A DNA stretch of 45,963 nucleotides from Rhodospirillaceae bacterium (lineage in GTDB: Bacteria > Pseudomonadota > Alphaproteobacteria > TMED109): assembly GCA_902579545.1 (NCBI GenBank), contig CACHHO010000006.1, forward strand, positions 1 to 45,963, read 5' to 3'. Within the stretch, counting starts at the first letter, position 1. Each line of letters starts with the position of its first letter. The notes under the pieces were generated by a model. The model worked only from the letters and a program-made list of their open reading frames with translations, was not told the DNA's origin and made no database searches. Position numbers and translations under genes: made by a program. Of this stretch, positions 1 to 45,963 are shown piece by piece.

Positions 1-527
1 TGATACTTTTTTTTGTAGTAACCTATACTCAATATCTTAAAAAAATTGAATATTTAAAAATAAAAAAACATAATGATTTTGATGGTATAGCAGTATTAAC
101 TGGAGGCAAAGGAAGAATCAAACTAGGAATAGATCTATTCAAGAATAGTAATGCTAAATTAATTATTTCTGGCATTAATAAAAAAGTAAAAAAATATAAT
201 TCAATCATACCTAATGAATTCATAAAAAAAGAAAGCATTACTTTAGACAAAGAATCTCTAAGTACTTTGGATAATGCACTAACTATAGCAGGTTGGGCTA
301 AGAATAATAAATTAAAAAAAATAAAAGTAATAACATCATATTATCATATGCCTAGGAGCATGTTGTTATTAAGAATAATGGCCCCAAAATTATCTTTTTA
401 TGAATACCCAGTCAGCAGGGAAATAAGAAAAAATAATAGTTTTACCAATTATTTGTATTACCATTTTTTTTTAATGGAGGAATTTATTAAATATTTATTA
501 TCTCATACTGTAATAATTATATATTAA
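1..527 (+). CDS. YdcF/ElyC-like DUF218 domain protein, 5' end missing
   Basis: The reading frame is open from the first base (first full codon at 3) to the TAA at 525-527, so the start lies outside the window; about 174 codons are visible. Two stretches mark the DUF218 (YdcF/ElyC/SanA) family: an AVLTGGKGRIKLGIDLF strand-loop-helix near the visible N-terminus, and a later TLDNALTIAGWA segment followed by KVITSYYHMPRSMLLL. Before the first motif lie a few hydrophobic residues that may be the end of a membrane anchor. Family members are membrane-anchored envelope proteins linked to cell-wall and envelope integrity; the exact reaction is not established. The gene ends 7 nt before the plsC-like gene, so it probably shares its operon. 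An internal ATG at 267 is not the start, because family motifs lie upstream of it. Confidence 0.8.
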   Translation, partial: ILFFVVTYTQYLKKIEYLKIKKHNDFDGIAVLTGGKGRIKLGIDLFKNSNAKLIISGINKKVKKYNSIIPNEFIKKESITLDKESLSTLDNALTIAGWAKNNKLKKIKVITSYYHMPRSMLLLRIMAPKLSFYEYPVSREIRKNNSFTNYLYYHFFLMEEFIKYLLSHTVIIIY

Positions 528-534
528 GTTTATT

Positions 535-1245
535 ATGTTTTTAAAATCTATAATATTTAAGTTTATTTTTTTTACTTCAATAATTTTGTTAGGAGTAATT
601 TTTTTGCCATTTTTAATATCAAAGGATTTAACTTTTAAGGTAGTAAGGCTTTGGGCAAATATTATAATATTTGCCCTTAGAAAAATTTTAAATATTAAAA
701 TTAGATTTGATTATAGTTATATAAAAAAAAAATCTGGTGCTATAATAGCCGCTAATCATAAATCAGCCTTTGATACCATTTATTTCTTAACCGCATTTGA
801 TAAAGTAATTTATGTGGTAAAAGAAGAGCTTAAGTATTTACCTGTTTATGGTTGGTATGCAATAAGACTAGGCAACATATTTATAAATAGAAAGAGGAAA
901 ATAGAGTCCATGAGAAAGCTATCCAAATCTCTTGAAAAATATATTAAAAATGGCTACAAAGTCATTATATTCCCTGAGGGAACAAGACAGCCTGCAAACA
1001 GAATAGGCGACATTAAACCTGGTATTTTTTTTATACAATCTATATTGAAAGAACCAATATATCCTATTTTTATTAACTCAGGAAATGTATGGCCAAAAGA
1101 TAGTTTGTTTATGAAAAAAGAAGATATATTGTTAAAAAGTTTGAAGCCTATAAAATACGGATTAAATAAAGACGATTTTAAGAAGAAACTAAAAAAAGCA
1201 TATGAACAGTGTAATTATGAGAAAAAAAGTAGTGAACTTAGATAA
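535..1245 (+). CDS. plsC: 1-acyl-sn-glycerol-3-phosphate acyltransferase (PlsC family)
   Basis: A 236-residue membrane protein that should transfer an acyl chain to lysophosphatidic acid (or a related lysolipid) to give phosphatidic acid. A hydrophobic segment covers roughly residues 8-30. The two diagnostic acyltransferase motifs are intact: NHKSAFD (N-H-x4-D, residues 74-80) with the catalytic His/Asp pair, and FPEGTR (146-151) for glycerol-phosphate binding. The length is typical for PlsC. It follows the YdcF-like gene by 7 nt, and its 3' end overlaps the RND adaptor gene, so these genes are probably co-transcribed. Paralogues can act on ornithine lipids or lysophospholipids, so the precise acceptor is inferred from the family only. 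Confidence 0.85.
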   Translation: MFLKSIIFKFIFFTSIILLGVIFLPFLISKDLTFKVVRLWANIIIFALRKILNIKIRFDYSYIKKKSGAIIAANHKSAFDTIYFLTAFDKVIYVVKEELKYLPVYGWYAIRLGNIFINRKRKIESMRKLSKSLEKYIKNGYKVIIFPEGTRQPANRIGDIKPGIFFIQSILKEPIYPIFINSGNVWPKDSLFMKKEDILLKSLKPIKYGLNKDDFKKKLKKAYEQCNYEKKSSELR

Positions 1246-2425
1246 TATAAATAAAATAAAAGGTTTTTTTCTTATTTTAATAATAACATTTTTAGGTATT
1301 TTTATATTAAGATTAACTAAAAATAATGATTCATTAATAGATAAAGAAACCCAGCCAATATTGGTAAAAACAAATACCATTAATTTAATTACTTTAGAAC
1401 CAGAATATTCTTTTTATGGAAATGTAATAGGGTTAAATCAAATTGATATAGTTTCCAAGCTTTCAGGAAATATAATAAAAGTTTCTGAAAAAGTATTTTC
1501 ATCAAACGAATTTAAAAAGGGTGAAATTATATTTGAAATAGATTCATTTAAATTCTCCCAAGAATTAAATGAAAAAGTGACAAGATTAAAAAATTTAAAT
1601 AATGAACTGAAGTCAGCAAGATTAGTTTATAAGGAGACGGAAACTCAATTTGAGATAAATCAAAAAGATTTTGAGAGAAAGCAGAAGTTATACGGTGATA
1701 TTATAACAAAAAAAGATTTAGAAAGTGCGGAATTAAACCTTTCTTTATCAAGGTCAAAGCTTTTAACAGAAACATCTAAAATTAAGTCTTTGGAGGCAAG
1801 TATAGATATAGCTCAGACTCAAATAAAATCAGTGAAGAGAAGTCTAAAAGATACTAAGTACAAAGCTCCTTTTGATGGAAAGGTTTATAATAGTATTATT
1901 GAAATTGGTACAGAATTAACACCTGGTAAGATAATAGGATCATTTATAAACACAAAAGATTTAAATGTGGAGTTTTTCGTAGGCGAAAATGCATATACAA
2001 GATTGGGAGAAACTTTGAATAAAAATATAGATGTGATATGGAAGAAGTCAAACTTCAAGAATAATTATAATGGTAAAGTTTTTTATGTAGATAGTGCAAT
2101 AAACCAAGATAGGTCAGGATTAAATATGAAAGCCAAATTAGAAAATATAGAAGGAGACGATCCTATCAGGCCAGGGGTCTTTGTTGAAGTAAATATCAAA
2201 GGAAAAGCAGTAGAAAATGCTTATTTAATTTCAGAAGAGGCAATTTATGAAAATAAATATGTTCTTATACTTCAGAAAAACATTCCTATAAAAAGGAAAG
2301 TCAATATTAAGGGTTTTATTAAAGATAAAGTTATAGTCACTGGAGATATTAGTGAAAATGAAAATATTATATTAACGAGGCTAAATAATATTAATGTTAA
2401 AAAAAAATTAGTATCTATTAAGTGA
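1202..2425 (+). CDS. RND efflux pump periplasmic adaptor (membrane fusion protein)
   Basis: A 407-residue AcrA/HlyD-like adaptor that would link the inner-membrane RND pump encoded next to an outer-membrane channel. One transmembrane helix lies at about residues 21-37. It is followed by a first lipoyl half-motif (around residues 73-117), a long charged alpha-helical hairpin (about 118-215), the second lipoyl half (KAPFDGKVYNS, then GTELTPGKIIG), and beta-barrel and membrane-proximal regions. The chosen ATG lies inside the plsC gene (44-nt overlap); a second ATG at 1217 would shorten it by five residues, and neither has a clear Shine-Dalgarno sequence. The stop is separated from the pump gene by one base. 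No outer-membrane TolC-like gene is present in the window. Confidence 0.87.
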   Translation: MNSVIMRKKVVNLDNINKIKGFFLILIITFLGIFILRLTKNNDSLIDKETQPILVKTNTINLITLEPEYSFYGNVIGLNQIDIVSKLSGNIIKVSEKVFSSNEFKKGEIIFEIDSFKFSQELNEKVTRLKNLNNELKSARLVYKETETQFEINQKDFERKQKLYGDIITKKDLESAELNLSLSRSKLLTETSKIKSLEASIDIAQTQIKSVKRSLKDTKYKAPFDGKVYNSIIEIGTELTPGKIIGSFINTKDLNVEFFVGENAYTRLGETLNKNIDVIWKKSNFKNNYNGKVFYVDSAINQDRSGLNMKAKLENIEGDDPIRPGVFVEVNIKGKAVENAYLISEEAIYENKYVLILQKNIPIKRKVNIKGFIKDKVIVTGDISENENIILTRLNNINVKKKLVSIK

Positions 2426-2426
2426 T

Positions 2427-5400
2427 ATGAAGAATAATTTTATTTTTAAAACTTTAAATCATAAAACAGCAGCAAATTTATTTTTAATGCTAATGGTAAT
2501 TTTAGGGGTGTATTCTTCTAAAGAGTTGAATACCCAGTTCTTTCCAAATTATTCTATTGATTATGTAACAGTAAATATGAATTGGTCAGGATCAAGTCCA
2601 AAGGACATAGAAGAATCATTAATTAAACCTATAGAAGAAAAAGTCAGATATATAGACAAAGTGAAAAATGTAAAATCTACAGCCAGGGAGGGAAATGCCA
2701 GTGTTTTATTAGAATTAGAGGCAGGAGCTGATATGAAAAGGGCATTATCAGATGTAGACAGAGAGGTAAATTCAATTACATTTTTCCCTTTAGAAGCTGA
2801 GTCACCAGAAATAAAACTAATTATACCTTACGAGCAAATTGGACTGATCTTAGTAGAAGGGAAGGTTGGAGAAACAGAAATTAAGAAAGTGGCTAAAAGC
2901 TTAAGGGAAGAATTATTAGAAAAAGGAATAGATAAAATAGAGATAGATGGTATAAGAAATCAAGTTATTTATATAGACCTAGATCCTATTGCAGTTTTAT
3001 CTAACAAATTAGACCTCGAAAAAATAGCAAGTAATATAAAACTAGACATTAAAAATATTCCATCTGGAATATTTAAAGATGATAGTGTGTTGCAACTAAG
3101 AACGTTTAGTAAAAAAGATGATCCTCTAGAGATAGAAAATATAGAAATAAATATTAATAATTTGGAAAAAGTGAGAATAGGAGATATTGCAAATGTTTAT
3201 GAAACATTCGATGAAAACCAGAGTGAAGGCTTTTATTCAGGAAATAGAGCGATTACAATAAAGGTATTTCGCGCTTTAGGTAGCGACGTTTTAGAAAATA
3301 CAACAATTCTTGAAGAAACGGTAAAAAAATTTTCTAAAAGTGTAGATGAGAATATTAATATTAAAATTTTTGATTTATCCTCTCAGCTTATAAGAGATCG
3401 TATAAATTTATTATTAAAAAATGGCTTAGGAGGACTTGTTTTAGTTTTAATAGTATTAATGTTATTTCTAAGGCTAAAAGTAGTTATTTGGGTTGCTATA
3501 GGAATTCCAGCTGCAATATCGGTTACGTTAGCAATTATGTTAATAACAGGACAATCTATAAATATGATTAGCCTATTTGCTCTTATTATGATGTTGGGTG
3601 TTATAGTTGATGACTCTATTGTAGTTGCAGAACATATTGAATATCAGAATGAGCTCGGTAAAGAACCTCTTGAGGCTGCCTATACTGGAGCTATTCGAAT
3701 GTTAGGACCAGTAACGGCAGCTTCTCTGACTACAATAGCTGGGTTTGCACCAGTTTTTTTAATATCAGGGGTTATAGGCCAAGTTATTGAAGCAATACCA
3801 CTAGTGGTTATTAGTGTAATAATAGCTAGTCTATTCGAGTGTTTTTTAGTGCTTCCTGGACATTTAAAATCAGCTTTATTAAGCAGTACTACAAAAAAAA
3901 TTAGTAAACTTAACTTAAATAACTATCTTAATAGTTTCAAAGAGAAACAGTTTTTAAACTTTTTATTAATAGCTACTAAATATAAATACAAAACACTATT
4001 AATTACAATTAGTATGCTAATTATATCATTTGCATTATTAAAATATTCTCATGTAAAATTTTATTTTTTTCCATCACCTGAAAGTCAGATAATTTTGGCA
4101 AACTTTAGTTTTGTTCCTGGTACTTTAAAAAAGCATACTAAAGCTTTTTCAAAGGATATTGAAAAAAAATTATTAGAAATCGATGATACTAAAATAGTTA
4201 AAACGTTCTATACCACAATAGGAAAACCAATCTGGGGAAGCAGGCTTTCAACAAAAGAAAAAGGAGACCATGTTGGAGGAATGATAATAGAATTAATAAG
4301 TCCAGAAGAAAGAGATAAAAGAACTATTGAATTAATTAATGAATGGAAGGAAAGTATAAATATACCAGTAGGGCTAAGAAACTTTACAGTATTAGAGAGA
4401 AAAGGTGGCCCACCGGGGTTGGATATAGATATTAGAATAAAATCTAAAGATAAAGAATTGGAAACTTTAAAAGGTGCTGCAATTTTTTTAACAGAAAAAC
4501 TGTCTAAACTTAAAGGAGTATCAGATATTAGAGATAACTTACCTATGGGCAAGAGAGAAATATCTTTTCAATTAACTGAAAAGGCTAAATCCCTTGGTTT
4601 TAATAGTAACTATTTTGCAAAAAAAATAAAAGCAACTTTAGAAGGTGTTTCAGTTACTAAATTTTTTAGAGGAGAGGAGGAAATAGAAATAGTAGTAAGA
4701 AATAAAGCCAAAAGTTTTAACTTAAGTAATATTAATTCTTATTTACTATTATCTCCTAAACAAAACCTTGTTCCTTTATCAGAGATTGTTAATATTGAAA
4801 AAAGTCAAGGTTTCTCGGTTATAAAAAGAAATAATGGCTATCGAGAAGTATCAATTACAGCAGAAATAGATGAGAATATTGTTAATCCTGATGACATAAT
4901 GGATGAAATTGAAAATAACTTGCTTGTAGAAATGAATAAAAACTATGATTTAGATTGGGCCTTAGCAGGAAGAGCCGAGGAACAAGCTGAAACATTTTCA
5001 GATATGAAAAAAGGAGGCTTATTAGCAGTAGGTGTAATATACATTATATTGGCATTTATTTTTCAATCATACCTATTACCAATATCTATTATGTCTATTA
5101 TTCCTTTTACCTTAATAGGAGTTATATTGGGACATTGGATAACTGGTTTTGATATTACTATATTGTCATTAGTAGCTATTTTTGGATTATCAGGGATTGT
5201 TATTAACGACTCCATTATTATGGTTTCAAATATATATGAAAAAATAAGAAAAGGTATTTCACTAGATTTAGCAATTATTTCAGGTGCCAAAGAAAGACTA
5301 AGAGCAGTGATATTAACTTCACTTACTACCATAGGAGGTCTTACACCACTTCTTTTTGAAGGAAGTGTTCAGGCACAATTTTTAAAGCCAATGGCAATAA

Positions 5401-5516
5401 CACTAGTGTTTGGACTGATGTCTTCAACTTTGCTAGTTTTAGTATTTATACCAGTAATACTTAAAATAGGATATGATCTAAAAGAAATATTACTTCGTCC
5501 AAAATTTTGGCGCTAA
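2427..5516 (+). CDS. RND efflux transporter, AcrB/HAE-like inner membrane pump
   Basis: A 1029-residue protein of the length and repeat layout expected of an RND pump: TM1 near the N-terminus, a large periplasmic domain, a TM2-6 block, a second periplasmic domain, and a C-terminal TM block. The proton-relay aspartates of TM4 are present as D395-D396 in GVIVDDSIVVAEH. In the TM10 region the equivalent stretch is GIVINDSIIMVSN (N927-D928) rather than the lysine-containing motif of AcrB; this ND form is seen in a broad group of less-studied RND proteins. It starts one base after the adaptor stop, so the two form an operon. Substrate (drug, lipid, metal or other) cannot be read from the sequence. 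The 3' end overlaps the convergent trkH gene by 27 bp. Confidence 0.9.
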   Translation: MKNNFIFKTLNHKTAANLFLMLMVILGVYSSKELNTQFFPNYSIDYVTVNMNWSGSSPKDIEESLIKPIEEKVRYIDKVKNVKSTAREGNASVLLELEAGADMKRALSDVDREVNSITFFPLEAESPEIKLIIPYEQIGLILVEGKVGETEIKKVAKSLREELLEKGIDKIEIDGIRNQVIYIDLDPIAVLSNKLDLEKIASNIKLDIKNIPSGIFKDDSVLQLRTFSKKDDPLEIENIEININNLEKVRIGDIANVYETFDENQSEGFYSGNRAITIKVFRALGSDVLENTTILEETVKKFSKSVDENINIKIFDLSSQLIRDRINLLLKNGLGGLVLVLIVLMLFLRLKVVIWVAIGIPAAISVTLAIMLITGQSINMISLFALIMMLGVIVDDSIVVAEHIEYQNELGKEPLEAAYTGAIRMLGPVTAASLTTIAGFAPVFLISGVIGQVIEAIPLVVISVIIASLFECFLVLPGHLKSALLSSTTKKISKLNLNNYLNSFKEKQFLNFLLIATKYKYKTLLITISMLIISFALLKYSHVKFYFFPSPESQIILANFSFVPGTLKKHTKAFSKDIEKKLLEIDDTKIVKTFYTTIGKPIWGSRLSTKEKGDHVGGMIIELISPEERDKRTIELINEWKESINIPVGLRNFTVLERKGGPPGLDIDIRIKSKDKELETLKGAAIFLTEKLSKLKGVSDIRDNLPMGKREISFQLTEKAKSLGFNSNYFAKKIKATLEGVSVTKFFRGEEEIEIVVRNKAKSFNLSNINSYLLLSPKQNLVPLSEIVNIEKSQGFSVIKRNNGYREVSITAEIDENIVNPDDIMDEIENNLLVEMNKNYDLDWALAGRAEEQAETFSDMKKGGLLAVGVIYIILAFIFQSYLLPISIMSIIPFTLIGVILGHWITGFDITILSLVAIFGLSGIVINDSIIMVSNIYEKIRKGISLDLAIISGAKERLRAVILTSLTTIGGLTPLLFEGSVQAQFLKPMAITLVFGLMSSTLLVLVFIPVILKIGYDLKEILLRPKFWR

Positions 5517-6935
5517 TATTATTAAAAAAGAAAGAAACTCTAATCTTCCTATAATCATACCTAAAGATAAAACATATTTTAAATTATTAGGTAATTGATA
5601 AAAACTTTCTGATGGACCTATTATATTCCCTAGGCCAGGGCCTACTACACAAATTGAAGTTATTGCTGCAGAAAATGAGGTAACAAAGTCATAACCATAA
5701 TAAATAAAAATAGTAGCTATAAAAAAAATACTAGTGAAAAAGCAAAATATCATTATCATCACAGAATTTATTATGCCCTCATTTATATTTGCATTTTTAA
5801 AGTTTATTGCACTTATAGATCTAGGAGACTTTATAGTTTTTAGTTCTTTAATAATTAATAAATATAAAACCTGAATTCTAAAAACTTTAATTCCTCCTGT
5901 AGTAGAACCAGAACATCCTCCAATTAACATCATAATTAGAAATAGAGTAGTGCAAAATGATCCCCAATTTGAGAAGTTTTCTGTGGTGAAACCAGTCCCT
6001 GTCATAATTGATACGCTATTAAAAAGAGAAACTCTTAAAGCAGTAATAATATCTATATTATTTGATATATGAAGCCAAATTGTTATCATTATCACAAATG
6101 AAAAAATTATAAAAATAAAAGCTAAAACTTGACTATCATTTATAATATTTAATTTTTTTCTAAAAGAAGATATGTATAAAGTAAATGGTAAACTAGCTAA
6201 AAGCATGCCTATAACAATAACAATTTCTGTAAAAAAACTGTTATAATAACCGACTGAATCATTCTGAGTTGAAAATCCTCCAGTAGCAACTGTAGTCATT
6301 GCATGACAAATAGCATCAAATACTGACAGCCCGCTCAAATAGAGTAAGAAAAATATAATTATAGTAAAAACTATATATATAAAACCTAAAATTTTTGCTA
6401 ACTCTTTTGATCTATAATGGAGGCTTAATGGTTTTTCACTCCAGTCTTGAGTAAATAGCTTTATTCCGCCTATATTAAAAATTGGGATTATAGCAATGGC
6501 AAAAATTATAATTCCCAATCCACCTATCCATTGAAGCATAGCTCTCCAAATTAAAATCCCTTTTGAAAGAGCATTAATATTTTCATAAATACTTGCCCCA
6601 GTAGTTGTAAGACCAGATGTCGCCTCGAAGAATGCATCTGCAAAGTATTTTGTATTTTTATCTAAATAAAAAGGGATACTGGAAAAAAATACCAATATGG
6701 GCAAAGAGAGAGCAGTAATTAATATAGTATCTTTTATATTTATTTTTTCTTCCTTTTTTTTGAAAGCTATCACCAAACTAATACCTATTGATAAAGTAAA
6801 AAATAAGCTTATTAAAAAATTTTTTGAATTTAACCCTTTAATGGAAGCTTCAAAAATATACGGTATTACCATAGCAAAACCTATAAATGTAATAAGTACG
6901 CCTAAAAAGAAAAATATTATTCTAGTGTTTATCAT
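5490..6935 (-). CDS. trkH: Trk/Ktr-type potassium uptake protein TrkH
   Basis: A 481-residue polytopic membrane protein that forms the K+-translocating subunit of a Trk system. Four pore-loop signatures, each contributing a selectivity-filter glycine, appear in order: LTTTGASIYEN, TVATGGFST, MTGTGFTTEN and CVVGPGLGN. The GGCSGSTTGGIKVFR stretch before the last repeat is also characteristic of TrkH. The length matches E. coli TrkH (483). The ATG directly follows the stop of the upstream radical SAM gene, implying one transcript. The regulatory NAD-binding subunit TrkA, which normally gates TrkH, is not encoded here and would have to lie elsewhere. The 3' end overlaps the convergent RND gene. 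Confidence 0.93.
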   Translation of the reverse strand: MINTRIIFFFLGVLITFIGFAMVIPYIFEASIKGLNSKNFLISLFFTLSIGISLVIAFKKKEEKINIKDTILITALSLPILVFFSSIPFYLDKNTKYFADAFFEATSGLTTTGASIYENINALSKGILIWRAMLQWIGGLGIIIFAIAIIPIFNIGGIKLFTQDWSEKPLSLHYRSKELAKILGFIYIVFTIIIFFLLYLSGLSVFDAICHAMTTVATGGFSTQNDSVGYYNSFFTEIVIVIGMLLASLPFTLYISSFRKKLNIINDSQVLAFIFIIFSFVIMITIWLHISNNIDIITALRVSLFNSVSIMTGTGFTTENFSNWGSFCTTLFLIMMLIGGCSGSTTGGIKVFRIQVLYLLIIKELKTIKSPRSISAINFKNANINEGIINSVMIMIFCFFTSIFFIATIFIYYGYDFVTSFSAAITSICVVGPGLGNIIGPSESFYQLPNNLKYVLSLGMIIGRLEFLSFLIILAPKFWTK

Positions 6936-7853
6936 TTAGCTACAGGAAGAATTACCCAAAACACAAAATTGTGAGCAAAATGGATGGTTTAAATAAACAA
7001 TTTTCTTCGAATTTCTTAATTCTACACCAAGCTCGAAATCTTTTTCTTTAGTAATAAGTGTACAAGCTAATACCTTAGCAAAGAGGTCTTCTTTTTTGTG
7101 GACAACCATTCTTGAGCTAGAACACATGATACTATCTGGATCTTTTTTTAATACACTCCAGCATTCTTGAGTAATTTCTGTAGCAGGCAAAGCTTGATCC
7201 ATTGGTGGGAAAAGAACAAGTACTTCCTTATTATAAACTTCAATTGATAGATTTAAATCATTAAATAATTTTGCAAAACCCAATCTTTTTTCTTGTTCTG
7301 TTTCATCTTTCTCTAACCTAGAAGCGAAAGTAAGTTTAAAATTATTTTTATATAACCATTTAATATTTTCTATTAATTTATTCCAAGTATTAATTCCTCT
7401 AACTTTTTCATGAAAAGTTTTCTGATAATGGTCAATAGATAATCTTATAGTTAGATTTTTAATATTTGGTAGTTCTTTTAACTTTTTAAACTTTAACTCA
7501 ATAGGTCTAAGACCATTAGATAAAACTAAAACTTGGAAACCTGAGATTAGTGAAAGGTTAAGCATTTCAATAATATCTGGATTCATAAAAGGTTCTCCTC
7601 CCGTGAAGCCAATTGTTTTTGTATCCATTTTATTTTTAATTATTTCATTTATGTAACTTTTTACGCTTTTAAATTTTATATATTTTAGACTATTGTTCGT
7701 AGGCGAGGATTCTATATAACACCCTTTGCATTTAAGATTACATAAGGTTCCAGTATTAAACCATAAAGTATCCAATTTCTTTAGCTTAACAAAGGCTCTT
7801 GGTTTGCCTTCTTTTGTAAAATTTTTGTTTAAAAAAGTTTTATTATTAAGCAT
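6936..7853 (-). CDS. Radical SAM protein of unknown function
   Basis: A 305-residue radical SAM enzyme. The cluster-binding C-x3-C-x2-C motif is C38-NLK-C42-KG-C45, followed by YIESSPTN and a GFTGGEPFMNPD stretch, the SAM-binding GGE motif. The C-terminal third is rich in cysteines (ECWS, IMCSSS, LACTL, FCSQFC, SSCS), which could hold a second iron-sulfur cluster as in SPASM/twitch-type proteins, although the spacing does not match SPASM clearly. I use the ATG at 7853; an upstream in-frame TTG at 7877 would overlap the divergent glycosyltransferase start. It is directly followed by trkH in the same transcript. Radical SAM chemistry is certain from the motifs; the substrate is unknown. Confidence 0.85.
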   Translation of the reverse strand: MLNNKTFLNKNFTKEGKPRAFVKLKKLDTLWFNTGTLCNLKCKGCYIESSPTNNSLKYIKFKSVKSYINEIIKNKMDTKTIGFTGGEPFMNPDIIEMLNLSLISGFQVLVLSNGLRPIELKFKKLKELPNIKNLTIRLSIDHYQKTFHEKVRGINTWNKLIENIKWLYKNNFKLTFASRLEKDETEQEKRLGFAKLFNDLNLSIEVYNKEVLVLFPPMDQALPATEITQECWSVLKKDPDSIMCSSSRMVVHKKEDLFAKVLACTLITKEKDFELGVELRNSKKIVYLNHPFCSQFCVLGNSSCS

Positions 7854-7866
7854 AATTAAATCTATT

Positions 7867-8871
7867 ATGGATAACAAAATATCATATAATTATAATTTAG
7901 AAAAAAAAAAAATTAATTTTGTTAGTTATATCATAACTACTTATAATAAAAAAAACTTTGTTTATGACGTAATTAAATCTCTTTGTTTTGAGGGAGGCAG
8001 TCATAAAAGAGAATATATTGTTATAGATGATGGATCAAAAGACAATAGTTCATTTGTCTACAAGACATTATCAAAAAAGCTTCCTGGAAAATTAACTCTT
8101 GTTAAACGTAAAAATTTAGGAGCATCATATTCTACTAACGAGGCTGTGAAAAAAGCTAGAGGTTTTTGGATAAGGCTATTAGATGGAGACGATTTAGTTA
8201 CTTATAAGTCTACTTTCTACATGTTATATCTAGCCCATTTGAAAAATGTTAGTTTTGTATATGGCATGATAGCAGAAAAAAAAATTAATCAGTTTGATAA
8301 GAATTTAGACTATAAACTTCAAAGCAAAGAAGAAGGGTTAAAGAAATTTATTAGAAACTGTCCTGGAAATTCTAGCGCCATTTTAGTTTCTAAAGAAAGA
8401 TATATAAAATCAGGAGGTTGTAATGAATCATTTATTTCCCCAGACCAAGTTCTTTTTCTTAGACTTTTTTCTTCAGGTAAAGCAGTTTTTTTGAATAAGG
8501 TTGTAGCAAAACTGCCAGAATTAAACTCATCGAGTAGATTATCTGGGCAAGTGAGAAGAAGTAGATATGAGTCAGTTCTAGCCCTTATAAATTTTTGCAC
8601 AGAAAACCCCAAAGAAAAAAAACAGTTACTTAAACAAGCTTATAAGAGAGCGTTATCAAGAGCAAATAATTATAACAAATCTTTGAATAAAAAATTTTTT
8701 TCCTATCAGCTACTCATATATCTTTATTCTAAATTATATATGCCTAATAATTTTAGAGATTTAATGAGGAAGTCATTAAAAGTTTTTACTAAAGCAGAAG
8801 CAAATCGTCCTGTATTATGGATGACTGGTTCTGATAAGTTTTCTATATCAAGTAAATATATTAAAAAATAG
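7867..8871 (+). CDS. GT2 family glycosyltransferase
   Basis: A 334-residue GT-A fold glycosyltransferase. The N-terminal domain shows the nucleotide-sugar site: VSYIITTYNK, then VIDDGSKDNS (DDGS at 54-57), and the metal-binding RLLDGDDLV (DGDD at 106-109). It lacks membrane segments and is probably cytoplasmic. I choose ATG 7867 (MDNKISYN) because the frame upstream runs through the start of the divergent radical SAM gene and adds no family sequence. It leads the glycan cluster and its stop is 3 nt before the first AsnB-like gene, so the two should be co-expressed. Donor and acceptor sugars are unknown. Confidence 0.82.
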   Translation: MDNKISYNYNLEKKKINFVSYIITTYNKKNFVYDVIKSLCFEGGSHKREYIVIDDGSKDNSSFVYKTLSKKLPGKLTLVKRKNLGASYSTNEAVKKARGFWIRLLDGDDLVTYKSTFYMLYLAHLKNVSFVYGMIAEKKINQFDKNLDYKLQSKEEGLKKFIRNCPGNSSAILVSKERYIKSGGCNESFISPDQVLFLRLFSSGKAVFLNKVVAKLPELNSSSRLSGQVRRSRYESVLALINFCTENPKEKKQLLKQAYKRALSRANNYNKSLNKKFFSYQLLIYLYSKLYMPNNFRDLMRKSLKVFTKAEANRPVLWMTGSDKFSISSKYIKK

Positions 8872-8874
8872 TAT

Positions 8875-10761
8875 ATGTGTGGTCTAGTAGGAATATATTT
8901 AAATAATAATTCTAATTTAGAAGAAGAAAGATATGAAAAAGTCATTAATGATATGGCTACTGTTCAAAAGCATAGAGGTCCTGATGATAAAGGTGTATTT
9001 GTGAATAAACAGGAAAAGCTTGCTTTTGGTTTTCAAAGACTAAGCATAATAGATTTAAATAAAAATGCTGGTCAACCAATGATATCAAAAAATAAGGATT
9101 GGTTAATTGTTTATAATGGAGAAATTTATAATTATAGGAATTTAAGAAAAGAATTAAATTTTAAAAATAGCTATTGGCAAACTAACTCAGATACTGAAGT
9201 ATTATTAGAATGCATTGCAAAATTTGGATTTTTAAAAACTATAAAAAAATTAAATGGAATGTTTGCAATAGCAGCTTTTTCTTTTTCAAATAAAACACTT
9301 TGGTTAGCAAGGGACAAATTTGGAGAAAAACCATTATATTATAATTATAATCCAAATGAGGGATTTTGTTTCTCATCAGATATAAAATCTTTTAAATTTT
9401 TTCCTGGTTTTAAAAAGAATATTAGCATGGAAGGTTTTGCACAATACATAAGATATGGGTATGTTCCAGATCCTCTTTGCATTTTAAAAAATACTTATAA
9501 ATTAGAGGCTGGAGGTATTATCAAGTTTGATAAAAAAAATCTTATAAAGAAAAAGAAGTATTGGGATAGTTTCAAAGAGTATGCAAAAGGGACAAATGCA
9601 AAGTATAAAGGTAAATTTGATGATGCTAAAGAAGAATTGAAGGAAAAAATAGATATTTCTACTAAGGCAAGACTCATTTCAGATGTTCCATTGGGTATTT
9701 TTTTATCAGGAGGTATAGATAGTTCTAACATAGCATTATCTTTAAAAAGACAAGGTATTCAATCAAAAACATTTTCTATAGGCTTTTATGATAAGAACAA
9801 AAATGAACTAGATTATGCAAACCAAGTAGCAAAGATTTTAAAAACAAACCATTCTTTTCGATATATTGACGAAACTGACTGTATAAAAAATATTTATAGT
9901 ATAGCGGATGCCTATGATGAGCCATTTTCTGATCCTTCACAAATACCTACTTATATTTTATCAAAATATGCCAGAAAAAAAATTACAGTTGCCTTGTCAG
10001 GTGATGGAGCTGATGAATTATTTTGCGGTTATCCAAGATATAAAAGTATAAATAACTTTTGGGAGAATATAAAAAGACACCCCAAAAAATTAAAAGAAAT
10101 ATTTAATATAATGTCTATAAGCTTAAGTGCATCAAAGTATAAAAAAATTAGATCAATAGGAAAAAAGTTTAGAAAACTTAGCCATCTAAGTTTAGATAGT
10201 ATTTATAGAGATGAAATGTCTAGATGGAGACCCGATGAAAATATATACAAAAATAGTTTCCTAAAAAATAGTTTTTTTGATTACGAGTTTAATAATAAAG
10301 AATTAAACTTTTCTAATATAAGATATTTAATGTTAAAAGACTTAATTACCTATTTGCCAAGTAATTTGTTAGTCAAAACAGATAGAGCTTCTATGGCCAA
10401 TAGTTTAGAAATAAGAAGCCCTTTCCTTGACTCTGATCTAGTAAGTTTTGCATGGAAACTTCCTGATAATTACATTTCTAAAGGAGGAGAAAAAAGTATT
10501 TTGAAATCGATTCTTTTAGAAAAAATTCCCTCGCAAATAGTATATAGAAAAAAACAAGGGTTTGAACCTCCTTTAGAAAAATGGTTGCCAGGAGAACTGA
10601 AAAGTTGGGCATATGATTTAATAGAAAAAGAGGATGATTTATTAGACAAAAAAAAATGTATTCAGCTAATGCAAAGGCTTGAAAAGGGAGAAAAAAAATT
10701 GACTTACAAACTTTGGACTATAATAATGTTTAAATCTTGGAAAAATTTATTTTTTTCTTAA
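8875..10761 (+). CDS. asnB: AsnB-like glutamine-dependent amidotransferase (glycan-cluster type), copy 1
   Basis: A 628-residue class II glutamine amidotransferase plus AsnB synthetase domain. MCGLVGI gives Cys2 as the N-terminal nucleophile after Met removal. NGEIYNY and DTEVLLE are glutaminase-site motifs. The ATP pyrophosphatase loop is FLSGGIDSS (S278-S283), followed by [17 protein letters not shown]. The canonical reaction is ATP-dependent amidation of aspartate to asparagine. In polysaccharide loci, relatives such as Pseudomonas WbpS are thought to amidate uronic acid residues instead. Placement between glycosyltransferases, a second copy downstream, and a uronic acid-forming dehydrogenase in the same run all favour that role here. 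Free asparagine synthesis cannot be excluded. Confidence 0.88.
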
Positions 10762-10778
10762 ATTAGCTGCTTTAAAAA

Positions 10779-10792
10779 AAGGAAATTATTTG
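10779..10792 (+). promoter_or_regulatory. Shine-Dalgarno sequence and TTG start of lepA
   Basis: AAGGAAA at 10779-10784 sits about 6-7 nt upstream of the TTG at 10790. No ATG or GTG in this frame fits the conserved LepA N-terminus, so this site decides the start. A TTG start may lower translation of lepA relative to its glycan neighbours. Confidence 0.75.
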
Positions 10793-12589
10793 TCTGTAAA
10801 TAAAATTAGAAACTTTGCTATAATTGCTCATATAGATCACGGAAAATCTACTTTGGCAGACAGACTTATTGAGTTTTGTGGAGGTTTATCAAGTAGAGAG
10901 ATGAAACAACAAGTTTTAGATTCAATGGAAATAGAAAGAGAAAGAGGCATAACCATAAAAGCGCAATCTGTTAGGTTAGAATATAAAAATCATAAAGGAG
11001 AGAATTTTATATTAAATCTGATTGATACACCAGGCCATGTAGACTTTAGCTATGAAGTTTCCAGATCTATGGCTGCTTGTGAAGGTGCGCTTTTGCTAGT
11101 AGATGCTACTCAAGGAGTAGAAGCTCAAACATTAGCTAATTCTTGGTTAGCAATAGAATCTGATTTAGAAATAATTCCTGTGCTAAATAAAATTGATTTA
11201 CCTTCGGCTGAACCAGAAAGAATAAAAGATCAGATAAAAGATATTATTGGGATAGATGTTGAGGATACTTTATCAGTATCTGCTAAAACAGGTTTAGGGA
11301 TTGCTGCTGTTATTGATAAATTAATTAGCAAACTACCCCCTCCTCTAGGCAAGGATGCCCATCCACTTAGAGTTCTTTTAGTAGACTCATGGTATGATAC
11401 TTATCTAGGAGTAATGGTATTAGTCAGGGTTGTAGATGGAACTTTAAAAAAAGGAGATAAAATTAAACTTCTTTTATCAGACACAGAATATCAAATAGAA
11501 AAAGTTGGAGTTTTTAGGCCAAAACCTGAAGAAGTATCTGAACTTAAAGCTGGAGAGGTTGGATTCATAACAGCTAATATAAAAGAAATTTCCCAGGCAT
11601 GGGTAGGAGACACTATAGTTAATAGTAAAAATTTACATAATGTAAAACCTTTACCTGGTTTTAAGCCTAGTATGCCAGTTGTTTTTTGTGGCCTATACCC
11701 TATTGATGCTTCTGATTATGATCATTTAAAAGATTCTTTAAATAAACTAAAATTGAATGATAGTTCTTTCACCTTTGAAAATGAGTCCAGTGTAGCTTTG
11801 GGATTAGGATATAGGTGCGGTTTTTTAGGTTTGCTTCACTTAGAAATTATACAAGAAAGACTTAAACGAGAGTTTTCTTTAGACCTAGTAGTAACGCCGC
11901 CAAGTGTAGTTTATAAAGTAAAGAAGACCGATGAAAAATTAATAAGCATTCATAATCCTGCTGACTGGCCAGAAAAAACAAAAATCATAGCTATAAGTGA
12001 GCCTTGGATTAATGCTACTATATTTTCTCCTGACAAATATTTAGGAGGAATTTTAAAACTATGCATAGAAAAAAGAGGAATTCAAAAAGAAATTAACTTT
12101 ACAGGAAACAGAGTTATGATTAGTTTTAACCTACCACTAAACGAAGTTATATTTGATTTTCATGATAGAATTAAATCTATAAGCCAAGGGTATGCTAGCT
12201 TTGACTATGAAATTATTGATTATAAAGTTGGAGACCTTGAGAAAGTGAGCATATTGGTTAATGGAGAAAATGTAGAAAGCCTAGCTTTTATATCACACAA
12301 AGAAAAAGCGGTATTAAGAGGTAGAGCCATATGTAATAAATTAAAAGATAGTATACCAAAGCAGTTATTTAAAATTGCTATTCAAGCAGCAATAGGATCA
12401 AAAGTTATTGCAAGAGAAACCATAGGGTCACTCAGAAAAGATGTAATTGCCAAATGTTATGGAGGAGATGTCACTAGAAAGAGAAAGCTTTTAGAAAAGC
12501 AAAAGGCAGGTAAAAAAAGAATGAAACAAGTTGGCAATGTAAATATTCCTCAAGAGGCATTTTTGGCAGCCATAAAGCTAGATAGCTAA
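10790..12589 (+). CDS. lepA: Elongation factor 4 (LepA), ribosomal back-translocase GTPase
   Basis: A 599-residue translational GTPase that acts on stalled or mis-translocated ribosomes. The G1 motif AHIDHGKST is at residues 13-21, G3 DTPGHVD at 79-85, and G4 NKID at 133-136. The C-terminal LepA-specific segment ([17 protein letters not shown], then VNIPQEAF) is intact, and the length equals E. coli LepA. The start is TTG at 10790, giving [16 protein letters not shown], which aligns with known LepA N-termini; an AAGGAAA Shine-Dalgarno at 10779-10784 supports it. The odd feature is position: it is embedded co-directionally between an asnB-like gene and a glycosyltransferase, with only one base between its stop and the next ATG. 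Confidence 0.97.
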
Positions 12590-12590
12590 A

Positions 12591-13667
12591 ATGAAAAAAA
12601 TAAATGCCCTATTGATCCTCCCATCAAATTCTACAGGAGGAGCGGAAAAAGTTTTTCTTTCTTATTTTAAAAGTTTTAAAAGCTCTAAAATAAATTTGAA
12701 ATTAGTTCTTACAAATAACAAATATTATTCAAATTTAGATAAAAGTTTTTATATAAAGCAATTTAACTATAGCAGATTTATCTTTTGCCTTCCAAAATTA
12801 ATTAGTTTTATAAATAAAGAAAAATTTGATGTTGTGCTATCTACATTTCCAAATATTTCTGTTGCGCTTATATTTTTAAAAATAATTAAGTTTTGTAATA
12901 TAAAAGTCATAGTAAGACAACCTAATATGGTTGAACCTTCTATGAAAAATAAAACCAAGTTAATTTTTCTTAAATACATATATAAGCGTGTCATTAAATA
13001 TGCTGACGCTATAATAGTAACTTCTAAATATATGTATAAAGAGGCTTTAGCTAATCAAATTAATAGAAATAAAATTTATTTATTGTCTAATCCAATTAAT
13101 CCATGCATAACTAGGCAAGGAGTTTCTCCTTTAAGAACAAAAGGAAAAAAAATAAAACTAATTTTTGTAGGTAGATTAGTTTATCAAAAAGGTATTGATA
13201 GAGTATTGCATTTTTTTAAAAAAAATTCAGATCTTGAATTAATTCTAGTTGGAGATGGAGAAGAAAAAGAAAAACTAATGGCAATGGCAGAAAGGTATAA
13301 TAATGAAAATAACATAACTTTTTTAGGACTAAAAAAAAACCCTTACAATTTAATTGCAGGGGCTGACTACTTCTTACTTCCTTCTAGATGGGAAGGTCTT
13401 CCTAACAGTGTTTTAGAGTCATTGGTCTTAGGTACACCTGTAATTTCTTTTAAAAACATTTTTGCCTTAAAAGATTTTAAAAAAAATCTAAAGAATAATA
13501 GTATAGTACTATGTGAAAATGAAAAAGTATTAGAAAAATATCTTTTTACTTTAAAAAGAAGAAAAGATTATATTAAACCAAAACTAAGAAAATCTCTTTT
13601 AAAAAACTATGTTTCTACAGATAGCTTTCAAAAAATCATAAATAAAATCATAATAAATTTAGTATGA
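12591..13667 (+). CDS. GT4 family glycosyltransferase
   Basis: A 358-residue GT-B fold enzyme. The N-terminus ALLILPSNSTGGAEKVFLS carries the GGAE acceptor-site loop of GT4 enzymes. The C-terminal domain shows KLIFVGRLVYQKGID, LVGDGEE, and ADYFLLPSRWEGLPNSVLES, which includes the E-x7-E nucleotide-sugar signature. It starts one base after lepA ends and overlaps the next glycosyltransferase gene by ATGA (13664-13667), so it is translationally coupled to it. No transmembrane segment is seen. Sugar specificity cannot be assigned. Confidence 0.88.
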   Translation: MKKINALLILPSNSTGGAEKVFLSYFKSFKSSKINLKLVLTNNKYYSNLDKSFYIKQFNYSRFIFCLPKLISFINKEKFDVVLSTFPNISVALIFLKIIKFCNIKVIVRQPNMVEPSMKNKTKLIFLKYIYKRVIKYADAIIVTSKYMYKEALANQINRNKIYLLSNPINPCITRQGVSPLRTKGKKIKLIFVGRLVYQKGIDRVLHFFKKNSDLELILVGDGEEKEKLMAMAERYNNENNITFLGLKKNPYNLIAGADYFLLPSRWEGLPNSVLESLVLGTPVISFKNIFALKDFKKNLKNNSIVLCENEKVLEKYLFTLKRRKDYIKPKLRKSLLKNYVSTDSFQKIINKIIINLV

Positions 13668-14764
13668 AAAATAATAAAAAAATTCTGCACATCATAGCTT
13701 CTTTAGGTAATGGCGGAGCAGAGAGACAATTAATAGAGTTATTAAAGTATAACAAAAATCATGCAGTATTACTATTGTGTGATGCGGGAATATATAAAAA
13801 AACATTAAAACTTTATGGAATAAAGTATTGGGAGCTAGAGGTTAAAAATAAGCTTTTTATTTTTTTTAGGTTTTTTTCCTATATAAAAATATTGGAATTA
13901 TTTAAACCAGATGCAATTCAAGCATGGATGTATAATGCTTGTCTTTTTTCAACTTTTTGTAAACTTCTTAGCTTTAACACAACACCTATAATATGGAGTA
14001 TTAGGTGCTCTAACATGATTACTAAGCATTACTCTTATATGTTAAAATTGACTATTTTATCTTGTAAATATTTATCAAAAAAAGCTGATAAAATTATATA
14101 TAATTCATATTCTGGAATGAAACATCATATTAGTATTGGGTTTAATAATAAAAAAAAGACGATTATTTTTAATGGGGTAGATAAAAAAAAATTTAAATTT
14201 AATAAGACTATAAGAAAAAAACTAAGAAAAAAATATAAAATTAAACCTTTAGACATTGCTATTATTTGTGCTGCGCGAGTAGACCCCATGAAAAATTACA
14301 ATAACTTGCTTAAGGCTTTTCAAAAAATAGATAAAAAAAATATAATAAATTTAAAATTAATTATAATTGGGAAAGATACTGAGAAGCTTAAAATACCAAA
14401 AGATTGTTTGGCACTAGGAATGAGAATGGATATAGAAAAATATTATAATATGGCGGATATGATTATTTTACCTTCATCTTTTGGAGAAGGATTTTCAAAT
14501 GTATTAGTGGAGGGAATGTTAACAGGGTTAATACCTATTGCCACAGATGTTGGTGATGCAAGGCTAATTATAGGTAATACAGGTTATATATTAAAAAAAT
14601 CTAATCATGAGAATATAGCAAAATTCCTATTTAAATTATCAGGTATAAATAAAAACACTTTTGCAATTAAAAGAAAAAAAGCAATATTAAGAGCAAAAGA
14701 AATGTTCTCAAACGAAAAAATGTTAAAAAAATATAATGACATATATAAAGAGGTATTAAATTAA
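13664..14764 (+). CDS. GT4 family glycosyltransferase
   Basis: A 366-residue GT-B glycosyltransferase. KILHIIASLGNGGAERQLIEL near the N-terminus is the GT4 acceptor loop, and the C-terminal domain has AIICAARVDPMKNY, LIIIGKD and ILPSSFGEGFSNVLVEGML (E-x7-E). It overlaps the previous glycosyltransferase by four bases and the following asnB-like gene by one base (TAATG), so all three are probably translated as a coupled unit. Linkage and sugar are unknown. Confidence 0.88.
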   Translation: MKNNKKILHIIASLGNGGAERQLIELLKYNKNHAVLLLCDAGIYKKTLKLYGIKYWELEVKNKLFIFFRFFSYIKILELFKPDAIQAWMYNACLFSTFCKLLSFNTTPIIWSIRCSNMITKHYSYMLKLTILSCKYLSKKADKIIYNSYSGMKHHISIGFNNKKKTIIFNGVDKKKFKFNKTIRKKLRKKYKIKPLDIAIICAARVDPMKNYNNLLKAFQKIDKKNIINLKLIIIGKDTEKLKIPKDCLALGMRMDIEKYYNMADMIILPSSFGEGFSNVLVEGMLTGLIPIATDVGDARLIIGNTGYILKKSNHENIAKFLFKLSGINKNTFAIKRKKAILRAKEMFSNEKMLKKYNDIYKEVLN

Positions 14765-16620
14765 TGTGTGGTTTCATAGGATTAGTTAGTGCAAAGCCAT
14801 TAGTAAGAAACTCTTTTATGGATAATCAATTTGGTAAAGCATATCTGCATCTGAGATCAAGAGGCCCGGATGAAAAAGGAATTTGGACAGACAGATATAG
14901 TTATTTATTACACACTAGACTAAAAATATTAGACTTAAGTCCTTTATCAGCTCAGCCTATGGTAAAAAATAATTATGTTATTTGTTTTAATGGAGAGATA
15001 TATAACTTTCAAGAGATAAAAGATAAACTTACTAAAAAAGGATATTTTTTTAAATCAACAGGCGACACGGAAGTTATACTTCATGCTTGGCAGGAATGGG
15101 GAGAAGAAATGTTGCAAAAGCTAGACGGAATGTTTTCCTTTGCAATATTGGATAAAAAAAATAAAAATTTATTTTTAGCTAGGGATAGGTTTGGAAAAAA
15201 GCCCTTAATTTACAGTATTAGAAATAATAATATTTATTTTGCTTCCGACGTAAGAAGTTTGAGTTGCATAACTGATGTTGGAGAAATTAATAAAAAAGCT
15301 ATACATAGTTTATTTAGATTTAGGTTTATTCATGAGCCAATGACTATTTATAATAATTTTTATAAGCTACCACCAGGAAGTTTATTGTGTTTTAATAAAT
15401 ATGGAAAAAAAATTAGATACTGGTATAGCTTAAAAAAGCCTACGATTTCTTCTCATAAAATTAATGCACAATCCATAAAGTCTACTATAAAGAATGCTGT
15501 AAAAAAAAGATTAATCTCAGATGTTTCTATAGGTGTTTTTTTATCTGGTGGGATAGATTCTGCAATTATTTTGCAAAGCCTGGCAGAAATGGGAAGAAAA
15601 ATACCTACTTATACTATAGGTTTTAAGGATGAAGTTGATTATTATAACGAGTCTGAAAATGCAAAAAAAATTTCTAATTATTATGGATTTGAAAACAAAA
15701 CTATTTTATTAAACTCTAATAAAGTTAAGGCTTCTATAAATGATGTTTTAGATGCAAACGACGAGCCTTTTGCAGACTCTAGTAGTATCCCTACTTATAT
15801 GATTTCTGAAGCAGTTAAAAATGATATTAAGGTTGCACTTACGGGTGACGGAGGCGATGAATTATTTGGGGGATATAGAAAATATTCTGCTTACAAGTGG
15901 ACAGCAATAATGAAATTACTACCTGATAAATTTAAAAAAAAAATTGCATTAACATTACCTGATAGTAAAAATAATTTTTATTTAAATAATTCAAGAAAGC
16001 TCAAACGTTTATTAGAAAGTTACCATAGTGATTTTAAAAAGATGCAAATAAACTTATTGGATCAGATTAGTAAAGAAGATTTTAATGAATTATTTGGAAT
16101 TAAAAAAAAAGATCCTCCAAATAAATTATTTAAAAATACTGATACATTTGATGATCCTCTAAATAATGTTTTAGCTAGAGATTTTTGTTTTTCATTGTTA
16201 GGAGATATGCTGGTTAAGTTAGATAGAAATTCTATGGCTAATAGTTTAGAATTAAGATCACCTTTTCTAGATAAAGACTTAGTTGAAAAAAGCTTTAACA
16301 TTCCTGGAAAAAATAAAGTAGGATTTTTTAAGGGAAAAAAAATATTAAAAGAATGTTATGAAGGTTATATTCCCAAATGGTATTTTAATTTACCTAAAAA
16401 AGGTTTTGAAGTTCCTCTACAAAGGTGGTTAAAAACAGATTTAAAATATTTAGTAAATAAATCAACTGAAACTAAAGTTCTAGAAAGTTTAAATATAAAA
16501 AATAAAAATATTATTAATAATTGGAAAGAGGGTTTAATGAAAAATAATAAAGATAATTCTTGGAAAATATGGACATTAGTAGTTTACTCTCATTGGGCAA
16601 GAAAAACAAAATTAATATAA
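14764..16620 (+). CDS. asnB: AsnB-like glutamine-dependent amidotransferase (glycan-cluster type), copy 2
   Basis: A 618-residue paralogue of the first AsnB-like protein with the same layout. MCGFIGL gives nucleophile Cys2; FNGEIYNFQE and GDTEVILHAW are glutaminase motifs; FLSGGIDSA (S261-S266) is the pyrophosphatase loop; ALTGDGGDELFGGYRKY and RSPFLDKDLVE follow. The two copies share motifs but differ clearly between them, so this is not a recent tandem duplication. The one-base overlap with the preceding GT4 gene ties its expression to glycan assembly. I infer a role in amidating a sugar carboxylate or amino-acid substituent on the glycan; asparagine synthesis remains possible for one of the two copies. 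Confidence 0.88.
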   Translation: MCGFIGLVSAKPLVRNSFMDNQFGKAYLHLRSRGPDEKGIWTDRYSYLLHTRLKILDLSPLSAQPMVKNNYVICFNGEIYNFQEIKDKLTKKGYFFKSTGDTEVILHAWQEWGEEMLQKLDGMFSFAILDKKNKNLFLARDRFGKKPLIYSIRNNNIYFASDVRSLSCITDVGEINKKAIHSLFRFRFIHEPMTIYNNFYKLPPGSLLCFNKYGKKIRYWYSLKKPTISSHKINAQSIKSTIKNAVKKRLISDVSIGVFLSGGIDSAIILQSLAEMGRKIPTYTIGFKDEVDYYNESENAKKISNYYGFENKTILLNSNKVKASINDVLDANDEPFADSSSIPTYMISEAVKNDIKVALTGDGGDELFGGYRKYSAYKWTAIMKLLPDKFKKKIALTLPDSKNNFYLNNSRKLKRLLESYHSDFKKMQINLLDQISKEDFNELFGIKKKDPPNKLFKNTDTFDDPLNNVLARDFCFSLLGDMLVKLDRNSMANSLELRSPFLDKDLVEKSFNIPGKNKVGFFKGKKILKECYEGYIPKWYFNLPKKGFEVPLQRWLKTDLKYLVNKSTETKVLESLNIKNKNIINNWKEGLMKNNKDNSWKIWTLVVYSHWARKTKLI

Positions 16621-16630
16621 GTTGATAATA

Positions 16631-17752
16631 ATGAAAAAAAAAAAAATATTATTTTTTGTTTCAGAGGATTGGTACTTTTTGTCGCATAGAATTCATTTAG
16701 CTAAATACTTAATAAAAAAAGGATATGAAGTAAGTGTTAGCTGTAAAGATACTGGTAAAATTGAGTTAATAACAAGTCAAGGAATAAGGTGTTATAATCT
16801 TAATATTAATAGAAAGTCTTTGTCATTATATAACTTTATTAGTGAAATATTATCTTTTAGAAAAATATTGAAAATAGCAAATGTTGACATAGTTCATTTT
16901 ATTTCACTAAGACCAATTGCGGTTGGCATATTAGCTTCTTTTTTTATTAAAAAAAAATACTTTGCTACTTTTACCGGTATGGGTTTCTTATTTATTAAAA
17001 AAGGATTTTTGGCATTCTTTATAAAATATTTAATAATGAAGCTGATAAAGTTTTTCATAATTTCAAATAAATTAAAAATCATAGTGCAAAATCAGGATGA
17101 TAAAAAACTTTTATTAACAAAGTTTAAAATCTATAAAGAAAATATTAATATTATTAGAGGCTCTGGCATTGATATTAATCATTATAATTATTCATATGAG
17201 AAAAAAAACAAGATTATTAAATTAGCGTATGCTGGTAGATTATTAGAAGATAAAGGTATTTTTTGGTTAATTGAATCATTTAAGGAAGCAAAAAAAATAA
17301 TTAAGAATATTAATTTGCATATAGCAGGATCATTTGATAAAAATAACCCTACAAGTATTTCAAAATCATATTTCAAATACATAAAAGGTATTGACGGCAT
17401 TTATTATCATGGGGATATAAAGGATATTAGAAACTTTTGGAAAGAGTCAAATATAGCTGTTTTACTAAGTAAAAGAGAAGGTTTGCCGATGAGTTTAATG
17501 GAGGCCGCATCTATAGGTAGAGCTATTATTTCTACAAATGTTACAGGCAGTAAAGAAATAGCAATTAACGGCTATAATGCCATCACAGTTGACCCAGGAG
17601 ACATAATCGCAGCAAAGGAAGCAATAATTAAGTTATCTAAAAGTAAAAAGTTAAGAAAAGAGTATGGCTTAAATAGTAGAAAGTTGGTAAAAAGTGATTT
17701 GCAACTTGAGCATATATGTAATCAATACTATAAACTATATAATATATTTTAA
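16631..17752 (+). CDS. GT4 family glycosyltransferase (PglA/CapM-like)
   Basis: A 373-residue GT-B enzyme. The N-terminus KILFFVSEDWYFLSHRIHLA and the VHFISLRPIAVGI and FTGMGFLFI stretches resemble the group that adds a second sugar to an undecaprenyl-diphosphate-linked N-acetyl sugar in capsule or N-glycan pathways (PglA/CapM-like). The C-terminal domain has KLAYAGRLLEDKGI and LLSKREGLPMSLMEAASIGRAI with E-x7-E. I prefer ATG 16631 over an upstream TTG at 16622. The gene ends 2 nt before the nucleotide-sugar dehydrogenase, a natural neighbour in such pathways. The specific substrate is a family-level guess. Confidence 0.85.
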   Translation: MKKKKILFFVSEDWYFLSHRIHLAKYLIKKGYEVSVSCKDTGKIELITSQGIRCYNLNINRKSLSLYNFISEILSFRKILKIANVDIVHFISLRPIAVGILASFFIKKKYFATFTGMGFLFIKKGFLAFFIKYLIMKLIKFFIISNKLKIIVQNQDDKKLLLTKFKIYKENINIIRGSGIDINHYNYSYEKKNKIIKLAYAGRLLEDKGIFWLIESFKEAKKIIKNINLHIAGSFDKNNPTSISKSYFKYIKGIDGIYYHGDIKDIRNFWKESNIAVLLSKREGLPMSLMEAASIGRAIISTNVTGSKEIAINGYNAITVDPGDIIAAKEAIIKLSKSKKLRKEYGLNSRKLVKSDLQLEHICNQYYKLYNIF

Positions 17753-17754
17753 TT

Positions 17755-19020
17755 ATGATTAATAAAGAATTAAAAATTTCTATAATAGGGCTAGGTTATG
17801 TTGGTCTACCACTTGCAATTGGTTTTTCAAAGAAATATCAGGTTACGGGGTATGATATAAATACCTCTAGGATTAGAGAGCTTAAAAATGCTATAGATAG
17901 AACTCATGAGATAAAAAGTAAGAAAGACTTAAAAAGTAAAAATCTTATTTTTAGTAATAATAGTTTAAGTATGGTTGGTTCAGATTTTTTTATCATTACT
18001 GTCCCAACACCTATAACTAAAAAAAATGAACCTGATTTATCAATTATTAAAAAGGCAGCTATAACAGTAGCAAAAGTTATTAAGAAAAAAGCTATAATAG
18101 TTTTAGAAAGTACTGTATACCCAGGTGTTACTGAAAACTTCTTAGTTCCCATAATAAAAAAAAACTCAGGATTAGAATATAAAAAAGATTTTTTTGTTGC
18201 ATATAGTCCGGAAAGAATAAATCCAGGAGAAACTAAGTATAAGCTTACTAATATTAAAAAAGTAATTGGAGCAGATAATAATACAACCTTAAAAAAAGTG
18301 GGTAATATTTATAAGAGTATTATTAAAGCCGGTATTCATAAAGTTTCTAATATTAAAGTAGCTGAAGCATCAAAAGCAATAGAGAATGCTCAGAGAGATA
18401 TAAATATAGCTTTTGTAAATGAGGTCATGATGCTTAGTAAAGCTTTAAAAATAAACTCTAATGAGGTGTTAGAGGCTGCCGCTACTAAGTGGAATTTTCT
18501 TAACTTTAAACCTGGCTTAGTAGGAGGACATTGTATAGGGGTAGATCCATACTATTTAGCAGAAGCAGGAAGAAAAGTTAATTATAAAACTGAGATTATA
18601 CTTGCTGGCAGAAAGGTAAATGACAGTATACCAAACTATTTATTTAACTACATAAAAAAAAAATTAAAAAAAAAATCAAGAATTTTATTATTAGGATTAT
18701 CCTTTAAAGAAAATGTAAGTGATATAAGAAATTCTAAGTCTGCAGAACTAGCCAATAAAATAAAAAAGGCAAATTTTATCTTAGATTGTTATGACCCAAA
18801 TATTAATAGAAAAGAATTAAAAAAAGAGTATGGTATTTTTCTAAAAAAACCTTCAGGAAAGTATGATTGTATAATAGTTGCTGTTGCTCACAGTCAATTT
18901 GTTAAAATGAAAACAGAAGAGATTATAAGTATTCTTAAAACGAAATGTTTAATTATAGATATAAAAGGAATTTGGAATAAGAAAATGTTTTCTCATGAAA
19001 CTGAATATTGGTGTTTGTAA
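17755..19020 (+). CDS. UDP-N-acetyl-hexosamine 6-dehydrogenase (WbpO/TviB-type nucleotide-sugar dehydrogenase)
   Basis: A 421-residue NAD-dependent enzyme that oxidises C6 of a UDP-sugar in two steps to a uronic acid. The Rossmann motif GLGYVGLP is at residues 12-19. The middle domain has ENAQRDINIAFVNE. The catalytic cysteine is C260 in GGHCIGVDPYYLA, the form typical of the WbpO/TviB branch (UDP-GalNAc/UDP-GlcNAc) rather than UDP-glucose dehydrogenase. The C-terminal domain has LGLSFKENVSDIRNSK. It overlaps the next gene by one base. In this cluster it would supply the carboxylate on which the AsnB-like proteins could act. Whether the substrate is UDP-GalNAc or UDP-GlcNAc is not decidable by eye, and no epimerase is present here. 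Confidence 0.88.
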   Translation: MINKELKISIIGLGYVGLPLAIGFSKKYQVTGYDINTSRIRELKNAIDRTHEIKSKKDLKSKNLIFSNNSLSMVGSDFFIITVPTPITKKNEPDLSIIKKAAITVAKVIKKKAIIVLESTVYPGVTENFLVPIIKKNSGLEYKKDFFVAYSPERINPGETKYKLTNIKKVIGADNNTTLKKVGNIYKSIIKAGIHKVSNIKVAEASKAIENAQRDINIAFVNEVMMLSKALKINSNEVLEAAATKWNFLNFKPGLVGGHCIGVDPYYLAEAGRKVNYKTEIILAGRKVNDSIPNYLFNYIKKKLKKKSRILLLGLSFKENVSDIRNSKSAELANKIKKANFILDCYDPNINRKELKKEYGIFLKKPSGKYDCIIVAVAHSQFVKMKTEEIISILKTKCLIIDIKGIWNKKMFSHETEYWCL

Positions 19021-20462
19021 TGGAAATAACAAAAAGAAAAAAAAGCATCAAAAGTTTTTTTAATTCTTCTAACTTCAATAGGTTGAAGTGGTTAAACAAA
19101 GCCAAAACTTTTCATAAAGAAGATATAAAGTTTTTAAAGGAAATTATATCTGAAGGATCTAATGTTTTAGAGTTAGGTTGCGGTAATGGGCAGCTTCTTG
19201 CTTCTTTAAAGCCTAAACATGGAATAGGTATTGATTTTAGTAAGAAATTGATAAAAGAAGCAAAAGGAAAACATTCATCTTTAACTTTTATTGAAGCTGA
19301 TATAGAAAGCTTGCCAGCAAATATAAAAAGAACAAAATTTGATTTTGTAATAGTATGCGATACTATTGGGTATTTAGAAGATGTGGAAGAGACACTTTCT
19401 AATCTACACCGTTTCTTTGATGAGGATACTAGATTAATAGTTTCTTATTACTCACCTTTATGGACGCCTTTATTAAACTTTGCATCACTTATTAGGTTAA
19501 AAATGCCTAATATTAATTCTACGCTACTTACTCCATCTGATATTTTTAATTTTTTAAAAGGGTCTAATTTTGAAACTGTTAGAATGGAAAGAAAAATTCT
19601 AGTTCCTTTTAGTCTCTTAGGTATTGAAAGAATAATAAATAGGTATTTAGCCTGTTTACCATTATTTTCAAACATTTGTTTAAGGCACTATAATATTTCT
19701 AGATCATTGAATGCTGTTAGGAGAAAGAATAAAAAATCAGCTAGCATAATTATACCTTGTAAAAATGAGCTGGGTAATATTAAAGAAGCTATTAATAGAA
19801 TCCCAAAATTTACGGAAAAAATAGAAGTAATATTTGTAGAAGGTAATTCTAGTGATGGTACTTGGGAAGAAATATTAAAAGTAATTAATAATAATGATTT
19901 TAAAAAAAAAGGAATTTCAATAAGAGCTTTTAAACAACCAAGTTCAGGAAAAGCTGACGCAGTTTTTTTTGCTTTTGAAAAAGCTAAAAATGATATATTA
20001 ATTATTTTAGATGGGGACTTAACCGTTAGTCCAGAGTCTTTAGTCAAATTCTGGAAAAAAATTTCTACTGGACAAGCAGAGTATGTAAATGGTTCAAGGT
20101 TAGTTTATCCTATGGATAATAATGCTATGAGATTTTTAAATTACCTAGCAAATAAAATTTTTTCAATATTGTTTACCTGGTTATTAGGACAAAGGTTTAC
20201 AGATACTTTATGTGGAACTAAAGTTCTTAGTAAAAAAAATTATATGAGAATAAAGAGAAAAAATGAAGATTTAGGAAATTTTGATCCTTTTGGCGATTTT
20301 TTTATTATTTTTGGAGCATCAAGGCTTTGTTTAAAAATTACTGAAGTTCCTATAAGATATAAGGCAAGAGTATATGGAGAGACTCAAATCTCAAGGTTCT
20401 CTCACGGAATACTTTTAATTAGAATGCTAGTTTTTGCGTTTTTAATGATTAAAGCAATCTAA
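19020..20462 (+). CDS. Bifunctional class I SAM methyltransferase / GT2 glycosyltransferase fusion
   Basis: A 480-residue two-domain protein. Residues about 1-200 are a class I methyltransferase: VLELGCGNGQLLASL (glycine motif 51-57), then GIGIDFSKKL and VIVCDTIGYLED. From about residue 240 a GT2 domain of the dolichyl-phosphate-mannose-synthase type begins with SIIIPCKNELGNI, continues with VEGNSSDGTWEE, ILDGDLTVSP (D331-G-D333), and DTLCGTKVL, and ends in a hydrophobic segment (LVFAFLMI). The ATG at 19020 overlaps the dehydrogenase stop (TAATG); a TTG 12 nt upstream is less likely. The GT2 half would make a polyprenyl-phosphate sugar or extend a glycan, and the methyltransferase half could modify the same product. 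The pairing suggests consecutive steps; substrates are unknown. Confidence 0.85.
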   Translation: MEITKRKKSIKSFFNSSNFNRLKWLNKAKTFHKEDIKFLKEIISEGSNVLELGCGNGQLLASLKPKHGIGIDFSKKLIKEAKGKHSSLTFIEADIESLPANIKRTKFDFVIVCDTIGYLEDVEETLSNLHRFFDEDTRLIVSYYSPLWTPLLNFASLIRLKMPNINSTLLTPSDIFNFLKGSNFETVRMERKILVPFSLLGIERIINRYLACLPLFSNICLRHYNISRSLNAVRRKNKKSASIIIPCKNELGNIKEAINRIPKFTEKIEVIFVEGNSSDGTWEEILKVINNNDFKKKGISIRAFKQPSSGKADAVFFAFEKAKNDILIILDGDLTVSPESLVKFWKKISTGQAEYVNGSRLVYPMDNNAMRFLNYLANKIFSILFTWLLGQRFTDTLCGTKVLSKKNYMRIKRKNEDLGNFDPFGDFFIIFGASRLCLKITEVPIRYKARVYGETQISRFSHGILLIRMLVFAFLMIKAI

Positions 20463-20470
20463 TAATATTT

Positions 20471-21196
20471 ATGAAAACATTAGTTTTATATGCTTTAAAT
20501 TTTTTTGATTTTTTTTATAAAAAAAAATTATTAACCCATTTAAAAAAAGTTATGAAAGGTAATGATAATATTTTTTTTGATGTAGGGGCACATCGGGGAG
20601 AGACTGTTAAAATGATCGTAAATAACTTTAATGCAAAAGAAATTTTTGCTTTTGAACCTTTAAAATCTAATTTTAATAGGCTTAAAACAAACACCTCATC
20701 TATTAAAAAAAATAAAAATATTAAAGTTCAATATTTTAACTTTGCATTAGGGGTAAAAAAAGAAAGAAAAAACATTAAGGAGATGATAGAAACTTCATCT
20801 TCTACATTCAACCCAATTGATACAAAATCTAAATATTTTAAAAGAAAAGTTTTTCTTTTAGGAGGAATATTTAAAAAAAATATATATAAGGAGAGAGAAG
20901 TTTTAGTAGAGAAAGCTAAGGATGTAGTTATAAAATGTAATATAAAAAAAATTGACTTGCTTAAAATAGATACTGAAGGTTTTGAGTTTAATGTTATAAA
21001 AGGATTTCAAAAGGAATTAAAAAAAGTAAGAGTTATTCTATTTGAACATCATTATGACTTAATGATCAAAAAAGATTACAAATATCATGATATTAACAAT
21101 TATTTACTTAATAATAATTTTAAACTTTTATTTAAGTTTAAAATGCCTTTCAGAAAAACTTTTGAATATCTTTACTTTAATGAAATAATTAAATGA
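20471..21196 (+). CDS. FkbM family methyltransferase
   Basis: A 241-residue SAM-dependent O-methyltransferase. FFDVGAHRGETVKMI is the SAM-binding motif, AFEPLKSNFNRL follows as motif II, and LLKIDTEGFEFNVIKGF is the FkbM signature. FkbM proteins are common in bacterial glycan loci, where they methylate sugar hydroxyls. It begins 8 nt after the fusion gene and overlaps the membrane glycosyltransferase gene by ATGA (21193-21196). The acceptor is unknown; a terminal or branch sugar of the cluster's glycan is the natural guess. Confidence 0.85.
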   Translation: MKTLVLYALNFFDFFYKKKLLTHLKKVMKGNDNIFFDVGAHRGETVKMIVNNFNAKEIFAFEPLKSNFNRLKTNTSSIKKNKNIKVQYFNFALGVKKERKNIKEMIETSSSTFNPIDTKSKYFKRKVFLLGGIFKKNIYKEREVLVEKAKDVVIKCNIKKIDLLKIDTEGFEFNVIKGFQKELKKVRVILFEHHYDLMIKKDYKYHDINNYLLNNNFKLLFKFKMPFRKTFEYLYFNEIIK

Positions 21197-22506
21197 TATA
21201 CAAAAATATAATTTTGATTTCATTGGCCTTTTCTATAAGGGCTATTTATATTTTTTTTCAAGATATAAAATCATTAGATGGTTTAATAGAAGATGAAATA
21301 ATGTATTGGGTAAATTCGTTATCTTTTATAGAAACAGGAAAATTAAATGAAAACATAATAAATGAGAGAATGCCAGGAGTATTTTATTATTTTAAAGCAT
21401 TAATTATTTTGGCTTCTAAAAACTTGCTATTTGTAATTTTAATACAAGCATTAATTGACTCATTAAGCTGTTTAATGCTTTATAAAATAACTGAATTAGT
21501 TTTGCCTAAATATAAAAAGATTGTTTTTGGTTTTGCTTCTTTATCGCCGTTAATGATCATTTTATCATCACAAATATTATCAGAGACTATTTTTTTATTT
21601 ATCTTTATAATTTTTATTTACTTTTTATTGAAAGTTTTACTAACAGAAAAAAATATATATATAAATATAGCATTGGCAGGATTGTTTTTAGGGCTGTCAT
21701 GTAATATTCGTTCTATTACATTTCCATTAATTTTTTTATCTATTATACCTTTACTTATAGTGCTATTAAATAAAAGAGTAAAAAATTTCAAATTATTTTT
21801 ATTATCTAGTTTATTTTTAATTTTTGCTATAATGCCTATATATAATAGATTAAATAATAATTTTAAAAATCATGAAAGTTTTTCTTTAACGACTCAAACG
21901 GGAACTCATATGGCTTATTGGGTTACGCCTTTAATTTTATCTGAAACTAAAAATATTAATAGAAATGAAGCTTTAGAGATAGTTAATGAATACAAAAAAA
22001 AATATACTTTTAGTGAAGATGCTTTTCAAAATGACCTTAAATTAAGAAAAATTAGTTTTGAAATTCTGTCTGAAATAAATAAAATAGAATTAATATATTA
22101 TTGGGTTCGTGGAATCGTTCTTAATTTAACAGCTCCATCAATATTAATTGATAAAAAATTGAGAACCCTGCCCCACCCATCTTATTATGAAGCCGGGAAC
22201 CTTATGCTTTGGTTAAAAGCTTTAGTAAAAGATTCAAGTTATTACAATTATCTCTTTTTAATTTTAGTAGCCGCTATTACTTCTATTTATACTTTGCTAT
22301 CTTTATTTATAGGGCCTATAATTGTTTATCAATTAAATAGGACTATATTTAGTTTAACATTATTGTACGTATTATATTTTATGTTTATTACGGGGCCCGT
22401 TTTATCGCCCAAATACATTTTTCCTATTTTGCCATGTATTTTCTTTTATCAAGGTATAACATTTTATGAATGTTATAAGTATCTAAGAAAATTTATTAAA
22501 ATTTAA
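21193..22506 (+). CDS. GT39/ArnT-like integral membrane glycosyltransferase
   Basis: A 437-residue protein with about ten hydrophobic segments. The first extracytoplasmic loop carries LDGLIEDEIMYW, the acidic (D/E)-containing motif expected of GT-C enzymes of the PMT/ArnT type, and the following NERMPGVFYYFKALI matches the loop and second membrane helix of that family. These enzymes use polyprenyl-phosphate sugars as donors on the periplasmic side, which fits the dolichyl-phosphate-mannose-synthase-like domain encoded two genes upstream. It overlaps the FkbM gene by four bases and the convergent fcl gene by four bases at its 3' end. Substrate unknown. Confidence 0.78.
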   Translation: MIYKNIILISLAFSIRAIYIFFQDIKSLDGLIEDEIMYWVNSLSFIETGKLNENIINERMPGVFYYFKALIILASKNLLFVILIQALIDSLSCLMLYKITELVLPKYKKIVFGFASLSPLMIILSSQILSETIFLFIFIIFIYFLLKVLLTEKNIYINIALAGLFLGLSCNIRSITFPLIFLSIIPLLIVLLNKRVKNFKLFLLSSLFLIFAIMPIYNRLNNNFKNHESFSLTTQTGTHMAYWVTPLILSETKNINRNEALEIVNEYKKKYTFSEDAFQNDLKLRKISFEILSEINKIELIYYWVRGIVLNLTAPSILIDKKLRTLPHPSYYEAGNLMLWLKALVKDSSYYNYLFLILVAAITSIYTLLSLFIGPIIVYQLNRTIFSLTLLYVLYFMFITGPVLSPKYIFPILPCIFFYQGITFYECYKYLRKFIKI

Positions 22507-23456
22507 AAATTATTTTTTTTCATGAAATCATTTATGGTTTGTTTAAGGCCTTCTTTTATATGAATGCTAGGGGACCATCCTAAGTTTCTAATTTTAGTAA
22601 TATCTAATCTTTTAAGTAATGTTCCATCTGGTATATCTGTATTAAAAATAAAACTACCTTTCCATCCTACTATACCTGATATTTCTTCAGCTAATTCAAT
22701 TATTGAAATATCTTTTGAAGTACCTACATTTATTGGTTCGTCACTAGAATAGTTTTTAGTAAGAAAGCAAACAGCGTCAGCAAGGTCATGAACGTGTAAA
22801 AATTCTCTTTTTGGTTTTCCTGTTCCCCAAATTTCTACAAATTTATTTTTTTCAATTTTAGCCTTTGTTATTTTATTTATCAAAGCAGCCAATACATGAG
22901 AAGTTTGAGGGTTGTAATTATCATTATCTCCATAGAGGTTTGTGGGCATTACAGTTATAAAGTCTTTATCATGCTCTTTAAAATAATAACTGCATAGTTT
23001 TAAGCCAGCAATTTTTGCTAAAGCATAACCTTCATTAGTTTTTTCTAAAGGTTTTTTTAATAGTTCTTCTTCTTGAATAGGTTGACTTGCATCTCTTGGA
23101 TAAATGCATGAAGATCCTAAAAAAACTAATTTTTCTACATTATTTTCAGCAGATGATTTTATAATATTATTTTGTATCATAAGATTATCATACAAAAAAC
23201 TTGTCTGATTAGAGCTATTGGCTAATATGCCTCCTACTTTAGCAGCTGCTAATATTACGACATTTGGAGATTTCTCTTTTATCCAATTATTAGTCTTTTC
23301 TTGTTCAACTAAATTTAGTTCGGTTTTCTCAACTGTTTGGATAAGGCAGTTTTCTTTTCTTAATCTCTTTACTAATGATTTCCCAACCATACCATTATGT
23401 CCTGCAACCCAAACCTTTTTTCCTTTAAGTTCAAATTTATAATTTTTTTTTTCCAT
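22503..23456 (-). CDS. fcl: GDP-L-fucose synthase
   Basis: A 317-residue short-chain dehydrogenase that epimerises and reduces GDP-4-keto-6-deoxy-D-mannose to GDP-L-fucose with NADPH. The nucleotide-binding motif GHNGMVG uses G19, G22 and G25. The catalytic Y-x3-K is Y144-ALA-K148. SSCIYP, PTNLYGDNDNY and NVGTSKDISI are family stretches. The length is normal. Its ATG directly follows the gmd stop codon, so the two consecutive enzymes are co-transcribed, on the strand opposite to the main glycan run. The 3' end overlaps the GT39-like gene by 4 bp. Confidence 0.93.
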   Translation of the reverse strand: MEKKNYKFELKGKKVWVAGHNGMVGKSLVKRLRKENCLIQTVEKTELNLVEQEKTNNWIKEKSPNVVILAAAKVGGILANSSNQTSFLYDNLMIQNNIIKSSAENNVEKLVFLGSSCIYPRDASQPIQEEELLKKPLEKTNEGYALAKIAGLKLCSYYFKEHDKDFITVMPTNLYGDNDNYNPQTSHVLAALINKITKAKIEKNKFVEIWGTGKPKREFLHVHDLADAVCFLTKNYSSDEPINVGTSKDISIIELAEEISGIVGWKGSFIFNTDIPDGTLLKRLDITKIRNLGWSPSIHIKEGLKQTINDFMKKNNF

Positions 23457-24494
23457 CTATTTAATTGATTCTATATCTTTTTTAACCATTTCAGATATCA
23501 TTTCTCTAAAAGTAATTTTAGGTAGCCAATTAAGTATTTCTTTAGCCTTAGTTGCATCACCTTCAAGATAATCTACTTCAGTTGGTCTAAAATATCTTTT
23601 ATCTATCTCAATTAACACCTTTTCATTGTCTTTATTTATACCAACTTCTTTTATTCCTTTACCTTTCCAAGAAATAGTAATACCTACTTCTTTAAAAGCT
23701 ATTTCACAAAACTCTCTTACTGTATAACTCTTACCTGTCGCTAATACGAAGTCTTCGGGTGTATTATGCTGTAAAATTTTCCACATACCTTCAACGTAGT
23801 CTTTGGCATGTCCCCAATCTCTTCGAGCATCTAAATTTCCTAGCCATAACTTATCTTGTTTTCCTTTTAAAATATAGGCTACAGCACGAGTTATTTTTCT
23901 AGTAACAAATGTCTCTCCTCTTAGAGGGCTTTCATGGTTGAATAAAATCCCATTAGCTGCAAATATACCATATGCTTCTCTATAGTTAACCGTAACCCAG
24001 TATGAATAAAGCTTTGCTGCTGCGTAAGGGCTTCTTGGTTGGAAAATAGTTTTTTCATTCTGAGGAGGAGGGGACTTACCAAACATTTCTGAGGTTGATG
24101 CTTGATAGAACCTAACTTTATTTTCCAAATTTAAAGTTCTTATTGCTTCAAGGAGCCTAATTGTTCCTAAGGCATCTGAGTTAGCAGTATATTCTGGAGT
24201 TTCAAAGCTTACTTTTACATGGCTTTGTGCTCCTAAATTATATATCTCATTTGGCTGAATTTTTTGAATAATTCTTATTAAATTAGATGCATCAGTTAAA
24301 TCACCATAATGCAATATGAAACTAGGTTTATTCTCGTGTGGATCAACGTAAATATTCTCTAATCTCCCTGTATTAAAAGAGGAGGAGCGTCTTTTTATGC
24401 CATGAACTTCATAGTTTTTTTCTAGTAAAAACCTAGATAAATATGCTCCGTCTTGACCTGTGACTCCTGTAATAAGTGCTTTTTTTTTTGTCAA
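23457..24494 (-). CDS. gmd: GDP-mannose 4,6-dehydratase
   Basis: A 345-residue NADP-dependent dehydratase that converts GDP-D-mannose to GDP-4-keto-6-deoxy-D-mannose, the step before Fcl. The N-terminus [15 protein letters not shown] has the G10/G13/G16 Rossmann motif, followed by [16 protein letters not shown]. Active-site residues are visible as ASTSEMFG (T134, E136) and SPYAAAK (Y157, K161). The start is TTG at 24494 with an AAGGA Shine-Dalgarno 8 nt away; no ATG is available that keeps the Rossmann strand. Substrate GDP-mannose would come from the manC gene 6 kb downstream. Confidence 0.95.
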
Positions 24495-24507
24495 TGAACT
24501 TTTCCTT
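24494..24507 (-). promoter_or_regulatory. Shine-Dalgarno sequence deciding the TTG start of gmd
   Basis: On the minus strand AAGGA (plus coordinates 24503-24507) lies 8 nt before TTG at 24494. The conserved Gmd N-terminus begins directly after this codon, so the start is secure. Confidence 0.7.
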
Positions 24508-24563
24508 AATTAATATATAATAATAACTTAAAATAAAAGTATTAACATTAAAAAGTTACTGTA
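24495..24563. promoter_or_regulatory. Divergent intergenic region between gmd and the Wzy/WaaL-like gene
   Basis: A 69-bp, almost pure A+T spacer must hold promoters in both directions. On the plus strand a TATAAT hexamer at 24516-24521 is a possible -10 box for the ligase-like gene, but I see no convincing -35 at normal spacing. No operator-like palindrome is obvious. Confidence 0.35.
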
Positions 24564-26699
24564 ATGAACATGTTTAGTATAAATTTTAACCTAATAATTA
24601 AAACAATATTCGCAATTATAGCATCATGGGTTATAATTTCAGCAACGCCATATTTTAGACTAAACGGTCCTCAACCACAGGTAGACACACAAGTTATTTT
24701 TTTACATGGGATGTGTGGTATATTTTATTTCTATCAAGCCATTAGGTTTAGTATTGACAGATATGAGTTAAACAAATTATTTCAACCCTTAATTTTTTTT
24801 CCTTTTTTAATTGGCTTTATAGGGATAATAGCTAGCCTATTTTCTAAAAATTTTAACACATCTATGTTTGGTTCTGCTCAAATAGGTCAAGGTGTATTTT
24901 GGTACTTTGATTTAGCTGTAATGATACTTCTTTTTGCAAACTTAAGTTCAAATATAAAAGTTAGATGGATTATGTTTATTAATCTTTTTATTCTAACATC
25001 TGTTGTCTCTATTTTTACTATTTTCCCTTCATGGAAAGGAATACCTCTAGAGTTTTATTATTTTACTGATTATTTGTGTTTTTATGGAGTGTTAACCTAT
25101 ATAGTTTTTACTACTTTAACTAAAAATTTTTATTTTCAAATTTTAGGTTTTTTACTTTTAGGTTATTATTTTACGTTTCTTGATAATAATGCAGCTACAA
25201 TATGTTGGATTACAACTTTTCTAGTAGGATTTTTTTATTTAACGCTTAAGGTCTTAAATAAATATATAAACACGAAATTTATAATCAAATTCCTTTATTC
25301 AGATTATATTTTTACCTTTGTTATATTTCTTTTTAGCGCTTTAGTTTTATTTAGCTCCTTATATTTTTGGTCTACTAATTACAGGTTGCCGCTGGACGTA
25401 AAGTTTACAATATTAGAACCAATTGTAGTAAGAGGAAAAATAATTGAGAATAGTTTGGCAGGTTTAGATAGCTTTAAAAATATTCTCATAGGTAATGGAT
25501 GGGGTATGATCCCAGACTTGCTATTAGAAAATATGAGTTCTTGGCAATATGATCAGTTAAGACTAGGGCTTAATCTACACTTTCATTCACATAACGAATT
25601 GGCTGAACATTTTGTGGCATTAGGGTTAATAGGAGGAATTACTTTTCTAGCATATATTTTTTTTATTATTAGAGAGGCAGGTAGAATAAGTTTTTCTTCT
25701 AAACTTGGCTGGCTTCTATTTTTTAAAATTAATTGTTTTTGGTTTTTATGGACAGGAACTCTCACAGTATTTGCTATTGCTATAAGTTCTGTAATATATC
25801 TGAAGTCAAGTTCGCATAAATATTTAACTAATATATTAAAAAATAGAATTATGTATCAAATAATTTCAAGTTGTATTTCATTATTGATAGGTAGTTCATT
25901 GATTTATGCTTCTTATAAATCTTATGCAATAGTAAAAATGAATCCATTGGTCTCCTATGGAAATATTTACGATTATGCTGAAAAAAATATAAACTTATCA
26001 AAAAAATGTTTGCCATTTTATGACGATGGCAATAGGTCAGGCTTCCTTTTAGAGAGATTTTTGGCATCATATGGAGCCCATGTTATGTGGATAGAAGAAG
26101 ACAAAAGTTTTAAATCTTTAATGGTCTTACAAGAACTGCAGTGTAAAGCAAACGATATATTGAGATCTGATAAAGGTAGTGCTCTCCTATTAAGTGTAGC
26201 CCTAAAGGTAGATGCTGATTATTATTATAAATTGGGGAACACTGAACAAGGAGTTTCTTATTTTTTAAAATTTTATGATGATTGGTATATGAAGGCAAAA
26301 TTAATGTCAAAAAATTTAAAAAAAAGAGGGGATTTACTATCTCCTTATCTATCATATGCCATTAATAATGGTAAGAGTAAAGATGCCGTTGAGGTTTGTG
26401 ATACTCAACCTGAAGGAATTGAAGCCTTCTGTTCCTTAGTGAGAGCATATGAATTGTTAGAAAGAAAAAATTTAAATAAAAATGATATTAGAGAAAGTAT
26501 TAAATTAATTAAAGATTCTATAGATAAAGGAATTTTTAATGAGTTAGTCCCCCAATTTTGGTGGGAAGGAAATCAACATATTGAAGATCTTGCTTTCTAT
26601 GGTATTAAGGGAATTCCGCTAGCTCCTGACATTTTATTTTTAATTTCAGACGAAGAAAAGAAGAAACTAGAAGATATGTTAAATTATTTTGAAAATTAA
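24564..26699 (+). CDS. O-antigen ligase/polymerase-like membrane protein (Wzy/WaaL/PglL superfamily) with large C-terminal domain
   Basis: A 711-residue protein. Residues about 1-455 hold roughly twelve membrane segments. The large periplasmic loop ends in HFHSHNELAEHF followed by VALGLIGGITFLAYI, the histidine-containing motif of the Wzy_C/WaaL/PglL superfamily. These proteins polymerise or transfer undecaprenyl-linked glycans to lipid A or protein in the periplasm. After the last membrane helix comes a roughly 250-residue soluble region, mostly helical and TPR-like in texture, with several cysteines (KKCLPF, LQCKAN, VEVCDT, AFCSLV) that could form disulfides in the periplasm. Simple WaaL ligases lack such a tail. 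Whether it is a ligase, polymerase or protein O-oligosaccharyltransferase cannot be settled by eye. Confidence 0.75.
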   Translation: MNMFSINFNLIIKTIFAIIASWVIISATPYFRLNGPQPQVDTQVIFLHGMCGIFYFYQAIRFSIDRYELNKLFQPLIFFPFLIGFIGIIASLFSKNFNTSMFGSAQIGQGVFWYFDLAVMILLFANLSSNIKVRWIMFINLFILTSVVSIFTIFPSWKGIPLEFYYFTDYLCFYGVLTYIVFTTLTKNFYFQILGFLLLGYYFTFLDNNAATICWITTFLVGFFYLTLKVLNKYINTKFIIKFLYSDYIFTFVIFLFSALVLFSSLYFWSTNYRLPLDVKFTILEPIVVRGKIIENSLAGLDSFKNILIGNGWGMIPDLLLENMSSWQYDQLRLGLNLHFHSHNELAEHFVALGLIGGITFLAYIFFIIREAGRISFSSKLGWLLFFKINCFWFLWTGTLTVFAIAISSVIYLKSSSHKYLTNILKNRIMYQIISSCISLLIGSSLIYASYKSYAIVKMNPLVSYGNIYDYAEKNINLSKKCLPFYDDGNRSGFLLERFLASYGAHVMWIEEDKSFKSLMVLQELQCKANDILRSDKGSALLLSVALKVDADYYYKLGNTEQGVSYFLKFYDDWYMKAKLMSKNLKKRGDLLSPYLSYAINNGKSKDAVEVCDTQPEGIEAFCSLVRAYELLERKNLNKNDIRESIKLIKDSIDKGIFNELVPQFWWEGNQHIEDLAFYGIKGIPLAPDILFLISDEEKKKLEDMLNYFEN

Positions 26700-26856
26700 A
26701 AAAAATTTGTATTTAGAATTAAACATGATAACAGTTTTGGGCAAAATTAAATTATTTTAAAGATACAGTTAAAATAAAGCATTATTAATTATTTTTAGTT
26801 TATAAAAAGGCTTGTCTTCCTAATCATCCCATAAAAATTATAAATAAAATCTAATT

Positions 26857-26874
26857 TGTTGCATAATTGCAACA
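26857..26874 (+). terminator. Inverted repeat followed by T-rich tract, possible terminator
   Basis: TGTTGCA and TGCAACA form a perfect 7-bp stem with a TAAT loop, followed by ATTTTATTTTTTTTT-like sequence. It lies about 160 nt after the ligase-like gene and upstream of the autotransporter promoter, where a terminator would insulate the two. The stem is short, so it could equally be an operator palindrome. The rest of the 274-bp gap (26700-26973) holds no gene I can recognise. Confidence 0.4.
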
Positions 26875-26930
26875 TTTTATTTTTTTTTAATTATATCAAA
26901 AAAAAGAGTGTAATTTTGTGTGACGTTCTA

Positions 26931-26966
26931 TATACTCGTGTTAGTTGTTTAAACAATACGTAGGAG
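26931..26966 (+). promoter_or_regulatory. Putative promoter, palindrome and RBS of the autotransporter gene
   Basis: TATACT at 26931-26936 is a plausible -10 box; the -35 region is poorly matched. Directly downstream, near the expected transcription start, is a perfect 12-bp palindrome TTGTTTAAACAA (26945-26956), a possible operator. A strong AGGAG Shine-Dalgarno at 26962-26966 lies 7 nt before the ATG at 26974. Confidence 0.45.
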
Positions 26967-26973
26967 ATTTATA

Positions 26974-28263
26974 ATGATTTTAATTAGAAACGCTTTATTG
27001 CTGTGTTTATTTGCTTTTAGCACCATAGCAATACAGTTCAAGGCAAACGCTGCTGCCAGTTTATACGGAGTAAGTTGTACAAATACTTCTTATGGAACGC
27101 AGTTAGGCGGAAGATATCTTGAACTAAACCCTTTAACAACAAATACCAATGACCAGTTTGCTACATATGGTATGTATACTAGTACAGACTGTGTTTACGG
27201 TGGTGCGGGATTAACCAATAGTTCTGCATTAGTTGGTGGAGAAATAGCTAGAGCAGCTGCTAATGCAGTTGTAGGAGCTGTTACAAGTAGACTTTCTTCA
27301 GCTATGAACATGGATGCAGATACTGCAGCGCACATGTCTTATAGTTCTAGTGGAGATGGAATAGGTATGGCTGCTAACCATATAATTGGTGGCATGAGTA
27401 TTTGGACTTCATTTACAAGTTCTAGTTTTGAAAATGATCAGACTTTTACTCAATTTTCCACAGACTCTAATGCTTATGACGCTAACGCAAGTGCATTTAC
27501 TGTTGGTGTTGATAAAAAAATTGGAAACGTGTTAGTTGGTCTATCTGTTACAACTTTTGACAGTGACATTGATACAAAAGCTAACGGTGGAAAAATAGAA
27601 ACTACTGGTGAGACTTATGGTATATATGCAGGTCTAAATACAGGTATACTTACCATTTCTGCTGGAGGTGGTTTAGGTGAATATGACGTAGATACTGAAA
27701 GAAGAGACATGGGAACCGGAGCAGTAGATATTACTGCCAAAGACGTTACTGCGGATGTTCAGTATTACTTCGTTTCCTTATCAGGTACTATTAATAGAGG
27801 AAAGCTAAGTATTTCACCTAGAGTAGGTTATAGAAACTTTGATTTCGATATGCCAGCTTTCACAGATGTAGCACCAGATAACAACTCACCGGCAGCAACT
27901 AATACTTTGGGAGCATATGATGCGACCAGAGCTGATATATCAATCGGTGGTAAAACATATAGTTCAGATATGACTGAAGCTGGAGTAAGTATAGCTTTAG
28001 CGACTGGTACAAAATTAGTGCCTTACATAGACTTAGCTTATGTAAATGAAGATACTACAAAAGCTGCATATAATACTGAGTTAAGCACAGATGGAGTAGC
28101 AGAACTTAACGCAAGTGCTCCTGATGGTTATATGACTTATGGAGGAGGTTTATTATTAAATCTTTCTTCAAAAGCTAGCGGGTATCTGTCTATACAGGAG
28201 ACAGCAGTTCGTGACGATTTTAGCGAAACGGTTATCTCAGGAAGTCTTAGATTAAAGTTCTAA
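26974..28263 (+). CDS. Small autotransporter-type outer membrane beta-barrel protein
   Basis: A 429-residue exported protein. Residues 1-27 form a Sec signal peptide (hydrophobic core ALLLCLFAFSTIAI, cleavage near KANA-A). The mature N-terminal region (about 28-130) is Ser/Thr/Ala/Gly-rich with two cysteines (C35, C73) that could pair. A helix-prone stretch (AANAVVGAVTSRLSSAM) precedes an approximately 265-residue barrel domain that has alternating polar/hydrophobic strands, for example AFTVGVDKKIGNVLVGLSV and TYGIYAGLNTGILTISAG, and ends in SGSLRLKF with a terminal Phe, as outer-membrane barrels do. The pattern fits the autotransporter beta-domain. Base composition is visibly less AT-rich than its neighbours, which, with a strong RBS and terminator, suggests high expression. 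The passenger is short; its function is unknown. Confidence 0.8.
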   Translation: MILIRNALLLCLFAFSTIAIQFKANAAASLYGVSCTNTSYGTQLGGRYLELNPLTTNTNDQFATYGMYTSTDCVYGGAGLTNSSALVGGEIARAAANAVVGAVTSRLSSAMNMDADTAAHMSYSSSGDGIGMAANHIIGGMSIWTSFTSSSFENDQTFTQFSTDSNAYDANASAFTVGVDKKIGNVLVGLSVTTFDSDIDTKANGGKIETTGETYGIYAGLNTGILTISAGGGLGEYDVDTERRDMGTGAVDITAKDVTADVQYYFVSLSGTINRGKLSISPRVGYRNFDFDMPAFTDVAPDNNSPAATNTLGAYDATRADISIGGKTYSSDMTEAGVSIALATGTKLVPYIDLAYVNEDTTKAAYNTELSTDGVAELNASAPDGYMTYGGGLLLNLSSKASGYLSIQETAVRDDFSETVISGSLRLKF

Positions 28264-28283
28264 AACTTTCCCTATAGAGTATT

Positions 28284-28319
28284 AAACCCTTCCTAATTAT
28301 TTAGGAAGGGTTTTTTTTT
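28284..28319 (+). terminator. Strong Rho-independent terminator, possibly bidirectional
   Basis: A perfect 13-bp stem (AAACCCTTCCTAA, 28284-28296, and its complement at 28301-28313) with a TTAT loop runs directly into a T tract that ends at 28319. It lies 21 bp after the autotransporter stop. The convergent MFS transporter gene ends at 28318, so the same hairpin would also be transcribed at the end of that operon, although the U-tract on that side is weaker. Confidence 0.92.
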
Positions 28320-29853
28320 AGTCTAAAGATTTTACCTTTGATTTTTGTACAATTAATATAGTAGCCAAAGGAACAAACATAGTTATAATTAAAATACTTA
28401 TAAGTAAGTTATCCAAATCAGAATAATTTGCTTTTTCAATTACTTTTCCAATCTCCTTATCTACTACCTCTCTTTTAATTATAAAAACTTTATTTAAATA
28501 ACTTGTTAAGAGTTCTTTTGCTGAAAGCGCTAAATTAGTGAAAGAAGCAAATACAGCAAAAAAAGTAGCCTTATATTTTGAGGGAGCATTTTTAGCTATC
28601 CAAGCCAATAGGGGTATCATTGCAACTTGAGATAGAGGTGATTCAGCAGCAGTATTTAATATAGCTATAAACCTCGCATCAACTATGCCTCCTGTAATAG
28701 ATGAAGTATAATTATGAAAATTATAGTACATTAAAATACTTGGAAGATACAATATGGCAGAAAGTACGGTAAGTATTGCAAATAATTTAGCAATAGAGGA
28801 GTTTACCATAAAATTTTTGAAAATAAGCATTCCTAGCAAAGTTATTGCTGCAGATATTGTAGATAAAAGCGCAAAAAAACTTTGATCAAACCCTAGAATA
28901 TCAATTTCAAACCAATTTAAACCTGCTCCAGGAGAAGGCATAGATCTAAACGTAAAAATAATAATAGCCGTTCCAATAATGGTTCTTTGTTGTAACTTAC
29001 TCATAGTTTTAATAAGTAGTCTAATAATAATGGCAATCAAAATTAGTGAGGATAATAATATAATTTCTTTTGAAAGTCTAAAGTTTAGAGAGCCTAAAAT
29101 TAAAGTAAAAATTACAAAAAAACAACTTCCAATAAATATTTGGTAGTCTAGTTTTTCTAGTTTAAAGGAAGGTGTCTTTAAATCTCTATTCTTCTTTAAT
29201 TTTGATAATATAACTCCAGAAATAGATAATATAGGTATGATCATCCCAATTAAATAAACTCTAGAATATAATAAATTAAGATTATCTGATAAGTTGATGT
29301 CTTTAAATAAATATAGGTTTATTAGCCCAACTATAAGTGAGCCAAATATAATCGCAAATCTTCCATAAAGTTGAACAATTGTATGTTCAGATTTATTTAA
29401 GTTATTTGAAGTTATTTTTTTAAATGATTCTTTTTTAAAATCAGGATCTACTGCTTCTACTGTCATAGCATCAGCAACTACATCCTGTAAAACATAACCA
29501 ACCGGTGAAATAATAGCGCTAATTATAAACCAAGTTTCTGCTTTATAAATACCAATCATAAATTCAGTATTTATAAGTAGGAAATACATTATTAGAAGGC
29601 TAAGCGTAATTAAAAATGCTCCAAAGTACACGAAGAAATGTTTTTGATTCCAGTACTTATCTATTAAGAAGCCAACAGGCATCTTAAGCGCCCAAGGAAT
29701 ACCTGCCCAAAATGCAATAGAAGCAATCAAAGATGCAGATAAATTTAAATAGTCCTTAAGAAAAAATATTCCTACTACACTTGTGATACCAGATATACCA
29801 GCTGATGCATAAATTAAAAGAGGAGGAATATAAGACCATTTAAGTTTAAACAT
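28318..29853 (-). CDS. MFS transporter of the folate-biopterin (BT1/FBT)-like family
   Basis: A 511-residue inner-membrane protein with about 12 hydrophobic segments. The N-terminal half resembles the BT1/FBT branch of the major facilitator superfamily: FFLKDYLNLSASLIASIAFW, GIPWALKMPVGFLIDKYW, and especially PVGYVLQDVVADAMTVEAV, matching the family's QD-V-x-DAM-VE signature. Known members import folates, biopterin or S-adenosylmethionine. It follows manC by 2 nt on the same strand and ends in the hairpin shared with the autotransporter gene. AmpG-like or other MFS function remains possible; a substrate cannot be assigned. Confidence 0.65.
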   Translation of the reverse strand: MFKLKWSYIPPLLIYASAGISGITSVVGIFFLKDYLNLSASLIASIAFWAGIPWALKMPVGFLIDKYWNQKHFFVYFGAFLITLSLLIMYFLLINTEFMIGIYKAETWFIISAIISPVGYVLQDVVADAMTVEAVDPDFKKESFKKITSNNLNKSEHTIVQLYGRFAIIFGSLIVGLINLYLFKDINLSDNLNLLYSRVYLIGMIIPILSISGVILSKLKKNRDLKTPSFKLEKLDYQIFIGSCFFVIFTLILGSLNFRLSKEIILLSSLILIAIIIRLLIKTMSKLQQRTIIGTAIIIFTFRSMPSPGAGLNWFEIDILGFDQSFFALLSTISAAITLLGMLIFKNFMVNSSIAKLFAILTVLSAILYLPSILMYYNFHNYTSSITGGIVDARFIAILNTAAESPLSQVAMIPLLAWIAKNAPSKYKATFFAVFASFTNLALSAKELLTSYLNKVFIIKREVVDKEIGKVIEKANYSDLDNLLISILIITMFVPLATILIVQKSKVKSLD

Positions 29854-29855
29854 TA

Positions 29856-31235
29856 TTATCTATTATAAATATCTGCAAACCTTTGTATATCATCCTCTTC
29901 TAAATATTTTCCTGTTTGTACTTCTATCATAATTAGATCACTTTTAGATTTATTTTCTATTCTATGAATTTCATTCTTCTTAATAAAGGTTGATTGATTA
30001 GTTTTTAAGAAAAATGATTTTTTTCCTTTAGTTATATATGCAGTTCCCTTTACAATTACCCAGTGTTCAGATCTCTTTAGATGCTTTTGTAAAGATATTT
30101 TTTGGCCTGGTAAAATTAATAGTTTTTTTACTTTATAATTATCACCATTGCCTAGATTAGTAAAACTTCCCCAAGGTCTTTGAGTCGTATTATCATTAAA
30201 AGTCTCTTCTCTTCCATTATTTTCTAATTTTTTTACTATTTTTCTAATGGTTTTAGCATCTCCAATTTTAGTAACCAGTGTAGCATTATTTGTGTTGACT
30301 ATTATAAGATCTTTAACATTAGAAGTTACTAAAAGTTTGTCACTTGAAAACGTAAAACAATTCTTGGATTCTATATTTAAAACATCGCCTACAGATTTAG
30401 ATTTATTATGCAAGGATTCAAAAGTCCCTAAATCACTCCACTGCGTTTTTAGTGGTAACACAATCTTATCAAAACTTTTTTCTAATATAGCATAATCTAT
30501 AGAAATAGGTTTTATTTTTTTCCATATTGTTTTATCTAATAATGTAAACTCATTTTCTGTATATGAATTAATACAGCATTTATTAACTTGCATTAATAAG
30601 TTTTTTGTATATTGGTTTAAAAGATTTTTGAGTACACTGTTTTTAACTATAACTATGCCCGAGTTCCAAAATGCCTTTTCTTGAAATAACTTCTGAGCTT
30701 TTATTCTAGAAGGTTTCTCAATAAATTTTTTCACAAAAAAGTATTTTTGATTATTCTTTACTTTTTTATAAGAAATATAACCATAATTTTGGTTGGGGTC
30801 CTTGCATATTGCCCCTAACACTACTAATTTATTATTATCTGCTATTTCACAAGCTTGTTTGATAGTTTTTAAAAAAGTAGAGTCATTTTTTATATAGTGA
30901 TCTGAAGGGAAAAAACACATTATTTCATTATCTGAACAGAAATATGATGCTGCAGCACAAGCAGGAGCCGTATTTTTTGGTGATTCTTCTAAAATTATTT
31001 TATCTACTTTAAGTTTTGTGTCTCTAATATTTTTCAATATATCAAACCTTTGGTCCTTATTAGAAACTATTATGGGTTGCGAAAATAATAAACTATTTAC
31101 TCTATTTAGAGTTTGCGCAAAAAGATTGGTATTGGACTGAAATAAATCTACAAACTGCTTTGGTTTGTTTTTTCTTGATAATGGCCATAGTCTTACTCCA
31201 GAACCACCAGAGAGAATTATTGGTTTAATTTTCAT
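29856..31235 (-). CDS. manC: Mannose-1-phosphate guanylyltransferase / mannose-6-phosphate isomerase
   Basis: A 459-residue bifunctional-type enzyme that supplies GDP-mannose. The N-terminal nucleotidyltransferase begins with PIILSGGSGVRLWPLSR and continues with CFFPSDHYI and FIEKPSRIKA. The C-terminal cupin (about residue 350 onward) has RPWGSF, LPGQKISLQKHLKRSEHW and VKGTA, the phosphomannose isomerase-type half; both halves look intact. GDP-mannose feeds Gmd and Fcl encoded upstream and any mannosyltransferase in the cluster. Its first 11 nt overlap the end of the cytochrome c gene, so expression is tied to that promoter. Confidence 0.93.
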   Translation of the reverse strand: MKIKPIILSGGSGVRLWPLSRKNKPKQFVDLFQSNTNLFAQTLNRVNSLLFSQPIIVSNKDQRFDILKNIRDTKLKVDKIILEESPKNTAPACAAASYFCSDNEIMCFFPSDHYIKNDSTFLKTIKQACEIADNNKLVVLGAICKDPNQNYGYISYKKVKNNQKYFFVKKFIEKPSRIKAQKLFQEKAFWNSGIVIVKNSVLKNLLNQYTKNLLMQVNKCCINSYTENEFTLLDKTIWKKIKPISIDYAILEKSFDKIVLPLKTQWSDLGTFESLHNKSKSVGDVLNIESKNCFTFSSDKLLVTSNVKDLIIVNTNNATLVTKIGDAKTIRKIVKKLENNGREETFNDNTTQRPWGSFTNLGNGDNYKVKKLLILPGQKISLQKHLKRSEHWVIVKGTAYITKGKKSFFLKTNQSTFIKKNEIHRIENKSKSDLIMIEVQTGKYLEEDDIQRFADIYNR

Positions 31236-31776
31236 TTTTATTGGAAATATTCTCTAGGTATTTAATAGTATTCAACAAGTTTTCCTTTTTACTTATGCCT
31301 CTATAAGACATTTTAGTCCCAATGGCCCAAACTTTTGGTTTTTCTAAAAATAAATATAGGTTTAATAAATTCCATTTATCGTCCATTTTTGATAATGCTT
31401 TAGAGTATTTATAGTCACTTAAAGATCCTATTTTCCTGTTTAATATTGTTGCCAAGGAAGGTCCTATTTTATTTTTAATAGGCATATTAAAATCATGACA
31501 TGACGAACAATTTTTTTTTACGAATTTTTCACCTTCATCAAGACGCGCATTTTGTAACATATCTTTTATTTTATCTTCATCAGGCAGATTTATTATTTCT
31601 TGTTTTTCTACAATACTTTCATTTGCTTCGTTAGTATTTTCAACTATAGCGTAAGAAAGTTTGACTTTACTAACGTCGCTTTTGTGATACAGCAATTCAC
31701 CCACAAATAATGAAAGAAGATATAGAAGAATTGCTGATAGTATAGCACAAGTTAATTTATTAATTTCAAAAGACAT
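31225..31776 (-). CDS. cycM: Membrane-anchored cytochrome c (CycM/c552-like)
   Basis: A 183-residue class I cytochrome c. Residues 8-30 are one uncleaved transmembrane helix. An acidic linker follows, then the haem-binding CSSCH (C90, C93, H94) and, near the C-terminus, GTKMSYRGI with M156 as probable axial ligand. Its order and context (divergent from kdsB-pheA) match the alphaproteobacterial CycM protein, which carries electrons from the bc1 complex to the terminal oxidase in the periplasm. It is the first gene of a minus-strand run that continues into manC with an 11-nt overlap. Confidence 0.88.
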   Translation of the reverse strand: MSFEINKLTCAILSAILLYLLSLFVGELLYHKSDVSKVKLSYAIVENTNEANESIVEKQEIINLPDEDKIKDMLQNARLDEGEKFVKKNCSSCHDFNMPIKNKIGPSLATILNRKIGSLSDYKYSKALSKMDDKWNLLNLYLFLEKPKVWAIGTKMSYRGISKKENLLNTIKYLENISNKNEN

Positions 31777-31847
31777 TTTTTACCCTATTGTATATATTAA
31801 TTATACTATTATAGCGAATTTTAATATAGGTAAAGTTTAAAAATAAA
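31777..31847. promoter_or_regulatory. Divergent promoter region between cycM and kdsB
   Basis: On the plus strand TTTACC (31779-31784) lies 17 nt before TATACT (31802-31807), a good sigma-70-like pair for kdsB. On the minus strand TATAAT (31813-31808) is preceded, at 15 nt, by another TTTACC (31834-31829), suiting cycM. The two promoters are interleaved in 71 bp and may compete. Confidence 0.55.
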
Positions 31848-32582
31848 ATGACTGATACTTTAATTGTTATTCCAGTAAGAATGGATTCTAAAAGATTTCC
31901 AGGTAAACCATTAATAAACATATTTGGGAAAGCTATGGTCTATCACGTCTGGCATATGGCAAAAAAATCTAGAGTTGGAGATGTGTTAGTAGCTTGTTGT
32001 GATAAAGAAGTTAAAGATTACTTACTAGAAAAGAAGATCCCTCATATAATGACTAAAAAAAATCATAGAAGTGGAACTGATAGAGTTTATGAGGCTATGA
32101 AAAAATATTCTAAAATAAAAAAATATAATTACATTATAAATGTACAAGGAGATCTACCAAATATATCTCCTAAGCACATTAGTAAATTGGCAAAAATAAT
32201 ACAAGTAAAAAACTCCATGATGGCTACATTAGTAACAAAAATTAAAAATAAAAATAAAATTTCTGATAGAAATATTGTAAAAGTAGCTTTAACTAAGAAT
32301 ATTAAAAAATTGAAAGCAATATATTTTTCTCGAAACCCTATACCTTTTAAAGCAAATGAATATTATGAACATGTGGGTATTTATGCATATAATAAAATTA
32401 TATTAAAAAAGTTTGTTTCTTTTAAAGAAGGATATTTAGAAAGGTTAGAATCTTTAGAACAACTTAGGGCTTTAGAAAATGGGATTGATATCAATTTAGC
32501 TGAAATTAATGATGCTCCAATAAGTATAGATACTCCTAAAGATTTAAAGACCTTCATAGAACAAAAGGATAAGATTAAATGA
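31848..32582 (+). CDS. kdsB: 3-deoxy-manno-octulosonate cytidylyltransferase
   Basis: A 244-residue cytosolic enzyme that activates Kdo with CTP to CMP-Kdo for lipid A core assembly. The N-terminus IVIPVRMDSKRFPGKPL is the CTP-binding loop; HIMTKKNHRSGTDRVYEA and INVQGDLPNI are substrate-binding motifs; EHVGIYAYNK and LERLESLEQLRALE close the family pattern. Length matches the family (about 245-250). The presence of kdsB implies that the cell makes Kdo-containing lipopolysaccharide. The stop overlaps the pheA start by ATGA. Confidence 0.96.
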   Translation: MTDTLIVIPVRMDSKRFPGKPLINIFGKAMVYHVWHMAKKSRVGDVLVACCDKEVKDYLLEKKIPHIMTKKNHRSGTDRVYEAMKKYSKIKKYNYIINVQGDLPNISPKHISKLAKIIQVKNSMMATLVTKIKNKNKISDRNIVKVALTKNIKKLKAIYFSRNPIPFKANEYYEHVGIYAYNKIILKKFVSFKEGYLERLESLEQLRALENGIDINLAEINDAPISIDTPKDLKTFIEQKDKIK

Positions 32583-33421
32583 AAAAATATAAAATAGCAT
32601 ATCAGGGAAAACCTGGAGCATATTCTCATATGGCTTGTTTGCAGGCTTTTCCTCAATCTACACCTATATCTTGCGAGACTTTTGAAGAAGTATTTTCTAA
32701 GACATCATGTCAAGAAACTGATATCTCTTTAATTCCAGTAGAAAACTCTCAAGCTGGAAGGGTCGCAGATATTCACAATTTGTTGCCCAAGTCAAAACTT
32801 GTGATTACAGGAGAATACTTCCATAAAATAAATCATAATTTGCTAGCATTACCAGGAAGTAATTTAAGTAAAATTAGAACTGCTGAAAGCCATTTGCATG
32901 CTTTAGCTCAATGCAAAGACTTTTTATCTAAAAAAAAAATTCAAGCAGTTGTAGCTGCTGATACTGCTGGAGCAGCAGAGGATATTTCTAAAAATAAAGA
33001 TAAAACTAGATCAGCAATTGCTTCTGAACTTGCCGCTAAGATTTATAATCTAATTATTTTAGAGAGAAATATAGAAGATGCAAAACATAATACGACAAGG
33101 TTTTTAATAATGAAAGATAAATTGGAAGAAGAAAGAATAAAGAATAAAGATTATATAACTAGTTTTATATTTAAAGTTAGGAATATACCATCTGCTTTAT
33201 ATAAAGCATTAGGAGGTTTTTCTACTAATAAAGTAAATATGCTAAAAATTGAAAGTTATATGCTAAAAGGCTCATTCAATGCTACTCAATTTTTTGCTGA
33301 TATTGAGGGTCATCCTGAGGATGAAAACGTAAGGTTAGCTTTTGAAGAATTAGGATTCTTTTCTAAAGAGGTCAAGGTTTTAGGATATTACCCAGCTTCA
33401 AATTTTAGAAAAAAAAGTTAA
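32579..33421 (+). CDS. pheA: Prephenate dehydratase with ACT domain
   Basis: A 280-residue monofunctional enzyme that converts prephenate to phenylpyruvate for phenylalanine synthesis. It opens with AYQGKPGAYSHMAC; the dehydratase domain has VENSQAGRV and the catalytic/substrate NTTRFLIM motif (T-R-F). From about residue 193 an ACT regulatory domain begins (ITSFIFKVRNIPSALYKALG, then LKIESY), the usual site of phenylalanine feedback inhibition. No chorismate mutase domain is fused. The kdsB-pheA coupling by a four-base overlap is common in alphaproteobacteria. Confidence 0.95.
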   Translation: MKKYKIAYQGKPGAYSHMACLQAFPQSTPISCETFEEVFSKTSCQETDISLIPVENSQAGRVADIHNLLPKSKLVITGEYFHKINHNLLALPGSNLSKIRTAESHLHALAQCKDFLSKKKIQAVVAADTAGAAEDISKNKDKTRSAIASELAAKIYNLIILERNIEDAKHNTTRFLIMKDKLEEERIKNKDYITSFIFKVRNIPSALYKALGGFSTNKVNMLKIESYMLKGSFNATQFFADIEGHPEDENVRLAFEELGFFSKEVKVLGYYPASNFRKKS

Positions 33422-34321
33422 TTATTTTCTTAACCAATTTTCAATAAGACAAAAAGCAATAGCATATTTTTTTGGAAGTATTATCTCTTTATCCTTCGAT
33501 AGTTTAAGAAGTTGTTTTTTTGTTACCCAAATAGCATCTTCTATCTCTAGTCTGTTAATTTTTAAATCTAAGGAGTTTGAGGTTGCTTCAAATCCTATCA
33601 TTAAATTATTAGATATTGGCCAAAACTGAGAAAACTTGTAATTAATATTATGTATATTAAGGCCTACTTCTTCATAGGTTTCTCTTTCTACCGTTTCTTC
33701 AAGAGACTCATTAGGTTCGGAGAACCCTGCTAAACACGAGTAAAGTTTTTTTTTCCATATTGCATTTCTTGCAAGTAATATTTTATCTTCGTTTCTTATA
33801 AGCATAATTACAGTAGGGTCTATTCTCGGAAAAATTTTATTTCTGCAGGATATACTACTACACTTCAAGGAATGACCTAGATCTGATGATATATTTTTAC
33901 TTCCACATAAAGCACAAAAAACATTATTTTTATGCCATTTTGTTAAGCTATAAAGGGAGGATATGTAAGGAATAATAGTTTTTTTTGCAAGGTTAAAGCA
34001 TTCTCTTATATCAGTTAAAGTAAAACTTTTATTAAATAGAATTTTTTTTAACTTTCCTTCAGAAACAGAAAATCCGGCTATAATAGTATTTTTTTCTTTA
34101 CCTAAAATATATTGATTTTTCTGATTTATATTTAATTTTTTTATATCATCTTTATTACAAGTAAGAAAAAACAGTTCTTTACTAATAACAGCTAACTTAC
34201 CATTACTTATAAAAAAACACTTATATGAATAATTATTTCCTATAGCTTCTATATTTTTTTTGTTAGAGTCTGAGTTATAGTCAAATTTATTTTTATTAGA
34301 AAAAAGATGCAGATATTTCAT
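33422..34321 (-). CDS. nudC: NAD(+)/NADH diphosphatase (NudC-type Nudix hydrolase)
   Basis: A 299-residue Nudix hydrolase that cleaves NAD(H) to NMN(H) and AMP and, in some bacteria, removes NAD caps from RNA. A zinc ribbon with FCALCGS and CSSISCRN supplies four cysteines. The Nudix box GFSEPNESLEETVERETYEE plus VGL keeps the G-x5-E-x7-RE-x2-EE core. The NADH-specificity motif downstream, usually SQPWPFP, reads SQFWPISN, a partial departure. The gene abuts pheA convergently with no spacer and diverges from the SRP RNA. Confidence 0.9.
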   Translation of the reverse strand: MKYLHLFSNKNKFDYNSDSNKKNIEAIGNNYSYKCFFISNGKLAVISKELFFLTCNKDDIKKLNINQKNQYILGKEKNTIIAGFSVSEGKLKKILFNKSFTLTDIRECFNLAKKTIIPYISSLYSLTKWHKNNVFCALCGSKNISSDLGHSLKCSSISCRNKIFPRIDPTVIMLIRNEDKILLARNAIWKKKLYSCLAGFSEPNESLEETVERETYEEVGLNIHNINYKFSQFWPISNNLMIGFEATSNSLDLKINRLEIEDAIWVTKKQLLKLSKDKEIILPKKYAIAFCLIENWLRK

Positions 34322-34355
34322 TTTTTAATACAAACTATTATTAAATTAATTTACA

Positions 34356-34364
34356 TGATATTAT
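34356..34364 (+). promoter_or_regulatory. Extended -10 promoter element of the SRP RNA gene
   Basis: TGATATTAT is an extended -10 (TGn plus TATTAT). It places the transcription start about 7-8 nt downstream, at the first G of the folded SRP RNA near 34372. No good -35 is visible, as is common for extended -10 promoters. Confidence 0.6.
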
Positions 34365-34371
34365 TTATTTT

Positions 34372-34462
34372 GGAAGGTTTAGTTGGGTACATTATTATAT
34401 TTAATCGGTCAGGTCTGAAAAGAAGCAGCTGGGGTATTTTAGTGTAGGTTAACTAACCTTCC
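34372..34462 (+). ncRNA. ffs: Signal recognition particle RNA, small bacterial 4.5S type
   Basis: The conserved SRP domain is recognisable at about 34406-34431 as GGTCAGGTCTGAAAAGAAGC followed by AGCT. Against the E. coli form the apical CC-GGAA-GG has become CT-GAAA-AG, a compensated pair change that keeps the hairpin. The 5' GGAAGGTT pairs with the 3' AACCTTCC, and AGTT with AACT after one bulged base, so the ends close into one long hairpin of about 91 nt; UACA/UGUA pairs lie further in. A single-domain SRP RNA without Alu domain is normal for this group. Its 3' end is 12 nt before the dnaX ATG. The RNA binds Ffh and the receptor FtsY, which is encoded at 43653-44804. Confidence 0.92.
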
Positions 34463-34474
34463 TAAGGAATATTT

Positions 34475-35707
34475 ATGGAAAATTATAGAGTATTAGCTAG
34501 ACAGTATAGGCCAGTAAGGCTTAATGAAGTAATAGGACAAAATTTTACTGTTACAGCTCTTACAAATGCATTCAATATAAATAAGCTTTCACATGCATTT
34601 TTATTTACTGGAATAAGAGGTGTGGGTAAAACTACCATTGCTCGAATAATAGCTATGGGATTAAACTGCAAGATGGACGATAAACCTGTCGCTAATCCTT
34701 GTGGCAAATGTGAAAACTGCATACAAATTTTAGAAGATAGGTATGAAGATGTTTTAGAAATTGATGCAGCATCAAATACAAGTGTTGACGATGTAAGAGA
34801 AATAATAAGCTCACTAAAATACAGACCTTCAAAAGGCTTATACAAAGTTTTTATAATTGATGAAGTACATATGTTATCCAACTCAGCTTTTAATGCACTT
34901 TTAAAAACAGTTGAAGAGCCACCTAGTTTTGTTAAATTTATTTTTTGTACCACTGAAATTCAAAAAATTCCTATTACAATTATTTCAAGATGCCAGAAAT
35001 ATAGTTTAAATAGAGCGTCTATAAAAGAAATATACGATTATCTTTTTAAGATAAAAACAAAAGAAAATATTGATATATCGGATGAAGCTATAAAAATAAT
35101 TGCCAGAAACTCAGAAGGATCTATAAGAGACAGTTTAACTATATTAGATCAATGTATTCTAGGTGTTGAAAATTCAAAAATAGACTCTTATCAAGTAAAC
35201 AAAATTATGGGATTTACTAACAATAAAAATTTATTAGACTTATTTAAAAACATAATAGAGGGAAATATTTCTACTTCTGTTGAAGAATTAAATAAAATAT
35301 ATTATCAAGGAGTTGAACCAAGCAAAATCTTAGAAGGATTACTTAATTTAAATTATAACTTAATTTCAGCATTAGCATCTGGTAAAAATAAAGAAATATA
35401 TGATTTAACTTTATTTGAGAATATATCAAAAAAATGTAATATTCCTTTATTGAACCAGATATGGCAAATGCTAGTCAAAGGTAAACAAGAGATGATAGTT
35501 GTAGCTTACCCGATTGAAGCATTAGAAATCACTATTATTAGAATTGCTTATACATGCCGATTGCCTAGTTTAGAAGAAGTGGTTAATAGTATAAAAAAAG
35601 AAAAAAATAATGAATTAAATTTAAATATTGATAATAATGAAATAGGAAATGATATAAAAAAAATTTTAGAGATTTTTCCAGATGGGAAAATAGTCAAAAA
35701 AGATTAA
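34475..35707 (+). CDS. dnaX: DNA polymerase III clamp-loader subunit DnaX, gamma-like short form
   Basis: A 410-residue AAA+ ATPase that drives loading of the sliding clamp. Walker A is GIRGVGKTT (46-54); the zinc site is C65, C76, C79 and C82; Walker B/DEVH is IIDEVHML; SRCQKYSL holds the arginine finger (SRC). Domains I-III run to about residue 365. The tail is only 45 residues, against the long tau-specific domains IV-V that bind DnaB and Pol III alpha, so the full product is near E. coli gamma (431) in size, not tau (643). The last residues, KKILEIFPDGKIV, still resemble the extreme C-terminus of longer alphaproteobacterial DnaX proteins. The SRP RNA is upstream and ybaB downstream. Confidence 0.95.
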   Translation: MENYRVLARQYRPVRLNEVIGQNFTVTALTNAFNINKLSHAFLFTGIRGVGKTTIARIIAMGLNCKMDDKPVANPCGKCENCIQILEDRYEDVLEIDAASNTSVDDVREIISSLKYRPSKGLYKVFIIDEVHMLSNSAFNALLKTVEEPPSFVKFIFCTTEIQKIPITIISRCQKYSLNRASIKEIYDYLFKIKTKENIDISDEAIKIIARNSEGSIRDSLTILDQCILGVENSKIDSYQVNKIMGFTNNKNLLDLFKNIIEGNISTSVEELNKIYYQGVEPSKILEGLLNLNYNLISALASGKNKEIYDLTLFENISKKCNIPLLNQIWQMLVKGKQEMIVVAYPIEALEITIIRIAYTCRLPSLEEVVNSIKKEKNNELNLNIDNNEIGNDIKKILEIFPDGKIVKKD

Positions 35708-35727
35708 GATAAATTAGGAGGTTATAT

Positions 35728-36039
35728 ATGAAAAACATGGGCGGATTACTGCAACAGGCACAACAGATGCAAAGAAAAATGATGGAAATTGATAAGAGGT
35801 TAAATGATATGGAGGTTACAGGGTCTGTTAGTGGTGGTTTAGTAAAGGTTACAATGAGTGGCAAAGGTAATATGAAAAGCATTAAAATAGATCCAAGTTT
35901 AAAAGAAGACATTGAGGTTTTAGAAGATTTAATATTAGCTGCATTTATAGAAGCAAAAAAAAATGCTGATAAGTTATCAGAGGAGGAAATGAAATCAGCT
36001 ACTGGAGGCATGCCAATGCCTCCAGGACTCAAGTTCTAA
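35728..36039 (+). CDS. ybaB: YbaB/EbfC family nucleoid-associated protein
   Basis: A 103-residue DNA-binding protein that forms dimers shaped like tweezers. MKNMGGLLQQAQQMQRKMME is the N-terminal helix, followed by a beta-sheet region with VTGSVSGGLVKVTMSGKG and a helical C-terminus ending in a Gly/Pro/Met-rich tail. A perfect AGGAGG Shine-Dalgarno (35716-35721) lies 6 nt before the ATG, the strongest in this operon, consistent with an abundant protein. The dnaX-ybaB-recR order is widely conserved in bacteria; the recR ATG comes two bases after its stop. Confidence 0.95.
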   Translation: MKNMGGLLQQAQQMQRKMMEIDKRLNDMEVTGSVSGGLVKVTMSGKGNMKSIKIDPSLKEDIEVLEDLILAAFIEAKKNADKLSEEEMKSATGGMPMPPGLKF

Positions 36040-36040
36040 A

Positions 36041-36655
36041 ATGTATTCAAAAGAAATTGATTTTTTAATAAAATTATTATCAAGTCTTCCAGGCATTGGA
36101 CCAAGATCAGCTAGAAGAATATCATTGCAGTTAATAGCAAAAAAAAATACACTGATGTTACCTTTAGGGAAAATGATAACTGATGTAGCGAATAAAATAA
36201 GTATTTGTATAAATTGTGGGAACTATGATTCTGTAAATCCTTGTAGCATATGTATAAATAATAAAAGAGACAAAAGTATTATTTGTGTGGTTGAGGAAGT
36301 TTCAGATTTATGGGCATTGGAAAGAGGAAATTTATATAATGGAAAATACCATGTATTAGGAGGAACATTAGACGCAATGAAGGGAATAAGCCCCGAAAAA
36401 TTGAATATAGAATCTTTGTTTGAAAAAATAGAAAAACAAAATATAAAAGAAGTTATACTTGCAACTTCTTTGACTACTGAAGGTCAAACTACTGCTCATT
36501 ATATAATTAGCAAGTTTAAAAATATTGAAACAAAAGTTACTCGTCTGGCTAGAGGGCTACCTGCGGGTGGAGAGTTAGATTATTTGGATGAGGCTACCTT
36601 AGGGCAAGCTTTGTTTGAACGTACAATAGTAAAAAATAAGATTAAAGATGAATGA
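36041..36655 (+). CDS. recR: Recombination mediator protein RecR
   Basis: A 204-residue protein of the RecFOR pathway that helps load RecA at gaps. The helix-hairpin-helix LSSLPGIGPRSARRISLQL is at the N-terminus, the C4 zinc finger follows (CINCGNYDSVNPCSIC), then the TOPRIM domain (CVVEEVSDLWALE) and the YHVLGGTLDAMKGI segment. Length is standard (about 200). It overlaps the def start by 8 nt. Confidence 0.96.
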   Translation: MYSKEIDFLIKLLSSLPGIGPRSARRISLQLIAKKNTLMLPLGKMITDVANKISICINCGNYDSVNPCSICINNKRDKSIICVVEEVSDLWALERGNLYNGKYHVLGGTLDAMKGISPEKLNIESLFEKIEKQNIKEVILATSLTTEGQTTAHYIISKFKNIETKVTRLARGLPAGGELDYLDEATLGQALFERTIVKNKIKDE

Positions 36656-37169
36656 TTTAAAAGTTATAGTTGCACCTGACATAAGACTCAATCAAATATC
36701 AAAAAGCATTAATTATATCGAGAAGAATATTTCTATAGTATTAGATAAAATGTTAGAATGTATGTATAAAAATAACGGTATTGGTTTAGCAGCTCCTCAA
36801 GTGGGTATTTTAAAAAGGCTTATTGTAATTGACTGCAGTAATAACAAGGAAAATAAAAGACCTTTAAAGTTAATTAACCCTGAAATAATTAGTTTTTCTG
36901 ATGAATTAGCAGATTACGAAGAAGGATGCTTATCTTTGCCTGCTCAGTTTGCAAAAGTTACCAGACCTAATAAAATAAAACTGAGGTATAGAAACTCAAA
37001 GGGAGATAAAATAGAGAAAAACTTTATAGGTCTAGAGGCTACATGTATACAGCATGAAGTAGACCATCTGAATGGAAAGTTATTTGTAGACCATATTAGT
37101 AAATTAAGAAAAAACATAATTATTAAAAAGCTTATAAAATATAAAAAAAAAATTAATACTCATGGCTAA
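36648..37169 (+). CDS. def: Peptide deformylase
   Basis: A 173-residue metalloenzyme that removes the N-formyl group from new proteins. All three motifs are intact: GIGLAAPQVG (motif 1), EEGCLSLP (motif 2, metal-binding Cys) and QHEVDHLNG (motif 3, HExxH). The ATG at 36648 overlaps the recR end; an out-of-frame ATG follows at 36652. The stop overlaps the fmt start by 8 nt, so the deformylase and the transformylase that creates its substrate are translationally linked. Confidence 0.96.
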   Translation: MNDLKVIVAPDIRLNQISKSINYIEKNISIVLDKMLECMYKNNGIGLAAPQVGILKRLIVIDCSNNKENKRPLKLINPEIISFSDELADYEEGCLSLPAQFAKVTRPNKIKLRYRNSKGDKIEKNFIGLEATCIQHEVDHLNGKLFVDHISKLRKNIIIKKLIKYKKKINTHG

Positions 37170-38106
37170 ACCATTAAAAGTAGCGTATTTTGCAGGAGGA
37201 TCAAAAGACACTTTAAAACCTTTCTACGCTTTAGTTAATAGTAAACACAATTTAAAAGCTGTATATACTAAAATCCCAAAGCCATCTGGTAGAGGTCAAA
37301 AAAAATTAATTAATAAATTATTTGATGAAGCAAAAAAAAATAAAATTAAAGTAGAAACTATTAATAATTTTGAAAAATTAGAGGATATTAAAAAAATAAA
37401 GTCTCTAAACTTAGATATTATAGTAGTATTCTCCTATGGAATTCTTATCCCTAAGAAGGTTTTAGAGGCCCCTAAGCTTGGATGTATAAATATTCATACA
37501 TCATTATTACCTAAATGGAGAGGTGCATCACCAATTCAACATACTTTATTAAATAATGATAAAGAGACAGGTTTTACTTTTATTTTGATGAATGAACGTC
37601 TTGATGAAGGTGATATCATATTATCACAAAAATTAAAAATTAACTCTACTGATAATTATCAAGATCTGTTAAATAGAATAGTAGATTTAGCTTCTAAAGA
37701 ACTTGTCACTACCATAGAAAAAATTTTTTCTAATAACATCAAATTATTACCACAAGATCATAATAAAGCTACTTACTGTTATAGAATTAAAAAGGAAGAA
37801 ACTTATTTAAACTTTGTTAATACTGCTCAAGAAGTTTATGGAAAAATTAGAGCACTCAGTCCATCTCCTGGGGCTAAATTTTATCTTAAGGGAGAATTAA
37901 TAAAAGCTTTAGAAGCAAAAGTTGAAAATAATACTAAAGAAAATAATAATTGTGGAATTACTTTAGATAATAATTTATTAATTTCATGTAAAGTGGGCAC
38001 CATAAGGTTAATCAAAATTCAAAGGCCTGGGAAAAAAGTAATGAATGCTAAGGATGTATTAAATGGTTGGCCGATTGGAATTGGAGAGATATTAAATGAA
38101 AGATAA
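37162..38106 (+). CDS. fmt: Methionyl-tRNA formyltransferase
   Basis: A 314-residue enzyme that formylates initiator Met-tRNA using 10-formyl-tetrahydrofolate. The catalytic region reads NIHTSLLPKWRGASPIQHTL (Asn and His of the N-x-H-x-S/SLLP motif) followed by TGFTFILMNERLDEGDIIL. The C-terminal tRNA-binding domain starts near residue 208 (FVNTAQEVYGKIRALSPSPG). Length is typical. It overlaps def upstream and the ABC permease gene downstream (11 nt). Confidence 0.96.
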   Translation: MAKPLKVAYFAGGSKDTLKPFYALVNSKHNLKAVYTKIPKPSGRGQKKLINKLFDEAKKNKIKVETINNFEKLEDIKKIKSLNLDIIVVFSYGILIPKKVLEAPKLGCINIHTSLLPKWRGASPIQHTLLNNDKETGFTFILMNERLDEGDIILSQKLKINSTDNYQDLLNRIVDLASKELVTTIEKIFSNNIKLLPQDHNKATYCYRIKKEETYLNFVNTAQEVYGKIRALSPSPGAKFYLKGELIKALEAKVENNTKENNNCGITLDNNLLISCKVGTIRLIKIQRPGKKVMNAKDVLNGWPIGIGEILNER

Positions 38107-38878
38107 AATTAAAAATAAACCAGTTAATTGGGTGGGCGTATTCACTTTATTTTCAAAAGAAACAAGAAGGTTTTTTAAAGTTTATCAACAAACTATATTA
38201 GCACCTGCGTTTACATCCTTAATATTTTTTTGGGTAATATCAATAGCGATTGGATCTAGAGTCAACTACCAATTTGATTATATAAATTTTCTTGCTCCAG
38301 GACTTGTGATAATGACCATGATGCAGAATTCATTTGCTAATACGTCTTCTTCTATATTAGGCTCAAAAATGCAAGGTAATATTGTTGATTTACTTATGCC
38401 TCCTTTAAATTCACATGAAATAATTTTTGCATATGTGGCTGCAGCTACAACAAGATCTTTTTTAGTAGGCATCATTACTTTTTTGGTAATTTATCCTTTT
38501 ACCACATTAGTATTAAAGTATATTTTTATATTAGTCATTTATTCATTTCTTGGTGCGATATTTTTAGCGCTTCTAGGACTTTTGGCTGGAATATGGTCTG
38601 AAAAATTTGATAATATGTCAGGTATTACAAATTTTATAATTAGCCCTCTTACTTTTCTATCTGGTACATTCTATACTATAGAAAGGTTACCCGAACCTTT
38701 TTATAGTATTAGTCTATTTAATCCGTTTTATTACATTATTGATGGCTTTAGGTGTTCATTTATTGAATACGTACAGCAAAATTTGGTTTATGGAATAAGT
38801 TATATAACTGTGTTAAATATAATAATGTATATTGTATGTTATAAACTATTAAATAAAGGATGGATGCTTAAGGCTTAA
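38096..38878 (+). CDS. ABC-2 type transporter permease (YadH-like)
   Basis: A 260-residue inner-membrane protein with six predicted helices. ILAPAFTSLIFFWVISIAIG, NFLAPGLVIMTMMQNSFANT and the late ISPLTFLSGTFYTIERLPEP plus LFNPFYYIIDGFR are the ABC-2 permease signature shared by YadH, NodJ and KpsM types. No ATP-binding subunit is adjacent, so its partner must lie elsewhere. Position between fmt and argD is probably inherited operon order rather than functional linkage. Substrate (lipid, glycan or drug) unknown. Confidence 0.87.
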   Translation: MKDKIKNKPVNWVGVFTLFSKETRRFFKVYQQTILAPAFTSLIFFWVISIAIGSRVNYQFDYINFLAPGLVIMTMMQNSFANTSSSILGSKMQGNIVDLLMPPLNSHEIIFAYVAAATTRSFLVGIITFLVIYPFTTLVLKYIFILVIYSFLGAIFLALLGLLAGIWSEKFDNMSGITNFIISPLTFLSGTFYTIERLPEPFYSISLFNPFYYIIDGFRCSFIEYVQQNLVYGISYITVLNIIMYIVCYKLLNKGWMLKA

Positions 38879-38885
38879 TTATAAA

Positions 38886-40061
38886 ATGGCTGATTATTTA
38901 TTATCTACTTATTCAAGAATTAATTTATCTTTTACTCACGGAAAAGGAGCATGGTTATATAGCATAGACAAAAAAAAGTATTTAGACTTTGCATCTGGTA
39001 TAGCAGTAAATTGTTTAGGACATTCCAACCCTATATTGATAGAGGCACTTAGACAACAGTCTAAAAAACTTTGGCATACCTCAAATCTTTATGAAATATC
39101 TGAACAAGAGACCTTAGCTAAAGAATTATGTAAGCTATCTTTTGCTGATAAAGTATTTTTTTGTAATTCAGGAGCAGAGGCAACTGATGGAATAGTGAAA
39201 ATTATTAGAAGATTTCACTATAATAGAGGAGATAAAAAAAAAAAAAAAATAATTGTTTTCGATAATGCTTTCCATGGGAGAACTATAGCGGGTATATTAG
39301 CAGGTTCTAGCAATAAACATAGGGAGGGGTTTTTGCCACACGCAAAGGCTAAAGGAGGTTTTATTAGAATAGAATTTAATAATTTAAAAAGTTTAGAAAA
39401 AGTAATTGACTCTCAAACAGCAGGAGTTTTTATAGAACCCATTCAAGGTGAAGGAGGCATCAATGTTGCCACCCTTAAATTTTTAAAAGAAATTAGAAAA
39501 GTTTGTAATAGAAAAAAAATTTTAATGGCTGTAGATGAAGTACAATGTGGAATTGGGAGAACAGGTAAATTTTTCGCCCATGAATGGAGCTACATTAAAC
39601 CTGACCTTCTTAGTACAGCAAAGGGTTTAGGAGGAGGTTTTCCTATTGGAGCAATCTTGTTAAGAAAAAAAATAGCAATGCAAATAAAGCCAGGTAGCCA
39701 CGGTTCTACATTCGGAGGAAACCAACTGGCAAGCACTGTAAGCTTAGCTGTTATAAAAGAAGTTTCAAAAAAGAAAACTTTAAATAATGTCATAAATATT
39801 GGAAATTACATAAAAATAGAAATTAATAAACTAATTAAAAAAAATCCTCATGTTTTAGAAGGCATTTTTGGTAAAGGACTTATGTTGGGTTTAAAATGTA
39901 AAGTTTCTAATATTGAATTTGTTGAAAAACTAAGAGAAAAAAGACTTTTAGTAGTTCCAGCTGCTAACAATGTAATAAGGTTGCTACCACCTCTAAATAT
40001 AAGTAGAGAGGAGACTAATCAAGCACTAGATTCAATTAGAGAGGTAATGAGTGAGTTTTAA
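38886..40061 (+). CDS. argD: Acetylornithine aminotransferase
   Basis: A 391-residue class III PLP-dependent transaminase. FASGIAVNCLGHSNP opens the fold; FCNSGAEATDG binds the cofactor phosphate; VDEVQCGIGRTGKFFAHE carries the PLP-contacting Asp; the Schiff-base lysine is K246 in TAKGLGGGFPIGA. It transfers the amino group to N-acetylglutamate semialdehyde in arginine synthesis; relatives also act in the diaminopimelate pathway. It overlaps argF by 11 nt, which supports the arginine assignment. Confidence 0.94.
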   Translation: MADYLLSTYSRINLSFTHGKGAWLYSIDKKKYLDFASGIAVNCLGHSNPILIEALRQQSKKLWHTSNLYEISEQETLAKELCKLSFADKVFFCNSGAEATDGIVKIIRRFHYNRGDKKKKKIIVFDNAFHGRTIAGILAGSSNKHREGFLPHAKAKGGFIRIEFNNLKSLEKVIDSQTAGVFIEPIQGEGGINVATLKFLKEIRKVCNRKKILMAVDEVQCGIGRTGKFFAHEWSYIKPDLLSTAKGLGGGFPIGAILLRKKIAMQIKPGSHGSTFGGNQLASTVSLAVIKEVSKKKTLNNVINIGNYIKIEINKLIKKNPHVLEGIFGKGLMLGLKCKVSNIEFVEKLREKRLLVVPAANNVIRLLPPLNISREETNQALDSIREVMSEF

Positions 40062-40971
40062 AAAAAGAAATTTTATTAACCTATCAGAATTAAATAAAAA
40101 AGACATAATAGCAATCTTAGACAGAGCAAAAGAATTGAAAAAGAAAAGAAATGCTAATAAATCAGCTAAAACTCTAAAAAATATTAATTTAGCTATGATT
40201 TTTGAGAAACCATCGACTAGAACAAGGGTTTCATTTGAGTTGGCTATCAAGGAACTTGGAGGAGAGTCTGTAATCCTAGATGAAAGCACTACCCATTTAG
40301 CAAGAGGCGAAACAATTGAGGACACAGCAAGAGTACTTGATAGGTATTGTCAAATATTTTTAATCAGAACTACTAATCATAATAAGTTGTTACTGTATAA
40401 CCAGAATGCTAAAGCCCCTATAATAAATGGGCTTAGTAATTTATCTCACCCTTGCCAAATATTATCAGATATTATGTCTTTTGAGGAAAAAAGAGGTAGT
40501 ATTTATAAAAAAAAAATTACTTGGATGGGAGATTTAAATAATGTTTTATATTCTTGGGCAGAGGCATCCAGAATATTCAAATTTAGTTTATTTGTTGCAC
40601 ATCCAAAAGTAGTTAAGTTAAATAAATCTTTACAGATTTTGGATAAAGAATGTAAGCACATTACATTTACTCAAGATGCTGATATTGCTGCTAAAGATAG
40701 CGATTGTTTGATAACAGATACCTGGTTTTCTATGGGTAGTAAAAAAGATAAATTATTAGAAAAACATTTTTTACCTTATCAAATTAATAAAAATACATTA
40801 AAAGCAGCAAAAAAAAACGTTGTATTTATGCATTGTTTGCCTGCTAAAAGAGGCAAGGAAGTTACTAAAGATATAATTGATGATAAAAAAGTTTCAATTG
40901 TTTGGGATGAGGCTGAGAATAGATTACATGTACAAAAAGCAATTTTGGAATGGTGTTTAAAGAAGATATGA
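40051..40971 (+). CDS. argF: Ornithine carbamoyltransferase
   Basis: A 306-residue enzyme that makes citrulline from ornithine and carbamoyl phosphate. The carbamoyl phosphate site is STRTR (55-59) in FEKPSTRTRVSFE; HPCQ begins at H133; the ornithine-binding HCLP includes C262 (FMHCLPAKRG). The start is GTG at 40051, supported by a GAGG Shine-Dalgarno at 40041-40044. It lies inside the end of argD, and its TGA stop overlaps the ATG of the following lipoprotein gene. Confidence 0.96.
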   Translation: MSFKKRNFINLSELNKKDIIAILDRAKELKKKRNANKSAKTLKNINLAMIFEKPSTRTRVSFELAIKELGGESVILDESTTHLARGETIEDTARVLDRYCQIFLIRTTNHNKLLLYNQNAKAPIINGLSNLSHPCQILSDIMSFEEKRGSIYKKKITWMGDLNNVLYSWAEASRIFKFSLFVAHPKVVKLNKSLQILDKECKHITFTQDADIAAKDSDCLITDTWFSMGSKKDKLLEKHFLPYQINKNTLKAAKKNVVFMHCLPAKRGKEVTKDIIDDKKVSIVWDEAENRLHVQKAILEWCLKKI

Positions 40972-41558
40972 TAAATAAGTATTTAGTAATAACTAAAGTT
41001 TTTTTATTTTATTGTTTTATTTCAAGCTGTTCATACAAGTTTGAAAACTCAGAAAGTTCTAATTTAGAAAATGTGAAAACTATTTCATTAAATGTTAACT
41101 CTTTAGTTATAAATAAAAATATTTTGGGTAATAAAGAGCAAGATTTTTTAATAGAGGAAATTAATAGAATTTTAATTATAAAATTTGAAGATTGGGTTTA
41201 TAATAAATTTAAAGTTATAGGTGAAGAAAATACAGTCAATATAAATGTTAATCAACTTAATACTGTACTAAAAAAAACTAGCAACAAAAAAAAAATATTT
41301 TCAATATTTTACGATGAAAATAGGTTTGCCTATAATATTAATTTTTTGTTTGATATTAATTTACAAAATTATAAAGGTGACAATAAAAAACTTAAAATAA
41401 GCTCCAATACTGATTTATTTACAAATAATAGATTATCAATAAGTGAAAGAGGAAAATTAATTAGGAATACTATCAATAGATTGATAAAAAAAATTGACAA
41501 AAACGTAGATGAGCAATTCAAAAATGTTATTTTCAATGAATTTGTTATTGCTAATTGA
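40968..41558 (+). CDS. Predicted lipoprotein of unknown function
   Basis: A 196-residue protein starting at ATG 40968, overlapping the argF stop (ATGA); an upstream ATG at 40950 is possible but spoils the signal peptide. Residues 1-20 are a positively charged, hydrophobic signal (KVFLFYCFISS) ending at a lipobox-like ISSC with C21 as the likely lipidated residue. The mature part is rich in Asn, Lys and Ile, with predicted beta strands (VKTISLNVNSLVI) and a helical C-terminus (GKLIRNTINRLIKKIDKNVDE). I do not recognise the family; the size and shape recall small envelope lipoproteins such as LptE, but no motif confirms that. Its end overlaps lysK convergently by 8 nt. Confidence 0.65.
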   Translation: MINKYLVITKVFLFYCFISSCSYKFENSESSNLENVKTISLNVNSLVINKNILGNKEQDFLIEEINRILIIKFEDWVYNKFKVIGEENTVNINVNQLNTVLKKTSNKKKIFSIFYDENRFAYNINFLFDINLQNYKGDNKKLKISSNTDLFTNNRLSISERGKLIRNTINRLIKKIDKNVDEQFKNVIFNEFVIAN

Positions 41559-43110
41559 TAGTTTCTTTTAATAGTTTTAAAACATTATTTTTTCCATACA
41601 CTTTAAAAAACGAACCTAATCTGGGCCCGCTGTCTGATCCAAACAGAATTTGATACAATGTTATAAACCACTTTCTTAAGTTTTCAGGAGCAATTTCTTT
41701 CCCAACATTGTATATGATTTTCTGATATTCTTCTGCAGAGCAGGCATCATCAAAATTTTTTATTTTATTTATTAATTTAATAATGGCTTTCTTCTCGACA
41801 TCACTTGGTTTTCTTTTTTTAAGGTGTGGTAAAATAAATTTTTTATAGTATTCTAAAGATAAGAGTATAATTTTATTAAGTTCACTATCCTGTTCTTCCT
41901 TTAATGGGTTTTTTAAATAAATTTTAACAAAATCTTTTATTGTTTTAATATTTGAAGTATTTAGAGCGGTTACTAGATTTAGCAGAGAGGTAAATTCAAT
42001 GGGGTATGAAAACTCTGGTATCATTTCATTATGTATATGCCATACTGGGTTTTCTAAAGCAGACTGAGGGTTGCTAACTTTAGCTTTTTCTAAATTTTTC
42101 TTATATTCGTCCATACTATTAGGTATGCAATCAAAATATAACCTTTTTGCTCTTTTAGGATTGTTGTACATGAACAAAGACAAGCTATCAACTGTACCGT
42201 ACTTAAGCCATTCATCGATACTTAATCCGTTACCTTTAGATTTAGAAATCTTTTCACCTTTTTCGTCCAAGAAAAGTTCATAGCTCATATTAACAGGAAT
42301 TTTATTATTTATATATTTTGCAATTTGGCTAGATAATTCAAATGAAGGAATAAGATCTTTTCCATTCATCTCATAATCTATATCTAATGAAGACCATCTC
42401 ATAGCCCAATCTACTTTCCATTGTAGTTTGCATTTTCCTCCTGTTACAAGAGTTTCCTGAAATTTTGAATTTTCGTCTCTATAAGCAATAACTCCATTAT
42501 TTTTATCAATAACTTTTATAGGTACTTGGAGAACTTTGCCAGTTTTTTGGCTAATTGGCAAAAAAGGAGAATAACTTGCCCTTCTTTCTTTTCTTAGCGT
42601 TGGCAGTATTATACCCATTATTTCTTCATAGTTAGTTAAAATTTTAAGTAACTGTGCATCAAATTTTCCTGCCATATAGGAATCTGTGGAAGAAATAAAG
42701 GTATAATCAAAACAAAATCTATTTAAAAATTGTTTTAAAAGATTATTATTTCTATCAGCATAACTTTTAAATTTTCCTGTAAAATCTGGTACTGAGCTTA
42801 AAGGATAATCAATATATTTGCTTAGCTTATCTTGATAAGGGTAATCCTCTGGCACTTTTCTTAAAGCATCTAAGTCATCAGAAAAAGTAATTAAGGAAGT
42901 GGATATTTTTGATATTTTTTTAAAGCAGTTTCTAACCATATTAGTTCTTAAAACTTCAGCAAAGGTTCCGATATGAGGATCACCAGAGGGGCCGTAGCCT
43001 GTTTCAAATATAACATTTTTCTTCTCTATCGATTTAGAAATATATTTTTTTATTTTATTTGCTTCTATAAATGGCCATGCTTTTGCATTTTTATACAAAT
43101 TATTATTCAT
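41551..43110 (-). CDS. lysK: Lysyl-tRNA synthetase, class I
   Basis: A 519-residue class I synthetase, distinct from the class II LysS of most bacteria. ETGYGPSGDPHIGTF carries the HIGH-like signature (HIGT, 46-49), and GEKISKSKGNGLS the KMSKS loop (K287-S291). The substrate region GDPHIGTFAEVLRTNMV and the GPRLGSFFKVYG stretch near the C-terminus are typical. LysK is usual in archaea and in alphaproteobacteria, so this is also a taxonomic pointer. It follows yciB on the minus strand by 9 nt. Confidence 0.96.
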   Translation of the reverse strand: MNNNLYKNAKAWPFIEANKIKKYISKSIEKKNVIFETGYGPSGDPHIGTFAEVLRTNMVRNCFKKISKISTSLITFSDDLDALRKVPEDYPYQDKLSKYIDYPLSSVPDFTGKFKSYADRNNNLLKQFLNRFCFDYTFISSTDSYMAGKFDAQLLKILTNYEEIMGIILPTLRKERRASYSPFLPISQKTGKVLQVPIKVIDKNNGVIAYRDENSKFQETLVTGGKCKLQWKVDWAMRWSSLDIDYEMNGKDLIPSFELSSQIAKYINNKIPVNMSYELFLDEKGEKISKSKGNGLSIDEWLKYGTVDSLSLFMYNNPKRAKRLYFDCIPNSMDEYKKNLEKAKVSNPQSALENPVWHIHNEMIPEFSYPIEFTSLLNLVTALNTSNIKTIKDFVKIYLKNPLKEEQDSELNKIILLSLEYYKKFILPHLKKRKPSDVEKKAIIKLINKIKNFDDACSAEEYQKIIYNVGKEIAPENLRKWFITLYQILFGSDSGPRLGSFFKVYGKNNVLKLLKETIN

Positions 43111-43119
43111 ACTATTACT

Positions 43120-43656
43120 TTATTTTTTACTTTCCTTTGAAATTAAAGGTAATTGACAAACTGCAAAGATTAATGTTAAGGGCAAAATGCCAAATACTTT
43201 AAAACTTACCCAAAAGTCTGTTGATTGAGTGCGCCATACCACTTCATTTACTATGGCTAGAAACAAAAAAAAGCATGACCATCTTAAGGTAAGTTTTTTC
43301 CATGTACTTTCTTTTAATTGGAAGGCTTTGCTCATTGCCATCTTTAAAAATAATTTGTTAAACTTTAATCCAGCTAATAAAATAACAGCAAATAAAATAT
43401 TTATAATAGTTGGTTTAAATTTTATAAAATTCTCTTCATGAAAAAAAAGTGTAAGGCCTCCAAAAAAAATTATGAATACGCCGGTAATAATAGGCATCCA
43501 TGGAATTTTCTTATCAATATACCAGGCAACAGGAACAGCAATTATTGATGCTATCATAAAATATAAAGTGGCTTGGTAAATACCATAATATGAATTTACA
43601 AGAAAAAAGACTATTAGAGGAGTTACTTCAAAAAATAATTTAACGTAAGCTTTCAA
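43120..43656 (-). CDS. yciB: Inner membrane septation-associated protein YciB/IspZ
   Basis: A 178-residue membrane protein with five to six helices. FFEVTPLIVFFLVNSYYGIY, DKKIPWMPIITGVFIIFFGG and the late LFLAIVNEVVWRTQSTDFW with WVSFKVFGILPLT are the family pattern. In E. coli YciB links envelope synthesis and septum formation; the mechanism is unclear. The start is TTG at 43656, supported by AGGAG on the minus strand (43664-43668) 7 nt away and overlapping the ftsY stop (TTGA). Confidence 0.93.
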   Translation of the reverse strand: MKAYVKLFFEVTPLIVFFLVNSYYGIYQATLYFMIASIIAVPVAWYIDKKIPWMPIITGVFIIFFGGLTLFFHEENFIKFKPTIINILFAVILLAGLKFNKLFLKMAMSKAFQLKESTWKKLTLRWSCFFLFLAIVNEVVWRTQSTDFWVSFKVFGILPLTLIFAVCQLPLISKESKK

Positions 43657-44804
43657 TTTTTTTCTCCTATGTTTGTACCTAAAAGAGCGTCTATAAAATC
43701 TTTTGGTATGAATGGGACCAAGTCTTCAATTTTTTCTCCAACTCCAATTGCATGAATGGGTAGTTTATATTTTTTTGCTATACCTATCAACGAACCTCCC
43801 TTAGCGGATCCATCCAGCTTTGTCATAATTATGCCTGTAATACCAATTTTATCTTGAAAAGCTTCTATCTGATTATAAGTATTTTGTCCTATTGTGGAGT
43901 CTAAAACAATAATTTTATTATGAGGTGCTCTGTCATCATTTTTTTTAATTATCCTTAACATTTTTTTTAACTCTTCCATTAACTCTAACTTATTATGTAA
44001 TCTTCCAGCCGTGTCAATTATAAGTAAATTATAATTTTCCTCTATAGCTTTTTTATGTGCTTTAAATACTACTGATGAAGGATCTTCTTCTGGTTTACCA
44101 GAAAGCACTTCTACTCCTATTTTATTTCCCCAGGCTTTGATTTGCTCTGTTGCTGCAGCTCTGAAAGTATCTGCTGCGGCAATTAAAACTTTAATATTTT
44201 TTAATTTTGCTTTATTAGCTAATTTAGCTATTGTAGTAGTTTTTCCTGAGCCATTTACTCCAAACACCAAAATTACCTTTAGTTCATCTGAAGAATTTAA
44301 TTCTAGATTATGCTTGCTATAAGCAAACTGAGTTTCTAAATAACTTGAAACTTGATTTCTAATATTATCTTCTGTAAACTTCTTTTTCTTCAAATCTTCA
44401 AGTAAAAGTTCTGTAAAAGAAACTCCTAAATCAGACATTATAAAAGCATCTTCTATATTTGATATAGTATCCTGATCTAGTTTTTTTGAAAACAAAGCAA
44501 CTTTAATATTGTTAGAAGTTTTTTTGAAGTTTTCACCTAGTTTATTAAACCAGCTATTTTTTTTCTCAGAGTTTAAAGTTTTAATTTCACTGGGAATAGA
44601 TGGTTTATCAATATTTTTTGTTTCCTCGATTTTCGCTTTAGTAAGTTTTTGTTTTATTTCTTCTTTGTTATAATTAAGTTTTTGTTCGCTTACTATTATA
44701 TTATTTTTATTTATTACAGAGGTTTCTTTATTCCTGTTTTTGCTTACTTCTTGACTGTCCTTTTTTCCAAATTTTTTTCCTATTTTTTTTAACCAACTTT
44801 TCAT
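43653..44804 (-). CDS. ftsY: Signal recognition particle receptor FtsY
   Basis: A 383-residue GTPase that receives the SRP-ribosome complex at the membrane. The N-terminal A region (about 1-100) is lysine- and glutamate-rich and poorly conserved. The NG domain begins with a four-helix N part (LFSKKLDQDTISNIEDAF) and then the G1 loop GVNGSGKTTTIAKLANK, DTFRAAATEQI, IIDTAGRLHNK and TKLDGSAKGGSLIGI. I choose ATG 44804 one base after the mtaB stop; a TTG at 44819 is unneeded. It works with the SRP RNA encoded 9 kb away in the same window. Confidence 0.96.
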   Translation of the reverse strand: MKSWLKKIGKKFGKKDSQEVSKNRNKETSVINKNNIIVSEQKLNYNKEEIKQKLTKAKIEETKNIDKPSIPSEIKTLNSEKKNSWFNKLGENFKKTSNNIKVALFSKKLDQDTISNIEDAFIMSDLGVSFTELLLEDLKKKKFTEDNIRNQVSSYLETQFAYSKHNLELNSSDELKVILVFGVNGSGKTTTIAKLANKAKLKNIKVLIAAADTFRAAATEQIKAWGNKIGVEVLSGKPEEDPSSVVFKAHKKAIEENYNLLIIDTAGRLHNKLELMEELKKMLRIIKKNDDRAPHNKIIVLDSTIGQNTYNQIEAFQDKIGITGIIMTKLDGSAKGGSLIGIAKKYKLPIHAIGVGEKIEDLVPFIPKDFIDALLGTNIGEKN

Positions 44805-44805
44805 T

Positions 44806-45963
44806 TTAATTAACCACAAGTTGATTATTAACCACTTTATTGGGCATAATGGTTGCCAGTTCTCCTTTATGCATGCCTTTAGTTTTTACCACAAAATTAT
44901 TTTCTGTTTTGCCTACTCCAGTATCTGTCTCTATTAAAACAGTATGTTTTTTATAAACTTGCTTTTTTAATAATTTTTGATAGTTTTTTTCTCCTAAACT
45001 TCTTAATTCCTTTGCTCTATTTCTTCTTACTTCTAAAGGAACTTGAGGCATTCTAGCAGCAGGTGTACTGGCTCTTTCAGAGTAGGGAAAAACATGTAAA
45101 TGACTTATGTTCAACATCTCAACATTTTTTAAAGTATTATTAAACATTCTATCATTTTCAGTTGGAAAACCACAAATGAAATCAGCTCCAAAGGTTGCAT
45201 TAGAAGAGTTCTCTCTAATTTCATTTATTAGTTTTGTAATTTGGCTAACATTATGTCTCCGTTTCATCCTCTTAAGTATTAAGTCATCTAAAGATTGTAG
45301 ACTAAAATGAAAATGTGGCATTAATCTAGATTCATGCTTTATAAGGTGCAATAATTTATCATCTATTTCTGCAGCATCTATAGAAGATAGTCTTAGTCTA
45401 AAAGAAAACTTATTATAAATAAAAATATTTTCTATTAGATCCCCAAGTTTAAAGTTTTTATTGTTATAGTCTTGCCATGAAGTCAAATCTACTCCAGTTA
45501 ATATAATCTCCTTCACTCCCTTGTTTAAATTAAAAGCTATTTCTTTATTAATTTTTTCTATACTATCACTTTCGCTTTTACCTCTGCATCTTGGAATTAT
45601 ACAAAATGTACATGAATGATCACATCCATTTTGTATTTTTATAAATTTTCTTATACTAGAATTAGAGGGGTTTTCTTTATTTAGTTTATTAAAAACAATT
45701 TCACTTTTTTCTCCAACCCTTATATTACTTTTAATATTATTCCACTTATAAGAAGACAATTTATCTTTATTTTTAAACAGATATGAGACTTCGCGCATAT
45801 CTTTAAAAGCCTGACTATCACTTTCTACCGCACAGCCAGTAACCACTATCTTTACTTTAGGGTTTTTTTTGTGAAAAATTTTAATATTTTTTTTTGCATT
45901 TTTTATAGCTTCATTAGTTACACTGCAAGTATTAAAAACTACAATATTTTCTTTGTCTTGTAT
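44806..45963 (-). CDS. mtaB: tRNA (t6A37)-methylthiotransferase MtaB, 5' end missing
   Basis: A radical SAM methylthiotransferase that adds a methylthio group to t6A at position 37 of ANN-decoding tRNAs. The frame stays open to the window's right edge (last visible codon at 45963-45961), so about 385 residues are seen and the true start lies outside. The upstream part contains the cluster-binding NTCSVTNEA and VVTGCAVES of the N-terminal MTTase domain; the radical SAM motif is GCDHSCTFCIIPRCRG (C-x3-C-x2-C). A C-terminal TRAM-like region ends the protein. A GTG at 45846 would be too late, because it would remove the first cluster cysteine. The ftsY gene follows after one base. Confidence 0.95.
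   Translation of the reverse strand: MQDKENIVVFNTCSVTNEAIKNAKKNIKIFHKKNPKVKIVVTGCAVESDSQAFKDMREVSYLFKNKDKLSSYKWNNIKSNIRVGEKSEIVFNKLNKENPSNSSIRKFIKIQNGCDHSCTFCIIPRCRGKSESDSIEKINKEIAFNLNKGVKEIILTGVDLTSWQDYNNKNFKLGDLIENIFIYNKFSFRLRLSSIDAAEIDDKLLHLIKHESRLMPHFHFSLQSLDDLILKRMKRRHNVSQITKLINEIRENSSNATFGADFICGFPTENDRMFNNTLKNVEMLNISHLHVFPYSERASTPAARMPQVPLEVRRNRAKELRSLGEKNYQKLLKKQVYKKHTVLIETDTGVGKTENNFVVKTKGMHKGELATIMPNKVVNNQLVVN

Follow-up and report, generated by a model that had tools for sequence, protein, structure and literature searches.

The dnaX gene of the analysed window, a stretch of 45,963 nucleotides from a Rhodospirillaceae bacterium, probably encodes a minimal tau, composed of the clamp-loader domains I-III and a C-terminal tail for tethering DnaE, the alpha subunit of DNA polymerase III (Pol III). 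The fold that separates domain III from the tail in sister genera is absent. The tail is retained in this gene and recurs in other short DnaX proteins of the class, and the C-terminal region of DnaE is kept.

The dnaX gene and its surroundings

The gene (positions 34475 to 35707, forward strand) starts with ATG and encodes a protein of 410 aa, which has the length of gamma and a tau-type tail ("mini-tau"). The original prediction of a gamma-length DnaX with intact domains I-III was upheld by the open reading frame, Pfam, NCBIfam and the fold alike. TIGR02397 scored 408.2 bits (cut-off 250), which places the protein in the DnaX family, and PF13177, PF22608 and PF12169 also exceeded their cut-offs. 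AAA+ domains I-II occupy aa 1-230 (34475 to 35164, forward; PF13177 at 22-180, PF22608 at 186-228), and domain III, the oligomerisation collar, occupies aa 238-371 (35186 to 35587, forward; PF12169, E 6e-24). PF12362, PF12168 and PF12170 were absent among the Pfam matches at E<=1; thus neither DUF3646 (PF12362) nor domain V (PF12170), i.e. no globular part of tau, is present. By its best NCBIfam match and the kind of its tail, the protein resembles the long alphaproteobacterial DnaX (NF006585/PRK09111, DUF3646 type), but it differs from them in lacking DUF3646, and its match (aa 2-382) scored 470.6, below the model cut-off of 604.

An AlphaFold model, based on a 3-row alignment, had a mean pLDDT of 74.7, an intact fold of domains I-III and a helical domain III. 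When it was used as a Foldseek query, the first 34 matches were E. coli clamp-loader chains (356-372 columns, 35-36% identity). After residue 365, 45 residues follow, ending in IGNDIKKILEIFPDGKIVKKD, and 39 residues lie beyond the Pfam match of domain III. They consist of a linker with weakly conserved letters (aa 372-389; 35588 to 35641, forward) and the tail (aa 390-410; 35642 to 35704, forward) with its core IGNDIKKILEIFPDGKI at 390-406, a proposed Pol III alpha-binding helix. The pLDDT is low throughout 378-410. For the tail, whose structure prediction was suggested along with the original prediction, a helix was drawn at 389-400, but with pLDDT under 50, and the model says nothing firm about it.

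The linker also contains an A7-G-A7 run (35593 to 35607, forward). Speculatively, a -1 slip at this site would end the frame after ~3 codons and give a tail-less product of ~380 aa. Since the length of the A-run is not conserved in relatives (A6 to A9), we do not claim that a tail-less gamma is produced by slippage.

Past the dnaX stop, the remaining two frames close at 10 and 5 nt, and ybaB (35728 to 36039, forward) starts 20 nt downstream, too close for dnaX to continue in another frame; recR (36041 to 36655, forward) lies next to it. In the other nine genomes with complete short genes (see below), the sole long open run beyond the dnaX stop is as long as ybaB, whose start lies 10-23 nt downstream. 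A frameshift or split gene was thus ruled out by frame closure in the window and by the adjoining ybaB in relatives, in agreement with the original prediction, in which no frameshift had been seen.

Short DnaX as a trait of three genera

The window DnaX and nine relatives complete to the end, all from genera g1, g4 and g5, are short (409-428 aa stop-to-stop). These nine relatives share 55-71% identity with the window DnaX, and the tail is common to all. An eleventh genome of this short clade (G003), with dnaX cut at a contig end, was left out of the length count, and L012, which contains ambiguous letters, was dropped from A1, the tree and the genus-to-genus identity comparison. In the rest of the family, complete DnaX proteins from g2, g6, g7 and g8 measure 547-615 aa, and 469 aa are visible in g3, where the gene lies at a contig edge.

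None of the 11 short-clade genomes, one 97%- and one 91%-complete genome among them, gave a DUF3646 match over cut-off, so its relocation to a separate gene was ruled out; a sub-cut-off match in G001 (E 0.01) has three internal stops. Among the remaining 17 genomes of the family, 13 contained DUF3646 over cut-off. As for the other four, G014 and G017 gave no DnaX match, a contig end truncates dnaX in G018 (its 23.5 bits fall below cut-off) and G020 gave only a weak DnaX match (E 2.5e-5), which we take to be another clamp-loader subunit.

A second dnaX was searched for and not found in the window's genome (67.6% complete). The single other match was weak (28% identity, residues 17-273) and is taken to be HolB. 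The same picture emerged from G010 (97% complete), and a second dnaX was thereby rejected on the basis of both genomes. HolA was present over cut-off in 8/11 short-clade genomes.

Identity of the missing part

Compared with sister genera, the piece missing from the short clade is the DUF3646 fold between domain III and the tail. The original prediction had named domain IV instead, and in this respect it has to be corrected. Domain IV (PF12168) was detected in the E. coli tau control and in none of 11 scanned DnaX from the class, namely seven from the window's family (five long, two short), L031, L032 and two further long proteins. As it is absent from the long DnaX scanned as well, the sequences suggest that a domain IV of E. 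coli type was probably never there to lose in this lineage. Coupling to DnaB by means of a part resembling domain IV indeed lacks an explanation here, but equally so in the long relatives scanned. The DUF3646 model matched Caulobacter among its named controls, which, together with the NCBIfam and Pfam matches, suggests that the class is alphaproteobacterial. A comparison of DUF3646 with domain V of E. coli revealed no homology (hhalign 0.2%), and the two folds are therefore not equated here.

Conservation and relationships of the tail

The tail of the short clade matched the ends of long class members in register (hhalign 96%, E 4e-9), while 52 control blocks reached at most 6.5%. This confirms the suspected likeness to longer DnaX. 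The originally predicted loss inside the protein, sparing its extreme C-terminus, is also supported. Long DnaX of the class typically end in DPLVKAVLETFPGAxI.

A position-specific matrix was trained on 24 long tails, all from outside the window's family (L104 and L117 left out). With this matrix, each of the ten short tails scored higher than any C-terminus among the 39 control ORFs from the window, and 0-26 of 1000 shuffles were as good. Within its own protein, the tail was the top-scoring window in 9/10 short DnaX, the exception being L011 (2.8 for the tail vs 4.4 for the best window elsewhere), and an internal window matching the weaker short tails occurred in up to 2/39 control ORFs. Even among fold-bearing DnaX the tail does not occur throughout: L020 and L022 of g8, L032 and L156 scored no better than some controls. 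The E. coli tail fails this matrix, too. In the alignment, the long DUF3646-containing DnaX of g8 (L020, L022, L023, L025, L026) have tails with insertions and without the Phe.

Among the three short genera, identity amounts to 69% in the tail and 68% in the AAA+ part, vs 43% in the linker and 40% in domain III. Phe401 forms an invariant column in the alignment of 25 DnaX without DUF3646. A gamma in the strict sense would terminate with domain III and have no tail of tau type; here, a tail is present and conserved.

The relationship to E. coli was approached in two steps. A set of PF12170-type tails, E. coli included, matched the long tails of the class in register (89%; 26 control blocks at most 3.1%). 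L214 (wrong frame) and the near-copies L201, L202, L187 and L210 were excluded from this set. Its direct comparison with short tails gave 0.2% for the window's clade and 23.6% for the other short tails (profile without L148, L146 and L147), and the single E. coli tail gave a non-significant 0.6% against the tails of long class members. As the short tails have no direct match to the PF12170-type set, the link to E. coli leads via long DnaX, and we infer it on that basis.

DnaE, the presumed partner

DnaE was found in 7/11 short-clade genomes and six sequences were aligned; truncated, broken or duplicate rows (L049, L052, L056, L058) were dropped. The possibility that alpha lacks its tau-binding region, raised in the original prediction, was checked, and the reverse was seen: the QxxLF clamp motif is kept in 6/6, as is the OB region, and the C-terminal tau-binding region comprises 68-71 residues in five complete proteins (54 in G009, cut at a contig end). 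Tau-contact residues reported for E. coli alpha are L1097, L1098, Y1119 and L1128 (PMC11869525). Equivalents of L1097 and Y1119 are Leu and Tyr in 5/6 sequences each, in a weak alignment, and those of L1098 and L1128 are not kept. Because the tau-binding region was aligned at only 11-27% identity, these residue correspondences are soft.

The OB domain of the short-clade DnaE shares 17% identity with g2/g3/g6/g7, vs 44% among those four genera; the figures for the palm are 56 vs 73. The SGHPL motif of the relatives is absent from the OB of the short clade (L050:263-3688 from the window's genome, L046, L047, L051, L053 and L054). We considered whether fold loss is generally accompanied by divergence of the DnaE OB, and rejected such a rule: the OB/palm ratio is 0.28-0.37 in the window's clade vs 0.41-0.58 in 11 other short-DnaX lineages (DnaE was found in 11 of the 13 such genomes in which it was sought, G118 and G257 being the two others). 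In G057, the OB ratio of DnaE (L180) is 0.32, within the low range of the window's clade, and its tau-binding region measures only 41 residues.

In DnaE, the spacer from the OB to the tau-binding region comprises 23-75 residues in families f56, f142, f130 and f49 (L165, L167, L168, L172, L176, L179), 14 in E. coli and 8-18 in the rest. Such an insert occurred in 4/9 fold-less vs 0/12 fold-bearing families (one-sided ~0.02, calculated by hand and uncorrected for phylogeny, with the window's family entered in both sets). Possibly, the slack was shifted from tau to alpha in these families; the insert is not seen in the window's clade.

Recurrence of fold-less DnaX in the class

In a survey of the class, 274 of 289 genomes gave matches. 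Among the matches listed, and with 80 further genomes searched (small genomes favoured), 16 further DnaX without DUF3646 were found, representing ten coded families and the metagenome contig L031. For all 25 fold-less DnaX, the absence of DUF3646 was judged by our own model: none matched below E 0.19, whereas 4/4 long proteins outside the training set did match. According to the tail matrix, the tail is located at the C-terminus or close to it in 13 of the 16 (nine families and one metagenome contig). The other three, L141 and the f18 pair L146/L147, failed this test, but an aligned Phe occupies the tail position in 25/25 fold-less DnaX, these three included. When loss of the fold was mapped by parsimony on a quick tree of the class, at least five changes were required, two of them forced by well-supported branches.

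We also determined the length of the leash between Pro364, the anchor in domain III, and Phe401 of the tail. It equals 37 residues in 9/9 short-clade proteins measured, vs 138-151 in long DnaX of the window's family (n=5). It spans 138-205 residues (median 173) in 35 long DnaX, measured by alignment column, and 23-107 in the 25 fold-less DnaX, with family f103 at 23-25.

Other dnaX layouts were encountered as well. DnaX of G057 (L220, 546 aa) has the tail and no DUF3646 by our model, and judging from its sequence it may be a further fold-less or a diverged case; in G116, G307 and G095, the fold was confirmed present on checking. In f6 (3/3 genomes) and f139 (2/2), a frame-0 dnaX ORF of gamma length stops at an A9/A10 run or directly behind it (L107, ~2620-2650; L123, ~1590-1615; L124, ~1640-1665; L126, ~1525-1550; L127, ~1520-1550) and the remainder of tau lies in another frame, resembling slippage-made tau. 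The remainder of tau is likewise found in another frame in L128 (f106), without a long A run, and in L138/L152 (f59) and L145 (f154).

Origin of the short gene

The gene order dnaX-ybaB-recR is the same in 3/3 long-DnaX relatives examined (L014, L017, L020), an argument for internal deletion within the family. Alternatively, the short dnaX might have come by transfer, an origin that would be compatible with other readings of the protein itself. In the tree of domains I-III, the short clade groups with other fast lineages, apart from the long DnaX of its own family, and short DnaX are 43-47% identical to the long forms of the family, no nearer than to many others of the class. That tree, however, was flagged for long branches and biased composition, and the gene order common to short and long relatives speaks against transfer. 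We therefore regard transfer as the less probable origin, albeit one to be taken seriously.

Discussion

A model consistent with these observations can be proposed. Domains I-III, by homology and fold, represent an ordinary clamp-loader subunit. The last ~20 residues would form a short helix that docks, as in E. coli tau, on the tau-binding region at the C-terminus of DnaE, a step based on the two-step profile alignment and on published E. coli biochemistry. In E. coli, the alpha-binding part of tau was reported to be its last 18-25 residues; the last 18 are used for binding and 626-636 are required, and the mutation I618X abolished alpha binding and was not recoverable in the chromosome (PMC11470591). 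By cryo-EM, the last 23 residues of E. coli tau reach the tail of alpha and its globular part touches the fingers (PMC4703070). Binding of alpha by the tail in this lineage would mean that each DnaX subunit can still tether one polymerase core, on a leash of 37 residues instead of the 138-151 of the family's long forms, while the second contact, made in E. coli by the globular domain of tau with the alpha fingers, would be missing. A contact with DnaB via tau would not be expected from the recognised domains, in short and long relatives alike. The short leash would also alter the geometry of the replisome.

According to the original prediction, the functions of tau were lost and coupling had to be done differently. 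This view is not supported, given that the kept tail is the presumed counterpart of the alpha-binding part in E. coli, that DnaE preserves its clamp motif and C-terminal region, and that 13 of 16 other fold-less DnaX have this tail too. A true gamma, in which alpha is no longer tethered or is tethered by another protein and the tail is a relic or caps domain III structurally, nevertheless has precedents. The DnaX of Serratia symbiotica was described as devoid of tau domains IV and V, and gamma was deemed sufficient by the authors (PMC5013485); E. coli gamma alone supports clamp loading, although joining of alpha subunits is beyond it (PMC3290774 for both). Yet a tail as conserved as the AAA+ part, and far more so than the linker and domain III, is unlikely to be a relic, and its recurrence at the end of other short DnaX and the region kept in DnaE point in the same direction. 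We thus find a true gamma improbable. A tail preserved for a partner other than alpha, such as DnaB, SSB or a protease adaptor, appears to us no more credible than that. The essential gamma of Caulobacter is cut from tau by proteolysis (PMC5009743, PMC7566177), which indicates that DnaX C-termini can have other handlers, C-terminal mutants of E. coli tau were reported to affect DnaB dilation too (PMC11470591), and a direct profile link of the short tails to the E. coli-type tail is missing. Against this stands the two-step match, in register, to a tail set that holds the E. coli alpha-binding peptide. Finally, a normal tau hidden by a frameshift, split gene or assembly error might be suspected from the five other groups (f6, f139, f106, f59, f154) in which more of tau lies in another frame. 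With other frames closing within 10 nt in the window, ybaB 10-23 nt past the stop in the other nine genomes and DUF3646 over cut-off in 0/11, including the two nearly complete ones, such an artefact is hardly conceivable.

The preferred reading, a minimal tau, can be placed among known systems. With E. coli tau (643 aa), the window DnaX shares domains I-III, the gene order dnaX-ybaB-recR and, via long DnaX of the class, a C-terminal tail in matching register, but it has neither domain IV (PF12168) nor the domain V fold (PF12170), and its leash is far shorter. It resembles E. coli gamma, a frameshift product, in length and in domains I-III, but unlike gamma, which has no alpha-binding tail, it encodes the tail in frame. 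The shrunken DnaX of Serratia symbiotica is similar in having lost C-terminal tau domains in a reduced genome; it differs in having been reported as gamma-like (PMC5013485). In open-licence literature, as far as its accessible text goes (including PMC5013485, PMC3017870, PMC12926913, PMC12448304 and PMC13220808), we found nothing on DUF3646 or on the tail after loss of the fold.

Whether the tail alone, on a leash of fixed length, couples Pol III alpha in a short-leash replisome, and the tau fold was discarded repeatedly in the class, is in our view an evenly balanced question. If so, the polymerases would be held against the collar, the swing of the lagging-strand core would be limited, and the replisome would lack the long, flexible arm that textbook models assign to tau. 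In E. coli tau, a folded domain V and a disordered tail occur together; here the two parts are separated. If the tail remains once the fold goes, the tail would be the indispensable coupling device and the fold would be regulatory. The DnaX of these bacteria would then offer natural constructs with a defined leash (23-107 residues in fold-less, 138-205 in long forms) for testing how much slack the recycling of polymerases needs.
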